Under the pieces are notes generated by a model. The model was not told where the DNA came from and did not search any database. It saw only the letters and a list, made by a program, of their open reading frames with translations. From the NCBI GenBank assembly GCA_900318115.1, contig ONJJ01000019.1:58863-122862 (forward strand): 64,000 bases of DNA, read 5' to 3'. Shown here piece by piece: positions 1 to 64,000 of this stretch. Position numbers and translations under genes: made by a program. The number at the start of each line of letters is the position of its first letter. Within the stretch, counting starts at the first letter, position 1. This DNA is from an uncultured Prevotellaceae bacterium. GTDB taxonomy: Bacteria > Bacteroidota > Bacteroidia > Bacteroidales > Bacteroidaceae.

Positions 1-1190
1 TGAGCAAGTTCTTCGGCGAGATGGGCTTCACCAGCTTCTTCGTCGGCGAAGGATGGAAGAACGCCGTGATGATCTGCATCGCCTGCTTCCTCCTCTACCT
101 CGCTATCAAGAAGGAGTACGAGCCCCTGCTGCTGCTGCCCATCGCCTTCGGCATGCTGCTCTCCAACATCCCCGACGCAGGCCTCTTCCACACCTCCATG
201 TGGAACGATGAGTTCCTGAATCCCGCCAGCCCCTACTACCACTCCTACCGCCACGTGATGGCCGAGGGTGGTCTCCTGGATGTGCTCTACATCGGCGTCA
301 AGGCCGGTGTCTATCCCTGCCTCATCTTCCTCGGCGTGGGTGCCATGACGGACTTCGGTCCCCTCATCGCCAACCCCAAGAGCCTGCTCCTCGGCGCTGC
401 TGCCCAGCTGGGTATCTTCGCCACCTTCCTGGTCACCCAGATGGACTTCTTCGGCTTCAACCCCGCTGAGGCAGCCTCCATCGGCATCATCGGTGGTGCC
501 GACGGTCCCACCGCCATCTTCCTGACCTCCAAACTGGCTCCCCACCTCCTGGGTCCCATTGCCGTGGCTGCCTACTCGTACATGGCCCTCGTGCCCGTCA
601 TCCAGCCGCCCATCATGCGCGCCCTGACGACTGAGAAGGAGCGCAAGATCCGTATGTCCCAGCTCCGCACGGTCTCCAAGAAGGAGAAGATCCTCTTCCC
701 CATCATCGTGGCTATCGTCGTCAGCCTCATCCTCCCCTCCGCTGCCACCCTCATCGGATGCCTCATGCTGGGCAACCTCATGAAGGAGAGCGGCGTCGTG
801 GAGCGCCTCAGCAAGGCCGCACAGAACGAGCTGAACAACATCGTCGTCATCTTCCTCGGAACCACCGTCGGCGCCACTGCCACGGCTGAGGCATTCCTGA
901 ACTTCCGCACCATCAGTATCCTCTGCGTGGGCATCGTCGCCTTCGGCGTGGGCACCGCAGGCGGTGTGCTGCTGGCCAAGTTCATGAACCTCTTCCTGAA
1001 GGAGAAGATCAACCCGCTCATCGGCAGCGCCGGCGTCAGCGCCGTGCCCATGGCAGCCCGCGTCAGCCAGACCGAAGGCGCCAAGGCCGACCCCCGCAAC
1101 TTCCTGCTCATGCACGCCATGGGTCCGAATGTGGCAGGTGTCATCGGCTCCGCCGTGGCAGCAGGTATCCTCCTCAGCTTCCTCGGCTAA
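1..1190 (+). CDS. Sodium ion-translocating decarboxylase beta subunit (OadB/MmdB), 5' end at window edge
   Basis: Integral membrane subunit that couples decarboxylation of carboxybiotin (from oxaloacetate or methylmalonyl-CoA) to sodium export. The reading frame is open to the first base; the codon straddling the left edge ends in TG, so the true start may be one base outside the window, with an internal ATG at 21. Counted from that ATG, the protein has 389 residues, many hydrophobic segments, the family signature [13 protein letters not shown] at about 155-167 containing the conserved Asp, and [13 protein letters not shown] at about 185-197. Length fits a near-complete OadB. In Bacteroidales this subunit usually belongs to a methylmalonyl-CoA decarboxylase, which would follow the mutase encoded at 29.8-33.9 kb, but the partner subunits are outside the window and the substrate cannot be fixed from this gene alone. 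Confidence 0.93.
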
Positions 1191-1271
1191 GAAGGCTCTC
1201 GCGTGTGCGCGTGTGAGCGCATACCTTAATTATTAGATAGTACATTTCAGTTTACTAACTGCACATTCCAG

Positions 1272-1302
1272 GGAGGCGCTCCGCAGCTGCGGCTGCGCCT
1301 CC
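1272..1302 (+). terminator. Nested hairpin after the decarboxylase gene
   Basis: Outer arms GGAGGCG and CGCCTCC (1272-1278 and 1296-1302) enclose a 12-base palindrome CCGCAGCTGCGG at 1281-1292. There is no strong T-run after it, so it is either a weak intrinsic terminator or a mRNA 3' end stabiliser. Confidence 0.5.
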
Positions 1303-1322
1303 TTCACTTTCGCAAGAAGAAG

Positions 1323-2411
1323 ATGAGACGCATCCCCTGCCTACGCCGCCTGAAGGCTTGGCTACTGCACATCGACCGCCGCCAGCGTGACAGCGGCTTT
1401 CAGGTTGTGCGCAGCAGCGAGCACCACACATGCCCCTTCTGCGGCGAAGAGTACGAAGGTAATTTCTGCCCCCAATGCGGACTGGAGCCCGAGCTGAAAT
1501 ACGTCACCTGGCGCTCCTCCGTGCCCGACTTCCTGAACATCTGGAACCTCGGCAGCAGCGCCGTGTTCCGAACCATGAAACATCTGCTCTGGCGACCCGG
1601 CTACATGATCAACGACTGGCTCAACGGCCGCCGTCAGCTCTACTTCTCCCCGGTGCTCTCGCTCGTCACCGCCTGCTTCATCTTCGGACTCTGCATGTAC
1701 ATCCGCGGGCTCGAGTTTCCCGAATGGGATGATGTCGTGGAATTAGGGGTGGACACGGACTCGGCAACCGTAGCCCGCGAGCGGGCAGACAGCCTGCTGC
1801 TCGTCCGGGCGGACAGCATCCGGACTGCTCATGCGGACAGCCTCCTGCTGACTCCTTCGGACAGCCTCCTGCTGGCCCAAGCAGACAGCCTCCAGCTCGC
1901 CATAGACTCGCGGCCGACGCTGACAGGAGACGAACTCATTGAGCACGTGGCCATCGATGTGACCCAGCGGATAAACGACCTCCTCGCCTACTACGATGCC
2001 TGGAGCAACGAGCATTATGCCTATTCCCTCATGCTCTCCAAGCTCCTCCTGATGATAGTGCTGCCCCTCTGCTTCCGCCGAACGCCCCGGCGCCCGCATA
2101 CCAGCATGCCCGAGTTCTTCTTCGCCCTGCTCTACCTCGACGCCGCCCTCATTCTCGTGGCCTCCGTCTATGTCCTGCTGACGGGCGAACTGTTGGTCGG
2201 CGGCTACTTCTATCCCATGCCCAACTGGCTCTCCGTTCCCCTGCTTATCCTGGCGCTGCGCCAGCTCTTCGGCTACAGCCTCTGGGGCACCACCTGGCGC
2301 TTCGGCGTCATCGTCCTCTGCATGTACGCCATCTTCTTCATCGTCATCTTCTGCCTCCTCCTCAGCTTCGCCTTCCAGTCCGGTGTGGCTGCCGGGGCTG
2401 CAGGCGGCTGA
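1323..2411 (+). CDS. DUF3667-family zinc-ribbon membrane protein
   Basis: 362 residues of unknown function. An N-terminal zinc ribbon is visible as CPFC (37-40) and CPQC (49-52), followed by the stretch around residues 60-125 (WRSSVPDF, LWRPGYMINDWL, YFSPVLSLVTACFIFGL) that is typical of DUF3667 proteins of Bacteroidetes. A first membrane segment lies near 115-130 and three or four more fill the C-terminal half (about 240-355). Between them, residues about 154-195 are a degenerate ADSLLL/ADSLQL repeat, unusual for the family and probably a tandem expansion. Stands alone between the decarboxylase gene and convergent trmB. No role can be assigned. Confidence 0.75.
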   Translation: MRRIPCLRRLKAWLLHIDRRQRDSGFQVVRSSEHHTCPFCGEEYEGNFCPQCGLEPELKYVTWRSSVPDFLNIWNLGSSAVFRTMKHLLWRPGYMINDWLNGRRQLYFSPVLSLVTACFIFGLCMYIRGLEFPEWDDVVELGVDTDSATVARERADSLLLVRADSIRTAHADSLLLTPSDSLLLAQADSLQLAIDSRPTLTGDELIEHVAIDVTQRINDLLAYYDAWSNEHYAYSLMLSKLLLMIVLPLCFRRTPRRPHTSMPEFFFALLYLDAALILVASVYVLLTGELLVGGYFYPMPNWLSVPLLILALRQLFGYSLWGTTWRFGVIVLCMYAIFFIVIFCLLLSFAFQSGVAAGAAGG

Positions 2412-2465
2412 GGATGATGGTGCAGTCTCTTGACATTGTCGGACAATTATTGTACAAATACAACT

Positions 2466-2499
2466 ATCCCCATCGTCTCTTCCTAGAGGCGATGGGGAT
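2466..2499. terminator. Bidirectional terminator between convergent genes
   Basis: Strong stem with arms ATCCCCATCG and CGATGGGGAT, plus an inner CTCTT/AGAG pairing. It lies in the gap between the DUF3667 gene and trmB, which converge, so it can serve both strands. Confidence 0.75.
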
Positions 2500-2550
2500 T
2501 GCTTATTATTCATGAAGGGTATGAACAATATACACGCCCCTCTGTCTGTT

Positions 2551-3393
2551 TTATTTGCCGGTAGTGAGCGAACTGCGTTTTTCGCGGTTGTAGCTGCGGT
2601 AGTCGTCCAGGGGAATTTCCACGTCCGGCTCCGTGAGCTCGCCCTCGGCAGGCAGGCGGAAGCGGAGGTATTTGATGGTGATGCCTCGGGAGAGCCATTG
2701 CTGCTCGTAGTAGGTTCGGATGTTGAGGTCGAAAGAACCTGCAGCCTTCGAACTTTCGGGCGCAGAGGCGTACAAGTCCTCCGTGCAAGCTTCCACGGGC
2801 AGGTGGTTGTGCTCGGCCACGTAGCGGGTGTAGGTGAAGAGGAAGTTGGAGTCGGTCTTCAGGTGGATGATGCCTCCATCGGTCAGAAAATGGCGGTAGC
2901 GCTGGAGGAAGTAGGTGGAGGTCAGGCGCTTGGTGGCTTTCTTCATCTGCGGGTCGGAGAAGGTGAGCCACAGCTCCTGCACCTCGCCGGGGGCGAAGAA
3001 GCGGTCGATGATCTCGATGTTTGTCCGCAGGAAGGCTACGTTCTTCAGCCCCTCGCGCAGGGATTCCGTGGCGCCCGTCCACATGCGGGCTCCCTTGATA
3101 TCTACTCCGATGAAGTTGCGGTCGGGGTAGCGGCGAGCCAGCCCCACGGTGTACTCACCACGTCCGCAGCCCAGCTCCAGCACGATGGGATTCTGGTTGT
3201 GGAAAAAGTCCTCGTGCCAGCGGCCAATGAGATTCCCGACAGGACGAGACTCAGACTCTCCCCCCTGCCCCTCCCTTGTAGGGAGGGGAGTAGATACTTC
3301 TGACCCTGGAGCGCCAATAGCTTTGAATGGACATTCGAAGACGTGGGGGTAGCTCGCCATGTCGGCGAACTTCGCTAACTTGCCTTTGCTCAT
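2551..3393 (-). CDS. trmB: tRNA (guanine-N7-)-methyltransferase
   Basis: SAM-dependent enzyme that forms m7G46 in tRNA. The SAM-binding motif ELGCGRGEY is at about 73-81, followed by NFIGVDIKG near 93-101 and the family segment [14 protein letters not shown]. At 280 residues it is somewhat longer than usual. The excess is a 25-residue insertion at about 28-52, between the conserved N-terminus and the catalytic domain, read through from a family A palindromic element (3257-3300). Start ATG at 3393. Same strand as ilvE, 83 bp downstream of it; the gap carries a second copy of the element. Converges with the DUF3667 gene. Confidence 0.93.
3257..3300 (-). repeat. Family A palindromic element inside trmB
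   Basis: Perfect 8-bp arms CCCCTCCC (3268-3275) and GGGAGGGG (3281-3288), with the family tail CAGGGGGGAGAGTC on the coding strand. Read in frame as [13 protein letters not shown] in TrmB. Confidence 0.8.
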
Positions 3394-3435
3394 CGTACAA
3401 TCCGTTAATTGGATATAATGCCTCTTGCCTTGAAG

Positions 3436-3474
3436 GTGACCGCTCCCTCCCTAAGGGAGGGCGGGGGGAGAGTC
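3436..3474 (+). repeat. Family A palindromic element between ilvE and trmB
   Basis: Arms CCCTCCC (3445-3451) and GGGAGGG (3455-3461) followed by CGGGGGGAGAGTC. Same consensus as the copies in trmB, xseA, the A2M gene and topB, here in a non-coding gap. Confidence 0.8.
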
Positions 3475-3476
3475 AG

Positions 3477-4499
3477 TTATTCAATAACGACCTTTGTCCA
3501 TCCGTGGATGTCGGGTTCGATGCCGTACTGTATGTCCACGAGCTTGTGGTAGAGGCGTGTGGAGACAGGTCCGGGCTGTCCGTCCTTGGCGAAGACGTAG
3601 CTGTGGCCCGTCTGGGGATCATCGATGCGCTCGATGGGGCTGATGACGGCAGCCGTGCCGCATGCACCAGCTTCCTCGAAGGTGGAGAGCTCCTCGAGAG
3701 GAATCTGGCGGCGCTCGACCTTCAGTCCGAGGTCCTCGGCCAGCTGCATCAGGCTCATGTTCGTCACGCTGGGCAGGATGCTGTGGCTGAGGGGCGTGAC
3801 ATAGGTGTTGTCCTTGATGCCGAAGAAATTGGCAGCGCCGCACTCGTCGATGTACTTCTTCTCCTTGGCATCGAGGTAGAACTCGCAGCTGTAGCCTTGC
3901 TCATGAGCCCACTGATTGGCCTTGAGGCTGGCAGCGTAGTTGCCGCCGACCTTGTAGCATCCAGTGCCCAGGGGGGCAGAGCGGTCGTAGTCGCGTGTGA
4001 TGACGTAGGGGTTGGTGGCGAAGCCTCCCTTGAAGTAGGGACCCACGGGTGTGACGAAGATGACAAAGAGGTATTCCGATGCGGGGTGCACGCCCACCTG
4101 TGCCGTGGTGCCGATGAGCAGCGGGCGCACGTAGAGGGTGGCTCCGCTCTCGTAGGGCGGGATGAAGCGTTCGTTCAATCGGACGACCTTCTTGACCATT
4201 TCCACGAAGCGCTCGGTGGAAATCTCGGGCATGACGAGTCCGCGGCAGGTGGCCTGCAGGCGGGCAGCGTTCTCCTCGGGACGGAAGATGCGCACCTTGC
4301 CGTCGGGGCAGCGGTAGGCTTTCAGGCCTTCGAAGGCTTCCTGGCCGTAGTGCAGGCAGGTGGCGGCGATACTCAGGTTGATATTGGTGTCGGAGGTGAC
4401 TTCTATCTCACCCCACTTGCCGTCGCGGTAAACGCAACGGACGTTGTAGTCGGTCGGCACATAACCGAAGGACAGATTCTGCCAATCAATTTCTTTCAT
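3477..4499 (-). CDS. ilvE: Branched-chain amino acid aminotransferase
   Basis: Cytoplasmic PLP enzyme that interconverts leucine, isoleucine and valine with their 2-oxo acids. 340 residues, a normal length for the eukaryotic-like class IV BCAT. The PLP lysine is expected at about 183 in CYKVGGNYAASL; other family segments are YGQEAFEGLKAYR (51-63), RPLLIGT near 125-131 and DECGAANFFGI (218-228). Start ATG at 4499. Upstream is a TAATTTTGC promoter box overlapped by an inverted repeat, so the gene probably heads its own transcript, with trmB downstream. Confidence 0.95.
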   Translation of the reverse strand: MKEIDWQNLSFGYVPTDYNVRCVYRDGKWGEIEVTSDTNINLSIAATCLHYGQEAFEGLKAYRCPDGKVRIFRPEENAARLQATCRGLVMPEISTERFVEMVKKVVRLNERFIPPYESGATLYVRPLLIGTTAQVGVHPASEYLFVIFVTPVGPYFKGGFATNPYVITRDYDRSAPLGTGCYKVGGNYAASLKANQWAHEQGYSCEFYLDAKEKKYIDECGAANFFGIKDNTYVTPLSHSILPSVTNMSLMQLAEDLGLKVERRQIPLEELSTFEEAGACGTAAVISPIERIDDPQTGHSYVFAKDGQPGPVSTRLYHKLVDIQYGIEPDIHGWTKVVIE

Positions 4500-4527
4500 C
4501 TTTATGGTTCAATTTGCGTTTTCGGCT

Positions 4528-4552
4528 GCAAAATTACATAAAAACTATGTAA
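4528..4552 (-). promoter_or_regulatory. ilvE promoter with overlapping inverted repeat
   Basis: On the minus strand TAATTTTGC (4536-4528) matches the Bacteroidetes -7 box. An inverted repeat TTACATA (4534-4540) / TATGTAA (4546-4552) covers the start of the box and the spacer, a suitable place for a repressor. The regulator is unknown. Confidence 0.55.
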
Positions 4553-4593
4553 CTGCCGCACAAAACGTAAGGAAAGTGCAGGCGTGCGCGAAC

Positions 4594-4716
4594 TCATGCG
4601 TCGCTTTTTGACGCATTTAGGAGTTTCTCCACCTCCTGCTCGGCGGCGGTGAGTTTCTGCTGGCAGAACTGCAGCAGCTGTTGGGCATCCTTCAGCTTGG
4701 TTACGGATTTACTGAT
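4594..4716 (-). pseudogene. xseB: Exodeoxyribonuclease VII small subunit remnant (5'-truncated)
   Basis: An open frame of 40 codons without ATG, closed upstream by an in-frame TAA (4717-4719), encodes VTKLKDAQQLLQFCQQKL followed by TAAEQEVEKLLN. This matches the C-terminal half of XseB, whose full length is usually about 60-85 residues. The N-terminal half is missing and is replaced by AT-rich sequence of the ATTTACGGATTTAC type. xseA is on the same strand just beyond an oppositely oriented fur gene, so the normal xseA-xseB pair seems to have been split. A promoter box still faces the remnant. An intact xseB may exist elsewhere. Confidence 0.55.
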
Positions 4717-4723
4717 TTATGAG

Positions 4724-4732
4724 GCAAAAGTA
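4724..4732 (-). promoter_or_regulatory. Leftward promoter box facing the xseB remnant
   Basis: TACTTTTGC on the minus strand, a perfect TAnnTTTG match. The only thing downstream is the truncated xseB and then ilvE, so it may be a relic or may give a short RNA. Confidence 0.5.
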
Positions 4733-4807
4733 CGAAAAAGTGGCGAGAAACGTGCTCTCAGAGCAAACTTTTTCCTGTAAGTGGTACCTTTTTATGGAAG
4801 AAAGGGC

Positions 4808-4816
4808 TATTTTTGC
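4808..4816 (+). promoter_or_regulatory. Promoter of the Fur-family gene
   Basis: TATTTTTGC, a perfect TAnnTTTG -7 box, 26 bases before the ATG at 4843. Confidence 0.65.
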
Positions 4817-4842
4817 ACCCGAAAACAAAAGCATAGTGCCTC

Positions 4843-5298
4843 ATGAACGATATTTCCATCGACGAACTCTTCGAACACCACGGCATCAAACCGACAGCCA
4901 ATCGTCAGCTGGTGGCCCGCGCCTTGGCGGACAGCCGTCGCCCGCTCTCGCTGGCAGAACTGGAGGAACGGCTGGTGACGTTGGACCGCTCCAGCATCTT
5001 CCGAGCCCTGACACTCTTCCGCGACCAGCATCTGGTGCACGTCATCGAGGGCGGCGGCGAGGGGGTTCACTATGAACTCTGCCAGAGCCACAGCCACGAG
5101 ACGGACGACGACCAGCACGCTCATTTCCATTGCGAGGTGTGCCATCGGACGTTCTGCCTGCAGGAGATTCCGGTGCCCGTGGTGGATTTGCCGGTGGGCT
5201 ACGAGGCCACCTCTGCCAGCTACCTCATCAAGGGTATCTGTCCTGATTGTGCTCGTGCGCGCAGTTCCTATGATTTCGAGCGCGGGTGGCTGGCATAA
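4843..5298 (+). CDS. Fur/Zur-family metalloregulator
   Basis: DNA-binding repressor that senses a metal or peroxide. 151 residues, normal for the family. The winged-helix part covers about 1-75 (GIKPTANRQLVARAL; LDRSSIFRALTLF as recognition region). The dimerisation/metal part holds the His-rich HAHFHCEVC (residues 92-100) and two CxxC pairs, CEVC (97-100) and CPDC (133-136), which form the structural zinc site. Metal specificity (Fur, Zur or PerR) cannot be told from sequence alone. It is the only rightward gene between ilvE and the A2M region and separates xseA from an xseB remnant; only 11 bp separate its stop from that of xseA. Confidence 0.88.
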   Translation: MNDISIDELFEHHGIKPTANRQLVARALADSRRPLSLAELEERLVTLDRSSIFRALTLFRDQHLVHVIEGGGEGVHYELCQSHSHETDDDQHAHFHCEVCHRTFCLQEIPVPVVDLPVGYEATSASYLIKGICPDCARARSSYDFERGWLA

Positions 5299-5309
5299 CC
5301 CCTTGGCTC

Positions 5310-6614
5310 TTATTTGACAACAGATTTCACTTGGCCGTCGGCCAGGCGGGTGGTGATGTGCGTGCCAGGGCGAAGGTCCTGGGCAGAGCGCAGCAGGTGG
5401 CCGTCGATGAGGGTGAGGGAGTAGCCGCGGCGGAGCTGTCGTTCGGGCGCGAGTGTCTCGAGGCGCTGTCGCAGGAGTTCGTGGCGATGGCGCTCGCGCT
5501 CGAGTTGGCGGTGCAGGGCAGAGCGCTGACGTTGTTGCAGCAGGTCCATGCGGTGGCGCTGTCGCTCAGTGATGAGCACGAAGGTTCGCGGGAGGGTGGT
5601 CGTCAGCTGGTCCAGCCGGGCACGGGCTCGCTGCAGACGCTGGCTGGTGCTTTGGAAGATGCGGCGGTTGAGTTCCTCCAGACGCACTAGTTGTTGTGCC
5701 TGGTAATCAACGAGGAAAGCAGCCGCGGCAGTGGGAGTCTTCACGCGCGTGTGGGCTACATAGTCCAGCACGGTCTCGTCCCGCTCATGGCCGATGCCCA
5801 CAATGACGGGCAGGGGCATCTGTGTGATGGCAGCTGCGAGCGTGTAGGTGTCGAAGTCCGAGAGGTCGCTGGTGGCACCTCCGCCTCGGATGATGACGAC
5901 GCAGTCCCAGCGGTCGGCTTCGTCGCAGATGGCAGCCAGGGCGGCGAGCACACTCTCTTCGACGTTGGCGCCTTGCATCACGGCGGGGAAGAGCTGCACG
6001 TGGAAGTGGAGGCCGTAGTCGTTGTTCTGCAGCTGGTCGCAGAAGTCGCCATAGCCGGCAGCGGAGGCTGAGGAGACGACGGCGATGCGCTGCAGCAGTG
6101 TGGGCAGCGGCAGCTGTTGGTTGTCGTGCAGGATGCCGTCAGCTTCCAGGCGTTGCAGGATCTCACGGCGGCGGGCGGCCATGTCGCCCAGGGTGTAGCT
6201 GGGGTCGATGCTCAGGATCGTCAGCGAGTAGCCGTAGAGTTCGTGGAATTCCACGCCGACGAGCACGCGCACCTTCAGCCCGGCACGCAGACGTTCGCCA
6301 GTGGCGCGCTCGAAGAGGGGCGCTATCATATTATACGTCCGCGCCCACGCCACGCCTCGCGCCTTGGCCACGAGGGCGCGTCCGCTGTCGTCCTTCTGTA
6401 CGAATTCGACGTAGAAGTGCCCGTTGGATGCCAGCCGGGCTTCGGACAACTCTGCTTCGAGCCAGTACTCGCCGTCGAGGGTCTGCTCAATGGCTGTGCG
6501 GACGAGGCGGTTGAGGGAGAGGAGGGTGAAAGAATGCACGGACTCTTCCCCCTGCCCCTCGCTATGGGGGAGAGGTGTTATATCGAATGGCGTTTGAAAC
6601 AAATTTCTCTCCAT
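5310..6614 (-). CDS. xseA: Exodeoxyribonuclease VII large subunit
   Basis: Catalytic subunit of the single-strand exonuclease ExoVII, a cytoplasmic DNA repair enzyme. 434 residues: an OB-fold nucleic-acid domain at about 30-140, then the catalytic region with RGGGATSDL (243-251) and GIGHERDET (273-281), followed by TRVKTPTAAAAF and a coiled coil. Residues 11-27 (ITPLPHSEGQGEES) come from a family A palindromic element, so the ancestral start may lie downstream of it; a GTG at about residue 26 is possible. Start taken as ATG 6614. It follows lpxB on the same strand by about 80 bp. The expected xseB partner is only present as a truncated remnant beyond the fur gene. Confidence 0.93.
   Translation of the reverse strand: MERNLFQTPFDITPLPHSEGQGEESVHSFTLLSLNRLVRTAIEQTLDGEYWLEAELSEARLASNGHFYVEFVQKDDSGRALVAKARGVAWARTYNMIAPLFERATGERLRAGLKVRVLVGVEFHELYGYSLTILSIDPSYTLGDMAARRREILQRLEADGILHDNQQLPLPTLLQRIAVVSSASAAGYGDFCDQLQNNDYGLHFHVQLFPAVMQGANVEESVLAALAAICDEADRWDCVVIIRGGGATSDLSDFDTYTLAAAITQMPLPVIVGIGHERDETVLDYVAHTRVKTPTAAAAFLVDYQAQQLVRLEELNRRIFQSTSQRLQRARARLDQLTTTLPRTFVLITERQRHRMDLLQQRQRSALHRQLERERHRHELLRQRLETLAPERQLRRGYSLTLIDGHLLRSAQDLRPGTHITTRLADGQVKSVVK
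6543..6580 (-). repeat. Family A palindromic element in the xseA N-terminus
   Basis: On the coding strand the element reads CCTCTCCCCCATAGCGAGGGG followed by a GGGGGAAGAGTCC tail, with imperfect arms. It is translated as TPLPHSEGQGEES. Confidence 0.7.
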
Positions 6615-6696
6615 GTGATTCTGTTCTTGTTTGGTAATTCTGTTCTTCCCGGCAAGGCGGATGCAATCTTCCCTGCAAGGCGGACCGAAGACGGGA

Positions 6697-7866
6697 CTAA
6701 GTGTTCCGGCTGGATGGGCTGGCGGAGGAGAGGGCTTGTATCATAAGTCTTGCAGCCCTCTGTGGTGCTCCGGGCTCGCCCAGCTTGGCAGCCATCTCCT
6801 CGTATCCGCGGAGCTGTGCCTCGCGTGCACATCCTCCGGGCAAGATGCTCTCGAGGTGATGTCGGCAGGCTTCCACGGTCATCCCTCTGGCTATCAGTTC
6901 AGGTACCACCTCGCGCCCGGCAACGAGGTTGACGAGTGAGACGTAGGGAATCTTCAATACGAACTTGCGGGCAATGCTGACCAGGAGACCTGCCTGCATA
7001 TAGTAGCAGACGACCTGCGGCACACGCAGCAGCGCCGTCTCCAAGGTGGCTGTGCCGGAGGTGACGAGGGCCGCGGTGGAGTGGGAGAGGAGAGCGTAGG
7101 TCTGGTCGTAGAGGACTTCTACTTCATAGCCCGCAGTGTACTTGTCATACGTGGCAGGCCCTATGGACGGAGCACCAGCGATGATGAGGCGATAGCGGTC
7201 GGCGAAGGGCTTGGCGGCAGCAAGCATACGTGGCAGGTTGTCGCGGATTTCCTGCTGGCGGCTGCCGCAGAGGATGGCGATGATGGGGGCTCCTTTCGTA
7301 ATTTCCTGAAATGTGCGATCAATAGGTCCGTGCAACTCTGGGGCTTGAGCTTGGTATTCCGCCACTTCATCCACGGTGGGATTGCCGACGTAGTGAATGG
7401 GGTAGTGGTGCTTGCGTTCGAAGAAATCGACTTCGAAGGGAAGAATGGAGAATATCTCGTCCACGTCGCGTCGAATGGCCTTGATGCGCCTTTCCTTCCA
7501 CGCCCACAGCTTGGGGGCGATGTAATAATAGACGGGACAGAGCTGGCGGTCGTGAACGTAGCGTGCTATCTTCAGGTTGAAGCCGGGGTAGTCCACGAGG
7601 ATGACGACATCGGGATGCCAGGCGGCAAGGTCGTTCTTGCACTGGCGCATGCCGCGCAGGATGGTGCGGGCGTGGAGGACTACGTCGATGACGCCCATGT
7701 AGGCCAGGTCGCGGTAGTGGCGCACGAGGGTCATGCCCTCTGCTTGCATCAGGTCGCCTCCGAAGCCACGGAACTCTGCCGCAGGGTCTTCGGTTTTCAG
7801 GGCGGCAATGAGGTGGGAAGCATGGAGGTCGCCGCTGGCCTCGCCTGCGATGAAGTAGTACTTCAT
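6697..7866 (-). CDS. lpxB: Lipid-A-disaccharide synthase
   Basis: GT19 glycosyltransferase that joins UDP-2,3-diacylglucosamine and lipid X in lipid A synthesis at the inner membrane. A longer frame runs to 8049, but the conserved N-terminus MKYYFIAGEASGDLH starts at ATG 7866, giving 389 residues, the usual length; GEASGDLH is at 8-15. Further family segments are LWAWKERRIKAIR, ILPFEVDFF and the C-terminal LLRVPQVVCYY. The ATG overlaps the surE stop as ATGA, so translation is coupled. xseA follows about 80 bp downstream. Confidence 0.95.
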   Translation of the reverse strand: MKYYFIAGEASGDLHASHLIAALKTEDPAAEFRGFGGDLMQAEGMTLVRHYRDLAYMGVIDVVLHARTILRGMRQCKNDLAAWHPDVVILVDYPGFNLKIARYVHDRQLCPVYYYIAPKLWAWKERRIKAIRRDVDEIFSILPFEVDFFERKHHYPIHYVGNPTVDEVAEYQAQAPELHGPIDRTFQEITKGAPIIAILCGSRQQEIRDNLPRMLAAAKPFADRYRLIIAGAPSIGPATYDKYTAGYEVEVLYDQTYALLSHSTAALVTSGTATLETALLRVPQVVCYYMQAGLLVSIARKFVLKIPYVSLVNLVAGREVVPELIARGMTVEACRHHLESILPGGCAREAQLRGYEEMAAKLGEPGAPQRAARLMIQALSSASPSSRNT

Positions 7867-8714
7867 AAGAGTGTGTTGATGTGCTGGGTTGCGTGGTAAG
7901 CGGTGGTGTCCACGGTGACGGGGACGATGGAGCAGTAGCCGGCGCGCAGGGCGGCAAAGTCCGTGTCGGTGGCTTCGGGTTCGAGGTCGGTGAACTCGCC
8001 CGTCAGCCAGAAGCAGCGTTGACCGCGGGGATTGTGTGCATCTGTCCATTCGGCACTCCAGCGCCCACGAGCCTGTCGGCAGACTTGCCAGCCGCGGAAC
8101 TTGTGTGCTATCGGGAGGTTGATGTTCAGGCAGACATCTTGCGGCAGTCCCTGTTCCAGCACCCGGCGGCAGAGAGCAGCCGCGGCAGCAAGGGTGTCCT
8201 CGCTGACGGGGTGGTCCTCATAGCGCTGGCCTCGCTGGAGATAGAGTGAGATGCCGATAGAGGGGATGTCCTTCATGCAGCCTTCGAGTACGGCGCCCAT
8301 CGTTCCGCTGTAGTGGATGCTCACGCTGGCGTTGTCACCGTGGTTGATGCCGCTGAGGATGAGATCAGGCTTGCGAGGCACGATTTGTTCCAGGGCGAGC
8401 TTCACGCAGTCCACGGGGGTGCCGGTGCAGGAGTAGAGGTGGAGACCCTCAACGTATGGCGAGGGCACCGTGGCACCTTCCTGGGTCCCTGCGGTTAGGG
8501 AGGAAAGTGGGTTGGGGGATTGTGTCTTGTCAGAAGTGAGGGGAGAATAGCTGACGGGGGTGGTGCTGGTGATGGCGGCGGCGGCGCCAGAGCGTGCGCC
8601 GTCGGGAGCGACCACGTAGATTTCGCCTAAAGGAGCTACTGCACGCGTAAGGGCTTGTATGCCAGCGGCCTGGTAGCCGTCGTCGTTGGTGATGAGTATC
8701 AGAGGGGTGTTCAC
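7863..8714 (-). CDS. surE: 5'/3'-nucleotidase SurE
   Basis: Metal-dependent phosphatase acting on nucleoside monophosphates. The metal-binding NDDG is at 10-13, SGINHGDN in the middle, and DVCLNINLP in the C-terminal part. It is 283 residues, about 25 longer than usual, because of an insertion at about 58-82 (QSPNPLSSLTAGTQEG), a read-through of a repeat related to family A (8465-8530). Start codon is GTG at 8714; no ATG is in frame upstream. Coupled to lpxB by a 4-base overlap. The surE-lpxB pair is common in Bacteroidales. Confidence 0.93.
   Translation of the reverse strand: MNTPLILITNDDGYQAAGIQALTRAVAPLGEIYVVAPDGARSGAAAAITSTTPVSYSPLTSDKTQSPNPLSSLTAGTQEGATVPSPYVEGLHLYSCTGTPVDCVKLALEQIVPRKPDLILSGINHGDNASVSIHYSGTMGAVLEGCMKDIPSIGISLYLQRGQRYEDHPVSEDTLAAAAALCRRVLEQGLPQDVCLNINLPIAHKFRGWQVCRQARGRWSAEWTDAHNPRGQRCFWLTGEFTDLEPEATDTDFAALRAGYCSIVPVTVDTTAYHATQHINTLL
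8465..8530 (-). repeat. Family A-like insertion inside surE
   Basis: The coding strand reads CCCCCAACCCACTTTCCTCC, then CTAACCGCAGGGACCCAGGA. Arms are weak, but the C-rich/G-rich layout and position fit the family seen in trmB and topB. It adds about 20 residues to SurE between conserved blocks. Confidence 0.55.
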
Positions 8715-8786
8715 TATGTATGGATTGGTTATTCTTGGATGGTGGTGTGAGACAGTTGTGACTTTGATGTGTTGCAGGGGCAGGGG

Positions 8787-11700
8787 TCATTTCACGTCGA
8801 GCTCCACGGCGTTGGTGTGGCTGCTGAATTCGGGCGCATAGATGCACTGCAGCCGACAGAGCCCTGTGGTATAGCGCCCGGTTCGGTCGATGAAGGACGT
8901 CTCTTCGAGGACGTAGGTGCCCTTGGGCAGGCTGTCGAAGAAGTAGTCGGTGTGGGCATCGCGCACAGCACGGTAGTAGCCGAGTCCGCCTTGGTAGCGG
9001 TAGCCGGAGATCTGTTCCGCAGGCTCGGCAGCGGCAGCACGGTCGGCACGCAGGCAGACGTACTCATAGTCGCGGTCGGCAGTGATGATGTAGCGGGTGG
9101 TGAGCTTGTCGCCCAAGCGGGGAGCGGTGCTGCTCAGCTTGCGGCGGATGGTGAGGCCTGTTGAGTGGGCGCTGGCATCGGCGATGGGGGAGAGGTACTG
9201 CGCATAGACAGCTCCCCAGGCTTCGCTGGGCGAACGGCGCTCCACGGTGATGGAGGTGGGGGCGGCACCGTCAGTGAAGGTGGCGCGGAGGTAGCCGAGG
9301 GCGGCGGGGGAGGGAGATTCCGCGCAAATATGCGCGGCACCCAACCGGGAGACTGACTGGGAGGAGGCAGACTGGGAGGCAGAGGGGGAGGAGGCAGACT
9401 GGGAGACAGGGGAGAGAGTGCCTGACTGGGAGGCTGAGGGGGAAGTGATGGGGGATACGGGGACCTTGCGCTTGCCGAAGTGGAGGGTGAGGTTGTCCTT
9501 GGCGGTGCTTTGGAGGTCGGCTGCTCCTGCGGTTCCGTGGAGGAGGGCGTAGATGGCGTCGGTGGTGCAGATGCTTGATTCCCACATCTGGGTGCGCTTC
9601 TGCTGCAGCAGCCATCGACGGAGGCCGCCGTTGAGGGTGTGATCCTCGGGAGCCAGCTCGCGCATGGCTTCCATGGCCGCGGTGTGTATGATGACCTTAT
9701 GCCCGGTGGGTGTGAAGCTGCCTCCGGCGTAGTCGAAGAAGGTGCCGTGGGCTGTGGTGGTCGTCAGGTGCTCCTTCATCGAGTCGAAGTAGAGACTGGA
9801 TTCCTTGTCGCGACCGTAGTCCTTCAGCACGATGGCCGCCATGGCGCGTTCATCGTTGGTCATGCCTGCCACGCTGCCCTTCAGGTGGTCCAGGAGGTAG
9901 CGCACGTCAGCCTGCTGGGCTTTCGAGAGCGATATGCCAGCCCGCTTGGAGATATAGATGTAGTGCAGGTGCATGAGAGCTCCCGTGTTGATGGTAGCAC
10001 CCTTGGCCTCAGCTTTCTTCATCTCCTGAATCATCTTGGCGTTCTCCGTGGCCACGAAAGTGAACGCCTGTTGCAGAAGGATATTGGTTTGCTGGCGGAT
10101 GTCGGGGGAAAGCGATGAGAAGTCATCCGTAAGCGTGCGCAGATGTGTCAGTTCCATGCATACCAGACGAGTCATCAGCTCGCTGCTGCGCATACCCGGG
10201 AACCACGAGAAACCACCGTCGGGTTCCTGCCGCTGGCGAAGTTTTTCGAGGGCGCCTCCGATGCGGTTGGCTACGAGGTTCTCGTTGAAGAGGTCGATGA
10301 GCTGTGCACGGCGTTCGGCATCGCTGTCGGCTTCGCGCAGCCAGGGTGTCTCGGAGAGGAGGAGCTCCTTGAGGTCGGCGTCGGTGGAGAGGGGGCTGGC
10401 CTTGGCGGAAGAACCGCCAAGCACACTTCTCCTGGAAGAGGACGAGGAGGACGAAGAGAGGGAAGAGGATGAGGCCGTAGCTTGCTGCTTCCAGAGGGCG
10501 ATGATGTCATGGAGGCGGGGGGTGGTGGCGGCGATGTGGGCTGCCAGGGTGTTGGCGTAGAACACGGAGGTGATGGAGAGGACATCGTCGTTTTGCGGTT
10601 CGCGCAGGGCGGGCAGAGCCTGAACGACATTCCAGATGGGATGTGTGGTATATTCCACGGTCAGGCGGCGCTGGGTGGCCGAGGCTGCATTGTGGTTGAA
10701 GAGCGACGAGAGGTCGGTGGTGAAGGTGCCTTGGCCGTCGGCTTGAATCTCAACACTCTCTGTGAGGTGCTCCTTCGATGATAAGATGGCGAGGTAGTGC
10801 TGTTCGCCATCGGAGAACTCCTTGGTCTCGGCAACGAAGCGTACAGCCACGATGGGCAGTTCTTCCGTGGGCGAGTAGTCGAAGGAGAGTACTGCTTCGC
10901 CCTTGGCTTCAGCCGTGAAGGCGGCTTTCTTCTTGAGGATAACCTTCTCCGTCTCAGGGTCAAAGACCTCGAGTCGGGCGTTGCCGCTGAGGGGCTGCTC
11001 CGTGAGATTCTGGATGGAGGCACGCAGGCTGCCCTGGTCACCGGCACGGAGGAATCGGGGCATGTACAGTCGTGCCATCACTTCCTTGCGGGCAATGGTT
11101 TGCGCCTGGATATTGGCCGTCTGGAGGTCGCTGGTATGTGCGATGCCGAGTAGCTGCCAGGTTGTGAGGCTCTCGGGCAGGGTGAAGGAGAGGGTGACTT
11201 CGCCTGTGGCGGGGTCGCTGTGGAGGCGAGGCAGGAAGGCGGCAGTCTCGTTGAAGTTGGTGCGCAGGGAGGCGGGGGCTGCGGAGAGGGCTTCGTCGGC
11301 GGACGAACCGCCGACAACGGGGCTTCCGTCGTCTTCGTCTTCCAGGACTTCTGTTCCGGCGATGCGCCCTTGCAGGACTTCAGTTCCGGCAATGCGTCCT
11401 TGCAGGGCGGCGTTCTGGGGAGCAGCCTTCGCGGCCATCATCATGGGAGCAGGCATGGGCGCTTCGAGCATATCGGCGGTGGCCATGGAGGCCTCTTCCA
11501 TCACCACTCCTGCAGCCCGGCTGGATTTCATCATCCTCATGCCATACATCGGAAAACCGAAAGAGAGACCGGCTGTCCACTTCGGGTCAAAGGCATCGAA
11601 GTCAAGAGCCTTGAAGTTGTAGTCCTTCATGGCGAAGTAGAGGTGCTGTGAGGCATTGCCGCTGGCGAAGAAGTCCTGCGAGCGCCATGGCATGAAGCGC

Positions 11701-14700
11701 AGGCGGTGGTAGCGATGGACGATGAAGTCCCACGTGTGAGGTGTCAGTTGGTCGAGGGAGGCATCGTAGATGGTGGCCATGAGGTTGGCGCTGACGGGCT
11801 TGCCCTCAGCATCGGTCAGCCGCAGCGTCCACGTCTCGTGGTCGCCGGGATGCAGTCGGTCGCGGAACGAGGTCCATTGCCACTTCAGCTGCTTTGAGGG
11901 CAAGGTCAGCTTCAGGGCGTGGCTGTTCGTGTAGCATGTTCCTTTTTTGACGAAGGCGATATGCACGGTGGCGCCGTCGCCATACTCGGGTAGGTAGGGA
12001 ATCTCCATCGTGCGCAGTTCATTGGACAGGGGAATGAGTTCGCTGCGAATCAATCCGTCCTGACCAGTGAGGCTGAAGTAGAGGGCAACGTCCTCAAAGC
12101 TGCTGCCTAACTGAATGCGGGCAGGATGCTGAGCGTCGAAGGTGTCGGTGGGGCAATAGAGCCACTGCTCGGCGCTGCGGGGCAGGCGGGTGTCGTCCAT
12201 CGAGAAGAGGTAGAAGTGCGCGCGGGCTGTGGCGGTGTCGGAGCCAGCGCGGGCTGTGGCGCGCAGTTCATAGTCGCCCGAAGGCAGGGCGCGGAGGACG
12301 GCTTCGAGGTCCGACGCGGACGCGTCGGCCACCACGGCCTCGATGGCTGAAGCGGATTCCTTGCCGGCGCTGGAGAAGTCCTCGTTGGAGGTGGAGAAGT
12401 CCTCGTTGGAGGGGGAGGAGGCTGCTGCTTGGGCGGGATAGATGGCACAGCGGATGTCGCCCTCCACGGGCTTGCCCGTGGAAGACAGGAGGGAGAAGGT
12501 GGGCGGCTGGAGGCGGTCGCGATCCTGCTGCTCGTTCATGGTGATGTTCAGTCGCAGGGGCGTGGTGCAGAGGGGCACGCGCAAGTTGCCTTCGCGTGTC
12601 TCGCCGGCAGCACTCAGCACTTCGACGTTCAGGCGAAGCACCAGTCCATAGGTCAGCGCCTCGGCCGGAATATCTTTAAGAGGTACGCGCGCGAGGAACG
12701 TGCCGCTGTCGTCGGTCTGAAGGGTGTCGATGGGGAACTCCGGCGAATCGTCGTGGCGGAACCACCAGAAATAGGGGTAGGTGAACTGATAGGTTCCCGT
12801 GACACGGGCATCGCGGACGGGCACGCCGTTGTAGCCGATGGCCTTGCCTGTGAGGGTGATGCTGTCCTGCGGCCATTGCAGGGCGGGCGCTTCGTCCATC
12901 TTCACTTCGAAGGTGGGGCGCTTGTATTCCTCCAAGCGGAAGCTGACACTGCCGCCGTCGGTCTGAATGCGATAGACACCGGGCAAGCCTCCTTCCGGCA
13001 GGGCGAAATCTGCGGTGAAGACACCCATGGAGTCCGTGGTGACGTCTTGATCATCGACGATCTTCCAGTTGGCATCGCGAAGATGCAGGTTGAGGGCATG
13101 TCCGGCTTTGGCTTGGGCGTCCCAGTGCAATTGATTGTAGGCAATGCCGCTGAGGTGCACCGTCTGCCCGGGGCGGTAGATGGCGCGGTCGGTGTAGAGG
13201 CGAATCGTCAGGCTCTGCTGTTCCTCGTCCAGCGAGGGCACGCCTCCCCACAGCGATTCTTCCGGGAGATAGTGGTCCTTGACGGCTGCTCCCGAGGCAG
13301 ATGAGGGGGGCACCGTTGCTGCGACCTGAAGAACCAGCCTGCTGCGGTTGCCCTTGTTGATTTGCCGGAATCGAGCTACCCCCTTGGCGTTTACTTGCTG
13401 GGAAGAAACGAGGGTCCGCTTGCCCGAACGGCCTTCTACTTGGTAGAGGTCGGCATGTGCGCCTGCCACAGGCTGTCCGCTTTCGGCATCAACCACGATG
13501 ACTTCCAGCTCATTCTCCGTGAGGAAGCGGTGCATGGTCTTCAGCGAGGTGACGCGGAAGAGGCTGTACTGATTCGTGACGGTCTTCTTCAAGGCTTCGC
13601 GCTCATCGGTGGTTGCGGAGTAGAGAATGGCGTAGCGCCCCACGGCAGGGGCTGTCCACCGCAGGGTGTCTTCGATTGTCTGATAGGGTTTCCCGCGTTT
13701 GACGGTCGGGCGCAAGGTCTCGATGAGGGTGGCATTGCGGCGGAAGTACTCGTTGACGGAGTGCTTGCTCTTCTCGATCATCTCCTCCTGGAAGTCATCC
13801 TTCAGACGGTAGATGGACAGCTCCACGGCGGTGGCGTTCTGGGTGGTCAGCTTCCAGGTGTAGGTCTTGCCCGGATAATAGATGTCATTGCCGGACCATA
13901 TTACAGACGGGCGGCGCAGTTCGTTGAGGGCACTGCGAATCATCCCGATGCGTTCGTAGCGTGGATAGCGCCGTATGGCTTCCTCTGCCCACTCCACCTT
14001 CTTGGCTGCAGTGGCCACTTCCGCATCGGAACGCAGCAGTCGGTCGTAGATTTCTGCGCAGAGGGGCAGGTCGGCGTAGGTCTTTGTGAGAGCCAGCAAC
14101 TTATCTACCTCAGCGTTCCTGCCTGCGTTGTCGCCATAGGTGTCTTCGTAAGCCAGTCGGATGAGGTCCAGATCCATCAGCAATTGGGCTTCGCGATTGC
14201 CCTGTCGTTGGTATTCAGTCTTGATGGCAGTTCCGTCCACGCCATCTCTCCAGATATCGCGGTGCTGGTCCCGTGCCCGCTGCCAGAGGATATGGAGCAG
14301 GTCGTGGTTGAAGTAAGATGAATGCGACGCCTGGACGACGAAGGGCAGCCAGTCCTTGCTCTTCGCAGCGCCCAAAGCCGGTATGTCCACCAGCGAGAGT
14401 TGCCAGTTCTTGATGGCAGCGCTGTCATACTGCTCGCGCGTCCATTCCTTCATGTCTTCGCTCTCGAGCTGCAGCCGGCTGGCCTGGGCACGACGTCGGT
14501 TGTGCTCGTAGATTTCGGCCAGGATGGAGGCGTAGATAGCCTTCGCCTCAGGGCGCTTTTCCCGGGCGCGCAAGGCTTCCAACTCTGCAATGTCGGTGAA
14601 GAAACTGTCCGGCGCCCACTCCTGATGCAGACCGGCAGCACGCAGACGGGCACTCATGGCTTGTCCTTGGTGCCCTTCGGCTTGGGCCTTCTGCAGGATG

Positions 14701-14915
14701 GTTTGTACGACCTCGTAGGCCGACTGGGGCTTGCCTTCGGCTTCGAGTTTCTGTTCGGTTTTCCAGAGCGCAGAATAGGAAGAAGACGCTCCCCCCGAGG
14801 ACCCTCCTCCCGCCCTCCCTGGCAGGGAGGGGGTGGTTACCTTTGAGAAAAGGGGGGCAATGGGAGAAGACATAAACAGTATTGTTAGGAAAAGGAATGA
14901 ATAAAGACGTTTCAT
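8787..14915 (-). CDS. Bacterial alpha-2-macroglobulin-like protein (MG2/A2M domains, no thioester)
   Basis: 2042-residue exported protein with signal sequence MKRLYSFLFLTILFMSS. Family segments in order: MG2 (TDRAIYRPGQTVHLSG, about 560-580), macroglobulin domains, the A2M domain (LPESLTTWQLLGIAHT), then the alpha-helical toroid (RQEPDGGFSWFPGM; TDAIYALLHG). The thioester CxEQ motif is absent, as in many long Bacteroidetes members, so covalent trapping is not expected. Family members are thought to protect the envelope from host proteases or to assist periplasmic processes; the role here is inference. The gene carries at least five low-complexity inserts: a family A element near the N-terminus, a family C element with a 21-bp duplication, a family D element with a 30-bp duplication, a second D element beside a poly-Ser tract, and a family B element beside SQS/SAS repeats. 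Transcribed with pepD upstream and surE-lpxB downstream. Confidence 0.88.
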   Translation of the reverse strand: MKRLYSFLFLTILFMSSPIAPLFSKVTTPSLPGRAGGGSSGGASSSYSALWKTEQKLEAEGKPQSAYEVVQTILQKAQAEGHQGQAMSARLRAAGLHQEWAPDSFFTDIAELEALRAREKRPEAKAIYASILAEIYEHNRRRAQASRLQLESEDMKEWTREQYDSAAIKNWQLSLVDIPALGAAKSKDWLPFVVQASHSSYFNHDLLHILWQRARDQHRDIWRDGVDGTAIKTEYQRQGNREAQLLMDLDLIRLAYEDTYGDNAGRNAEVDKLLALTKTYADLPLCAEIYDRLLRSDAEVATAAKKVEWAEEAIRRYPRYERIGMIRSALNELRRPSVIWSGNDIYYPGKTYTWKLTTQNATAVELSIYRLKDDFQEEMIEKSKHSVNEYFRRNATLIETLRPTVKRGKPYQTIEDTLRWTAPAVGRYAILYSATTDEREALKKTVTNQYSLFRVTSLKTMHRFLTENELEVIVVDAESGQPVAGAHADLYQVEGRSGKRTLVSSQQVNAKGVARFRQINKGNRSRLVLQVAATVPPSSASGAAVKDHYLPEESLWGGVPSLDEEQQSLTIRLYTDRAIYRPGQTVHLSGIAYNQLHWDAQAKAGHALNLHLRDANWKIVDDQDVTTDSMGVFTADFALPEGGLPGVYRIQTDGGSVSFRLEEYKRPTFEVKMDEAPALQWPQDSITLTGKAIGYNGVPVRDARVTGTYQFTYPYFWWFRHDDSPEFPIDTLQTDDSGTFLARVPLKDIPAEALTYGLVLRLNVEVLSAAGETREGNLRVPLCTTPLRLNITMNEQQDRDRLQPPTFSLLSSTGKPVEGDIRCAIYPAQAAASSPSNEDFSTSNEDFSSAGKESASAIEAVVADASASDLEAVLRALPSGDYELRATARAGSDTATARAHFYLFSMDDTRLPRSAEQWLYCPTDTFDAQHPARIQLGSSFEDVALYFSLTGQDGLIRSELIPLSNELRTMEIPYLPEYGDGATVHIAFVKKGTCYTNSHALKLTLPSKQLKWQWTSFRDRLHPGDHETWTLRLTDAEGKPVSANLMATIYDASLDQLTPHTWDFIVHRYHRLRFMPWRSQDFFASGNASQHLYFAMKDYNFKALDFDAFDPKWTAGLSFGFPMYGMRMMKSSRAAGVVMEEASMATADMLEAPMPAPMMMAAKAAPQNAALQGRIAGTEVLQGRIAGTEVLEDEDDGSPVVGGSSADEALSAAPASLRTNFNETAAFLPRLHSDPATGEVTLSFTLPESLTTWQLLGIAHTSDLQTANIQAQTIARKEVMARLYMPRFLRAGDQGSLRASIQNLTEQPLSGNARLEVFDPETEKVILKKKAAFTAEAKGEAVLSFDYSPTEELPIVAVRFVAETKEFSDGEQHYLAILSSKEHLTESVEIQADGQGTFTTDLSSLFNHNAASATQRRLTVEYTTHPIWNVVQALPALREPQNDDVLSITSVFYANTLAAHIAATTPRLHDIIALWKQQATASSSSLSSSSSSSSRRSVLGGSSAKASPLSTDADLKELLLSETPWLREADSDAERRAQLIDLFNENLVANRIGGALEKLRQRQEPDGGFSWFPGMRSSELMTRLVCMELTHLRTLTDDFSSLSPDIRQQTNILLQQAFTFVATENAKMIQEMKKAEAKGATINTGALMHLHYIYISKRAGISLSKAQQADVRYLLDHLKGSVAGMTNDERAMAAIVLKDYGRDKESSLYFDSMKEHLTTTTAHGTFFDYAGGSFTPTGHKVIIHTAAMEAMRELAPEDHTLNGGLRRWLLQQKRTQMWESSICTTDAIYALLHGTAGAADLQSTAKDNLTLHFGKRKVPVSPITSPSASQSGTLSPVSQSASSPSASQSASSQSVSRLGAAHICAESPSPAALGYLRATFTDGAAPTSITVERRSPSEAWGAVYAQYLSPIADASAHSTGLTIRRKLSSTAPRLGDKLTTRYIITADRDYEYVCLRADRAAAAEPAEQISGYRYQGGLGYYRAVRDAHTDYFFDSLPKGTYVLEETSFIDRTGRYTTGLCRLQCIYAPEFSSHTNAVELDVK
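9320..9350 (+). repeat. Family B palindromic element inside the A2M gene
   Basis: Perfect arms CCGCGCA and TGCGCGG around the loop AATA (9320-9337), followed by CACCCAACCGGGA. Read antisense within the gene as SRLGAAHICAES. Confidence 0.8.
9351..9440 (-). repeat. Short tandem repeat next to the family B element (SQSAS repeats)
   Basis: Degenerate units of the type GACTGGGAGGCAGAG encode alternating Ser/Ala/Gln (SASQS, SVSQS). They start directly after the family B palindrome. Confidence 0.7.
10401..10421. repeat. Family D palindrome 1, beside a poly-Ser tract
   Basis: Perfect arms CTTGGCGG and CCGCCAAG with loop AAGAA. Coded as VLGGSSAK. The adjacent 10430-10480 is a GAGGAC/GAAGAG-type tract encoding about a dozen serines. 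Confidence 0.65.
11295..11315. repeat. Family D palindrome 2, beside a 30-bp duplication
   Basis: Perfect arms GTCGGCGG and CCGCCGAC with loop ACGAA. Coded as VVGGSSAD, parallel to VLGGSSAK in copy 1, although the arm sequences differ. Confidence 0.65.
11344..11403 (-). repeat. 30-bp tandem duplication in the A2M gene
   Basis: Two units differing at three positions encode the repeated decapeptide LQGRIAGTEV. Confidence 0.9.
12311..12342 (+). repeat. Family C palindromic element 1, inside the A2M gene
   Basis: Perfect arms CCGACGCG and CGCGTCGG with loop GA, followed by CCACCACGGCCTCG. Antisense reading in the gene is EAVVADASASD. Confidence 0.75.
12372..12413 (-). repeat. 21-bp tandem duplication beside family C element 1
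   Basis: Two nearly identical units encode SNEDFS-T/S twice. Located 30 bp from the palindrome. Confidence 0.85.
14790..14845 (-). repeat. Family A element near the A2M N-terminus
   Basis: Arms CCCTCCCT and AGGGAGGG (14813-14831). Translated as TPSLPGRAGGGSSGG right after the signal peptide. It is an inverted partner of the element at 14945-15015. Confidence 0.75.
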
Positions 14916-14944
14916 AGAATGAGCATTGATGGCATTTCTTGAAT

Positions 14945-15015
14945 GGTAACCATTTCCTCCCCGAAGGGAGGGCGGGGGGAGGGTCCTCGGAGGGAAGAGC
15001 CTCGGGGGGAGAGTC
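14945..15015 (+). repeat. Family A element between pepD and the A2M gene
   Basis: GGTAACC, then CCTCCCC-GAA-GGGAGG, then CGGGGGGAGGGTCCTCGG. It shares about 60 bp with the copy at 14790-14845 in the opposite orientation, so the A2M start is flanked by an inverted pair. Confidence 0.75.
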
Positions 15016-15020
15016 TTCTT

Positions 15021-16478
15021 TTACTTCTCAGCAATCTCTGCCAGCAAGGTCTTCAGGAATGTCCAGAAACGACCTACGCTGGGGATGTTGCAGCGCTCGT
15101 TGGGTGTGTGCGGCGAGCGTAGCGTGGGTCCGAAGCTGATGAGATCCATCTTCGGATAGACCTGTCCGATGAGGCTGCACTCCAGTCCGGCGTGAACGAC
15201 CTCCACCTTGGCAGGCTTCTGCTCCAGCCGCTCGTAGAGGGCTGCCATCTGTGCGGCAATGGGCGAGTCTAAGTTGGGCTGCCAGGCACCATATTCGCCG
15301 CCGTACTCCACCTTCATGCCAGCCATGCCGAAGGTACTCTCGAACATCTCCTGCTCATATTCCAGCTGGCTGTCGCAGGAAGAGCGGGCGAGAATGAGCA
15401 CTTCTGCCTTGCCTTCGCCGATGCTGATGATGGCGAGGTTGCTGCTGGTCTCGACGACGTGGGGTATCGAGGGGATGTTGCGCAGCACGCCGTCGTGGCA
15501 GGCGAGAATGGCGCTGACGAGGTTGTCCTGCACCTCCTGGGGCACCTGCTTTGCGGGCAGCTCTGTGCGCTCCACGCAGATGTCTATGTCTTCCTCCACT
15601 CCGCGGAACTCGTTGGTGAAGATTCCTTTGCAGTAGTCTGCCAGCTCGCGCAGGTCGGCTTCGTTCTCTGCGGGGATGGAGAGCACGACCTCGGCAGTGC
15701 GGGGAATGGCGTTGCGCATATTGCCGCCCTTCCAGGTACACAGACGCGCATCGTCGTCCTGGATAGCCTGACGGACGAGGCGAGCCATGAGCTTGTTGGC
15801 GTTGGCGCGTCCTTGATTGATTTCCAGTCCGCTGTGGCCTCCCTTGAGACCTCCGATGGTGACCTTCACGGCGACGTCTTCCTTGTCGGTGTCCACTTCC
15901 TGATAGCCCAGGGTGGCGGTGACGTTGACGCCTCCGGCGCTGCCGATGCAGAACTCGCCCTCGGTCTCGTTGTCGATGTTCAGCAGGATGTCGCCCTTCA
16001 GCGTGTCGGCTGCCAGGTGGTTGACACCCCACATGCAGGTCTCTTCATCGGCGGTGATGAGTGCTTCGAGGGGACCGTGCTGCAGGCTGTTGTCCTCGAA
16101 GACGGCCATGATGGCTGCTACGCCCATGCCGTCGTCCGAGCCCAACGTGGTGCCTTTTGCCTTCAGCCACTCGCCGTCAATCCATGTCTCGATGGGGTCG
16201 GTCTCGAAGTTGTGGGTGCTCTCGTCGGTCTTTTGGGGCACCATGTCCATGTGTGCCTGCAGGGTGCAGCACTTGCGGTTCTCGAAGCCGGGGGTGGCGG
16301 GCTTGCGCATGACGATGTTGTCGCCTCCGTCCTTGAAGGCTTCGATGCCGCGTTCCTTGGCCCAGTCGAGCAGGAACTGCTGAATCTTTTCGAGGTGACC
16401 GCTGGGGCGGGGAACTTGGGTAAGTTTGTAGAAGTTGCCGAAGATGGCTTTCGGCTCAAGATCGTGGATGGTTGCCAT
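15021..16478 (-). CDS. pepD: Aminoacyl-histidine dipeptidase (M20 family)
   Basis: Cytosolic zinc dipeptidase with broad specificity (Xaa-His dipeptidase). 485 residues, normal for PepD. Metal ligands are visible in HMDMV (His76, Asp78), LGSDDGMG (Asp115-Asp116) and ADEETCMWG (Glu145-Glu146); the C-terminal catalytic part holds VVHAGLECSL and FGPTLRSPHTPNER. Start ATG at 16478. Lies 21 bp downstream of the flippase-like gene on the same strand, probably co-transcribed. Confidence 0.95.
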   Translation of the reverse strand: MATIHDLEPKAIFGNFYKLTQVPRPSGHLEKIQQFLLDWAKERGIEAFKDGGDNIVMRKPATPGFENRKCCTLQAHMDMVPQKTDESTHNFETDPIETWIDGEWLKAKGTTLGSDDGMGVAAIMAVFEDNSLQHGPLEALITADEETCMWGVNHLAADTLKGDILLNIDNETEGEFCIGSAGGVNVTATLGYQEVDTDKEDVAVKVTIGGLKGGHSGLEINQGRANANKLMARLVRQAIQDDDARLCTWKGGNMRNAIPRTAEVVLSIPAENEADLRELADYCKGIFTNEFRGVEEDIDICVERTELPAKQVPQEVQDNLVSAILACHDGVLRNIPSIPHVVETSSNLAIISIGEGKAEVLILARSSCDSQLEYEQEMFESTFGMAGMKVEYGGEYGAWQPNLDSPIAAQMAALYERLEQKPAKVEVVHAGLECSLIGQVYPKMDLISFGPTLRSPHTPNERCNIPSVGRFWTFLKTLLAEIAEK

Positions 16479-16499
16479 AGTTAGTTTGATTTTATGGGG

Positions 16500-17651
16500 T
16501 TATTGGTTTGTTGCGGAGTTGGAGGGAGGGGGACCCGACGGGGAACCGTCGGGCACTGCGGCCTCGTGAACAGCGGGGGAGGCCGGAGGAACGGAGGTAG
16601 GAGGAACGGAGGTAGGAGGAACGGAGGTAAGGGGAACGGAGGTAGGGGGAACGGAGGCAGGGGAAACGGAGGCAGGGGGAACGGAGGTCAGGGCGAGGGC
16701 AGCCACGGCGTAGAGCCCGAGGACAGCTACGAGCAGGGTCTGAATCGTGTGGACAATGAGGGCGAAGAGGGCACCGTCGTTGCTATCGACTCCATAGAGC
16801 AGAAGCACCGTCTTCACCGCAAAGTGCCACGGACCGGCCCCGTTGGGAGTGGGGACCAGCACGGCAAAGGTGCCGACGACGAAGGCCACGAGCGCCACGC
16901 CCAGTCCCAGGCCGGAGGTGAAGCGGAAACAGAAGAAAGTCAGGTAGAAATGCAGGAAGTAGCACACCCAGATGGCAAAGCTGTAGAACCAGAATGTAGC
17001 CTTCCCCTCCACCTGGCGGATAGAGAGCAGTCCCTCCGTGAGTTCCTTCAGCACGGAGCGTGTCTTCGTCATGAACTGGAAACGGCGCAGCAGGATGTAA
17101 CCGGTCAGCACGACCAGCACCCCGCTGATGATGGTGACGAGCCACCCCGTCGTGGTGAAACGACCGAGAAAACCGCCCAGGGAAAGCCCCGTCTCGTGGA
17201 AGAAGCGCATGAAGACAGGAATCTGCAGCACGAAGACTCCCAGCGAGAGTAGCAGGATCATCGCCATATCCACCACGCGCTCCGTGACCACTGTGCCCAC
17301 GCCGCGGGTGAAGTTGCAGCCGTCGTAGCGCTTCAGCACCCCGCAGCGCAGTACTTCGCCCACGCGCGGAACCACCAGCGAGCTGGCATAGCTGAGGAAC
17401 ACCGCATTGATACTCGTGTGCGCGCGTGCCTCCTCGCCCAGCGGACGCAGCAATTGACGCCAGCGCAGGGCACGGAACACCTGGGCCAGGATGCCGAAGG
17501 GGAACGACAGCCACATCCACGTCCAGTTCATCTCGCTGGTGAGGGCCGTTTCCAGCGTCGCCCAGTCAAAGCCGCGGTACATCCACCACAAAATGGCAGC
17601 ACCGAGCGCCACGGGGAGCAGAATTTTGAGGATTGAGCGCAGTGTTTTCAA
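16500..17651 (-). CDS. Lysylphosphatidylglycerol synthase TM/flippase-like membrane protein
   Basis: Multi-pass inner-membrane protein of the UPF0104/LPG-synthase transmembrane family; members move or modify lipids, and the substrate is unknown here. Family segments include FLSYASSLVVPRVGEVLRCGVL, with a charged VVTERVVDM loop, and PTPNGAGPWHF. The longest frame begins at TTG 17675, but that codon lies within a leftward promoter box (TAAATTTGC); I therefore prefer TTG 17651 (LKTLRSILKILLP), giving 383 residues. The C-terminal 50 residues are a PP-x-SVPPTSVP repeat (15-bp units) followed by EAAVPDGSPSG from a family C palindrome, both absent from normal family members. Divergent from ksgA. Confidence 0.82.
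   Translation of the reverse strand: MKTLRSILKILLPVALGAAILWWMYRGFDWATLETALTSEMNWTWMWLSFPFGILAQVFRALRWRQLLRPLGEEARAHTSINAVFLSYASSLVVPRVGEVLRCGVLKRYDGCNFTRGVGTVVTERVVDMAMILLLSLGVFVLQIPVFMRFFHETGLSLGGFLGRFTTTGWLVTIISGVLVVLTGYILLRRFQFMTKTRSVLKELTEGLLSIRQVEGKATFWFYSFAIWVCYFLHFYLTFFCFRFTSGLGLGVALVAFVVGTFAVLVPTPNGAGPWHFAVKTVLLLYGVDSNDGALFALIVHTIQTLLVAVLGLYAVAALALTSVPPASVSPASVPPTSVPLTSVPPTSVPPTSVPPASPAVHEAAVPDGSPSGPPPSNSATNQ
16528..16566 (+). repeat. Family C palindromic element 2, at the 3' end of the flippase gene
   Basis: Perfect arms CCCGACGG (16534-16541) and CCGTCGGG (16546-16553), loop GGAA, then CACTGCGGCCTCG. Antisense reading EAAVPDGSPSG forms the protein's C-terminus. Confidence 0.8.
16585..16689 (-). 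repeat. 15-bp tandem repeat, seven units
   Basis: Units of the form GGAGGAACGGAGGTA encode SVPPT/SVPPA. Lies 19 bp from family C element 2. Confidence 0.9.
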
Positions 17652-17661
17652 TTCTTTTCCG

Positions 17662-17680
17662 TATTTTTGCTGCAAATTTA
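17662..17680. promoter_or_regulatory. Palindromic face-to-face promoter pair (ksgA / flippase gene)
   Basis: TATTTTTGC on the plus strand (17662-17670) and TAAATTTGC on the minus strand (17680-17672) are separated by one T, forming a near-palindrome around TTTGC-T-GCAAA. Both match TAnnTTTG. The two initiation regions must overlap, so the two transcripts would share antisense 5' ends. Confidence 0.6.
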
Positions 17681-17698
17681 AGGATTTATCTCCGATTT

Positions 17699-18502
17699 AT
17701 GCCTACAGTAAAGCCAAAAAAGTTCCTCGGACAACACTTCTTAACGGATTTAACCATTGCTGAGCGCATAGCTGACACCGTAGATGCACTTCCGGACCTC
17801 CCAGTTCTGGAAGTAGGGCCTGGCATGGGAGTCATGACGCAGTTCCTCATGCAGAAGCCGCGACCGCTGAAGGTCGTGGAGCTGGACTTCGAGTCCGTGG
17901 ACTACCTCAGGCGCACCTGGCCGCAGATGGAGGACAACATCATCGAGGATGATTTCCTGAAGATGCACCTGGACCGCACCTTCGGCGGACAGCCTTTCGT
18001 GCTCACAGGCAACTATCCCTACAACATCAGCAGCCAGATATTCTTCAAGATGCTGGAAAATAAGGACTTGATACCCTGCTGCACCGGCATGATCCAGAAG
18101 GAGGTGGCAGACCGCATCTGTGCGCGTCCCGGCACTAAAGCCTACGGCATCCTCAGTGTGCTCATTCAGGCGTGGTACACTCCCGAATATCTGTTCACGG
18201 TGGAACCTGGTGTCTTCAACCCGCCTCCCAAGGTGCGCTCGGCGGTCATCCGCATGATGCGCAACGACACACAGGCGCTCGGCTGCGACGCCACTTTGTT
18301 TAAGAAGGTAGTGAAGACCACGTTCAACCAGCGTCGCAAGACGTTGAGAAACAATATCCGTCCGCTGCTCAACGAATTGGCGCCCGCGCTGGACCACGCG
18401 GCTTTCCTCTCTGACGATCTCTTCAATCTGCGGCCGGAGCAGTTGAGTGTAGCTCAATTCGTGGACCTGACGACTCGTGTGGCGCAGCACATACAGGGGT
18501 GA
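17699..18502 (+). CDS. ksgA: 16S rRNA dimethyladenosine transferase
   Basis: RsmA/KsgA dimethylates A1518 and A1519 of 16S rRNA late in small-subunit assembly. A longer frame opens at TTG 17633, but the conserved N-terminus MPTVKPKKFLGQHFL starts at ATG 17699, 29 bases after a TATTTTTGC promoter box, giving 267 residues, the usual length. SAM motif LEVGPGMGVMTQFL near 36-49 and the catalytic motif as TGNYPYNISSQ (NYPY in place of NLPY). C-terminal LRPEQLSVAQFVDL is typical. The stop codon lies in the first unit of the 22-bp repeat array. Confidence 0.95.
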   Translation: MPTVKPKKFLGQHFLTDLTIAERIADTVDALPDLPVLEVGPGMGVMTQFLMQKPRPLKVVELDFESVDYLRRTWPQMEDNIIEDDFLKMHLDRTFGGQPFVLTGNYPYNISSQIFFKMLENKDLIPCCTGMIQKEVADRICARPGTKAYGILSVLIQAWYTPEYLFTVEPGVFNPPPKVRSAVIRMMRNDTQALGCDATLFKKVVKTTFNQRRKTLRNNIRPLLNELAPALDHAAFLSDDLFNLRPEQLSVAQFVDLTTRVAQHIQG

Positions 18503-18978
18503 TACAGGCAAGATACCGAGATAATAGAGGCTGGCTGCCGCAGTAAAATAGACAAGATGCCGCGGTAATAGAGGCTGGCTCCCGCAGTAAAGCAGGTAAG
18601 ATGCCGCGGTAAAACAAACGAGATACCGGGATATTATTGGTAAGTTGCTGCGGTGATACAGACAAGAGACCGCGGAAGTACAGATAGTGGACCAAGATGT
18701 TATCATCGTTCGGCCGTGGCCGAACGAACGAACGGCCACGGCCGAATGATTAAACGGCCATGGCCGTTTGAAGTCAGCTGCCTGATAGGTCATTGTTGTC
18801 GGCCTGATAAGTCTTAGTCGGCGGCCTGATAGGTCATTGTTGTTGGCTTGATAAGTCTTAGTCAGCGGCCTGATAGGTCTTCGTCAGCGGCCTGATAGGT
18901 CTTCGTTGTCGGCCTGATAGGTCTTCGTTGACGGCCAGATAGGTCTTAGTCAGCTGCCTGATAGGTTATTGTTTTCGG
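18499..18978. repeat. 22-bp periodic repeat array between ksgA and rsmF
   Basis: The gap between these convergent genes is filled by contiguous 22-bp units. Segment a (18499-18674, eight units) has cores CCGCGG/CCGCAG plus AT-rich arms such as GTAAAATAGACAAGATG. Segment b (18707-18772, three units) consists of palindromes GGCCGTGGCC, GGCCACGGCC and GGCCATGGCC. Segment c (18781-18978, nine units) has units such as CCTGATAGGTCTTCGTTGTC. Core positions 18670, 18714, 18736 and 18758 fall in one exact 22-bp register; segment c follows at 23. There are no spacers, so it is not CRISPR. No gene seen inside. Confidence 0.9.
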
Positions 18979-18983
18979 CTTGA

Positions 18984-20660
18984 TTATTCCTTGTCGGCAT
19001 CAAAGAGGGAGGCGGGAGAGATGTAGGTGCTGCGGATTCGCCATTCTTTGGGATAGAGGTTGTTGGCTCGGTTGCCGAGGTTGTTCATCAGGCCGAGTCG
19101 CTGTCCGCAGTAGCATACCTGAACGATGCCGCGAGGTGTGTCGGGGGGCAGGACGAGGGCTTCGCGCTGGAGGTAGCGGATGGAATCGGCGAGGGAGAGC
19201 TCCACAAGCGGCGCGCCTTCGTGGTCCAGTTGGTCTGTAGGCAGAATGGGGAAGGTGGGGGCGGCTTGCTGCCTGGCCTTCTTTTTTGTTTTCTTCGCTT
19301 TCTTTTCCTTCTGGGACGAGGGGATTTCTTCGGCGGATAAGCTGTCGGGCGCCGTCGCCTCCGTGCCGCCGTGCTTGCGCAGAACAGCGAGGAAGAAACC
19401 TTCGCCGCGGATCTGGCCCGGGAGGAAATGATAGCAGGGGAGGGGGGAGGGGAGGACCGACGGTGACCCGTCGGCCACTACGGCTTCGTTTTTGGGGGCC
19501 TCGTTCTTTTGGGCCTCGTTTTTGGGGGCCTCGTTTTCTACGGCTTCGTTTTTGGGGGCCTCGTTTTTGGGGTCCTCGTTCTTTGGGGCCTCGTTTTCTG
19601 CGGCTTCGTTCTTTTTGGCCTCGTTTTCTACGGCTTCGTTTTTGGGGGCTTCGTTCTTTGCAGCCTCGTTTTCTGCGGCCTCGTCTTCTTGATGTTGCTG
19701 GAGGGGGCGGTTTTGATGATTCCGGAGGTCTCCGCGGATGTTCCATGACGGGTCAACGGGAATCGGGAGGACGTCGGCGCCCAGTTCGCGGGCTATCCAC
19801 TCCACGTTCCCCTCGTCCTCCTCGGGATTGAAGGTGCACGTGCTGTAGATGAGTAGTCCTCCTGGCTGCAGGGCTGGCCAGATATCGCAGATGATGCTGC
19901 GCTGCAAGGCGGCACACTCTGCCACGAAGGCCGGCGACCACTGCGCAACGGCCTCTGCTTCCTTGCGCATCATGCCCTCGCCGGAGCAGGGGACGTCCGC
20001 GAGGATGAGGCCGAAGGAGCTGGAGGGGAGAGGTTGCGCAGTGCGACCGCAGTCGGGGGCCGAGAACTGAGTGTGCGCAGTGCGACCGCAGTCGGGGACC
20101 GAGAACTGGGCGTGTGCGGTGCGAGCGCAGTCGGGGATCGTGAACTGCGCGTTGCGGACGGCCTCGGCGAGGTCTGCGGCGTAGGCCTGGGTGACAAGGA
20201 CATGAGGACTGCCCCACTTGGCCATGTTCTCCGCAAGGACCTGACAACGAGCGCGATTGGGCTCGTTGGAGACGAGCAGGCAGTCGTCGGGCAGCAGGCT
20301 TCGGAGCAGGGTGCTCTTGCCGCCCGGAGCGGCACAGAGATCCAGGGCGAGGCGTGGAGCCGGGCGGAGAGTGCGCAGTACATGAGCGAGAAACATGGAG
20401 GATGCTTCCTGTACGTAGTAGGCGCCGGCGTGGAGCAGCGGGTCGGCCGTGAAGACGGGTCGTTCCTTCAGATAGACACCCTCCTGGCACCAGGGCACTC
20501 TGCCGTCGGCACCTGCTGGCTCTGCATCGGGCGGCAGGCGCTTGGGATTCAGGCGAATGCTCGTGGCGGCTTCCGCATCGAGACCGCGCACGAGGGCAGC
20601 CACATCTTCCTCTTTCCAGTGGCAAAGGAAGTACTTTTCGAAGTCTTTTGGTAAATTCAT
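18984..20660 (-). CDS. rRNA cytosine-C5 methyltransferase (RsmF/NOL1-NOP2-Sun family), with repeat insertions
   Basis: SAM-dependent m5C methyltransferase acting on rRNA. N-terminus FEKYFLCHWKEEDVAAL, SAM motif LDLCAAPGGKSTLL, then ADVPCSGEGMM and the catalytic Cys in IYSTCTFNPEEDEGN; the C-terminal domain contains HFLPGQIRGEGFFLAVL and PRGIVQVCYCG. At 558 residues it is longer than its relatives because of two insertions: three 13-residue copies of AQFSVPDCGRTAH between SAM motifs, and about 70 residues of NEAPKNEAVE repeats ending in EAVVADGSPS, a family C element, between the catalytic and C-terminal domains. Start ATG 20660 lies right after a TAACTTTGC box, implying a leaderless or nearly leaderless mRNA. 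Divergent from thyA. Confidence 0.88.
   Translation of the reverse strand: MNLPKDFEKYFLCHWKEEDVAALVRGLDAEAATSIRLNPKRLPPDAEPAGADGRVPWCQEGVYLKERPVFTADPLLHAGAYYVQEASSMFLAHVLRTLRPAPRLALDLCAAPGGKSTLLRSLLPDDCLLVSNEPNRARCQVLAENMAKWGSPHVLVTQAYAADLAEAVRNAQFTIPDCARTAHAQFSVPDCGRTAHTQFSAPDCGRTAQPLPSSSFGLILADVPCSGEGMMRKEAEAVAQWSPAFVAECAALQRSIICDIWPALQPGGLLIYSTCTFNPEEDEGNVEWIARELGADVLPIPVDPSWNIRGDLRNHQNRPLQQHQEDEAAENEAAKNEAPKNEAVENEAKKNEAAENEAPKNEDPKNEAPKNEAVENEAPKNEAQKNEAPKNEAVVADGSPSVLPSPLPCYHFLPGQIRGEGFFLAVLRKHGGTEATAPDSLSAEEIPSSQKEKKAKKTKKKARQQAAPTFPILPTDQLDHEGAPLVELSLADSIRYLQREALVLPPDTPRGIVQVCYCGQRLGLMNNLGNRANNLYPKEWRIRSTYISPASLFDADKE
19452..19488 (+). repeat. Family C palindromic element 3, inside rsmF-like gene
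   Basis: Perfect arms CCGACGG (19457-19463) and CCGTCGG (19468-19474), loop TGAC, then CCACTACGGCTTCG. Read antisense as EAVVADGSPS. Confidence 0.8.
19481..19690 (-). repeat. 15-bp tandem repeat, 14 units, abutting family C element 3
   Basis: Units such as CGGCTTCGTTTTTGG encode NEAPK/NEAVE pentapeptides. The array begins within the palindrome's conserved tail (ACGGCTTCG), so the tail itself may have seeded the first unit. Confidence 0.9.
20037..20153 (-). repeat. 39-bp tandem repeat, three units, in rsmF-like gene
   Basis: Encodes AQFTIPDCARTAH, AQFSVPDCGRTAH and TQFSAPDCGRTAQ. The units add two extra copies of a segment within the methyltransferase core. Confidence 0.88.
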
Positions 20661-20663
20661 GGC

Positions 20664-20702
20664 GCAAAGTTAGCGATAATTCCCGATTTATCACTAACTT
20701 TG
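20664..20702. promoter_or_regulatory. Divergent promoters for the rRNA methyltransferase gene and thyA
   Basis: TAACTTTGC on the minus strand (20672-20664), three bases before the methyltransferase ATG, and TAACTTTGC on the plus strand (20694-20702), 24 bases before the thyA ATG. Identical boxes. Confidence 0.7.
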
Positions 20703-20726
20703 CACCCGAAATCTGTTAAATAAAGC

Positions 20727-21521
20727 ATGAAACAGTACTTAAACCTCCTGCAACGCATCCTTGATGAGGGTGCGGTGAAGACCGACAGGACTGGAACGGG
20801 CACCAAGAGCATCTTCGGTCATCAGATGCGCTTCGACCTGTCCGACGGCTTCCCTTTGCTGACAACGAAGAAACTGCATCTGCGCAGCATCATCCACGAG
20901 CTGTTGTGGTTCCTGCGCGGCGACACGAATATCCAGTACCTGCACGATAACAAGGTGACTATCTGGGATGAGTGGGCCGACGAGAACGGAGAACTGGGTC
21001 CCATCTATGGGCATCAGTGGCGCTCGTGGCCGGACTACGATGGTGGCACGATAGACCAGATCGCCAACGTCGTGGACCTCATCAAGCATCATCCCGACTC
21101 GCGACGGATGATCGTTTCTGCCTGGAATGTGGCTGAGGTGAACCAGATGGCTTTGCCTCCCTGCCACACGCTGTTCCAGTTCTATGTTGCCGACGGGCGC
21201 CTGTCCCTGCAGCTCTATCAGCGTAGTGCCGACACGTTCCTGGGTGTTCCCTTCAACATAGCGAGCTATGCCCTCCTGCTTCAGATGATGGCTCAGGTGA
21301 CAGGCTTGGAAGCAGGTGAGTTCGTGCATACTACGGGCGACACGCATCTCTATCTGAATCACTTGGATCAAGCTCGTCTGCAACTGACGCGCGAGCCTCG
21401 CCCGCTGCCGCGCATGGTGCTGAATCCTGATGTGAAGGACATCTTCTCCTTCCGCTACGAGGACTTCCAGCTGGAAGGCTACGACCCCTGGCCGCATATC
21501 AAGGCGGATGTGGCGGTGTGA
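20727..21521 (+). CDS. thyA: Thymidylate synthase
   Basis: Converts dUMP and methylene-tetrahydrofolate to dTMP and dihydrofolate. 264 residues, the E. coli length. Catalytic Cys146 lies in [23 protein letters not shown] (21-31), [12 protein letters not shown] (57-68), [18 protein letters not shown] and the C-terminal IKADVAV are all as in the family. folA follows 30 bp downstream in the same direction, so the dihydrofolate made here is recycled by the next gene product. Confidence 0.98.
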
Positions 21522-21551
21522 GGATTTACGGATTTACAGATATACAGATAT

Positions 21552-22043
21552 ATGATTCTTTCCTTGATAGCTGCGGTGGCAGAGAATGGTGCCATCGGAT
21601 TGGAAAACAAGCTTTTGTATTGGCTTCCGAATGACCTGAAGCGCTTCAAGGCGCTGACGACGGGGCACACTATCGTGATGGGTCGGCGGACGTTTGAGTC
21701 GCTGCCGAAGGGGGCGTTGCCGAATCGGAGGAACATAGTGCTCTCGCGCAATGCTTCTTTCGAAGCGCCGGGTACGGAGCTGTTTCCTTCTTTGGAAGCG
21801 GCGCTGGCGAGTTGTGGTGCGGACGAGGAGGTGTTTGTCATCGGTGGTGCCAGCGTTTATGCAGAGGCGCTCCGGCAGGCCGACAGACTCTGCCTGACGC
21901 TGGTGCACGATACCCCGCAGCGAGCTGATGTGTTCTTCCCCTGGTTGAATCCTGCTGACTGGCGGGCGGAGGAAGAAGAAAGGCACGACGCCGATGAGCG
22001 TCATGCCTTTGGATATACATTTATTAATTACGCGCGCGTGTAA
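21552..22043 (+). CDS. folA: Dihydrofolate reductase
   Basis: Reduces dihydrofolate to tetrahydrofolate with NADPH. 163 residues; N-terminal MILSLIAAVAENGAIG, substrate-binding acid Asp28 in WLPNDLKRFK, HTIVMGRRTFESLP and the NADPH-binding VFVIGGASVYAEAL are intact. The 30-bp gap to thyA contains the AT-rich repeat GGATTTACGGATTTAC. A family C element follows the stop codon. Confidence 0.97.
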   Translation: MILSLIAAVAENGAIGLENKLLYWLPNDLKRFKALTTGHTIVMGRRTFESLPKGALPNRRNIVLSRNASFEAPGTELFPSLEAALASCGADEEVFVIGGASVYAEALRQADRLCLTLVHDTPQRADVFFPWLNPADWRAEEEERHDADERHAFGYTFINYARV

Positions 22044-22061
22044 GGCGGCGCCCTCGGGGGA

Positions 22062-22100
22062 GGGGGATGACCCTCGCCGGACGGCGAGGGCACTACGGCT
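22062..22100 (+). repeat. Family C palindromic element 4, intergenic
   Basis: Perfect arms CCCTCGCC (22072-22079) and GGCGAGGG (22084-22091), loop GGAC, followed by CACTACGGCTGG. The arm sequence differs from copies 1-3 while the flanks GATGACC and CACTACGGC are kept. It lies between convergent folA and the DUF349 gene. Confidence 0.8.
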
Positions 22101-22106
22101 GGTGAT

Positions 22107-24140
22107 TTATGCCTCGGGGGCCTCGGGGTCGGCTGTGGTGTCGGTGGAGGCGGGGGTGTCCTCGGCCTTGGGGGCGCGCATCTCTACTTCCAGTGCCTTG
22201 ATCTTGCTGGCCAGGAGATCCAGTTCCTCGCGCAGTTTCTCCACCTTGCGGTTCATCTCAGCCACGAGGCTGTTGCCGCTCTTGGAGGTGGCGTTGAGGA
22301 AGTTGAGGTTGTTCTCGTAGGTCTGGATCTCAGCCTTGCGTGCTTCGAAGACACGGAGGAGGCGCTCGCGCTCACGCGCCAGGGTGCTCTCGCCCTTGGC
22401 CACGGCCTGGCGTACGCTCTTCTGGAATCCTTCGAGACGGCGGCGAGCCTGGCTGGCGCCGAAGCGCTTGTAGAGCTCGTCGGCCAGACCGCGGTACTCC
22501 TTGAACAGGCGGTCCTTCTCGCGGAAGGGCACATGGCCGATTTCGTTCCACTGTGCTTGCAGTTCCTTCACCTTGTCGAGTGTGGCATCTGTGGCGTCCT
22601 CGACGAGGGCGCGCAGCTGCTCGATGATGCTTCGCTTGGCTTCGAGGTTCTCGCGTTCCTCGTTGCGCTGGTCTGCCGTGGCAGCCTGCCGAGCCTCGAA
22701 GAACTTGTCGCAGGCGGCGGTGAAGCGCTTCCACAGCTGCTCGCTATATTTGCGGGGCACGGCGCCGATGGTCTTCCACTGCTTCTGCAGCTCGATGAGG
22801 CGGTCGGCGGTGCGGCGCCATTCGGTGCTCTCCTGCAGGGATTCTGCCTCTTCCACCAGCTTGCGCTTGGCTTCGAGGTTCTCGCCCTGTTCGTCCTTGA
22901 TGCCCTTGTAGAACTCTGCCTTGGCGGTGAAGAAGCGGTCGCAGGCAGCACGGAAGCGGTCGAAGATGAGGTTGTTCTGCTTGTGGCTGGCGAACCCGAT
23001 GGTCTTCCATTCGGCCTGGAGGGCGATCACTTCCTTGGTCTTCTCCTCCCACTGGGCGAAGGTTGTCAGTTCGTCGAGCTTGATGTCCTCCACTTGCTCG
23101 CAGAGGGCGGTCTTCTTCTGGAGGTTCTCCTCTTCGCGTGCCTTGATGGCCTCGAAGTGCTCCTGATGACGCTTGTTGATGATGGTGCTTGCAGCCTTGA
23201 AGCGCTCCCAGATCTGGTCGCGCAGTTCCTTGGCTACGGGGCCTATTTCCTTATATTCTGCGTGCAGGCTCTGCAGTTTGTTGAAGGCGGTGATAACGTC
23301 TTCCTCGTCGGCCAGCTTCTCTGCCAGTTCGATCAGGCGTTCCTTGGCAGCGAGGTTCTTCCGGAAGTCATACTCGCGAGCTTCGCTGTTCAGCTTCAGC
23401 AGGTCGTAGAACTGCTCCACGTAGTGCTGATAGGTCTTCCAGATTTCCGTGGCGCGCTCTGCTGGCACGGCTCCGATTTCCTTCCACTCGGCCTGCAGCT
23501 GCTTAAACTCGTCGAAGTTCTGACTAACCTCTTCCGGCGAAGTGACCAGTTCCTTGATGCGCTCGATGATGGCGAGTTTCTTCTCGAGGTTCTCGGCCTT
23601 CTGCTTCTCCACGGCTTCAGCGATCTCGGCTCTACGCTGGCGGATGCTTGCCATGATAGCCTTGAAGTTCTCCTCGGCACCATCGACTTCGGCACGCCAG
23701 TCCTCGGGCTGTCCGCCATCTTCGATGAAGGCGTTGCGGGCAGCGATCTGCGCGGCCTTGTGTAGCTTGTAGAACACTTGCTTCAGGAGGTCGAGCTCGT
23801 TCTTGTCGCCGCCGTCGTTCTCCTCCTGGATTTCGCGCAGGCGATTGACGACTTGCTCCTTTGTCTCATAGACAGGATGCGCAGCAGCTTCCTCAGCGGG
23901 CGCCTCTTCAGCGGGTTTCTCCTCAGCGGCGGGTTCCTTGGCAGGTTCTTCTGCGTTTGCTTCTTCTGCCGTGACTTCCACAGCCGCTGGTTCCTCAGCC
24001 GGAGCCTCGGCCTCTGTGGTTGCTTCTTGGTTTGTGGTCTCTTCGGCCTGCGTCTGTGTGTCCGGCGCAGGCGTTGTCTGTACTTCCGCTGCCTGAGCCT
24101 CGTTCTCGAGGGTAGGCTGCAGTTCGTTGGTTTCAGTCAT
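22107..24140 (-). CDS. DUF349-repeat coiled-coil protein
   Basis: 677 residues, largely helical and highly charged, no signal peptide or membrane segment. The first 115 residues are a Pro/Thr/Glu/Ala-rich acidic tract (EEPA, EKPAEEAPAEEAA). The rest contains at least five DUF349 units, each with the core L-x-A-E-W-K-x-I-G-x-V and following W/F-x-x-F (for example LQAEWKEIGAVP, LQKQWKTIGAVP, LQAQWNEIGHVP). The C-terminus is a coiled coil (KVEKLREELDLLASKIKALE). Function of the family is unknown; cytoplasmic location is inferred. Start ATG 24140. Confidence 0.85.
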   Translation of the reverse strand: MTETNELQPTLENEAQAAEVQTTPAPDTQTQAEETTNQEATTEAEAPAEEPAAVEVTAEEANAEEPAKEPAAEEKPAEEAPAEEAAAHPVYETKEQVVNRLREIQEENDGGDKNELDLLKQVFYKLHKAAQIAARNAFIEDGGQPEDWRAEVDGAEENFKAIMASIRQRRAEIAEAVEKQKAENLEKKLAIIERIKELVTSPEEVSQNFDEFKQLQAEWKEIGAVPAERATEIWKTYQHYVEQFYDLLKLNSEAREYDFRKNLAAKERLIELAEKLADEEDVITAFNKLQSLHAEYKEIGPVAKELRDQIWERFKAASTIINKRHQEHFEAIKAREEENLQKKTALCEQVEDIKLDELTTFAQWEEKTKEVIALQAEWKTIGFASHKQNNLIFDRFRAACDRFFTAKAEFYKGIKDEQGENLEAKRKLVEEAESLQESTEWRRTADRLIELQKQWKTIGAVPRKYSEQLWKRFTAACDKFFEARQAATADQRNEERENLEAKRSIIEQLRALVEDATDATLDKVKELQAQWNEIGHVPFREKDRLFKEYRGLADELYKRFGASQARRRLEGFQKSVRQAVAKGESTLARERERLLRVFEARKAEIQTYENNLNFLNATSKSGNSLVAEMNRKVEKLREELDLLASKIKALEVEMRAPKAEDTPASTDTTADPEAPEA

Positions 24141-24175
24141 TTTGCTTACGGTTTAAGTAGCTGTTATGGTTCATT

Positions 24176-24191
24176 TGCGCCCTAAGGCGCA
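24176..24191 (-). promoter_or_regulatory. Palindrome upstream of the DUF349 gene
   Basis: TGCGCC-CTAA-GGCGCA, perfect, 36 bases before the ATG and next to a weak TAATTTGC box. Could be a 5' mRNA hairpin or operator. Confidence 0.35.
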
Positions 24192-24245
24192 GCAAATTAA
24201 CACAAAAAATTCGGAACGACCTAACTTTTTTGCAAGTTTTTCACC

Positions 24246-25172
24246 TTATATCCATGATTCTCGCTTCGAATACCACCAGAAGAGCGCTGTCAGGCCCACA
24301 GAGATGGTTATTGCGATGAAAAATCCGAAGGGCAGGCTCTCCATTCCGTTGATGAGGTTCATTCCGAAGAAACTGGCCACCAGCGTAGGCACCATCATGA
24401 ACAACGTGATGATGGTCAGGGTCTTCATCACGGTGGACATATTGTTGTTGATGATGCTGGCGTAGGTCTCCATCATGGAGTCCAGGATGTTGGCGTAGAT
24501 TCCGGTGGTCTCTCGCGCCTGGTTCATCTCGATGGTGACGTCCTCGATGAGGTCTGCGTCGAGTTCATCGACGGGCAACTTGAACTTCAGTTTCGAGAGT
24601 AGGGTCTCGTTGCCGCGGATGGACGTGGCGAAATAGGTGAGGCTGTCCTGCAGACGGCTGAGGTTGATGAGGTCGGCGTTGTCGATCTTGCGGTCGAGGT
24701 GCTGCTTGGCGGCTTCGATGCGTGCATTGATTTGCTTCAGTCGCTTCAGGTACCATACGGCGGCGCAGAGGAAGAGGCGGAAGACCATATCCACGGAGTC
24801 CGTGAATCCGAGTCCGCGCCGCTGCTGGTAGGTCACGAAGTCGATCATCAGGTTCGTCTCGTAGTTGCAGACGGTGATGCAGACGTCGCCCTTGAGGATG
24901 ATACCTAAGGGGATGGTCGTATAAGGGGTGCGTGACTTGACCTCCTTGACATAGGGTATGCGCAGGATGATGAGGATCCAGCCGTCGTCGTAGTCGTAGC
25001 GGGCACGCTCTTCCGTATCGGCGATGTCGTCGAGGAAGTAATCGGGAATCTTGAGTTCGTTCTGCAGGAAATCTGCGTCGTCACTGGTGGGGCACGTTAC
25101 CTGTACCCAGCAATTTGGCTGCCACTGCTCCAGGGTGTGCAAGCCGCGATGAGTGTTCCAATAGGTTCGCAT
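24246..25172 (-). CDS. corA: CorA-family magnesium/divalent cation transporter
   Basis: Pentameric inner-membrane channel for Mg2+ (or Co2+/Ni2+). 308 residues: N-terminal cytoplasmic alpha/beta domain, long helix, then two C-terminal transmembrane segments. The ion-selectivity motif GMN is at 270-272 in FFGMNLINGME and the protein ends with a short positively charged tail (WWYSKRESWI). Start ATG 25172. A long structured leader of about 150 bases separates the promoter box at 25321-25329 from the start. Confidence 0.92.
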   Translation of the reverse strand: MRTYWNTHRGLHTLEQWQPNCWVQVTCPTSDDADFLQNELKIPDYFLDDIADTEERARYDYDDGWILIILRIPYVKEVKSRTPYTTIPLGIILKGDVCITVCNYETNLMIDFVTYQQRRGLGFTDSVDMVFRLFLCAAVWYLKRLKQINARIEAAKQHLDRKIDNADLINLSRLQDSLTYFATSIRGNETLLSKLKFKLPVDELDADLIEDVTIEMNQARETTGIYANILDSMMETYASIINNNMSTVMKTLTIITLFMMVPTLVASFFGMNLINGMESLPFGFFIAITISVGLTALFWWYSKRESWI

Positions 25173-25329
25173 AGTCTTCTACTTCTTTAAACGTTGAGGG
25201 TTCAACGTCGGGGGTTAAGCGGGCATCAGAGGCCCGATATGCGATGCGAACCTCCGTCCCTTAATCAGTGTTACGTTGATGATAATCGTCCATTACGGAA
25301 TAAAGGATGGTTTAACGGGCGCAAAGGTA
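25173..25329 (-). promoter_or_regulatory. corA promoter and long structured 5' leader
   Basis: TACCTTTGC on the minus strand (25329-25321) is a clear -7 box. The transcribed leader contains CGGGC-CTCTGAT-GCCCG and, just before the gene, CGTTGA-ACCC-TCAACG followed by TTTAAAG, a terminator-like hairpin. No known riboswitch class recognised. No gene in this gap. Confidence 0.5.
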
Positions 25330-25383
25330 CGCTTTTCTTGCGAGAAATCGGCAAGGAAAGGGCATTTTTTTTGCTGCGAGGTG

Positions 25384-27669
25384 CTAATTTTGTTGTGATT
25401 CGGACTCGGACTCGTCCGTTTCCTCGGGTTTCGTGGCTTCTTCTTCGGCCTTAGTGCCTTCCTGCTCCTTGGCAGCGGCGGGTCGCTCGAACAAACCGTA
25501 GGTGGTTCGGAGCACCCGGAATTCGGTGCGCCGGTTGAGAGAATTGCATATCTCCTGCTGCTTCTCGGTGGGCAGTGCGCGGATGAAGGCCTCGGTCAGC
25601 GTGTCGCCCAGGTGCAGGAAGTCGTGCTGCTCGGCAATGCGCCGCTTGACGATTTTAGGCTTGCTCTCGCCGTAGCCCTTCGGCGTGAGGCGGTCTGCGG
25701 CGATTCCGTGTTCGATGAGGTAGTTGACCACGCTCTCGGCACGTCGCTGGCTGAGGCGTTCGTTGTACTGGTCGTTGCCGCGGTAGTCGCAGTGGGAACT
25801 CAGCTCGATGGTCACGTTGGGATTGTCGTTGAGCAGACCTACGAGGCTGTCGAGGGCCACGGTGCTGCTCTCCGTGAGGGCCGCACTGTCGAATTCATAG
25901 AAGACGTTGCGCACCAGCACGGGAGCCGTGATGCTGGCCAGCGGGAATTGCAGCACATATTCGCGGCTGACGCTGGTGGTGTCCACGGTCAGCTGCTCCA
26001 CATGGTTGAGGTATCCCTTGCAGGTGCCGAGGAAGATGTATTCCACGTTCGGCTGAATGACCGCGGTGAAGGAGCCGTCGCCCCGGACACTGATTTTCTG
26101 GTTCGTGCCGTCGTTGCCAATCATGTACACGAGTCCGGCCGGCAACTCGTAGCCGTCCTTCTCATACACCCACCCCTTGACCGTCTGAAGGACTTCGGGG
26201 CACTCGAACGAGAACAGGTGGTCCCACCCGCGGGCATCGCCGCGGCTGGAGGAGAAGAATCCCCGGTTGTGCGGCCCCTCGAAGGTCATTCCGAAGTCGT
26301 CGCCGGAGGAGTTCATGGGGCTGCCCAGGTTCTTGACCGTCCACCGGTGCGTGGTGCTGTCTTCCGTGGCGACGAAGATGTCCAGACCTCCCATGCCGGG
26401 ATGGCCGTCGCTGGAGAAATACAGCTCGCCATTGGGGCGGAAGGATGGAAACATTTCATCGCCGGGGGTGTTGATGGGAGCCGGCAGGTTCTCCGCTCCT
26501 CCCAGGGTCTTGCCCTCGATGGCGATGCGCCAGATATCCTTGCCGCCGTGGCCGCCCGGCATGTCGCTGACGAAGTACAGCCAGTTGCCGTCGGGCGATG
26601 CTGCGGGATGTGCGAAGCAGGAGAGTGTGTCCTTGGAAATCTTCAGTTCCGTGGGCTTTGACCACGAGGCGTCGCTGCGCTGCGAGGTGTAGATCTGGGC
26701 GTAGCGCGGATAGTCGGGGTCGCTGGTGCAGCGGGTGAGGTACATCGTCTTGCCGTCGGCCGAGAAGCAGCAGACGCCCTCTTCCAGTTCGGAGTTCAGC
26801 TCGCCCTCCACGGCTTCGGGCGCCGACCATTTGCCCTTGTCGTCTTTCTTGGAGAAGAAGATGTCGGCGTACTTGGTGCCCGTGATGCCGCTGAGTTCGT
26901 CGCCGGAGGCCTGGGGGCGCGTGGTGGTCCAGTAGAGCTGGTCCCAGTCGTCGCCGAAGAGGGCAGGGGAGAAGTCTGCCCGGCGAGAGTTCAGCGTAGC
27001 CTCCTTCTTCACGGTGTGCAACGTGGGGCGCAGCTTCATCTGCTGGGCCTGGCGGGCACCGATGATGCCGTTCATGGCCAGGGTGTCGTTCTGCGGCGTG
27101 CAGATCTTCGTGTGGCTGGCGTAGTGCTCCTTGCTCAAGGCGATGAACTGCTCGTAGCTCTTGATGGCGTTCTTGTAGTCGCCGCTCTTGTGCAGGAGGC
27201 GTGCCAGATTCAGTGTGGCGCTGAGGATGGCCGCTTCGTCCAGTGAATCCTGGATGTCCATGAAAGGTGTCTCCATCACGGGTCGTTCGCCCCGGCTGGC
27301 TTCCACGGCCTCGCGGATCTTCTGGCGGTCGGACTTGGATTTCTCCAAGTAGCGGATGCCGTTCTGGTAGGCACCCACGGCCTTGGCCGTGTAGTTGATC
27401 CGCCGGTAGCAGTCTGCCATCTTCAGGGCTCGCTCGCCGCGTTTGCCGCGTTCGCGGGTCTTGGTTTTCGAGTAGGCCGCTTTGTACTCGGCTGCGGCGT
27501 CGTAGTATTCTCCGAGAGCGAAATACTGGTCACCCTTCTTCAGGTTGCTTTCGGCATTGCAGGCGAAAAAGAGGCAGGCGGAGGAGAGCAACGCGAGGAA
27601 TAGGAGTACGTTGCGCAGACGAAAACCGCTGCGCAAACACCTGTCTGTATGGAACCCTTTATTCTTCAC
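25384..27669 (-). CDS. PorE-like lipoprotein: TPR, beta-propeller (PD40), regulatory domain and OmpA domain
   Basis: 761 residues. A hydrophobic N-terminus ending LFFAC gives a lipobox, so it is likely an outer-membrane lipoprotein facing the periplasm. Order: TPR-like repeats (about 40-180), PD40/WD40-like beta-propeller (about 220-480; repeated DGKTMYL, DGNWLYFVSD, NGELYFSSD motifs), a carboxypeptidase-regulatory-like domain (about 490-570), and a C-terminal OmpA peptidoglycan-binding domain (FYEFDSAAL; ELSSHCDYRGND; NERLSQRRAESV), ending in an acidic tail. This architecture matches PorE of the type IX secretion system, though similar proteins occur in species without it. Start codon GTG 27669. 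Confidence 0.82.
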   Translation of the reverse strand: MKNKGFHTDRCLRSGFRLRNVLLFLALLSSACLFFACNAESNLKKGDQYFALGEYYDAAAEYKAAYSKTKTRERGKRGERALKMADCYRRINYTAKAVGAYQNGIRYLEKSKSDRQKIREAVEASRGERPVMETPFMDIQDSLDEAAILSATLNLARLLHKSGDYKNAIKSYEQFIALSKEHYASHTKICTPQNDTLAMNGIIGARQAQQMKLRPTLHTVKKEATLNSRRADFSPALFGDDWDQLYWTTTRPQASGDELSGITGTKYADIFFSKKDDKGKWSAPEAVEGELNSELEEGVCCFSADGKTMYLTRCTSDPDYPRYAQIYTSQRSDASWSKPTELKISKDTLSCFAHPAASPDGNWLYFVSDMPGGHGGKDIWRIAIEGKTLGGAENLPAPINTPGDEMFPSFRPNGELYFSSDGHPGMGGLDIFVATEDSTTHRWTVKNLGSPMNSSGDDFGMTFEGPHNRGFFSSSRGDARGWDHLFSFECPEVLQTVKGWVYEKDGYELPAGLVYMIGNDGTNQKISVRGDGSFTAVIQPNVEYIFLGTCKGYLNHVEQLTVDTTSVSREYVLQFPLASITAPVLVRNVFYEFDSAALTESSTVALDSLVGLLNDNPNVTIELSSHCDYRGNDQYNERLSQRRAESVVNYLIEHGIAADRLTPKGYGESKPKIVKRRIAEQHDFLHLGDTLTEAFIRALPTEKQQEICNSLNRRTEFRVLRTTYGLFERPAAAKEQEGTKAEEEATKPEETDESESESQQN

Positions 27670-27710
27670 GTTTCAATTTTCACTCTATAATAACGCGCGT
27701 ACCTTATTAT

Positions 27711-29597
27711 TTATTGTGTGGCCGTCACGTGGCGGTTGGAACTATCGCTCATGACGGTCATGACGATGTCCGTCACCATCTGTTTCAGTTCCCCGATGAA
27801 GGTGGCCGCATCGTACTCGTGGCGCTCTATCTGTCGGAGTTTCTTTTCCCAGATGCCGGTGAGCTCGGCGCTCTTCAGCAGTTCCTCGTGGATGAGCCCG
27901 ATGAGCTGGATGCCCGTCTGTGTGGGGGCCAGACTCTTGCGCACCCTCTTGATGTAGTTGCGCTTGAACAGCGTCTCGATGATAGCCGCGCGCGTGGAAG
28001 GACGTCCGATGCCGTTTTCTTTCAGTGCATCGCGCAGCTCGTCGTCCTCCACGAGCTTTCCTGCCGTTTCCATGGCTCGTAGCAGGGTAGCTTCCGTGTA
28101 GGGCTTGGGCGGCGTGGTCTGCTTCTCTGCCAGGTTGGGCACGTGCGGCCCGCTCTCGCCTTTCTTGAAGGCAACCGTGAGTCCCTTCCCTTCCCCCGGC
28201 AGGGAGGCGTTTTCATCCTCTTGGGTGCCCTCCCCCTTGGGAGAACTGGAGGGGGCTTTCTCCCAGAGCACGCGCCATGCGGGATCCACGATGCGCTTGC
28301 CCGTAGCCTTGAAGGGCACGAAGTCGTCGAAGGTGCCGGCGCGCAGGCCTTCGCAGCGCACTTCGCCGAGCACCGTGGTCTGCTCGAACTTGCATTCCGG
28401 GTAGAAGGCACCGATGAAGCGGCGGGCAATGAGGTCATAGACGCGTTTCTCCATGTCCGTCAGCGCCACGGAGGTCACGGGGGTGGGCGTCGGGATGATG
28501 GCGTGGTGGTCGGTGACCTTGCTGTTGTCGAAGACCTTCTTGTTCTTCTCCAGCTTCTTTCCGTTGGCCATCAGAGGTTGAATGAAGCCTGCGTAGGGCG
28601 TCATGTTTGCCAGGATCTGCGGACATTTGGGGTACACGTCGTCTGGCAGGAAGGTGGTGTCCACACGCGGATAGGTGGCCACCTTCTTTTCATAAAGACT
28701 CTGGATCAGCTGCAGGGTGAGGTCTGCGGAGTAGCCGAATTTCTTGTTGCACTCCACCTGCAGCGAGGTGAGGTCAAACAGGCGCGGGGCGGCTTCCTTG
28801 CCCGCTTTCTTCTCCACGCTGGTGACCGTGAACGGCAACTCGCGAATGGCATCGAGGGCTTTCTGTCCTTCCTCCTGGCTCTTGAAACCGCGGTCGCCCT
28901 CTTCCATCACGGCGGTGAAGGTCGTGTCGCGATAGACGGTGGTCAGCACCCAGTAGGTTTCGGGCTTGAAGTTGTCGATTTCTGCCTGGCGGTTGACGAT
29001 GAGAGCCAGGGTCGGTGTCTGCACACGTCCGATGCTGAGCACCTGGCGGTTCGTACCATATTTAATGGTGTACAGGCGCGTGGCGTTCATGCCTAATATC
29101 CAGTCGCCAATGGCCCTGCAGAGTCCGGCCTCGTAGAGGCTCTGGTATTCCCGCTGGTCCTTCAGCGTCTGGAATCCCTCGCGGATGGCCTCTTCCGTCA
29201 GCGAACTGATCCACAGACGCTGCACGGGGCACTTGGCTCCCGCCTTCTGCATCACCCATCGCTGGATGAGTTCACCCTCCTGGCCGGCATCGCCGCAGTT
29301 GATGATGCTGTCGGCAGCCTGCATAAGTTTCTCGATGACGGCGAACTGCCGTTCGATGCCCTGGTCTTTCTTCAGCTTGATTCCGAACCGGGGCGGAATC
29401 ATAGGCAACTGCGAGAGGCTCCACGATTTCCACATGGGCGTGTACTCGTGGGGTTCCTTCAGCTCACACAGGTGACCGAACGTCCAGGTCACTTGGTAGC
29501 CATTACCTTCTATATAGCCTCCGCGATCTTGCTTCGCTCCCAAGACGTTTGCGATGTCGCGCGCCACGGAGGGCTTTTCTGCGATACATACTATCAT
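27711..29597 (-). CDS. topB: DNA topoisomerase III (type IA)
   Basis: Relaxes or decatenates DNA via a 5'-phosphotyrosine. 628 residues counted from ATG 29597 (MIVCIAEKPSVARDIA); a longer frame from TTG 29609 lies inside the promoter box and is rejected. Toprim part contains INCGDAGQEGELIQRW; the catalytic Tyr is in VATYPRVDTTFLPDD; RVQTPTLALIV is conserved. An insertion (about residues 445-475, SSSPKGEGTQEDENASLPGEG) derived from two family A elements precedes the C-terminal region (KPYTEATLLRAMETAG; GIGRPSTRAAIIETL). Chromosomal TopB-like proteins are also carried on Bacteroidetes mobile elements, but no such element is seen here. Confidence 0.95.
   Translation of the reverse strand: MIVCIAEKPSVARDIANVLGAKQDRGGYIEGNGYQVTWTFGHLCELKEPHEYTPMWKSWSLSQLPMIPPRFGIKLKKDQGIERQFAVIEKLMQAADSIINCGDAGQEGELIQRWVMQKAGAKCPVQRLWISSLTEEAIREGFQTLKDQREYQSLYEAGLCRAIGDWILGMNATRLYTIKYGTNRQVLSIGRVQTPTLALIVNRQAEIDNFKPETYWVLTTVYRDTTFTAVMEEGDRGFKSQEEGQKALDAIRELPFTVTSVEKKAGKEAAPRLFDLTSLQVECNKKFGYSADLTLQLIQSLYEKKVATYPRVDTTFLPDDVYPKCPQILANMTPYAGFIQPLMANGKKLEKNKKVFDNSKVTDHHAIIPTPTPVTSVALTDMEKRVYDLIARRFIGAFYPECKFEQTTVLGEVRCEGLRAGTFDDFVPFKATGKRIVDPAWRVLWEKAPSSSPKGEGTQEDENASLPGEGKGLTVAFKKGESGPHVPNLAEKQTTPPKPYTEATLLRAMETAGKLVEDDELRDALKENGIGRPSTRAAIIETLFKRNYIKRVRKSLAPTQTGIQLIGLIHEELLKSAELTGIWEKKLRQIERHEYDAATFIGELKQMVTDIVMTVMSDSSNRHVTATQ
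28180..28262 (-). repeat. Two family A elements head-to-tail inside topB
   Basis: Coding strand: CCCCCTCCAGTTCTCCCAAG with GGGGGAGGGCACCCAAGAGG, then GCCTCCCTGCCGGGGGAAGG. Both copies are in the same orientation as other in-gene copies. Confidence 0.65.
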
Positions 29598-29605
29598 AAG
29601 TGGCT

Positions 29606-29614
29606 GCAAAGGTA
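29606..29614 (-). promoter_or_regulatory. topB promoter, nearly leaderless
   Basis: TACCTTTGC on the minus strand ends 8 bases before the topB ATG, leaving almost no 5' untranslated region. Confidence 0.6.
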
Positions 29615-29719
29615 CGCATTTTTTTAGACGAAAGTGCCACTTTAGCCGAAATCCTTACTTAAAAAGCCTCTTTTAGGATGATTTTACCAAATAAATTTGG
29701 CCGCTCGGACAAACTTTAC

Positions 29720-29728
29720 TACTTTTGC
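29720..29728 (+). promoter_or_regulatory. mutA promoter
   Basis: TACTTTTGC box with a TTTG at about -33 spacing (near 29695). The resulting leader is roughly 70 bases, AT-rich. Confidence 0.65.
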
Positions 29729-29805
29729 TCGCTTTTTGGGGCTTTTAGGCTCCATTTCCGCCCGAATCATTCTCAACCTTATATCCTTTTTTATTTTTAA
29801 AATTT

Positions 29806-31674
29806 ATGGCAGATAGTAAAGAAAGACTCTTCGCGGACTTCACCGCCCCGACCCGCCAGGAATGGCGCGACAAGATTGAGGTAGACCTCAAGGGCGCTGA
29901 CTACGAGAAGAAAATGGTCTGGAGAACCAACGAAGGATTCTCCATGCAGCCCTTCTATCGCAAGGAAGACGTGGACCAGCTGGCCACCGTCAACGCCCTG
30001 CCGGGCGAGTTCCCTTACGTCAGAGGCAACAAAAAGGACAACAACCAGTGGTTTGTCCGTCAGAACATTGAAGAGGTCGATGCCAAGGCCGCTAACGCCA
30101 AGGCACTGGACATCCTGAACAAGGGCGTCAACAGCCTCGGATTCCACGTGCCTGCCGACCAGTGCAACAAGGAGTACCTTGCCGCCCTGCTCGATGGCAT
30201 CTGCGCCGACTGCGTGGAACTGAACTTCCGCACTTGTCAGCGTCATTGTGTGGAGCTGGCCGAAGCTCTCGTCGCTTACTTCACCGAGAAAGGCTATGAC
30301 CTCTCAAAGCTCCAGGGCAGCATCAACTTCGACCCCGTCTCGAAGATGCTGAAGAAGGGCAAGGACACCACTCCTGCTCTCGCTTTCGCTCCCGCCCTCA
30401 TCGCAGCTCTCGCCAAGTTGCCGCAGTTCCGTTGCGTCAACGTCAACGCCGACCTCTTGAACAACAGCGGTGCTTACGTCTATCAGGAGCTCGGCTACGC
30501 CCTGGCATGGGCTGGCGAGTATCTCGATGAACTCGTGGAGGCTGGCGTTCCCGCTGAGGAAGCAGCCCGCCGCATCAAGTTCAACTTCGGCATCAGCGGC
30601 GTCTATTTCATGGAGATTGCCAAGTTCCGTGCCGCCCGTATGCTCTGGGCAGAAATCGTCAAGCAGTACACCGACGACAAGGAGGCTGCCAAGATGAACG
30701 TCTGCGCTACCACCAGCACTTACAACCTCACTCTCTTCGACAGCTATGTCAACATGCTGCGCACGCAGACCGAGACGATGTCCGCCGCCATCGCTAATGT
30801 TGACAGCATCGTCGTCACTCCCTTCGATGTCCCCTACGAGCAGCCCACGGAGTTCGCCGAGCGCATCGCTCGCAACCAGCAGCTGCTGCTGAAGGAAGAG
30901 TGCCACTTCGACAAGCTCGTCGATGTCAGCGGCGGCAGCTACTTCGTCGAGGAGCTGACCGTGGCCATCGCCCAGCAGGCTTGGAAGCTCTTCCTCGCTG
31001 TGGAGGAAGAAGGTGGTTTCCTCGCTGCCGTCAAGGCCGGCTCCATCCAGAAAGCCATCAATGACACCGATGCCGCACGCCACGCCAACGTGGGCAAGCG
31101 CAAGGAGTTCCTCCTCGGCACCAACCAGTTCCCCAACTTCACCGAGAAGAGCGAAGGCAAGGAACCCGTGGCACCCTGCTGCGGTCATTGCTGCAGCGCT
31201 GCCGCAGAGGAGCCTGCTTTCGCCGCCCTGAAGACCAGCCGCTTGGCTTCCGACTTCGAGGCACTGCGTCTCACCACCGAGAAAGCCGCCAAGCAGCCCG
31301 TCGCCTTCATGCTGACCATCGGCAACCTGGCCATGCGTCAGGCTCGTGCTCAGTTCAGCTGCAACTTCCTCGCTGCTGCCGGCTACAAAGTCATGGACAA
31401 CCTCGGCTTCCCCACCGTGGAGGAAGGCGTTGAGGCTGCCGTCAAGGCCGGTGCCGACATCGTGGTGCTCTGCTCCAGCGACGACGAGTACGCTGAGTAC
31501 GGCGTGCCCGCCTTCAATGCCCTCAAGGCTGCCGACCCCAAGGCCATCTTCATCATCGCCGGTGCTCCCGCCTGCGCTGAGGACCTCAAGGCTGCCGGTA
31601 TCGAGAACTTCATCCACGTCCGTGTGGACCAGCTCAAGACGCTGAAGGAACTCAATCAGAAACTCGGAATCTAA
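29806..31674 (+). CDS. mutA: Methylmalonyl-CoA mutase small subunit
   Basis: Non-catalytic partner of MutB. 622 residues: MUT-type TIM barrel (about 30-460; FNFGISGVYFMEIAKFRAARMLWAEI; VDVSGGSYFVEEL) and a C-terminal B12-binding-like domain (about 490-620) that lacks the DxHxxG cobalamin motif, as expected for the small subunit. Codon use is strongly biased toward C-ending codons, as in a highly expressed gene. mutB follows 28 bp downstream. Together they interconvert succinyl-CoA and methylmalonyl-CoA on the propionate fermentation route. Confidence 0.96.
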   Translation: MADSKERLFADFTAPTRQEWRDKIEVDLKGADYEKKMVWRTNEGFSMQPFYRKEDVDQLATVNALPGEFPYVRGNKKDNNQWFVRQNIEEVDAKAANAKALDILNKGVNSLGFHVPADQCNKEYLAALLDGICADCVELNFRTCQRHCVELAEALVAYFTEKGYDLSKLQGSINFDPVSKMLKKGKDTTPALAFAPALIAALAKLPQFRCVNVNADLLNNSGAYVYQELGYALAWAGEYLDELVEAGVPAEEAARRIKFNFGISGVYFMEIAKFRAARMLWAEIVKQYTDDKEAAKMNVCATTSTYNLTLFDSYVNMLRTQTETMSAAIANVDSIVVTPFDVPYEQPTEFAERIARNQQLLLKEECHFDKLVDVSGGSYFVEELTVAIAQQAWKLFLAVEEEGGFLAAVKAGSIQKAINDTDAARHANVGKRKEFLLGTNQFPNFTEKSEGKEPVAPCCGHCCSAAAEEPAFAALKTSRLASDFEALRLTTEKAAKQPVAFMLTIGNLAMRQARAQFSCNFLAAAGYKVMDNLGFPTVEEGVEAAVKAGADIVVLCSSDDEYAEYGVPAFNALKAADPKAIFIIAGAPACAEDLKAAGIENFIHVRVDQLKTLKELNQKLGI

Positions 31675-31702
31675 TGTCAAACCTCCCAAATAACCAAAAG
31701 CA

Positions 31703-33868
31703 ATGAAAAAGAATTTCAAAGACATTGATATTTTTGCTGGCATTGAACAGAAGAACGGCCAGCAATGGCAGCGGGAGAATGGCATTACTGCCAACTGGAA
31801 GACTCCTGAGCAGATTGATATCCAGCCCGTCTATACGAAGGAAGACCTCGAAGGCATGGAACACCTCGACTTCGCAGCCGGTATTCCTCCCTTCCTCCGT
31901 GGCCCGTACTCGATGATGTACCCCTTCCGCCCGTGGACCATCCGTCAGTACGCCGGCTTCTCCACCGCCGAAGAGTCCAACGCCTTCTATCGCCGTAACC
32001 TCGCCAGCGGTCAGAAGGGCCTCTCCGTGGCCTTCGACCTGCCCACGCACCGTGGCTACGACCCTGACAACCCCCGCGTCGTCGGCGATGTCGGTAAGGC
32101 AGGTGTGAGCATCTGCTCGCTCGAGAACATGAAGGTGCTCTTCGACGGCATCCCCTTGAACAAGATGTCCGTTTCCATGACCATGAACGGTGCTGTGCTC
32201 CCCGTGCTCGCCTTCTACATCAACGCAGGTCTGGAGCAGGGCGCCAAGCTCGAGGAGATGGCCGGTACTATCCAGAACGATATCCTCAAGGAGTTCATGG
32301 TGCGCAACACCTACATCTACCCGCCCGCCTTCTCCATGAAGATCATCGCCGACATCTTCGAGTACACCTCCCAGAAGATGCCTAAGTTCAACAGCATCTC
32401 CATCTCCGGCTACCACATGCAGGAAGCCGGTGCCACCGCCGACATCGAGCTGGCTTACACGCTGGCCGACGGTATGGACTACCTCCGCGCTGGTATCAAC
32501 GCCGGCATCGATGTCGATGCCTTCGCACCGCGCCTCTCCTTCTTCTGGGCCATTGGCGTCAACCACTTCATGGAAATCGCCAAGATGCGTGCCGGTCGTC
32601 TGCTTTGGGCCAAGATTGTCAAGAGTTTCGGCGCCAAGAACCCCAAGTCCATGGCTCTGCGCACGCACTCCCAGACATCCGGTTGGTCGCTCACCGAGCA
32701 GGATCCCTTCAACAACGTCGGCCGCACCTGCATCGAGGCCATGGCTGCCGTGCTGGGTCATACCCAGTCCCTGCACACCAACGCCCTCGACGAGGCCATC
32801 GCACTGCCTACGGACTTCAGCGCCCGCATCGCCCGTAACACCCAGATTTACATCCAGAACGAGACGCAGGTCTGCAAGCACATCGATCCGTGGGCCGGTA
32901 GCTACTACGTCGAAAAGCTGACGCAGGAGCTCTACCTCAAGGCTTGGGAGCACATCCAGGAAATCGAGAAGCTCGGCGGTATGGCCAAGGCTATCGAGAC
33001 CGGTCTGCCCAAGATGCGTATCGAAGAGGCAGCAGCCCGCACCCAGGCTCGCATCGACAGCGGTGTTCAGACCATCGTAGGTGTGAACAAGTACCGCCTC
33101 GAGCACGAGGACCCCATCGACATCCTCGAGATTGACAACACCGCCGTCCGCCTCGAGCAGGAAGAGGGTCTGAAGAAGCTCCGTGCAAGCCGCGACAACG
33201 AGCAGGTGAAGCGCGACCTCGCTGCCATCACCGCCTGCGTACAGGAGTTTGCCGATGGCAAGAAGAGCGAGCACAACCTCCTCGACCTCGCCGTCACCGC
33301 CGCCGGCCACCGTGCCACCCTCGGCGAGATTTCCGACGCGTGCGAAGCCGTCGTTGGTCGTTACAAAGCAGTCATCAGAACCATTTCAGGCGTGTATAGT
33401 TCAGAAAGCAAGGCCGATGCAGACTTCGAGGAAGCCTGCCGGCTCACCGAAGAGTTCGCAAAACAGGAGGGCCGTCGTCCTCGTATCATGGTTGCCAAGA
33501 TGGGTCAGGACGGCCACGACCGCGGCGCAAAGGTGGTTGCCACCGGCTATGCCGACTGCGGCTTCGACGTCGATATGGGACCCTTGTTCCAGACGCCCGC
33601 CGAGGCAGCCCGCGAGGCTGTGGAGAACGACGTCAACATCGTCGGCGCCAGCTCCCTCGCTGCAGGCCACAAGACCCTCATCCCGCAGCTCATCGAAGAG
33701 CTGAAGAAGCTCGGCCGCGAGGACATCATGGTCATCGCCGGCGGTGTCATCCCCGCCCAGGACTACGACTTCCTCTACAAGGCTGGCGTGGCTGCCGTCT
33801 TCGGCCCCGGTACCTCCGTGGCCAAGGCTGCCTGCGAGATGATGAAGCTCTTGCTCGGCAAGGAATAA
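31703..33868 (+). CDS. mutB: Methylmalonyl-CoA mutase large (catalytic) subunit
   Basis: Adenosylcobalamin-dependent mutase, 721 residues, full length. The barrel includes [27 protein letters not shown] and [18 protein letters not shown]; the C-terminal cobalamin domain carries [11 protein letters not shown] with the DxHxxG motif (Asp-Gly-His-Asp-Arg-Gly) that supplies the axial His, followed by DMGPLFQTP and GASSLAAGH. Same strong codon bias as mutA. Ends at a clear intrinsic terminator. The downstream epimerase and decarboxylase genes are not adjacent. Confidence 0.98.
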
Positions 33869-33894
33869 TCCACGTACATTTCCTCTAAACATGA

Positions 33895-33931
33895 AGCATC
33901 CCCGCTGATCTCTTTCAGCGGGGATGCTTTT
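33895..33931 (+). terminator. Intrinsic terminator of mutAB
   Basis: Arms AGCATCCCCGCTGA and TCAGCGGGGATGCT with a short loop, followed by TTTT. Perfect 14-bp stem. Confidence 0.92.
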
Positions 33932-33960
33932 TAGGCGGGTTCGATCATATAGTTGAGATA

Positions 33961-36621
33961 TTAATCAGCGTAGAAGACGTGCGTTCCCTGCTCCACCTGC
34001 ACGGTGCGGTCGGGCAGGTGGACGGTGGCGGTGCTGCCTACGGGCACACGGAGTTCCAGGCGGCGGAGCTGACCGTCGTGGCTGATGACGTGGGAGGTGA
34101 TGAGGCCTTGGGGAGTGGGGAGGCTGTAGTGGACGGTGTCTATGCCGACGGCAGGGCAGGGGAGAACGTCGAAATGTCGGTAGCCTGCGCCGTCAGGCGT
34201 CACGTTGATGCCAGCCAGCCTGCGGGGCAGCCAGGTCAGGCCGCCGCCGAACATGGGATGGTTGTGGGAGTTCTGGCCGTCCCATTGCTCCCAGGTCACC
34301 GTGGCTCCCTGCTCCAGCCAGTGGCCGTAGCTGGGGAAGTCGGTCTTCAGCATGGCGGTGGTGGCCACGTCGTGCAGGCCGTAGTCCGTGAGGGTTTCGA
34401 AGAAAAACTTGGTCGTGACGAACCCCGTGTTGATGTGTCCGCCGTGCGTCTCCATGATTTCGTGGCGCAGGGCCTGGATGACCTTCTGCTGGCGTTGCTC
34501 GGGCACTCTCATGTACAGGGCGAGGATGTTGGGGCCGAAGTCGCCGTAGCTGCCGGTGGCTTCATCGTAGAACTTGCGGTGGAAGGCTCGCCAGGTGCGC
34601 AGCTCCACGCCGTGGGCTTCTTCGTAGCCCGTGCGGTCGCCCAGCACTTGTGCCGTGCTGGCCGTGTTCTTGGCGCAGAGCCAGAGATAGAAGGTGTGTA
34701 CGATCTCGTCTGAGGGCATGCCGTAGGGCGGCACCCAGTCGCCGAGGTTCAGCCAGTAGATTGCTTCGCCCGTCTCGGGGTTACGCATCTGCTGGTACAT
34801 GGTGCTGTCCGGTGTCAGCCACGTCTGCATGTTGCGCAGCTGAGCCTGCATGGGGCGGTAGGCCTGTTGCAGTAACTGGAGGTCGCCGTACTGCAGGTAG
34901 TATTCCCAGGACATGGTGTTCAGCGCCGCGCCCCACGCCACGCCGCCTCCGCAGGTGGGTTGCCAGGGAGCGCCGTTGGGGACGTAGCCCGTGGCGGGGT
35001 TCTGTGCGTCGCGCATATCGCGAATCCATTTCTGATAGAAGGCTGCGGCGTCGAAGTTCAGCATCACCATCGCTGCTGCAATCTGGCCGTCGCCCGTGTA
35101 GGGCAGACGCTCGCGGTGGGGACAGTCGCTGGCGATGCCTCCGTGCATGTTGTCCAGCTGCGAGCGCACCCAGGCGGCGTAGATGCGGTTGATGAGCGGG
35201 TTGCTGGTGCGGAATGTGGCTGTGGGACGCACGTCGGTGTTCACGGCTTCGGCTTGTATCTGCCCGGCGATCAGCGACTCCAGGCCGCTGACCTCCACCT
35301 GCGAGAATACGAACCAGGTGAAGCGGGGCGCATAGCTGTGGCTTGAGTTTAGAGTTGAGGGATTAGAGTTTAGAGTTGAGAGTTTAGAGTTTAGAGATGA
35401 GGGCTTGCCTGCATAGAAGACTTGCTGCCCTAAAGGCGACTCGCTGATGTATTTCACTTCGATGCGTTGTCCCTCGGCGGCGCAGATGTCCTTCAGGCGC
35501 ACCCATCCTGCCACCTCCTTCTCGAAGGTGACGAGGAAGCTGCTGTCCCGGCGCTGGATGCTCACGGGTTGCAGCACTTCGGTGATGCGGTCGGTGGGTG
35601 CTGTGTGGGCGGTCAGCTTGCCCGTGGGGGGCGTAGCCGGCACGGCGCGCTGCCATCCGCTCTCGTCGATGCCCGGTTCTGCCCAGCCGGGTGTCTCCAG
35701 CCTTGCATCGTAGATCTCACCTTCGTAGATGCCGTTCATCGTGATGGCCGAGGGACGTGTGAGCCACGACTCGTCCGTGGCCACCACCTGGCGTGTGCCG
35801 TCGTCGTAGGTCACCTCGATCTGGCACAGCACACAGGCTTTGCCGAAGGTCCTGACGCGCCCGCTCTCGGTGTCGTAGAATCCCCGTCCGAGTATCAGTC
35901 CCGCAGCATTGTCGCCCTGGCGGAGCTGCGGCGTGATGTCGTAGGAAAGGTACATGATGCGGTAGCCGGTAAAGCGCGGGTCGATGGGTATGTTGCCTTT
36001 GTCCAGGTCCTGGCGCACGGAGTAGTTAGTGAGGTTCGGCACGAGATAGTCGTCGACCACGCGCTCGCCGTTGATGTACAGTTCGAAGAAACCGCCCGCC
36101 GTGACGAAAGCCTTGGCGCGCGCCACGCGGCGCTTCACCCGGAATGCCTTGCGCAGTAGCGGTGCGCCCTGCGACGGCTGCGGCGAGGTGATCCAGCGCG
36201 CCTGCCAGTCGGATTCCTTCAGCAGCCCCATGCCCCAGTGTCCCACGGGGCTCCACTTCGATCGCTTGCCGCGGACGTCCCACGTCTGCACCTTCCAGTA
36301 GCAGTCCTGGCCGGAGGCGAGCGCGCGTCCAGCGTAGGGCACCAGCACCGAGCAGTCCGAGGGCACGCGCCCGCTGTCCCAGAGATCATAGTGTCCGCGC
36401 CGCAGCCCTTCCTCCGTGGAGGCGACGACGATGCGGTAGGCCGTCTGGCGTTCGCCCGCCGCCTCCTCGTCACGAGGTTCATTGATCCACGATAGGCGCG
36501 GCTGCCGGGTGTCCACCACAGCCGGATTCACCATGTGCTCCACCGTCAGGCCCGTTACACGCAGCTGGGCGTGGCCGAGCAGCGGGAGCATTGCTATCAG
36601 AAGGAAAAGTATGTGTTTCAT
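33961..36621 (-). CDS. Alpha-L-rhamnosidase (GH78), exported
   Basis: 886 residues with signal peptide MKHILFLLIAMLPLLGHAQ. N-terminal Ig-like domain (VNPAVVDTRQPRLSW), rhamnosidase N domain (ARWITSPQ; FVTAGGFFELYINGERV), the (alpha/alpha)6 catalytic barrel with SDCPHRERLPYTGDGQ carrying acidic catalytic residues, and a C-terminal beta domain. An in-frame insertion at about 406-426 (SLNSKLSTLNSNPSTLNSS) comes from TTTAGAGTTGAG repeats at 35344-35404. Releases terminal alpha-L-rhamnose from plant or microbial glycans in the periplasm or outside. It lies 22 bp downstream of a mini-HTH gene with a promoter, probably one transcript. Confidence 0.93.
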   Translation of the reverse strand: MKHILFLLIAMLPLLGHAQLRVTGLTVEHMVNPAVVDTRQPRLSWINEPRDEEAAGERQTAYRIVVASTEEGLRRGHYDLWDSGRVPSDCSVLVPYAGRALASGQDCYWKVQTWDVRGKRSKWSPVGHWGMGLLKESDWQARWITSPQPSQGAPLLRKAFRVKRRVARAKAFVTAGGFFELYINGERVVDDYLVPNLTNYSVRQDLDKGNIPIDPRFTGYRIMYLSYDITPQLRQGDNAAGLILGRGFYDTESGRVRTFGKACVLCQIEVTYDDGTRQVVATDESWLTRPSAITMNGIYEGEIYDARLETPGWAEPGIDESGWQRAVPATPPTGKLTAHTAPTDRITEVLQPVSIQRRDSSFLVTFEKEVAGWVRLKDICAAEGQRIEVKYISESPLGQQVFYAGKPSSLNSKLSTLNSNPSTLNSSHSYAPRFTWFVFSQVEVSGLESLIAGQIQAEAVNTDVRPTATFRTSNPLINRIYAAWVRSQLDNMHGGIASDCPHRERLPYTGDGQIAAAMVMLNFDAAAFYQKWIRDMRDAQNPATGYVPNGAPWQPTCGGGVAWGAALNTMSWEYYLQYGDLQLLQQAYRPMQAQLRNMQTWLTPDSTMYQQMRNPETGEAIYWLNLGDWVPPYGMPSDEIVHTFYLWLCAKNTASTAQVLGDRTGYEEAHGVELRTWRAFHRKFYDEATGSYGDFGPNILALYMRVPEQRQQKVIQALRHEIMETHGGHINTGFVTTKFFFETLTDYGLHDVATTAMLKTDFPSYGHWLEQGATVTWEQWDGQNSHNHPMFGGGLTWLPRRLAGINVTPDGAGYRHFDVLPCPAVGIDTVHYSLPTPQGLITSHVISHDGQLRRLELRVPVGSTATVHLPDRTVQVEQGTHVFYAD
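35344..35404 (-). repeat. AT-rich tandem repeat inserted in frame in GH78
   Basis: Five degenerate GAGTTTAGAGTT units encode L-N-S-x-x-S-T. The composition is far from the GC-rich surroundings. Confidence 0.85.
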
Positions 36622-36643
36622 ATATCAAGGGATTATACCTTCC

Positions 36644-36886
36644 TCACCCGACTTCCATGATCCATTTATCGACATCCTCCGGAGCCATGGGGCTTCTGCC
36701 GAAGGCTTTCTGATAGAGGCGGCGACGCGCCATGGTGACAGCGGATGCGCTTAAGTTCATAAGGATGGCTATCTCACTCGGTAGAAAGTCCATCCTGATG
36801 AGCATGGCCAGGTGCAGGTCCTTATCTGTCAGTGGGCAAATTCGTTGCTGCAGCGAAGGAATGAATGTGGGATAAAGTTTGATCAT
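36644..36886 (-). CDS. Mini helix-turn-helix protein (C-terminal regulator domain only)
   Basis: 80 residues from ATG 36886. It resembles only the C-terminal DNA-binding part of large Bacteroidales regulators: CPLTDKDLHLAMLIRMDF, then LPSEIAILMNLSASAVTMAR and RRLYQKAFG, a helix-turn-helix pattern. The N-terminal sensory/TPR part of such proteins is absent. It is not obviously decaying: the frame is clean and a perfect TACCTTTGC box stands 38 bases upstream. It immediately precedes the GH78 gene, so it may regulate it, or may be a 5'-truncated remnant that gained a promoter. Confidence 0.6.
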   Translation of the reverse strand: MIKLYPTFIPSLQQRICPLTDKDLHLAMLIRMDFLPSEIAILMNLSASAVTMARRRLYQKAFGRSPMAPEDVDKWIMEVG

Positions 36887-36923
36887 CTGCGCCTGCAAGC
36901 ATTGCGAAATATTTTTTATGGCG

Positions 36924-36932
36924 GCAAAGGTA
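36924..36932 (-). promoter_or_regulatory. Promoter of the mini-HTH/GH78 transcript
   Basis: TACCTTTGC on the minus strand; next start codon ATG 36886. Confidence 0.6.
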
Positions 36933-36982
36933 CTCAGAAATATCCGATTCTCAAACTTTTAACCCTACTTTTTTATTTTTTG

Positions 36983-37041
36983 AAGTGAAATTTAGTGAAA
37001 TCGGGCACGGGAAAAAATGAAAAAGTGAAATTTAGTGAAAT
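36983..37041 (+). promoter_or_regulatory. Direct-repeat operator candidate
   Basis: The 19-mer AAGTGAAATTTAGTGAAAT occurs exactly twice (36983-37001, 37023-37041), 40 bp apart. Each copy contains two GTGAAAT half-sites 10 bp apart. The second lies 21 bp upstream of a -7 box, so a regulator bound here could act on the rightward promoter at 37063. Confidence 0.55.
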
Positions 37042-37062
37042 GATGTTTCGGAATAAATTGTT

Positions 37063-37071
37063 TACCTTTGC
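37063..37071 (+). promoter_or_regulatory. Promoter of the small secreted peptide gene
   Basis: TACCTTTGC box 63 bases before ATG 37135. Confidence 0.6.
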
Positions 37072-37134
37072 ACCGGATTTCAGAGGAAACCACTTTAATT
37101 AACCAGTTCAATAACTTAACCCACCTAAAACAAA

Positions 37135-37266
37135 ATGAAGAAATTCCTTTTCACCCTCTGCCTATCTCTGGCAGCTGGACATACTCTTTCTATAAAAAGA
37201 CATGCAGAAATCAACCTGAATGGTGGCTTTTCTGTTGAAAAGGGAGCAAAATTGGTTATTCAATGA
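37135..37266 (+). CDS. Small secreted peptide (43 aa), unknown function
   Basis: ATG 37135 to TGA 37266. A clear signal sequence (MKKFLFTLCLSLAAGHT) is followed by only about 25 residues, INLNGGFSVEKGAKLVIQ, which resemble a beta-strand repeat edge in larger secreted Bacteroidetes proteins. It has its own promoter and operator-like repeats. Could be a real small exported peptide or a 3'-truncated remnant of a bigger surface protein. AT-rich compared with the genes around it. Confidence 0.5.
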   Translation: MKKFLFTLCLSLAAGHTLSIKRHAEINLNGGFSVEKGAKLVIQ

Positions 37267-37277
37267 GTGAATTTATG

Positions 37278-37286
37278 TATTTTTGC
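37278..37286 (+). promoter_or_regulatory. Promoter of the AT-rich secreted protein
   Basis: TATTTTTGC box, 28 bases before ATG 37314; overlaps the longer frame's N-terminus, supporting the later start. Confidence 0.65.
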
Positions 37287-37313
37287 ACTGTCAATTCAAA
37301 AATAACGATTATT

Positions 37314-38216
37314 ATGGAAACAAATAATTTACTTAAGAATCAAATAGCCTTGATAGGAGTATTATTATTCTCGTCTTTCTTGGCTCCAAAGACAAGCATG
37401 GCAGCAACTACAATGTGGCCGCAAAATAATGTCTGGGTATTTGCATTTCAATCCGAATATCCGAATTGGATTCATGATACATGCATAGAGCGATGGTCTG
37501 TAGCCGGAGACACCATCATCGATGGAAGAAACTATCATATTCTAAGCAGGGATTATGGTTATATTGATGGTGCTCCTGTCAAAGGACTTTGGAGCTATTC
37601 AGATACTCCCGTTGCAACAGGTAACGTCATTAGTATTAGGGAAGATGCGGGTAAAGTCTATGCCGTCAAGAGTCAATATGTGGATTTCCTTAATAAGCTT
37701 TATCCTGGAGAAGATGATTATTATATCGCTCCTGGAGTAGTTGAAGGTGAGGTGTTGCTCTATGACTTCACCCTGAAAGTTGGTGACATCTATCCATGTG
37801 CTGAAGCCTCAAAGGTCGTTGAAGTCAGTCAGATCACTACTCAAGACCATGTTCTCAGAAAGGTTCTTAAACTTTCTGATGGCTTAATCATTATTGAAGG
37901 TATCGGCTGCGTCAATTCAATAGGTACATTGGTTATCTATCAAAACACAAGTCTGTCTACTGAAGAGGTCGTGTCAAACAACTTGGCAGTCCGTACGACC
38001 GCTCGGTTAGTCTCTTTCGGAATAGGTGAACAACAAGGTGAATACAAAACTATATATGATGGAAGCAAAGATTATCCATTAATCTCAAGGATTAATGATA
38101 ATAATTCACATCCAGGAAGCCAAGATTATTTTGAACTCTCTGGCCTCCGCCACTCCACGCTTCCGACTAGTTCGGGGTTGTACATCAAGGATGGAAGGAA
38201 GGTCTTGATTAAGTGA
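37314..38216 (+). CDS. Secreted protein with C-terminal GRKVLIK tail, unknown function
   Basis: 300 residues from ATG 37314; a longer frame from 37263 is rejected because the promoter box lies within it. Signal peptide with LIGVLLFSSFLAP. The mature part is rich in beta structure and aromatic residues, with no known catalytic motif. The end, LSGLRHSTLPTSSGLYIKDG followed by RKVLIK, is the tail seen on two other secreted proteins in this window and on many Prevotella exported proteins, probably a sorting or anchoring signal. Base composition is much more AT-rich than the rest of the window, hinting at recent acquisition. Confidence 0.7.
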   Translation: METNNLLKNQIALIGVLLFSSFLAPKTSMAATTMWPQNNVWVFAFQSEYPNWIHDTCIERWSVAGDTIIDGRNYHILSRDYGYIDGAPVKGLWSYSDTPVATGNVISIREDAGKVYAVKSQYVDFLNKLYPGEDDYYIAPGVVEGEVLLYDFTLKVGDIYPCAEASKVVEVSQITTQDHVLRKVLKLSDGLIIIEGIGCVNSIGTLVIYQNTSLSTEEVVSNNLAVRTTARLVSFGIGEQQGEYKTIYDGSKDYPLISRINDNNSHPGSQDYFELSGLRHSTLPTSSGLYIKDGRKVLIK

Positions 38217-38236
38217 GCATGCAAGCTCGCTTGAGG

Positions 38237-38308
38237 CTACGGACTATTTGGACTTTGGGGACTTGTGATGAATAGCTACGACGTCCTTGAAGTCCAAATA
38301 GTCCGTAG
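38237..38308. repeat. Long perfect inverted repeat downstream of the AT-rich gene
   Basis: 19-bp arms CTACGGACTATTTGGACTT (38237-38255) and the exact complement (38290-38308) around a 34-base loop. No T-run follows. Could end transcription or be a small inverted-repeat element. The rest of the gap to 38444 shows nothing recognisable. Confidence 0.8.
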
Positions 38309-38444
38309 AAACACCTCTGAGCCTGAGCAGCCCGCTGCGTTTCGGGGTGAAACACTGGCGTGTAATCGAAAGGAAAAGAGGGGCAAAATGCAGAAAAAGG
38401 GCTAATGATTTGGCCGATTTGGGTTAAGAGTAATATTATTCTTG

Positions 38445-39272
38445 CTATCGGCCGTTGCTGCGGTTGTTTGCGGGGGCAGAGGTGATGCGGAAGGCGGTGA
38501 GTCGGGTGTGGCTCCAAGTGGTGCGGAAGGCGAACCAGCCGTGGAGGAGGGGATGGGGGTCGAGGTAGTCCACGAGCAGGGTGCCATCGATGGAGTAGCG
38601 GACGCGGGCTGCGGAGCCTTCGGGCGTGACCTCGATGCGGATTTCGTACCATTGGTTGGGGCGCAGCAGGTGGGCGGAATCGGTGTACTCGCGGAGGATG
38701 GCGGGACGGCGGTCGGGGTCGGCGATGGCCAGCGTGTCGGCGTCGTAGCGGCGGAAGCGTGTCGTCGTGTTGTGGTTGCCTCCGTAGCCGAGGTAGTAGC
38801 ACTGGAGGCGGTAGCTCTGCAGGAAGCGGCCGCGGCGCTGGGCGATGCCACGGAGTGGGGAGAGGCTCCTCGATGACTCCTGCCGACGGGCTTGTCCTGG
38901 AACGCTGGCGGGGTCGGGATTCTTTTCATTGGATAATTTACTGGCAGGGACGGAATGGTGTGCGGCGGGTTCGCTGGCCATCCAGAAGCAGTTGAGGTCC
39001 GAGAGGCGATCGCAGGGACCGCCTTCCATGACCACGCACGCCCGGTACTGGATGGTGCAGGGGGCGACGATCGGCTGGTCCCACCAGAGCGAGAGTCCCT
39101 GCGGCGAGGTGATGTCGAGGGTGTCGCCGCGCAGGAGGATGCGAGTCTGCGGCGACTCGGCTTCGATGAGCCAATGGGTGCCCTGAGCAGATGCTGTCTG
39201 GCAACTCACGGCAGCTATGAGCCACGACACATAGACGGCGATGTTGGGGGACGTAAACAGCGCTTTTTTCAT
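38445..39272 (-). CDS. DUF6250/YesU-like secreted protein
   Basis: 275 residues with a signal peptide (MKKALFTSPNIAVYVSWLI) ending near ASAQG. Body resembles the concanavalin-like YesU/DUF6250 fold: SPQGLSLWWDQPI, VVMEGGPCDRLSDLNCFWMA, YYLGYGGNHNTTTRFRRYD and the C-terminal RIEVTPEGSAARVRYSIDG. These proteins accompany pectin (rhamnogalacturonan) utilisation genes. Residues about 100-140 (PASVPGQARRQESSRSLSP) look like an insertion. Divergent from nhaC, with its own TATCTTTGC promoter. Confidence 0.75.
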   Translation of the reverse strand: MKKALFTSPNIAVYVSWLIAAVSCQTASAQGTHWLIEAESPQTRILLRGDTLDITSPQGLSLWWDQPIVAPCTIQYRACVVMEGGPCDRLSDLNCFWMASEPAAHHSVPASKLSNEKNPDPASVPGQARRQESSRSLSPLRGIAQRRGRFLQSYRLQCYYLGYGGNHNTTTRFRRYDADTLAIADPDRRPAILREYTDSAHLLRPNQWYEIRIEVTPEGSAARVRYSIDGTLLVDYLDPHPLLHGWFAFRTTWSHTRLTAFRITSAPANNRSNGR

Positions 39273-39293
39273 GTTTCTTTTAATTATCTGGGT

Positions 39294-39302
39294 GCAAAGA
39301 TA
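39294..39302 (-). promoter_or_regulatory. Promoter of the DUF6250 gene
   Basis: TATCTTTGC on the minus strand, 22 bases before the ATG. Confidence 0.6.
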
Positions 39303-39355
39303 AGGAGAATTGTCAGAAAATACAATAAAGTTGCATACAATTGAAAATAAATGTG

Positions 39356-39364
39356 TACTTTTGC
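39356..39364 (+). promoter_or_regulatory. nhaC promoter
   Basis: TACTTTTGC, 41 bases before ATG 39405. Confidence 0.6.
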
Positions 39365-39404
39365 CTCCGAAATGTCAAAAGTCGTTGAAATTGTTTATCT
39401 GTAA

Positions 39405-40832
39405 ATGAAATCATTCCTTTCCCTGATACCCTTCGCGTCCCTGATAGCGCTCATCTTCATCTGCGTCTCGGTCTTCGGCACCGATGCGCTGGATGGCGCC
39501 ACGCAGGTGTCGCTGCTCATCGCCTCAGCTATCTGTGTCCTCGTCGGCTACCTGACGGGTCGCGTGGAGTGGGATGCGCTGGAGCGGGAGATGACGGATA
39601 AGATTGCGAGCTGCATGCCGAGTATCATCATCCTGCTGCTCATCGGCGCCATCGGCGGTACGTGGATGGTGTCGGGGATTGTGCCCACGATGATTTATTA
39701 TGGCGTGCAGGTGCTGCGTCCGGAGTGGTTTCTGGTCAGCAGCAGTGTGTTCTGTGCGCTGGTCAGTGTGATGGTCGGTTCTTCGTGGACCACGGTAGCT
39801 ACGATAGGTGTGGCCCTGATGGGCATCGGGCGGGCGCTGGGCTTCGATGATGGATGGGTGGCAGGTAGCATCATTACGGGTGCCTACTTCGGCGACAAGC
39901 TGTCGCCGCTGTCGGACACCACGGTGCTGGCTTCCAGTGTCTCGGGCACTCCGCTGTTCACTCATATCCGCTATATGATGACGACGACGATTCCAACGTT
40001 CTGCATCTCGCTGCTGGTTTTTACGGTGGCGGGTCTGCTGATAAATGTCTCGGGCAGTAGTGACGTCGCTTTCCTCGAAGAGCTGAAGGACACGTTCTTC
40101 ATCTCGCCGTGGCTGTTGCTGGTGCCTGTGCTGACGGGTGTGATGATAGCGCGCCGGTGGCCCGCCATGGTGGTGCTGTTTCTGGCAGCGCTGATGGCCG
40201 CCGTCGTTGCCGGCTGTTGCCAGCCGGAACTCATTGCGCAGATTGCGGGGCGGGCGGAGGATGGCTTGCTGGCTTCCTACGAAGGAGTGATGAAGGTGAT
40301 TTATGCGCCGACGCGCCTGCAGACGGGTTCGGAGATGCTCGATGAACTGGTCCGGACGGGCGGAATGGCGGGGATGATGCCCACGGTCTGGCTCATCATC
40401 TGTGCTCAGGTGTTCGGCGGTGTGGTCACGGCGACGGGTGTGCTGCGCGATATGATGGGTCTGCTGTTGCGCTTTGTCCGCGGTACGGGGACGCTGGTGG
40501 GAAGCACGGTGATGACAGGTATATTCTGCAATGTGGCGCTCGCGGATCAGTTCCTGAGTATTATTCTGACGAGCAGTGTCTTCAAGGATATTTATCGTGA
40601 GCGGGGCTATGAGTCGCGCCTGCTGAGTCGCACGTGCGAGGACGGCGCCACGGTCACGAGTGTTCTCGTTCCCTGGAACACGTGCGGCCTGGTGCAGAGC
40701 ACGGTGCTGGGCGTGGCCACGCTGACTTATTTGCCTTACTGCTTCTTCAACCTGCTCTCGCCGGTGGCGAGCATCGTCTTTGCGGCCTTCGGATGGGGAA
40801 TTCGCAGGGAAGAAGGGGGAAGGGGAGGATGA
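39405..40832 (+). CDS. nhaC: Na+/H+ antiporter, NhaC family
   Basis: Inner-membrane antiporter that expels Na+ in exchange for H+. 475 residues with about 11-12 hydrophobic segments and family motifs MVGSSWTTVATIGVALMGIG, TGAYFGDKLSPLSDTT and TVTSVLVPWNTCG. The last nine residues (REEGGRGG) and the stop codon TGA lie in the purine tract and GATGACC of a family B element, so the original C-terminus was probably replaced by the element. Converges with the lyase/beta-helix fusion gene. Confidence 0.93.
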   Translation: MKSFLSLIPFASLIALIFICVSVFGTDALDGATQVSLLIASAICVLVGYLTGRVEWDALEREMTDKIASCMPSIIILLLIGAIGGTWMVSGIVPTMIYYGVQVLRPEWFLVSSSVFCALVSVMVGSSWTTVATIGVALMGIGRALGFDDGWVAGSIITGAYFGDKLSPLSDTTVLASSVSGTPLFTHIRYMMTTTIPTFCISLLVFTVAGLLINVSGSSDVAFLEELKDTFFISPWLLLVPVLTGVMIARRWPAMVVLFLAALMAAVVAGCCQPELIAQIAGRAEDGLLASYEGVMKVIYAPTRLQTGSEMLDELVRTGGMAGMMPTVWLIICAQVFGGVVTATGVLRDMMGLLLRFVRGTGTLVGSTVMTGIFCNVALADQFLSIILTSSVFKDIYRERGYESRLLSRTCEDGATVTSVLVPWNTCGLVQSTVLGVATLTYLPYCFFNLLSPVASIVFAAFGWGIRREEGGRGG

Positions 40833-40863
40833 CCGCGCGAATACGCGCGGCACCCAACCGGGA
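40831..40863 (+). repeat. Family B palindromic element at the nhaC stop
   Basis: Perfect arms CCGCGCG (40833-40839) and CGCGCGG (40844-40850), loop AATA, then CACCCAACCGGGA. Preceded by a G-rich purine tract. Confidence 0.85.
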
Positions 40864-40968
40864 AAGATGAGAGGGAGGCTGCCTTCTTTAGAGAAGGGAA
40901 AGATGAGAGGGAGGCTGCCTTCTTTTGAGGGGGGAGGGGGAAGAGGGAAGCTGACTTCTTTCGAGGGG
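40860..40968 (+). repeat. 36-bp tandem repeat abutting the family B element
   Basis: Two nearly identical units (GGGAAAGATGAGAGGGAGGC plus TGCCTTCTTT...) and a degenerate third. Purine-rich sequence continues to about 41040. No gene in this gap. Confidence 0.85.
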
Positions 40969-41058
40969 GAGCAGAGAGGGAGGAGACGGGAGGAACGGGG
41001 GAGCGAAGAGAGGAGGAGAGGGAGGCGGGGAGAAGGGGAAATTGGTTTCGGGCTGGGG

Positions 41059-43464
41059 CTATTTTTTGAAGGTGATGTTTTCTACGTGGTTGCCTACGAA
41101 GAGGGGAATGTAGTCGGCGGTGGAGTACCAGGCGGGCTTGCCTGGCATCTTGTCGTGGAGGGTCTGACCATTGATCTTCAGTCCTTCGAAGGTGATGTTG
41201 CGCACTTTGTGCTGCTCGTCGTAGCCGTTGATGATGGAGAGGTAGGGCTGCTGGCCGCGGTAGCGAACATTGCGGAAGGTGACGTCCTCGACACCGATTC
41301 CGGGTGCTGCGCAGTACTTGGAGTTGAATGCTACCTTCACTTGCAGTATGCTGCCCTGGTGCAGCTGTTCGATACGGACGTTGTCAAAGAGGATGTTGCG
41401 CACGAGGTTGTTGTCTCCGGCGTTGATGGCGAGGCATCCCTGGTAGTCCACCTGCGGCTCGCTCTGGCAGAGGATGTCGATGTTCTCGTAGATGAGGTTT
41501 TCCACGGTGTCCCGTCGCTCGGGGTGGGGGCCGGCAGCTGCTCCGTGGAGTCCTATGAAGATTGGGTGTGCTACGTCAGCCCAGAGAGTGGAGTTCCGCA
41601 TTCGAATATTTCGCGCAGAACCTTCGAAGCCTTTGCGGGTGGCGTAGGCTGTGGTGCAGTCGTCGGAGTTGCGGCAGAAGACGCGGTCGTAGAGCACGTT
41701 GGAGGATGCGAAGACGTTGAGTCCGTCGCCCCATCCGGGATGCGAGATGCTGCGTACGTCGTGGAGCGTCACGTGGTCCGAACCGCCAACGGGGCAGGTG
41801 TTGAGGACGAGTCCGTCGATGAGCACATTGCGTGAGCGGTGGACATGACAACCTTCGTAGCCTTTCTCCGGGCGGGCGATGCCGCGGCCGATGATGCTGA
41901 CGTTCTGGGCGTCCTCGATGGCGAAGGTGCCGGTGAAGTAGGTGCCGGGGGCAAGGTAGAGGGTGGTGTTGGAGGGGATGTCGGGGATGGCGTCGGGGTT
42001 GTAGTGTCCAGGCTTGATGTAGATGAACTGTCGGCCCTGTGCCTTTGCCTGTGCCTCGGCTTCTTCCTTGCTGATGGGCGGGCGGGAGGTGAAGAGGAGG
42101 AGGTTGGAGGTGATGTCTCCATCGAGTTCGAGGCTGAGGTTCTCGGGCTGGAAGAGCAGGAACTGGACGGTGGAGTCGTTCTGCACGTTGGCTATCGTGC
42201 CGCGGTAGTCGGGACGGATACGTGCGGACTGGAATTTGCGGTTCTTGGAGACCACTCGCACGAAGACGTCGCCCGTGAAGTCGAAGAGGACGTAGGAGAT
42301 TTCGGAGATGCGGTGTTTGTTATTCCCGATGGGCGCGTTGACTTTAGCCATGTAGGTGTCAACTCTGGTCCAGTCCTTGCTGCCTCGGGGCTGCACGAAG
42401 ACGTCGTAGTCGTGCTTCAGTGGCGCTCCGGCAGGTGCGGGATAGGTGAAAACCTGATGCAGGCGTTTGCCTTCGGTGACGCCGGGTGCTCGCCAGTCGC
42501 GGGCCTCCAGTCCCTCGTGGACTTCGCCTCGTCGCTCGGCTTTCTTCTGCAGGGCCAGGAGCTTCTTGGTGTAGGGCATTTTCAGGCCTTTCTTGCCGAC
42601 GTAATGCTGGTAGGGCTTGTCGTAGATGTCGCGAATCAGTCCTCGTCCCATGGCGCCCGGTTCGTTCCAGTCGTTGTAGAGCCCCGTGCAGTCTGTCCAG
42701 GTCTGGAAGGGGACGTCGTAGCCCAGGTTGTAGCGCGCGCTGTATTCGATGCCGAGCATGAGTCTGTTGTCCAGGGCTGCCCAAAGGTCATCACCTTGTT
42801 CTTCTGCCATCTCGCAGATGTCGCACAGGGCTCCTAATCCCAGCTGTGCGTGCGCTTGGTCGCGTCCCGTCTCTTGGCATTGTCCGGTGGTGCTGACGTA
42901 GCGGGGCAGTGCGCCGTTGTCGTTGGCGTGGAGGAAGTAGTCTATGGCGTCGTGGTAGAGTGCGCTGTCCTCGATGCAGATTGCAGCGGCCATCCGGCAT
43001 CGGTTGACGATGGCGCCCCAGTTGCCGTTGGCGTATGGCGAGTCTGCCTCGAACTGACTGATGGTGGGGATGACGGCTCTCCTGATCATGGCCTCCCAGG
43101 CGGGGGTGCTGTGGTCGCGTTCTATGGTCATGGCGCGGCAGAGCCAGTAGGCCTGAATGAGGCAGAGGGGAGCATCGTGTCCGTCGAAGCGCTGCAGCTT
43201 GTCGGCGTAGGCGTTGATGATTGCGAGGGCTTTGTCGTGCAGCCCTTGCCGGGCCAGCACCATGGCGGCTTTCATATCGCGCTCGCTGCCAGCCTTGCTG
43301 CTGCGGTACTGTCCGTCGCGGGCCACGACTTCATAGGGCCCGGCCATCTGGTAGGTGGAGTAGTCCGTCTGTGCGGCAACCGGGGTTGCGAGGGAGAACT
43401 GGAAGTTGAAAGGGGAGATGTGGGCTGCGCAGAGCAGGACGAGGGTGAGGGAGAGTCGTTTCAT
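41059..43464 (-). CDS. Secreted fusion: alginate-lyase-like (alpha/alpha) domain plus right-handed beta-helix glycoside hydrolase
   Basis: 801 residues with signal peptide MKRLSLTLVLLCAAHIS. Residues about 60-330 resemble the alginate-lyase superfamily toroid (ANGNWGAIVNRCRMAAAICI, GLGALCDICEMAEEQGDD), followed by an Ig-like linker and, from about 480, a parallel beta-helix of the GH28/GH49 type (RHSRNVLIDGLVLNTCPVGG-like SRNVLIDGLVL, SHPGWGDGLNVFASSNVLYD, RNSDDCTTAYATRKG with paired Asp residues). The combination suggests a uronic-acid polysaccharide substrate. Its ATG overlaps the GH97 stop (ATGA), so it is the last gene of a five-gene operon. The exact substrate is unknown. Confidence 0.75.
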   Translation of the reverse strand: MKRLSLTLVLLCAAHISPFNFQFSLATPVAAQTDYSTYQMAGPYEVVARDGQYRSSKAGSERDMKAAMVLARQGLHDKALAIINAYADKLQRFDGHDAPLCLIQAYWLCRAMTIERDHSTPAWEAMIRRAVIPTISQFEADSPYANGNWGAIVNRCRMAAAICIEDSALYHDAIDYFLHANDNGALPRYVSTTGQCQETGRDQAHAQLGLGALCDICEMAEEQGDDLWAALDNRLMLGIEYSARYNLGYDVPFQTWTDCTGLYNDWNEPGAMGRGLIRDIYDKPYQHYVGKKGLKMPYTKKLLALQKKAERRGEVHEGLEARDWRAPGVTEGKRLHQVFTYPAPAGAPLKHDYDVFVQPRGSKDWTRVDTYMAKVNAPIGNNKHRISEISYVLFDFTGDVFVRVVSKNRKFQSARIRPDYRGTIANVQNDSTVQFLLFQPENLSLELDGDITSNLLLFTSRPPISKEEAEAQAKAQGRQFIYIKPGHYNPDAIPDIPSNTTLYLAPGTYFTGTFAIEDAQNVSIIGRGIARPEKGYEGCHVHRSRNVLIDGLVLNTCPVGGSDHVTLHDVRSISHPGWGDGLNVFASSNVLYDRVFCRNSDDCTTAYATRKGFEGSARNIRMRNSTLWADVAHPIFIGLHGAAAGPHPERRDTVENLIYENIDILCQSEPQVDYQGCLAINAGDNNLVRNILFDNVRIEQLHQGSILQVKVAFNSKYCAAPGIGVEDVTFRNVRYRGQQPYLSIINGYDEQHKVRNITFEGLKINGQTLHDKMPGKPAWYSTADYIPLFVGNHVENITFKK

Positions 43465-45500
43465 CGGGTGGATGGGTTGTTTGTGGGGGTGAAGTGGAGG
43501 GCGGCGCCGCCGCTGGGTAGCAGGGGGAGGGTGAGGGGGGCGCCTGCTTTCAGGGTTATGGTGCGGGAGGTGACTTTGCTGGGAGGGGAGGAGGGGAGAG
43601 GGGCGGGGGACGAGGATGCCCGCGCGAATACGCGCGGCACCCGACCGGGAGAGGTGAAGGGGGAGGAGGCTTCGTTAGAGGAGGGGGAGGAGAGTTTGCT
43701 GGGGGAGGGGGAGGGGGGAGCGTCCGTGAAAAGGGTGAGGGTGTAATTGCGGTCGGGTTCCAGGAAGTCTGTGGGGAGGATGATGGTGCGGGGGGTGTTG
43801 CCGTTGAGTGCGCCCACGAACCAGTCGTTGCCCTTGCGGCGGGCCTGCACGATGAACTCCCCCGGTTGTCCGTCGAGGGCCCGGCTCTCGTCGAAGACGG
43901 TGGGGCAGTCGCGCCAGAACTGCAACTCCGGGCCGTCCCATCCTTCGGGGTAAGGTTGGTCGTACCAGAAGAGAAACTGGAGGGGCGAGTAGAAGACGGC
44001 CGCCATCGCCAGTTGGTGGGCGCGTGTGCAACGGACTCTGTTGTTGAAGTAGCAGAGCGTGTAGTCCGCGGGTCCGGAGAGGAAGCGCGTGAAGGGGAGG
44101 GTGGTGTTGTGCTTGGCGTCGGGCATCTCCTCGTTGCCTCGCACTCCCTCCTGTGTCAGCAAGTTAGGCATTGTGCGTGAGAGTCCAGTGGGGCGGTATT
44201 CGTCGTGGATGTCCACCGCCAGCCCGTAGGCCGCACATTTGCTCACGGCCTCGTGCAGCCACTGTGTCCATTGCGCGCTGCCCACTTGCACAAATCCGAA
44301 CTTCAGTCCGCTGACGCCCCACTGTCGGTAGATGGGCAGCAGTTCGTCCAGCTGCCTTGCCAGAGCCCGCTGGTTGACGTATATCCAGACGCCAACTCCC
44401 TTCTTCCGTGCGTAGTCGCAGATGTCCTCCATCCGGAAGTCGCGTGTGGTGGCCGCTTGTCGGGCGTCGCTCTCCACCTTCCCTTCCGGTCCGTACCATC
44501 CGGCATCCAGCTCCACATATTCGATTCCGAAGTCGGCGCAGAAATCGATGCTGCGCAGGATGCTTGCCTTGTCCAGGCGCGCACTGCGGAAGGCTCGCCC
44601 GGGCAGCTTGGCGGTCCACGCTGCCACGTCGGCGGGGGCGGGTTCGCAGAGGTTCAGTATCAACTCTTTATGATTAATGAGGTCTATGGCACGTTCGGCA
44701 GCCATGATGACTCGCCAGGGCGTGTCGTAGGGCGAGATGAGATCCACGTCTCCGTAGAGCTTCACCTGCAGTTCGTCGTCCCCCTTGAGGATGAACTTCC
44801 CTCGTGGAAAATCGATGAGTCCGGCTTCGAGCAGAGCCACGTAGGTGCCGCTCTGCAGCCTGATGAGCAGCGGCCGTTCGCTCTCCATCCAAGGCTGCCG
44901 CAGGGGTCGCATCTCATAGGGCCCTTGTGCCCATTCTTCGTACCATGCGATGCAGCCTTCCGGCATCCGGAAGGCGGTGCGTTCGCCGGTGACGTGGAGG
45001 AAGAGGCCATTGCTGGTTTCGGGAAAGTGGTAGCGCAGCGCCACGCCCTCGTTGTAGGCTCGGACGACGACGTCCATGGCGTAGAACTTGCGTTTGTCGT
45101 AGCCTTGAATGATGGCTCCCTGCCCGTTCGTCCCCTTCTCGAAGTGGAGCGTGAGTTGGCGGTAGTGGTCGCGTACGCGGCTGTTCTCTCCATAGGGCGG
45201 GATCCATGTGGTGTCCTGCTCCGTCTGGCGGCTGCTGCGCAGTTCGAGGTCGCTGCTCCAGTCCTCGTTGTTTCCTCGCGGAACCGCCAGCGCGGACTCG
45301 AACAGCTGATTCTCGACGTCCACCCCCAGACGGCTGGGGCACACGATGGTGTCGCCGCAGAAGGTGACGCAGTAGCCCATGGCCCCCTCCACGGTGCAGT
45401 AGTGGAACCGGAAGCGCCCGTCGGGGCTCTCCAGCGTCTGGGCGTGTGCCAGGGCAGGCAACAGCCCCCACAGCACAAACAGGAATACGCTATTCTTCAT
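43461..45500 (-). CDS. GH97-family glycoside hydrolase, exported
   Basis: 679 residues with signal peptide MKNSVFLFVLWGLLPALAHA. GH97 layout: beta-sandwich, TIM barrel (FGIEYVELDAGWYGPEGK; KGVGVWIYVNQRA; GVSGLKFGFVQVG; VDIHDEYRPTGLSRTMPN; LLTQEGVRGNEE), C-terminal beta domain. The position of the retaining nucleophile (usually KVDF) reads KFGF, so a retaining mechanism is unlikely, but it also differs from the SusB-like pattern (KSGYVG, NAHE) of the paralogue at 56.7 kb. The C-terminus contains a family B element and Ser/Pro-rich repeats (43612-43715). Fourth gene of the operon. Confidence 0.87.
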   Translation of the reverse strand: MKNSVFLFVLWGLLPALAHAQTLESPDGRFRFHYCTVEGAMGYCVTFCGDTIVCPSRLGVDVENQLFESALAVPRGNNEDWSSDLELRSSRQTEQDTTWIPPYGENSRVRDHYRQLTLHFEKGTNGQGAIIQGYDKRKFYAMDVVVRAYNEGVALRYHFPETSNGLFLHVTGERTAFRMPEGCIAWYEEWAQGPYEMRPLRQPWMESERPLLIRLQSGTYVALLEAGLIDFPRGKFILKGDDELQVKLYGDVDLISPYDTPWRVIMAAERAIDLINHKELILNLCEPAPADVAAWTAKLPGRAFRSARLDKASILRSIDFCADFGIEYVELDAGWYGPEGKVESDARQAATTRDFRMEDICDYARKKGVGVWIYVNQRALARQLDELLPIYRQWGVSGLKFGFVQVGSAQWTQWLHEAVSKCAAYGLAVDIHDEYRPTGLSRTMPNLLTQEGVRGNEEMPDAKHNTTLPFTRFLSGPADYTLCYFNNRVRCTRAHQLAMAAVFYSPLQFLFWYDQPYPEGWDGPELQFWRDCPTVFDESRALDGQPGEFIVQARRKGNDWFVGALNGNTPRTIILPTDFLEPDRNYTLTLFTDAPPSPSPSKLSSPSSNEASSPFTSPGRVPRVFARASSSPAPLPSSPPSKVTSRTITLKAGAPLTLPLLPSGGAALHFTPTNNPSTR
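43612..43652 (+). repeat. Family B palindromic element inside GH97
   Basis: Perfect arms CCGCGCG (43620-43626) and CGCGCGG (43631-43637), loop AATA, then CACCCGACCGGGA. Read antisense as SPGRVPRVFARASS, a different frame from the A2M copy. Flanked on both sides by GGGGGAGGAG-type tandem repeats. Confidence 0.85.
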
Positions 45501-45522
45501 GCGACAACCGGCGGCGGATGCC

Positions 45523-48288
45523 TTATTTGATGAGAATCTTGCGCCCGCCTACGACGTACACCCCGCGCTGTGGGGGCAGGGCAGGAGCGGGGCGCCCGCT
45601 GAGGTCCACGGAACTCCTGCGGGGGAGGCCCGTGGCCGCAGCCTCGATTTTTCCGATGCCCGTGGCATCATAGGCGATGAGCTGGAAAGGGAAGGCCTGG
45701 AGGGTGGAGGAGGCAGCAGTCTGCAGTGCGCCATCCTCGTCGAGGTCCCAGAATTTGTAGGAGGCGACGGTGGTGCCCGTGTGGAGTGCATAGCGGTCGG
45801 TGCCCACGGCCTGCTCCAGGTAAAGCGGGTAGAAAGCCGACGTCGTCGTCTTGGCTGCAGCGCTGAGCAGGAGGCTGTCGCCGTCGGCGCGGTTGACGAA
45901 GTTGCAGCCTGCGCGGCTGTTCTGCTCGATGGTCCAGAGCTGCGCCAGGCCGTCGGCATCGCGCGGCTCAAAGGTGACGCCTTCCCCCTTGTCGTGTGCG
46001 GTGAGGTAGGTGTCCGAGCCGATGTGTCGGAGCAGGTAAGTTCCCGGAGCCACCTGTGCGCTCTCACCGGCTTTCACGTAGAGGTCGAACGTGATGGTGT
46101 ATTCCACGTCGCGTAGCTTGAAGGAGGCGCTGTAGGTTCCGGAGGTCTGGACGTTGTCCAGGGTCAGGGTGGCTCCCGTGGTGCCGTCGCTCCAGAGGAC
46201 GTCGGCGGGCTTCACGGCGGTGGGCAGTGTGAGTCCGAGTGTCACGGCGGAGCCCGTGGCGGCTACGACTTGCCGGGTGGCGTAGGGCGAACCGCTGTTG
46301 ACGATGGCGTAGGGTTCGGCGGCCACCATCTTGACCTGAAACGTCTGTGTGCTGACGGCGCCGCCCTGATTCCGGTATTCCACGGTGTATTCGGCGTCTG
46401 CGGTGACAGACCGTGTGATGCTCTCTGTGGTGGCCTTGGTGCTCCACTTGAAGGTGCCCCATCCCATGGAGGGCGTGGCGGCGAGGGTGACGCTCTTTCC
46501 GTAGAGCACTTCGATGTAGTTTCCCTCGATGGTGTTGCCGGCGTAGGTGATGCTCGGTGTCAGGCGGTCGGGTGTGCAGTCGCCGTCCACGGCGATGGCG
46601 AAGGCGAGGTGGCTCTCTACGCCGTTCTTGTTGGTGTATGTGACGCGGTAGATGAAGCTGCTGTCGGTATGCACGGTGATGTCGCGTGTCTGCTCTCCGT
46701 TGTTCCATCGCCAGTTGCCCGTGTCTTCTTCTCCCTCGGGCAGCTGCGGCATCAGCTTCAGTGTCTTCCCGGGCGGCACGCACGTGTTGTTGTTCGGCGT
46801 AAATGTGTTCACGAGTCCTCCGAGTTCGTTGTGGCTGATCACCTTTCCGACGACGAGCTTGCGCGTCTTCTCCTGCGCCAGCGATGGTATCAGGTTGGCC
46901 GAGATGGTGCCGCTGTATTCCATGCGGGGCGATAGTTCCGTGGGCACTCGGTCCGGGGGGCAGAGCTGTTCGTCGCGTGTGTTCATGAGCACGCTGTAGC
47001 CCAAGTGGTCGTAGCCTCCGCTGGTGCCTCCTTCTCCTCCTCCGTCGATGCCCATTTTCTGGTAGGACACCTCGGAGAACGGCATCCTGACGCCCTTGAC
47101 CCCTTCGTAGATGCCGATGACAGAGCCCCAGTAGGGTCGCATCTGCGCGCCCAGGGCTGGCCCGTCCATGATGTAGGCTCTGGCGTCGCTATAGTAATAA
47201 CCGCTGCTGCCGTACTGGTAGTTCACCCACGGCAGGTTGGCAATGCTCTGTGTCTGTGCCGCCACGTACTCGATGCCGGCAGCCAGGCGGTGGTTCATGT
47301 AGGCAAAGAGGTCGTCGCCCTGGTTCCATCCCACCTTTGCCAGGTCTATGGCCAGCCCCAGCGCCATGGCAGAGTGCCCCGTGTCGCGCCCGCTCTCGTT
47401 CATCTGTCCGAGTTGTCCGTAGGCTCCCGTCTCGAGTTCGCTGTCCGTGGTGGTGACGACCAGGTTTCCCAGGAACTCCGTGAGGCCGTCGTTCTTGATA
47501 GGCACTTCGGTACGTTTCTCCGTGAAGGTGCCGCACTGGTCGTACTTGAAGTAAGACATCCCCTGGTTGTAGAGGAACACATCGTCGCATAGGATTCCGA
47601 TCATGCTCACGCATAGCGCGTTGCACAGTCCCCAGTTGCTCCAGTAGTGGCCCGGTGCCTGCCACCACTTGCCGGCGTTCTCCCAGGTGCCGTTGCGTCC
47701 TCTCAGGAATCCGATGGCCTTAGGGTACCACACGCTGAGCATCCATTGCTTGAATCGCTCGAAATCCTCCGGCGCCCAGCCCTCGTAGTCTCGCATGAGC
47801 TCTGCTGCCTGCGCGAACTGGTAGCCATAGAGTCCGCTGGCGAGTGCGTAGTTGCTGTCTCCACTGACGTCTTTGGTCGTGTTGGCCCACGCCATGAGAA
47901 TTCGCACGGCCGCGTTGGCGTTAGCTTTTGTTCCCGCAATCTTCCATCGCAGTGCGTTCTGGTAGGCCATGGTGGCGCCGCGGCAGGCGCTGATGTAGTT
48001 CTCGCCCTGTCCGCCTCCCCGGACAATGACCTCCACGGGGTTGGTCTGCACTCCGGACTGGGAGTAGGCTGCGCTGGTGAGCTTCTGATAGGCGGCCTTG
48101 ACGGTCTTGTTGCCTGCGGCAAGCTGTGCCTTGACGCGGTCGAAGTCGGCCTGCGTGTGCAGCCCGCCCGGGTGGACGAAGCCGCGGTCGGTCTGCGCCT
48201 GCGCCTGCGCGTATGAGCCAAAAACAAGGTGTAGCTGCGAGCACTGTGCTGCGCCGAGCAGGGCGAGGGTGAGGAAAAGTCGTTTCAT
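45523..48288 (-). CDS. Alginate-lyase-superfamily polysaccharide lyase (PL38-like?), secreted, with sorting tail
   Basis: 921 residues with a signal peptide. After FVHPGGLHTQADFDRVKAQL the (alpha/alpha) toroid spans about 60-410 (TWENAGKWWQAPGHYWSNWG; SGRDTGHSAMALGLAIDLAK; QGDDLFAYMNHRLAAGIEYV), typical of the alginate lyase superfamily (as in glucuronan lyases). Then Ig-like repeats (about 480-730), a lectin-like domain (about 745-880) and the tail VDLSGR...RGVYVVGGRKILIK. Expected to cleave uronic-acid polymers by beta-elimination, matching GH88 encoded just upstream. Third gene of the operon. Confidence 0.75.
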   Translation of the reverse strand: MKRLFLTLALLGAAQCSQLHLVFGSYAQAQAQTDRGFVHPGGLHTQADFDRVKAQLAAGNKTVKAAYQKLTSAAYSQSGVQTNPVEVIVRGGGQGENYISACRGATMAYQNALRWKIAGTKANANAAVRILMAWANTTKDVSGDSNYALASGLYGYQFAQAAELMRDYEGWAPEDFERFKQWMLSVWYPKAIGFLRGRNGTWENAGKWWQAPGHYWSNWGLCNALCVSMIGILCDDVFLYNQGMSYFKYDQCGTFTEKRTEVPIKNDGLTEFLGNLVVTTTDSELETGAYGQLGQMNESGRDTGHSAMALGLAIDLAKVGWNQGDDLFAYMNHRLAAGIEYVAAQTQSIANLPWVNYQYGSSGYYYSDARAYIMDGPALGAQMRPYWGSVIGIYEGVKGVRMPFSEVSYQKMGIDGGGEGGTSGGYDHLGYSVLMNTRDEQLCPPDRVPTELSPRMEYSGTISANLIPSLAQEKTRKLVVGKVISHNELGGLVNTFTPNNNTCVPPGKTLKLMPQLPEGEEDTGNWRWNNGEQTRDITVHTDSSFIYRVTYTNKNGVESHLAFAIAVDGDCTPDRLTPSITYAGNTIEGNYIEVLYGKSVTLAATPSMGWGTFKWSTKATTESITRSVTADAEYTVEYRNQGGAVSTQTFQVKMVAAEPYAIVNSGSPYATRQVVAATGSAVTLGLTLPTAVKPADVLWSDGTTGATLTLDNVQTSGTYSASFKLRDVEYTITFDLYVKAGESAQVAPGTYLLRHIGSDTYLTAHDKGEGVTFEPRDADGLAQLWTIEQNSRAGCNFVNRADGDSLLLSAAAKTTTSAFYPLYLEQAVGTDRYALHTGTTVASYKFWDLDEDGALQTAASSTLQAFPFQLIAYDATGIGKIEAAATGLPRRSSVDLSGRPAPALPPQRGVYVVGGRKILIK

Positions 48289-48297
48289 TGTGTGTGT

Positions 48298-49668
48298 TTA
48301 TCGGTTGAGTGCTTTGTAGCGGTTGAGGGCTTCAAGGTAATAGTAGTCCGCATAGATGATGGGGACGTCGATTTCCGATCCTGCGGGCAGATTGCCGGTG
48401 CTGTGGAGCAGGAAGGCGCAGCTCTGGGGTGCAGCCCGGTAGGCGTCGCTGCTCAGGTCCCGCAGCATGTTGCAGGCTGCTTCGTAGTACGGCTTTCCGT
48501 CTTCCGCTCCGAGGTAACCTTGCAGTTCCAGGAGGCTGCTGGCTACGATGCAGGCTGCTGAGGCGTCCTTCGGGGCCTGCAGTCCGCGCGGGTCGTCGAA
48601 GTCCCACAGCGGCACCCAGTCGTCGGAGGTCGCCTGCAGCCGGCGGAGGAACGCATCGGCGGCCTGGCGAGCCATCTCGAGGAACTGCCCGTCGCGGGTG
48701 AAGCGGTACATGGTCGTGAAACCATAGACGGCCCAGGCCTGACCGCGGGCCCACGTGCTGCTGTCGGCCAGCCCCTGATGTGTCACGCCGTGGATGAAGT
48801 GCCCGTCCAGCGTGTCATAGACGGCCACGTGGTAGCAGGTGCCGTCGGGGCGGAAGTGGTGCCGGCGGGTGGTCTCGGCGTGGCGCACGGCAATGTCGTA
48901 TAATTTACGATTTACGGATTGAGGATTTACGGATTGAGGATCATCATATTTTTCATTTTTCACTCTTTCATTTTCCATTTCCTCCTTCCCCCCTTCCTCG
49001 GCAGCCCAGCAGAGCATCTCGAGGTTGATCATGTTGTCCATGATGGTGTTGTGGCCTCCGAACATCTGGATGTTCCGGGGCCAGGAGAGGATGGTGCCCA
49101 CGGTGGGGTTGAAGAGGGTTGCGAGGGAGTCTGCAGCGCGTAGGCAGAGGGTGCGGAAGCACTCGGCAGCAGCCTGGCTCTCGGCGCGCTGCTGCCGGCT
49201 GAGGTCCGTGCGCTCCATCTCCTGGCGCAGCACCCTGAGTCCCGTTCCTGCGCTGCAGAAAATGAGAAATCCCAGGTCGTGGTCGAAGACGGGACGGTCC
49301 ACCACGCGGTGCATGGCCATCGTGGCGTCGATGGCTGCGCGGCGCACCTGCAGGGCGCTCTCGTCCATGCGTCCTGCGGCGAGCAGTGCCTCGTAGTCCA
49401 GCCATAGTATGCCGGGCCAGAACCCGCTGCACCACTCCTCGGCGCAGAGCGGCCGGCAGCTCCAGGCGGAGTCTCCGGGCGCGACGTTGCGGGGCATCAT
49501 CGTCGTGTCGATGGCTCCGGAGGCACCCAGCTGTGCCAGGGCGCGGTGGACCTGGCGGTCGCACTCGGCCAGGGCGCTGTCAACGTCGAAGCCGGTGGCC
49601 TGCCGCTCCGGCGAACAGCCCGTGAGCAGCAGGGCGCAGAGAATTGCGGAACAAAGAATCTGTTTCAT
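48298..49668 (-). CDS. Unsaturated glucuronyl hydrolase (GH88), lipoprotein
   Basis: 456 residues with lipobox LLLTGC (Cys18). GH88 toroid: ECDRQVHRALAQL, AEEWCSGFWPGILWLDYEAL, DRPVFDHDLGFLIF and VTHQGLADSSTWARGQAWAV with the catalytic Asp region, then WDFDDPRGLQAPKDASAA. Hydrolyses the 4,5-unsaturated uronic residue left by a lyase, so it completes the action of the next gene's product. An insertion of about 25 residues (KNEKYDDPQSVNPQSVNRK) is encoded by AT-rich repeats at 48900-48985. Second gene of the operon, 30 bp after GH13. Confidence 0.88.
   Translation of the reverse strand: MKQILCSAILCALLLTGCSPERQATGFDVDSALAECDRQVHRALAQLGASGAIDTTMMPRNVAPGDSAWSCRPLCAEEWCSGFWPGILWLDYEALLAAGRMDESALQVRRAAIDATMAMHRVVDRPVFDHDLGFLIFCSAGTGLRVLRQEMERTDLSRQQRAESQAAAECFRTLCLRAADSLATLFNPTVGTILSWPRNIQMFGGHNTIMDNMINLEMLCWAAEEGGKEEMENERVKNEKYDDPQSVNPQSVNRKLYDIAVRHAETTRRHHFRPDGTCYHVAVYDTLDGHFIHGVTHQGLADSSTWARGQAWAVYGFTTMYRFTRDGQFLEMARQAADAFLRRLQATSDDWVPLWDFDDPRGLQAPKDASAACIVASSLLELQGYLGAEDGKPYYEAACNMLRDLSSDAYRAAPQSCAFLLHSTGNLPAGSEIDVPIIYADYYYLEALNRYKALNR
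48900..48985 (-). repeat. AT-rich repeat inserted in frame in GH88
   Basis: TTTACGATTTACGGATTGAG with a second GGATTTACGGATTGAGG, then TTTCATTTTTCACTCTTTC. Similar short motifs sit between thyA and folA (21524-21550) and at the break in the xseB remnant (4700-4720). Confidence 0.75.
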
Positions 49669-49698
49669 ACCGAGAGAGCGGGGGGAAGAACGGTGAGG

Positions 49699-51678
49699 TC
49701 ATTGCAGCTCGAGGACCAGCCCCTCGCGCGGCGCCAGCAGCACGTCGTGCGCGAGGTCGAAGCGGCGTCCTGTCGGGATGTCGATGGCGGTGAGGCTGGA
49801 GGCGGTGGCGCTGGTGTCCAGCAGCTCGGCGTAGCGGCTGACCTCCATCGTGGCTTCGTGGTCGGTGCCGTTGACGACGGTGATGACGGTGTTGCGGTGC
49901 CATCGGCGTGCCACGACGTACACCCCCTTCCAGGGTGTGAACTGCGTCGTGTAGCCTCGGATGATGGTCTCGTTGCCCTGTCGCCAGTGCAGCAGGCGGC
50001 TCAGCCACTGCACCATGTCCTCCTGTTCGGGGGTGCGCCCTTCGGGGGTGAAGGCGTTGCGCTCGTCGCCGGGGAAACCGCCGGGGAAGTCGCAGCGCAC
50101 GTCGCCGTCGGTCACGGCCTTGGTGCCGTCCATCAGGATCTCGGTGCCGTAGTAAATCTGCGGTATTCGCGGCAGGGTCAGCAGCAGGGCCAGCGCCTGC
50201 TTCAGCTTCTCCACTCGGTATGGCCCTTGTGCGGTGCCGAGGAAGCGGTCGGTGTCGTGGTTGTCCACGAAGGCCATCACGTGCGCGGGGTCTTCGTAGA
50301 GGTAGTCATAGACGAGGCTGTTGTAGATGCGGTTGTATCCGTCCCACCATCCGTCGGTCTCCTCGTTCTTCGCCTTGGCCAGCTTGTCGAAGAAGCTGAA
50401 GTCCATGACGGTCGGCAGGTAGGAGTTCTCCTCTGCGGGCACCAGCCGGCTGTCCTTCTGCCAGGAGGCGGTGTAGGGCGGCTCGGTCACCCAGGTCTCT
50501 CCGACGACGTTGAAGTTCGGATACTCCTCGTTCAGGCGCTTCATCCAGCGTGCCATGCCTTGGGCGTCGGCGTAGGGGTAGGTGTCCATTCGGATGCCGT
50601 TGATGCCAGCCGTCTCTATCCACCAGATGCTGTTCTGGATGAGGTAGGTCATGACGTGCGGGTTGCGGTGGTTCAGGTCCGGCATGGTGGGCACGAACCA
50701 TCCGTCCACGCTCTCGCGGAGGTCGACCTCCGAGCGGTAGGGGTCGCGGATGGAGGTGAGCTTGTAGCTGGTCTGGAGGAATTTGTCGGTGGTGTGCACC
50801 TCGCCTTGCTCGTTGCGGCGGTCGTTGCCTTGCAGCCACTCGGGGCAGTTCAGCCAGTCCTTGCTCGGGAGGTCGCTGACCCAGGGATGGTCGAATCCGC
50901 AGTGGTTGAAGATCATGTCCATGACCACCTTGATGCCCATCCGATGGGCCTCGTCGATGAGCAGGCGGTACTGCTCGTTGGAGCCGAAGCGCGGGTCCAC
51001 ACGGTAGTAGTCCGTGGTGGCGTAGCCGTGGTAGGTGCTGGCGTCGTGGTCGTCCGGCGAGTTGTTCTCGAGCACGGGCGTGAACCACAGTGCTGTGACT
51101 CCGAGCTGCTTGAAGTACTCCAGGTGCTCGCGGATTCCCTCCAGGTCTCCGCCGTGGCGCAGGCTGGGTTGCGAGCGGTCCTCGCGGTAGGGTCGCATTC
51201 CCGGCATCTGCTGCGGGTGGTTGGGCCCTTGCGCGAAGCGGTCGGGCATGAGCATGTAGAGGACGTCGGCGTTGGTGAATCCCTCGCGCTGCTCGCCCGC
51301 CATCTCGCGCTGCTTCAGGCGGTAGCGGACGATGGTCTTGTCCTCCGTCCCTGGGCGCGTGAATGCGATGGGCAGCTCGCCCGCTTTCGCGCCCTGGAGG
51401 TTCAGGTACACGAACAGGTAGTTGGGGGAATCCAGGCGCACCACGGAGTCCAGGCGCGCGCCGTCCACGGCGACCTCGGCATCGCGGATGCCGGGTCCAT
51501 AGACCATCAGCTGTAGCGACGGGTCCTTCATCCCTGCGTACCAGTCTGTGGGGTCGATGCGGGTGATCTCTACGGCGCCGTTGCCTTCGTCGGAGAAGGC
51601 GCCGGGGCGCTGGCGGCAGCCCGCCGGCAGCAGGCAGAGCGCGCCGGCGAGGGCGGCGACAGTTCGGTTCAGTTTCAT
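49699..51678 (-). CDS. GH13 alpha-amylase/neopullulanase-like lipoprotein
   Basis: 659 residues from ATG 51678 (MKLNRTVAALAGALCLLPAG, then Cys21 lipobox); a longer frame reaching 51879 is rejected because the promoter box at 51732-51740 lies inside it. N-terminal beta domain, then GH13 barrel: VVMDMIFNHCGFDHPW, GIRMDTYPYADAQG (nucleophile Asp), NFNVVGETWVTEPP (acid Glu), MAFVDNHDTDRFLG (third Asp). Resembles SusA-type neopullulanases that cut alpha-1,4-glucans in the periplasm. First gene of a five-gene operon otherwise devoted to uronic-acid sugars. Confidence 0.9.
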   Translation of the reverse strand: MKLNRTVAALAGALCLLPAGCRQRPGAFSDEGNGAVEITRIDPTDWYAGMKDPSLQLMVYGPGIRDAEVAVDGARLDSVVRLDSPNYLFVYLNLQGAKAGELPIAFTRPGTEDKTIVRYRLKQREMAGEQREGFTNADVLYMLMPDRFAQGPNHPQQMPGMRPYREDRSQPSLRHGGDLEGIREHLEYFKQLGVTALWFTPVLENNSPDDHDASTYHGYATTDYYRVDPRFGSNEQYRLLIDEAHRMGIKVVMDMIFNHCGFDHPWVSDLPSKDWLNCPEWLQGNDRRNEQGEVHTTDKFLQTSYKLTSIRDPYRSEVDLRESVDGWFVPTMPDLNHRNPHVMTYLIQNSIWWIETAGINGIRMDTYPYADAQGMARWMKRLNEEYPNFNVVGETWVTEPPYTASWQKDSRLVPAEENSYLPTVMDFSFFDKLAKAKNEETDGWWDGYNRIYNSLVYDYLYEDPAHVMAFVDNHDTDRFLGTAQGPYRVEKLKQALALLLTLPRIPQIYYGTEILMDGTKAVTDGDVRCDFPGGFPGDERNAFTPEGRTPEQEDMVQWLSRLLHWRQGNETIIRGYTTQFTPWKGVYVVARRWHRNTVITVVNGTDHEATMEVSRYAELLDTSATASSLTAIDIPTGRRFDLAHDVLLAPREGLVLELQ

Positions 51679-51731
51679 ATCGGTATGTGATTTTAAGTTA
51701 GCCGAGAGAGAGAGGGGGGCGTCTTTCGTCT

Positions 51732-51740
51732 GCAAAGTTA
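51732..51740 (-). promoter_or_regulatory. Promoter of the GH13-GH88-lyase-GH97-fusion operon
   Basis: TAACTTTGC on the minus strand, 54 bases before ATG 51678. No other clear box was seen within the operon; gaps are 30, 9 and 22 bp and a 4-base overlap. Confidence 0.65.
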
Positions 51741-52071
51741 CGATTTTTATTCCTCTCTGCCGCATCTTCGGGCGTTTTTTTTTGCCGTGCAGGCTTCTGA
51801 GGACTGTTTTTTCGCCTCTGCGGCCGAAAAAGACTACCCTACGCCTCAAAAAAAAGACGAAGCGCACATATACTTTCATTCATTCATTCATTTGTTCATT
51901 CTTTCATTTGTTTTCTTTCTTCTCTTTCTTTATAAAAGGGGTATGGGGGAATGCTTTCTTTCTCATTCTTTCTTAAAAGGCTTACACGGAGGCTGGAAAT
52001 TGCCCCGCCGCGGTGGGGGAAAAATGATGATGAAAGGAACGGTGAGGAAGGGAGAGAGAAGGGAGAGGGAC
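51741..52071. other. Intergenic, low-complexity, no gene seen
   Basis: T-rich and TTCA-type short repeats (51870-51960), then a purine-rich stretch. Contains TTTTTTTT and a CCCC-GCCGCGG-TGGGG palindrome near 52000. It leads into the second 22-bp array. Confidence 0.6.
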
Positions 52072-52291
52072 ACACTGCGGCTTTGACGGCGATGCCCCGC
52101 GGGATGAAGAAGCCTGCCCCGTGGGATGACGGAACCTGCAACGCGGCTTAGGCGGCGATGCCCCGCGGCCTTCGGGACGGTACGCCGCGGCTTTCGAGAC
52201 GGTACGCCGTGGTGTATGGGGCTGTGCCCCGCGGTGTGTGGGATGATACGCCGCGGTGTATGGGGCTGTGGCCCGCGGTGTGTGAGTTATC
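52072..52291. repeat. 22-bp periodic repeat array at the GH78 3' end
   Basis: Ten contiguous 22-bp units with core CCGCGG or CCGTGG at the same phase (for example ACGCCGCGGTGTATGGGGCT). The last unit includes the stop codon of the rhamnosidase gene. Same period and core as the array at 18499-18978 but different filler sequence. Confidence 0.9.
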
Positions 52292-55200
52292 GCGTCAGCA
52301 CTTTCCTGCCTCCGGCGATGTAGAGCCCGGCGCGCAGCCCCTGCAGCGAAGAAGGTTCGCTGCAGAGCTGGCGTCCGCTGAGGTCATAGACGGGACCGGC
52401 GGGGGTGTCTGTCGTGACGGCCGAGACGGCGTCCTTCAGGCGGGTGGTGAAGCGGTAGAATCCGGAGCCGAGGCGATAGACCTGGCAGCCGTCCTCGTAA
52501 CCCACATATTCCACCCCTTCGGCGTCGGCTGCGGGGCGCTCGCCCTCATAGACGGCAGTCTGGTCGCTGCCTACGGGCAGGTAGAGGGTGGCCGTGGTGT
52601 TGGCCGGCACGGTGCACTCGTAGGTGAAGCCGTCCTGGTCGGCCGTCTGCCAGGCGGAGCGGATTTCTCCGTAGTAGCTCTCGTGGCGGGCGCTGGCGGA
52701 GGTGATGAGTTCCTGGCCTGCGGGCAGTTGTTGGCGACGGTCTGGCTGGGGCTGGAGGATGATGTGTTTGAATCCGGGCTGCTGCTCGTCGTACTGAATA
52801 CCGCACATATAGCGATACATCCATTCGCCGACGGCGCCGTAGGCGTAGTGGTTGAAGCTGTTCATGCCAGGGTCGCCGAAGCCGCTTTCCTTGGTGTAGC
52901 TGTTCCAGCGCTCCCAGATAGTGGTGGCGCCCTGGTCCACGCTGTAGAGCCAGGAGGGGCACTTGCGCTGCAGGAGCAGGTCGTAGGCGAAGTCGTTCAG
53001 CCCGAAGCGCGAGAGGGTGGGGCCCAGCAGGGGTGTTCCGGCAAAGCCAGTGTTTAGCTTGTAGCTGTTGTTGCGGATGGATCGCGTGAGGCGTGTCTTG
53101 ATGTTCTCGATTTCCTGCTCGCCCTCGAGAAGGTTGAACTGCAGGGCCATGAGCAGTGCCGTCTGTGTGCCTTGGCGCACGGTGGGAGTGATGTAGCGGT
53201 GGCGGAACTCGTCTTTGATCTTCAGGAAGAGCTGGTCGTAGTGCTCGGCCTTCTGTGCGTAGGTGTCGGTGGCGCCCTCGCTGAGTGCGCGGCTCATCTT
53301 GGCCATGAGCTGCGTGACGTAGGCGTAGTAGGCCACGGCGATGTAGCGGGTGTCGGTGGTGACGAAGGAGAGCCAGTCGCCCCAGGTGAGGCCTCCGCCG
53401 TTGTACTGGTAGCCGTCGAAGACCTGCTTGGAGAGGTAGTTCATGTAGCGTTCCATGGATTCATAGCTCTCGCGGATGACGTCCTTGTTGCCCGTCATGA
53501 CGTAGAGGCTCCAGGGAACCACGATTCCGGCGTCGGCCCATACGGTCTGGCCGAAGGGTGTGCCCCAGCACTCGGGTGCCACTCCGGGGTAGGCGCCTTC
53601 TGCGTTCTGCCCGTCGCGCACGTCCTGCAGCCATTTGCGGTAGAAGGATTCCGTGTAGGCGTTGAAGAGTCCCGTGCAGGCGAACACCTGTGTGTCGGCC
53701 ATCCAGCCCAGCCGTTCGTCGCGCTGCGGGCAGTCCGTGGGCACGCTGAGCTGGTTGCCCCGCTGTCCCCAGGTGATGTTGGAGAAGAGCTGGTTGACGA
53801 GTGCATGGCTGGTCTCCACGAAGCCGCGGTCCTCGGTGGAGGAACTGACGGGCTGCGCCTCGATGGAGAGAATTTCGACATCGTCGGAGGGCGTGACCTC
53901 GCAGTAGCGGAATCCGAAGAAGGTGGTGGAGCTGTGGTAGCTCTCGCCGTCCACGGCGCCGCAGAGGGTGTAGTAGAGCGATGCCTTGGCCGAGCGGAGG
54001 TTGGCCAGATAGGGAGTGCCGCCGGGGCCGTCGTTACCTCGGCTGCGCGAGCCGGTGTCGTTCAGCATCTCGACGAAGCGCATTTTCAGGCGGTTGCCGG
54101 CGCGGCCCTTCACGCGGAAGTTGACCCACCCGACGATGTTCTGGCCGAAGTCGAAGACCACGGACTGCCCTTTCCGGACCACCACGGCGCCGGGGCCCTC
54201 GGTGGTGCTGACGGCGTTGGCCAGGCCGAAGTCCGTGCCGGTGCTCTTGACGCCCTCGTGGATGGTGGCGGTGCGCACTTGCTGGACTTTGTCGGGCAGG
54301 GTGCGGACGTAACCGCCCGTGAAGGCTTCGATCTTGCCTTTGAACTCCACGTTCTCGCGCACGGCATTCCATTGGCTGTCATCGTAGTCTGCCGCGGTCC
54401 AGTTGCTGGCCAGACGGGCATCGTAGATCTCGCCGTCGTAGATGTCGCCGAGCTTCAGCGCTCCGCCCTTGGAGGAGAGCCAACTGAGGTCGGTGACGAC
54501 GGTGTCCTCCGTGCCGTCGGCGTAGCGGATGAGCAGTTTTGCCAAGAAACCGAGGTTGGGGGAACCGTAGGCTCCGTGCATGACGGCTCCTGCCCACCAG
54601 CCGGGAGTGACCACGGCTCCGATGGCGTTCTTGCCCTGGGAGATGAGGGCGGTGACGTCGTGTGTGCTGTAGAAGACGCGGTAGCGGAAGTCGGTCCATC
54701 CGGGCTTCAGCTCCTCGTAGATGGTGGTGCCGTCGGGCTGCACGTGGCCTACTCGCTGTCCGTTCATGAACAGGTCATAGACGCCCAGTCCGCTGGTGAA
54801 CAGGGTGGCGGAGGCCACGGGCTTGTTGACGGCAAAGGTCTTGCGCAGCTGCGGCATGCCGCTGGTGGCGGTCTGCATGAGTCGTTTCTCGCCGGAGGGG
54901 GATTTCATGTGACACATGCGCGAGCCCTGGAAGTCCTCGACCTGGGCGTCGTAGAAGTAGTCGGAGGAGAGTGCCTCGAAGTCCTCGGAGAGGCGCACGT
55001 GGGGCGTGCCGTCGGCGTCGTACTCGGTGAGGACGAGGTTGTCGAAGTAGGCTTCCTCGCCGGCGTTGTTGTCCACGCGCAGGCCGATGTCGCCCCAGAC
55101 GGCGGTGCCCGTGTTGTCCGTGTAGGTGTCCACGAGCTGCCGGTCCACGTAGGTGCGGATGGTTGTGCCCTCGACCTCCACGCGGTAGTGGTGTAGGTGG

Positions 55201-56405
55201 CCGACGATGTCGCTCTTCTTCAGCTGGGTGAACTGAGCATCGTTCCAGGTGAGGTTGCCGTTGATGTATGTGTGATGGCGCACGGCGGGGTTGGCGTTGT
55301 CGTTGGCGTTGATCTGCCAGAGGTGGTAGGTGTTGGAACTGGTGGCGGCGAAGACGACGGCGGCGCTGGCCTTGACGAGAAACATATCGTAGTCCAGGGC
55401 GTAGTGGACGTGAGTGGCGTCGGTCTGCTTCTGCCACACGAGCACGTGGCTGGTTGTGGAACCCACGATGCGTAGCTTGCCGCCGGTCAGGGTCCCGCCG
55501 GTGAAGGCGTTGCCCTCGGAGAAGTCCTCGGCGAAGAGCACGTTGCCGCCAGGGGTGGTGACAAGGATGTCGTCATATACGCCAATCTCCTCGCGGGCGT
55601 CGCGCTGGCCGTGGTCCTGGCGCATGCCCACCCGGCCGTACTTGAAGTCGCCGGTGCGGTCGTCCACCAGCACGTCGTTGATGTAAGTCTTTGCGCGCGA
55701 GGCGCCGGTGATCTCGATGCGGAGGGTGAACTCGTCGGTGTTGTTCAGCGCCACCTTGCCGGTGAGGTTGATGTCGGCCAGGCAGGCGGGGTTGCCGTTC
55801 TTCCATACGTGGGGCCGCAGGCGCGGGAAGTCACCTTCGGTGTTGAGCTGCCAGAAGTAGAAGTTCGATGCGTCCTGCATGGCGAAGCATAGTCCGGCTG
55901 CCGTCCGCTCGATGCGCACCTTGCCTTCCACGGTGTAGTCGGTGATCTCGTCGGAGACCTGTCCGGCCGGCAGGTCGGTGGCTTGGATCCAGCGGGCACC
56001 GCTCCATCCTGTGCCCATCAGTCCGGTCTCGAAGTAGGCTGTCTCCGTCGAGGTGGCCGTCTGGCCTTTGTTGTCCTGCACGGTCACGCGCCAGTAGTAT
56101 CGCTGTGCCGGCTGGAGTGCCGAGGCGCTGACGCTGACGGCGACCGATTGCTGGCTCGGGACGAGGCCCGAGTCGAATACGATGTGCTCGCCCGCGGCGT
56201 CCGTGGAGAGCTGAAGCTGGTAGGCGGTCTGCACCACACCCCGCTCCTGCGACTGCAGCTGCCAGGTGAATTGAAGGTCGGATTGATCGATGCCGCTGGG
56301 GTTGCGCAGGGTCTGCACGCGCAGGTTGTCAACGGTCAAGGCCCAAGTGCTTGCGCAGGTGGCGAGTGCGAGCAGTGTGCTCAGGAAGAAAGTCTTTTTC
56401 TGCAT
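52287..56405 (-). CDS. Large alpha-L-rhamnosidase (GH78) with lectin-like inserts and sorting tail
   Basis: 1372 residues from ATG 56405 (MQKKTFFLSTLLALATCAST); the longer frame to 56441 overlaps a promoter box. Order: signal peptide, Ig-like domain (about 20-125), two LamG/concanavalin-like domains (about 145-300 and 305-460; TDYTVEGKVRIERTAAGLCF, HVHYALDYDMFLVK), rhamnosidase N domain (NGQRVGHVQPDGTTIYEELK), (alpha/alpha)6 barrel with TDCPQRDERLGWMADTQVF, beta domain, then DLSGRQLCS and a tail ending AGLYIAGGRKVLTR. The lectin-like pair is an addition to the standard GH78 plan and may bind polysaccharide. Upstream of, and on the same strand as, the GH13-led operon, separated by the 22-bp array. 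Confidence 0.9.
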   Translation of the reverse strand: MQKKTFFLSTLLALATCASTWALTVDNLRVQTLRNPSGIDQSDLQFTWQLQSQERGVVQTAYQLQLSTDAAGEHIVFDSGLVPSQQSVAVSVSASALQPAQRYYWRVTVQDNKGQTATSTETAYFETGLMGTGWSGARWIQATDLPAGQVSDEITDYTVEGKVRIERTAAGLCFAMQDASNFYFWQLNTEGDFPRLRPHVWKNGNPACLADINLTGKVALNNTDEFTLRIEITGASRAKTYINDVLVDDRTGDFKYGRVGMRQDHGQRDAREEIGVYDDILVTTPGGNVLFAEDFSEGNAFTGGTLTGGKLRIVGSTTSHVLVWQKQTDATHVHYALDYDMFLVKASAAVVFAATSSNTYHLWQINANDNANPAVRHHTYINGNLTWNDAQFTQLKKSDIVGHLHHYRVEVEGTTIRTYVDRQLVDTYTDNTGTAVWGDIGLRVDNNAGEEAYFDNLVLTEYDADGTPHVRLSEDFEALSSDYFYDAQVEDFQGSRMCHMKSPSGEKRLMQTATSGMPQLRKTFAVNKPVASATLFTSGLGVYDLFMNGQRVGHVQPDGTTIYEELKPGWTDFRYRVFYSTHDVTALISQGKNAIGAVVTPGWWAGAVMHGAYGSPNLGFLAKLLIRYADGTEDTVVTDLSWLSSKGGALKLGDIYDGEIYDARLASNWTAADYDDSQWNAVRENVEFKGKIEAFTGGYVRTLPDKVQQVRTATIHEGVKSTGTDFGLANAVSTTEGPGAVVVRKGQSVVFDFGQNIVGWVNFRVKGRAGNRLKMRFVEMLNDTGSRSRGNDGPGGTPYLANLRSAKASLYYTLCGAVDGESYHSSTTFFGFRYCEVTPSDDVEILSIEAQPVSSSTEDRGFVETSHALVNQLFSNITWGQRGNQLSVPTDCPQRDERLGWMADTQVFACTGLFNAYTESFYRKWLQDVRDGQNAEGAYPGVAPECWGTPFGQTVWADAGIVVPWSLYVMTGNKDVIRESYESMERYMNYLSKQVFDGYQYNGGGLTWGDWLSFVTTDTRYIAVAYYAYVTQLMAKMSRALSEGATDTYAQKAEHYDQLFLKIKDEFRHRYITPTVRQGTQTALLMALQFNLLEGEQEIENIKTRLTRSIRNNSYKLNTGFAGTPLLGPTLSRFGLNDFAYDLLLQRKCPSWLYSVDQGATTIWERWNSYTKESGFGDPGMNSFNHYAYGAVGEWMYRYMCGIQYDEQQPGFKHIILQPQPDRRQQLPAGQELITSASARHESYYGEIRSAWQTADQDGFTYECTVPANTTATLYLPVGSDQTAVYEGERPAADAEGVEYVGYEDGCQVYRLGSGFYRFTTRLKDAVSAVTTDTPAGPVYDLSGRQLCSEPSSLQGLRAGLYIAGGRKVLTR

Positions 56406-56438
56406 AGTCGGAATGAGTCTTTGATGTCTTTCTGGCTG

Positions 56439-56447
56439 CAAAAGTAC
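56439..56447 (-). promoter_or_regulatory. Promoter of the large GH78 gene
   Basis: TACTTTTGC on the minus strand, 33 bases before ATG 56405. Confidence 0.65.
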
Positions 56448-56545
56448 GCTTTTCTGCGCTCTTTATTGCGCACTTTCTGACCAAAAACAGTATTATTTGT
56501 TAAAAAGAGCCCTTCGGAGCCTGCCGTCCAGGTTTCCGCGGTGCG

Positions 56546-56590
56546 AAAAAAAGCCCATAGCCGGGGGAGCGGTTTCCCGTGCTGTGGGCT
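56546..56590 (-). terminator. Intrinsic terminator after the SusB-like gene
   Basis: On the minus strand AGCCCACAGC pairs with GCTATGGGCT and is followed by seven T. It ends the leftward malQ/GH97 transcript. Confidence 0.85.
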
Positions 56591-56663
56591 GTGGGCTTGC
56601 CTGCTGGGCGGGCGGAGCGGGGGGCGGGCGGGCGGCTGCTGCGGCGGGCGGCGTGTGTGGTCG

Positions 56664-58934
<2,271 letters not shown>

Positions 58935-61025
58935 TTATCTGTTGCCTTTGGCCACCATTTCGCGTATGCCCTCTGTGAACTGCTTGTCGTTCTTGAGGTC
59001 CTCGATGTTGAGGTGCATGCGGTAGCGCCAGTAGTGGTGCGGGTTGGCAGGAATATTTATGCGCTCTGCGGCGGCGTCCTTGAGGCGCAGGTGCTCGTCG
59101 GTGGCCAGCCAGTCCTGGAGGGCGATGACGCATACCATGGACGGGCAGTCGAGATGTCGCTGGATGATGTGGCGTGCGAGGTTGCCTGGGAGCGGGTGGG
59201 GCGCAGGTCCCTGGAGGCCGAGGATGGAGTTGTAGTAGTCCTGGGTGCGCTCGTAGTCCTCGTCCCACCACATGCGCAGGGTGGGGGTGTCGTGGCTGCT
59301 GATGGTGGCCACGGAGCGGCGTGGGTTGCGCTCGACGTGGCCGAATCGCACCCAGGGCTCCTTGGGCATGGATTCCAGCTCCAGGCTGAGGATGCCGAGC
59401 TCGTCCATGACCCACTGCACGCAGGCGGGCACCATCCCGAGGTCCTCGGCGCAGCAGAGCATGCGCGTGGCCCGCACCAGCTTGGGCAGCTTCTGCATGG
59501 CTTCCTCGTACCAGAACTGGTTGTTGCGGTGGTAGAAGTATTGCTCATAGAGGGCGTCGAAGGCTTGCTTCTCGTGGTCGGAGAGGGAGGCGTAGGCCTC
59601 GGTCTTCTGCGCCGCGATGCGGGGGTGGAAGACCTCGGGGTTGCGGTGGTCGCGCAGGAAGAGGTAGTCGGTGGAGAGGGTTTCTGCGGGTTGGGCTTTG
59701 ATGATGGGTCCCGTGGTGCGCTTCAGGGTCTCGTCGCTGATGCCGTAGGCCCAGATTTCCTCGCGGGAGAGGGCGAGTGCGGGTGCGAACTGGCCGAGGA
59801 GGCCGCTCTTGGCCGGAACGGGGATTTCCCAGATGCGGAAGAAGCCGAGCACGTGGTCGATGCGGTAGGCGTCGAAGTAGCGTGCCATGTTGCGGAAGCG
59901 GCGCTCCCACCACTGGCAGCCGTCGCGCAGCATCTCGTCCCAGTTGTAGGTGGGGAAGCCCCAGTTCTGGCCGTCCTCGGCAAAGTCATCGGGCGGCGCT
60001 CCGGCCTGGCCGTTGAGGTTGAAGTAGCGGGGCTCCTGCCAGACGTCGCAGCCGTGGCGGGCGACGCCGATGGGGATGTCACCTTTAAGTAACACGCCGC
60101 GCGTGCGGGCGTAGGCGTGGACGGCGCTGAGCTGCTGGGCGAGAATGAACTGGACGAAGTACCAGAAGCGGACGGCCGCCCCGGCGGCGTCGGCGCTGGC
60201 GGGGCCGCAGTGCCGGTACTCCTCCGGCCACTGGCCGAAGTCGCCCGTGCCAAACTGGTCGCGCAGGACGCAGTACTGGGCGTAGGGCTCCAGCCACTGG
60301 CGTGACTCGTCGAAGAACGTCTTGAAGGCGGCCGATGCCAGGGTCTTCTTCCCCTCCTGGTCGAAGAGCAGACGGAGGTATTCCAGCTTGGCGGCGTTGA
60401 CGCGCTCGTAGTCGATCTGCGGCAGGGCGTTGAGCTCCCGGCGCAGCTCGTCGAAGCGCTGGCGGTCGGCCTCCTTCTTCAGCTTGGGCAGGGCGCCGAG
60501 TTCCACGTACTGCGGGTGGAGGGCAAAGACGCTGATGCAGGAGTAGGGGTAGGAGTCGCCCCAGGTGTGGCTGCTGGTGGTGTCGTTGATGGGCAGGATC
60601 TGCAGCAGCCGCTGGCCCGATGTGGCCACCCAGTCCACCATCATGCGCAGGTCGCCGAAGTCGCCTACGCCGAAGCTGCGGCGCGAGCGGAGCGAGAAGA
60701 CGGGGATGAGGGTGCCGGCCACGCGGAAGTCCTCGGGAGCGTCCATCCACGAGTCGCGCTGCACCACGGGCAGCGTGGGGTCCGAAACCTCCTTGGGGTC
60801 GAAGCTGTGGGGGCACAGCACCCACTCGGAGCGCTTCTCGCGGCCGCGCCAGGTCACGGTGTAGAAGTATTCTATGGTTTTCTCCACGGTCAGTTCCACC
60901 GACCAGATGATGCCGTCGGTGGTGTGCATGGCATGACGGGTTTGGCTGCCGTCGTGTTCGAGGACGTTCAGGAACAGGTCCTCACCGAAGATGGTTCGGT
61001 ATTCAAGGTCGAATCTGATGTTCAT
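58935..61025 (-). CDS. malQ: 4-alpha-glucanotransferase (GH77), with N-terminal starch-binding-like domain
   Basis: Cytoplasmic amylomaltase/DPE2-like enzyme transferring glucans. 696 residues. The N-terminal about 110 residues look like a single CBM20-type domain (MNIRFDLEYRTIFGEDLFLN; EYFYTVTWRGREKR), then the GH77 barrel: LLQILPINDTTSSHTWGDSY, YRIDHVLGFFRIWEIP (nucleophile Asp), CCAEDLGMVPACV (acid Glu), SSHDTPTLRMWW. Bacteroides relatives are usually near 900 residues with two CBM20 domains, so this is a shorter version. Between the MFS gene and susB in one leftward block. Confidence 0.92.
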   Translation of the reverse strand: MNIRFDLEYRTIFGEDLFLNVLEHDGSQTRHAMHTTDGIIWSVELTVEKTIEYFYTVTWRGREKRSEWVLCPHSFDPKEVSDPTLPVVQRDSWMDAPEDFRVAGTLIPVFSLRSRRSFGVGDFGDLRMMVDWVATSGQRLLQILPINDTTSSHTWGDSYPYSCISVFALHPQYVELGALPKLKKEADRQRFDELRRELNALPQIDYERVNAAKLEYLRLLFDQEGKKTLASAAFKTFFDESRQWLEPYAQYCVLRDQFGTGDFGQWPEEYRHCGPASADAAGAAVRFWYFVQFILAQQLSAVHAYARTRGVLLKGDIPIGVARHGCDVWQEPRYFNLNGQAGAPPDDFAEDGQNWGFPTYNWDEMLRDGCQWWERRFRNMARYFDAYRIDHVLGFFRIWEIPVPAKSGLLGQFAPALALSREEIWAYGISDETLKRTTGPIIKAQPAETLSTDYLFLRDHRNPEVFHPRIAAQKTEAYASLSDHEKQAFDALYEQYFYHRNNQFWYEEAMQKLPKLVRATRMLCCAEDLGMVPACVQWVMDELGILSLELESMPKEPWVRFGHVERNPRRSVATISSHDTPTLRMWWDEDYERTQDYYNSILGLQGPAPHPLPGNLARHIIQRHLDCPSMVCVIALQDWLATDEHLRLKDAAAERINIPANPHHYWRYRMHLNIEDLKNDKQFTEGIREMVAKGNR

Positions 61026-61105
61026 GATGGTATTCTTTTGAGTTGATGGGACGAATGGGGTTTAGGTGGGTCATATAAAAAACGAGCTTTGATGGTGCTC
61101 TTATG

Positions 61106-62422
61106 CTATTTCCTCTCCTTGATGAAGGCGACGCAGAGGGCGCCGACGGCGAGCAGCAGGCCCGAGACGAGCATCATGGAGGACTGGTGGTGGCCGATCA
61201 GGGCGAGAATGCCGCCGCCGCAGAGGGCGGCGAGGATCTGAGGCAGGCAGATCGTGCCGTTGAAGAGGCCGAGGTAGGCCCCCATGTGACCGTAGCCCTG
61301 CAGGGCGTTGGTGACGAAGGTGAAAGGCATCGCTAACATCGCTGCCCAGGCGCAGCCGATGAGCAGGAAGGGAACAATCTGGAGGTACTGGTCCGGGCAG
61401 AACGGAATCAGCGCGAAGCCCAGGCCTCCGAGCAGCAGGCTGGCGGCGTAGGCCAGCTTCGTGTTCCGGAAACGGGGCAGCACCAGCGCCCAGCAGACAC
61501 TGCCCAAGGCCTGGATGGCATAGAGCACGCCAGTCCAGTTGGCGGCTGTCTGGTAGCCTTCGGAGGCGGGGTCTGTCGTGGCCCAGACAGTCTCGGAGAC
61601 GGCATCGACGACGTAGGTCCACATGTAGAGAAAGGCAGCCCAGCAGAAGAATTGCACGAGACCCACCTTCCAGAACGTGGAGGGAGCATGGCGCAGCAGG
61701 GTGAACCAGGAGCCGGAACCGGATTTACCGCCATCGTCGGCGTCGCGGTCCTTGGTGCCGTTGTACAGCTCATACATTGCAGGGTCCCACTCCTTGACTT
61801 TCACAACGGTGTAGATGACGCAGGCGATGAGGATGGCGGCACCGATATAGAACGACCAGATGACGGTGTCGGGCACCACGCCCTCGGGGGCGGTGTTCTG
61901 CAGGCCGATGGCCGCAAAGAGGAAGGGGAACAGGAAGCCGACGACGGAGCCGGCGTTGCAGAGGAACGACTGGATGCTGTAGGCCTTCGCCTTCTGCGCC
62001 TCGTTCACCATATCCCCCACAAGCATCTTGAAGGGCTGCATCGCCATATTGATGGAGGTGTCGAGCAGCATCAGCATGAGCAGTCCGAAAATCATCACGG
62101 CCGAGAGGCTGAGGCCCAGCGAGCCGGAGTTCGGCAGCAGACACATCACGGCCACTGCCACCGCAGCACCGATGAACAGGAAAGGTATGCGGCGGCCGAA
62201 GCGCGTCCAGGTGCGGTCCGAGAGCGTGCCCACGATGGGCTGGACGATGATGCCCATCAGCGGAGGCAGGATCCAGAAATAACTCAGGTCGTGGGGGTCG
62301 GCACCCAAGGTGCGGAAGATGCGGCTGATGTTGCCGCTCTGCAGCGCGTAGGCAATTTGCACGCCGAAGAACCCGAAGCTCAGGTTCCACAGTTGCCAGA
62401 AGGTAAGATTTGGTTTTTGCAT
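61106..62422 (-). CDS. SLC45-type MFS sugar transporter (probable maltose importer)
   Basis: Twelve-segment inner-membrane transporter, 438 residues from ATG 62422 (MQKPNLTFWQLWNLSFGFFG); an earlier TTG at 62446 gives no conserved residues. Family motifs: VQIAYALQSGNISRIFRTLG, PLMGIIVQPIVGTLSDRTWT followed by RFGRRIPFLFIGA, and MAMQPFKMLVGDMV. In Bacteroidales this transporter sits with malQ, GH97 and a LacI or SusR-type regulator and imports maltose or malto-oligosaccharides. Same arrangement here. Confidence 0.9.
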   Translation of the reverse strand: MQKPNLTFWQLWNLSFGFFGVQIAYALQSGNISRIFRTLGADPHDLSYFWILPPLMGIIVQPIVGTLSDRTWTRFGRRIPFLFIGAAVAVAVMCLLPNSGSLGLSLSAVMIFGLLMLMLLDTSINMAMQPFKMLVGDMVNEAQKAKAYSIQSFLCNAGSVVGFLFPFLFAAIGLQNTAPEGVVPDTVIWSFYIGAAILIACVIYTVVKVKEWDPAMYELYNGTKDRDADDGGKSGSGSWFTLLRHAPSTFWKVGLVQFFCWAAFLYMWTYVVDAVSETVWATTDPASEGYQTAANWTGVLYAIQALGSVCWALVLPRFRNTKLAYAASLLLGGLGFALIPFCPDQYLQIVPFLLIGCAWAAMLAMPFTFVTNALQGYGHMGAYLGLFNGTICLPQILAALCGGGILALIGHHQSSMMLVSGLLLAVGALCVAFIKERK

Positions 62423-62530
62423 AGTTATTTCGTTTTTGACTTTCAACGTTAGCTTTGCTGTCTCTCTCTCTCTGAGGCGAGATGCCCGGCTGAGGCCGGG
62501 GGCTGAGGGGCTCGCTGCCGCGGGGCGTCT

Positions 62531-63574
62531 TCAGGTCCCGGCCTCCAGCTCCCTCGTGGTGCCGCGGACGATGAGGCGCGTCTTGACCACGCGCTTCTCC
62601 ACCTTCTCCAGTGGTGAGTAGCCCTCGACCTTGTCGAGGAGGATGTCCACCGCCTCCTTGCCCACCTGTTTTCCGCGTTGCTCCACCGTGGTCAGGGTGG
62701 GGTCGCAGGCAATGGCGCGTTCTCCGTTCGTGAACCCGCAGACACTGAAATCTTCGGGCACGCGCAGCCCCATACGCTTGGCCGTATAGAGCACGCCGAT
62801 GGCCGTGTCGTCGTTCACCGCGAAGGCCGCGTCGGGTCTGTCGTCACGCGTGAGCAGAGCGGGCGTGAGGATCTCGGCGTCGGTGCGGTTGTCACATTCC
62901 AGGAACAGCGTCTCGTCCGGGTGGATGCCAGCCTTCAGCAGCGCGTCGCGGTAGCCGTTGTAGCGGTTCTTGGAAATCTCGAGGCGCATGTCCGAGCCGT
63001 AGAACGCGATGCGCCGGCAACCCGTCTGCAGCAGGTGCGAGACGGCGTTGTAGGCCCCCATATAGTCGTCCACCACCACGCGGCTGGTGTTCAGCCCCGT
63101 GCAGATCCTGTCGTAGAACACCAAGGGCATGCCCGCATTCATCAGCTGCCGGAAGTGCTCGTAGTGCGTGGTGTCCTTGGCTTGCGAGACAATGACTCCG
63201 CAGACGCGCAGCCCGAGGAACGTCTGGCAGATGTGCTCCTCGCGCTCGAAGCGCTCGTCGCTCTGCGCCACGATGATGCGGTAGCCGCGCAGGCTCGCCT
63301 GCTCCTCGATGCCGGAGAGAATGGTGGAGAAGTAGTAGTGGGCGATCTGCGGGATGATGACGCCGATGAGCTTGGGCGGCGACAGCTGGCTGCGGCGCAG
63401 CGAGCCTGCCAGCTCGTTGGGCAGGAAGTTGTGCTCTCGCGCGTAGGCCTGAATGCGGCGGCACTGGTCGGGACTGATCAGAGGACTGTCCTTCAGCGCA
63501 CGCGAGACGGTGGACACGGAAACGCCCAGTTCGCGGGCGATATCCTTCATCGTAAGAGTAGTCTTTTCGCTCAT
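62531..63574 (-). CDS. LacI-family transcriptional regulator of the maltose/starch locus
   Basis: 347 residues from ATG 63574 (MSEKTTLTMKDIARELGVSV); a longer frame to 63625 crosses promoter boxes. N-terminal LacI helix-turn-helix (MKDIARELGVSVSTVSRAL), then periplasmic-binding-protein-like sugar-sensing domain (IGVIIPQIAHYYFSTILSGI; DAAFAVNDDTAIGVLYTAKR; DFSVCGFTNGERA). Expected to bind an alpha-glucan-derived sugar and control the divergent genes and the leftward MFS-malQ-susB block; the operator candidate at 63655-63670 lies in its upstream region. Confidence 0.93.
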   Translation of the reverse strand: MSEKTTLTMKDIARELGVSVSTVSRALKDSPLISPDQCRRIQAYAREHNFLPNELAGSLRRSQLSPPKLIGVIIPQIAHYYFSTILSGIEEQASLRGYRIIVAQSDERFEREEHICQTFLGLRVCGVIVSQAKDTTHYEHFRQLMNAGMPLVFYDRICTGLNTSRVVVDDYMGAYNAVSHLLQTGCRRIAFYGSDMRLEISKNRYNGYRDALLKAGIHPDETLFLECDNRTDAEILTPALLTRDDRPDAAFAVNDDTAIGVLYTAKRMGLRVPEDFSVCGFTNGERAIACDPTLTTVEQRGKQVGKEAVDILLDKVEGYSPLEKVEKRVVKTRLIVRGTTRELEAGT

Positions 63575-63591
63575 TTTGGTCGTATTTGCGG

Positions 63592-63610
63592 GCAAATGTA
63601 GGCAAAAGTA
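63592..63610 (-). promoter_or_regulatory. Promoter of the LacI gene (two overlapping candidate boxes)
   Basis: TACTTTTGC (63610-63602) and TACATTTGC (63600-63592) on the minus strand, both matching TAnnTTTG. Confidence 0.55.
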
Positions 63611-63654
63611 AGCAGTCCGCGTCAAATTGTAAGTGCGAAATCATAGGTTGTTGC

Positions 63655-63670
63655 GTGCAAACGTTTGCAC
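63655..63670. promoter_or_regulatory. LacI-type operator
   Basis: Perfect 16-bp palindrome GTGCAAACGTTTGCAC, with the central CG and CAAACGTTTG pattern typical of LacI-family operators. Lies between the LacI promoter and the rightward promoter at 63725, 45 and 55 bp from each box. Confidence 0.8.
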
Positions 63671-63724
63671 AATCTGTTTTGTTGATTTATGTCAAAAAGA
63701 GGAACAGCCTATCCTTCTTCATTG

Positions 63725-63733
63725 TATTTTTGC
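63725..63733 (+). promoter_or_regulatory. Rightward promoter, probably of the starch-uptake genes
   Basis: TATTTTTGC, a perfect box. It reads out of the window. Confidence 0.65.
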
Positions 63734-63839
63734 AACGTCAATTTGAAAGTAACAGGCTAACTGCCTCAGAACCCTGAACTTCTCGGCAAAAAGAGACACC
63801 TTAATATTAATAATAATGTAACTAAACTCAAACAAAAGC

Positions 63840-63926
63840 ATGATGAAGCAGGTAAATGTAAGAATCCCGCTGAGGATTCTCGCCCTTCTTTGTGGGCTAT
63901 TCATCCTTAATTCCGCAACACTATAG
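63840..63926 (+). CDS. 28-codon leader peptide or signal-peptide-like ORF
   Basis: ATG 63840 to TAG 63926. The product is a short basic N-terminus followed by a hydrophobic stretch (LRILALLCGLFILNSATL), like the signal sequence of a TonB-dependent receptor but stopped after 28 residues. Preceded by a strong promoter and followed by a hairpin. Either a leader peptide involved in attenuation or a truncated gene; the window ends too soon to decide. Confidence 0.4.
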   Translation: MMKQVNVRIPLRILALLCGLFILNSATL

Positions 63927-63946
63927 TTTAACATTATTTATAAGTG

Positions 63947-63971
63947 CCTGAGCAACAAAAAGTTGCCCAGG
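63947..63971 (+). terminator. Hairpin after the leader ORF (terminator or attenuator)
   Basis: CCTGAGCAAC and GTTGCCCAGG pair, one mismatch, around an AAAAA loop, followed by ATTTTGCC. Not strongly T-rich. Confidence 0.45.
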
Positions 63972-64000
63972 ATTTTGCCATGTCAGAATTTTCACTTACC

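Follow-up and report, generated by a model that had tools for sequence, protein, structure and literature searches.

The gap between ksgA and a convergent rsmF-like gene, in a window of 64,000 nucleotides from an uncultured Prevotellaceae bacterium, consists of 22-bp units from end to end, and comparable arrays, with different letters, lie elsewhere in this genome and in related ones, preferentially at gene 3' ends. We judge the chances to be about even that the gap is an old minisatellite built of hairpin units, whose turnover through slippage and template switching preserves the register. The source genome (G000; 3.33 Mb in 74 contigs) has as its nearest named kin mostly rumen metagenome-assembled genomes labelled Bacteroidales, Bacteroidaceae or Prevotellaceae; the KsgA of one, the sister genome RUG11694 (G043 in the locus comparisons), is 93% identical to that of the window. 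The features of the gap are as follows.

17699-18502, plus strand: ksgA/rsmA, 16S rRNA adenine dimethyltransferase (TIGR00755), upstream neighbour of the gap array
18492-18689, no strand: segment a, nine units of 22 bp, of which several have a CCGCGG- or CCGCAG-type core
18690-18777, no strand: segment b, units with GGCCGTGGCC / GGCCACGGCC / GGCCATGGCC dyads
18778-18990, no strand: segment c, CGGCCTGATAGGTC units reaching the rsmF stop
18984-20660, minus strand: RsmF-like rRNA methyltransferase gene, convergent neighbour of the gap array

When cut every 22 bases, positions 18492-18990 resolve into spacer-free units throughout, as a sequence-only reading had described for the slightly shorter stretch 18499-18978; the identity at lag 22 is 0.629 over the former and 0.631 over the latter. 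The other lags from 10 to 59 (44 omitted) give a mean identity of 0.244 and a maximum of 0.316 over 18492-18990, and the best of 50 lags did not exceed 0.342 in any of 500 dinucleotide shuffles of the gap, which rules out a chance origin of the period. Each segment is periodic alone (lag-22 identity 0.58 in a, 0.59 in b and 0.75 in c); segment a additionally has a 44-bp higher-order pattern (lag-44 identity 0.68), and segment c contains five exact copies of CCTGATAGGTC. The register takes in the stop codons of both ksgA (TGA, 18500-18502) and rsmF (18984-18986), and the cores at 18670, 18714, 18736 and 18758 do lie on multiples of 22, as had been claimed. Repeats of other kinds occur in the neighboring coding sequence. 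The rsmF-like gene has in-frame 15-bp and 39-bp repeats (19478-19684 and 20035-20152), the 15-bp ones (19478-19684) encoding an NEAPKNEA-type linker, and its Pfam methyltransferase-domain match is split into two stretches; seven 15-bp repeats at 16588-16693 form the TSVPP-type C-terminal tail of an ORF on the minus strand (16500-17675).

The three segments differ in symmetry. Segment b had been credited with three perfect palindromes, and GGCCATGGCC is one; GGCCGTGGCC and GGCCACGGCC are instead reverse complements of each other, with identical arms and an inverted 2-nt centre, and by eye the GT/AC centres of the units at 18712 and 18734 differ by just this inversion. A dyad test is strong for segment b (p 0.002), borderline for a (p 0.056) and not significant for c (p 0.645); similarly, folding as single-stranded DNA exceeds that of shuffles in a (z -3.4) and b (z -7.3), with no excess in c (z -0.36). 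Segments a and b are in phase, with dyad centres 11 apart modulo 22 and b palindromic across its whole unit, and their likeness is greatest in register (rank 1 of 22 shifts). Placing c in register with either of them brings no gain in likeness over other shifts (rank 7 of 22 each); hence, segment c has only the period in common with a and b.

The period proved to be widespread. A scan of 110 loci around ksgA, partly overlapping and with genes unmasked, yielded 30 lag-22 arrays and 20 at lag 44, as against 5 at the next richest lag (18), 3 each at 21 and 23, and none at 17, 19, 20, 25 and 26. Among non-coding arrays, lag 22 is the richest of all lags between 17 and 33 in the stretches taken from each of three genomes of the genus: 5 arrays in 330 kb of G000 including the window (0, 1, 0, 3 and 0 at lags 20, 21, 23, 25 and 26; richest other lag 32, with 4), 16 in 800 kb of G043 (3, 3, 3, 1 and 2; richest other lags 18 and 27, with 6 each) and 12 in 369 kb of G016 (1, 6, 0, 0 and 0; richest other lag 21, with 6). 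Thresholds were not uniform across the different scans. When non-coding tandem regions were assigned to their best lag between 12 and 40, 61 of 115 arrays fell at lag 22, after 40 simple-repeat arrays with a strong period under 10 had been dropped. Twenty-kilobase stretches from 20 nearer genomes of the order (382 kb) held 6 lag-22 arrays and those from 20 farther ones (385 kb) none; on this 40-genome sample, the class seems confined to the Bacteroidaceae and nearer relatives. The arrays occur in many independent assemblies, so we reject an assembly artefact as a general cause, and one (L078) is carried by an isolate, Bacteroides rodentium JCM 16496. Since the scans mask ORFs, they miss the array at L159, which overlaps ORF ends and came to light on inspection of the matching place, and there may be others of this kind. 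A second class of tandem repeats, with units of 7-8 bp (GAGTTTA, TGTCGAAG and others), is partly non-coding and was seen at the following places.

Window, 35345-35403: 7-8 bp tandem class
L132, 3963-4151: 7-8 bp tandem class
L136, 7061-7238: 7-8 bp tandem class

The sequence-only reading had expected further arrays at gene 3' ends, and these were found: 19 arrays lie between convergent genes, 25 between co-directional and 5 between divergent ones, with 4 unclassified, against a background of gaps of at least 100 bp comprising 123 convergent, 375 co-directional and 150 divergent cases (p 0.003 for the surplus of convergent cases and p 0.03 for the shortage of divergent ones). Moreover, 19 of the 25 co-directional arrays are nearer to the stop than to the following start. 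Gene calls here are greedy longest ORFs, and a spurious antisense ORF has put the window's own ksgA array among the co-directional ones; L014 may be misplaced in the same way. The gene-context counts include one array twice, as L024 and L179, both on a contig of 167034 bases (as do the dyad, best-lag and CCNNGG counts), and both L009 and its repeat L139 (the later dyad, mismatch, best-lag, conservation, covariation and core counts start at L010); loci from related species are non-independent, and L064 and L070 are nearly one array. At L014 (4763-4980), the array extends into the end of ksgA, whose last codons are written in the repeat, and therefore arrays can alter protein ends. The bias to 3' ends and convergent gaps, along with dyad arms long enough for short stems, raises the possibility of an RNA-level element, namely, tandem 3'-end hairpins that would end transcription from both sides or protect mRNA. 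Against this, no Rfam family matches the window at its gathering score; the four matches on the gap lie far below it (E 0.05-0.41), and a structured RNA known to Rfam is thereby rejected for the gap. The arm mismatches described below also speak against RNA pairing, and we regard such an element as quite improbable.

Dyad symmetry of the unit was detected in 32 of 62 lag-22 arrays at p<=0.05, where about 3 are expected, and in 17 at p<=0.01; by lag, dyads (p<=0.05) were present in 45 of 80 arrays at lags 21-24 versus 5 of 35 others. About half of the lag-22 arrays, segment c included, are without a significant dyad. Across 31 arrays, the symmetric part of the unit spans about 18 bp, and its two outermost positions are the least conserved (0.62 versus 0.73 in a permuted control). 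Nine of ten hand-picked stretches fold better as single-stranded DNA than their shuffles (z -3.4 to -7.3), the exception being segment c.

The arms of these dyads covary. We compared neighbouring units in 45 arrays chosen for a dyad, using a control in which the partner position is slid by 1-3 bases. Arm pairs with both positions changed kept their complementarity 14 times out of 18, compared with 12 of 62 for the control (p 9e-6), for units alike at 13 or more of their 22 positions; the fractions were 63/93 versus 104/357 for all units and 6/10 versus 5/39 for units alike at 15 or more, with the proviso that, arrays having first been chosen by consensus dyad, the covariation set overlaps with that of the dyad test, and that orthologous arrays are non-independent. 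A compensatory example across species, noted by eye, is GTCTCAC..GTGAGAC in G000 (L342) versus GTCCCAC..GTGGGAC in G043 (L278). Such covariation points to pairing of the arms with each other, as a homodimer reading its half-sites singly would give no such dependence. Pairing at the RNA level would make G.U-compatible mismatches outnumber A.C ones; among the 31 dyad arrays, using those with one adjoining gene end, the sense strand has 18 G.T and 27 A.C mismatches, with no G.T excess. Hence, covariation without a G.T excess suggests that it is the DNA arms that pair. Inversion of the spacer between the arms looked promising by eye as a further hallmark, yet there is a single strict case, as against 34 neighbours in the same orientation and 21 others.

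These findings bear on the proposal, made in the sequence-only reading, of a protein that binds a CC-N2-GG core. We find little to sustain it, and reject a general core of this type: of 62 arrays, 6 repeat CCNNGG in register (both window arrays, L031, L139, L167 and L209) and 1 repeats GGNNCC, segment c is dyad-less, and the arms covary. A more general version is a protein lattice, in which homodimers, one per dyad and spaced by about two helical turns, would contact one another along one face of the DNA, for example, to separate convergent transcription units, the different families being sites of paralogues that fit one lattice. The dyads of about 18 bp with their poorly conserved outermost positions and the 3'-end placement would suit such an arrangement, as would an excess of the core ACACGTACGGACGTG in G000, G003, G010, G016 and G043. 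In G043, ACACGTACGGACGTG has 40 matches with up to 2 mismatches (control 10). Across 61 genomes of the genus, there are 60 matches with up to 1 mismatch versus 21 for the control, the excess being confined to those five genomes (41 matches versus 2: 4 in G000, 10 in G003, 6 in G010, 7 in G016 and 14 in G043, the control giving 0-1 per genome). It is far from being a general core, however; 21 of the 61 genomes have a match and 19 have a control match, and some matches are coding (L341 and the single ones L359 and L360). Moreover, independent half-site contacts leave the covariation of arms within a family unexplained, and the families differ strongly between the sister species. On balance, and considering also the imperfect phasing described below, we hold a lattice to be unlikely.

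Orthologous loci offer a direct view of how arrays change. Of five loci matched between G000 and G043, four have arrays in both species, two of these with unlike letters. In the ksgA gap, the array in RUG11694 is written in different letters (sister TTCCATGGNGATGGAACAANGG), as are the arrays at L134/L159, where L159 has a lag-22 identity of 0.93; those at L136/L273, matched via one flank, are diverged, and L342/L145 has the same composite in both. The fifth, the window array at 52082-52290, is without an equivalent in G043. Given that 49 arrays were classified against 648 gaps, four of five matched sites would be far above expectation, few as the loci are. The claim that the period is kept despite sequence change therefore holds in the gap and beyond it, in many lag-22 arrays and in the sister ksgA gap; of the two outcomes that the sequence-only reading had named as speaking against its view, neither is seen, as the genome has more arrays and the related genome is periodic at this locus. 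In the ksgA gaps, CTTGATTAT is common to the last unit of segment c and one of the sister's last units, and with this anchor hand arithmetic places the sister dyads within 1-2 bp of the window grid; an automatic alignment instead puts a 9-base gap between the two grids. One gene upstream of ksgA, the gap has arrays in four of the six species that have the gene pair, in two unlike families, and of the remaining gene pairs represented in four or more species just one has any arrays (2 of 9). By eye, L036 and L044 differ mainly by one unit that has changed wholesale.

Composites are common among the arrays, and several combine unlike families in a recurring order. In G043, this order consists of a block (i) of ATGCAGC-AG-GCTG, then 1-2 units (ii') of TGTCTCAC..GTGAGACA, and a block (iii) of ACACGTACGGACGTGT. 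By eye, the order i, ii', iii or its reverse complement is found at L262/L317, L272, L278 (the same as L145) and L340 in G043 and at L342 and L343 in G000, the genome of the window; (ii') is missing from L147 and L314, where (i) and (iii) are present, and at L318 two units of another kind separate (i) from (iii). The dyad centres fall by eye on one 22-bp grid at L262/L317, L272, L278, L340, L342 and L343, which favours the lattice, and are off the grid by 3 bp at L147 and by 2 bp at L318. The automatic test of neighbouring blocks is less favourable to it: 8 of 13 pairs join unlike families, and the dyad offset modulo 11 is 0 in 3 of the 8 and 2-5 bp in the other 5, a few of which have no significant dyad on one side. 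The samples also differ in shared unit 8-mers on the grid, with 22 in that of G043 and none in those of G000 and G016.

Some families are dispersed in G043. TTCCATGGCGATGGAA has 36 matches with up to 2 mismatches (control 0), its palindromic sites counting twice because both strands were searched, and GATGCAGCAGGCTG has 46 with up to 1 mismatch (control 2); four single matches of TTCCATGG lie inside ORFs. These dispersed families lead us to reject purely local duplication as the source of every array. They also suggest a mobile-element origin, in which arrays would be MITE-like bodies, akin to BrickBuilt, that carried the units and in many cases are now without ends. In keeping with this, L145 and its orthologue L342 lie between inverted repeats of 20-24 bp and L336 between 26-bp ones, and several of the copies in G010 (L351-L355) have a common leader, a common tail or both. 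An exact inverted repeat of at least 11 bp spans the ends of just 5 of 43 arrays, though, and the notion that every array is a MITE body is rejected; the two that share long ends are orthologues, and no such repeats surround the window's arrays. A general MITE origin for most arrays is unlikely, and we would assign a low probability to this account of the class. Three observations on element ends stand by themselves. AAAAAGNGCGCACCTGTCACC is a dispersed end (L289-L310 in G043 and L342 in G000; 22 matches to its core in G043, 0 in the control) that in several copies is part of a hairpin with a T run and at one orthologous locus encloses a composite 22-bp array in both species. The five G010 arrays each have several 22-bp units and one ACACGTAYGGACGTG unit; by eye, the leader is common to four and the tail (about 150 bp) to four, with both in L351, L352 and L355, and they are a BrickBuilt-like element in another member of the genus. 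In G043, a longer repeat is dispersed in two copies, L320 and L336, which share a flank (ATGAATTCGAGACATGAATTGCATCC onward) and enclose a composite array.

The window has one further array of the class.

52082-52290, no strand: second 22-bp array, GCCGCGGT-type units (CCGCGG)

An alpha-L-rhamnosidase gene on the minus strand (52287-56441) ends directly at this array, which has a lag-22 identity of 0.63, versus at most 0.46 in shuffles; RUG11694 has no lag-22 run at the matching place, where a 977-aa ORF lies between the flanks. The segment a motif is not dispersed (11 matches versus 18 in the control). That of segment c has 25 matches versus 7, of which 8 are within the gap array; of the other 17, 12 were inspected, and 11 of these are in ORFs and none in a lag-22 run. 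The undispersed motif of a and the nearly exclusively coding outside matches inspected for c count against a MITE origin, and a dispersed element carrying the window's own units is rejected, these families being undispersed as far as inspected.

Several known systems invite comparison. REP elements are palindromic, extragenic, biased to 3' ends and partly dispersed, and the arrays resemble them in all four respects; spread by a RAYT (Y1 transposase) would thus be one conceivable cause. G000 has 3 matches to Y1_Tnp and G043 has 1, a weak one, and GTAG or CGTC, on either strand, is on the grid in 14 of 62 arrays, a count that has no control. Conversely, the array carriers G016, G119, G138 (whose lag-22 array is weak and AT-rich) and G147 have no match to Y1_Tnp (PF01797), and the unit sequences vary between loci. 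With Y1_Tnp not found in several carriers, we exclude REP/RAYT as a general cause and consider it very improbable indeed for the gap. Like REP/BIME elements, the arrays are short, palindromic, extragenic and at 3' ends; unlike them, they run head to tail at 22 bp, have locus-specific sequence and occur in several carriers without a detected RAYT. Bacterial minisatellites and VNTRs have tandem units that vary by whole-unit number, and the arrays are set apart from these in general by a period preferred across the clade, by the symmetry of their dyads and by covarying arms. Plasmid iterons, and direct repeats to which cooperative multimers such as BldC bind, are regular protein-binding sites along DNA; there, one sequence serves one protein, whereas the arrays change letters within one register.

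The closest described things come from Porphyromonas gingivalis: the tandem direct repeats of 22, 23 and 41 nt in W83, and BrickBuilt, a 23-nt minisatellite/MITE (PMC4596501). These too are intergenic, dispersed, spacer-free tandem repeats of 22-23 nt in Bacteroidales, with variable copy number, a conserved and a variable part of the unit and predicted stem-loops (PMC4596501). BrickBuilt has a single unit family, mostly a leader and a tail, and small terminal inverted repeats (PMC4596501), whereas the arrays include several families per genome and composites on one grid, are unlike at orthologous sites and mostly lack terminal repeats, dispersal being seen for G043 families and not for those of the window. 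One conserved repeat at all loci is not what we find, segment c being private to its locus as far as inspected, nor is a leader and tail with terminal inverted repeats (5 of 43 arrays), though some G010 copies have both leader and tail. The view that no element of such design had been described must therefore be qualified by the P. gingivalis repeats; in the open-licence literature, outside which most subscription papers lie, we found no account of a class defined by period with variable sequence.

Taking these findings together, we return to the hairpin-unit minisatellite. Roughly half of the lag-22 arrays have units, about 22 bp long, that form an inverted repeat of up to 18-20 bp, so that such a unit can fold into a small hairpin when single stranded. 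Whole units would be gained, lost and exchanged through replication slippage and recombination between units; as changes would then come in steps of 22, the register would outlast homogenisation into families such as a, b and c, and the single register running through all three would be due to descent. The complementarity of the arms might be kept by template switching during replication or by weak selection for hairpins. In yeast, template switching is reported to homogenise the arms of inverted repeats and to invert their spacers (PMC8604942), and according to a further account it can both create and maintain hairpins with compensatory changes (PMC8794818). Arrays would persist where they harm neither promoters nor reading frames, that is, after stop codons and between convergent genes, and no dedicated function would be necessary. 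The selection on spacing proposed in the sequence-only reading is possible and not needed for one register if arrays are old and turn over unit by unit.

Certain observations fit this minisatellite less well. Slippage and template switching alone do not predict the sharp peak at 22, and a unit length of 22 (dyad arrays mostly 21-24) would need either descent of every family from one ancestor or some molecular ruler. The recurrence of ACACGTACGGACGTG in five species is more conservation than neutral turnover suggests, and the recurring order of families i, ii', iii, the rarity of spacer inversion (a second mark of template switching) and the roughly half of the arrays without a significant dyad, segment c among them, likewise count against it. 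One possibility is that a dedicated structure-recognising system with a 22-nt ruler, in Bacteroidaceae and near relatives, copies hairpin units in register into gene 3' ends whatever their letters, such that the grid would be inherited at each site and the sequence replaced; we think this distinctly unlikely.

If the hairpin-unit minisatellite is correct, these arrays would represent a class of bacterial repeats defined by step and symmetry rather than by sequence, and the class would therefore be invisible to similarity searches. They would offer a natural test bed both for the upkeep of inverted-repeat arm complementarity at the level of DNA and for whatever holds the unit at 22 bp across a group of gut and rumen bacteria. 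Should the grid be functional, it would mark where transcription units end, in organisms in which the biology of 3' ends has received little study.
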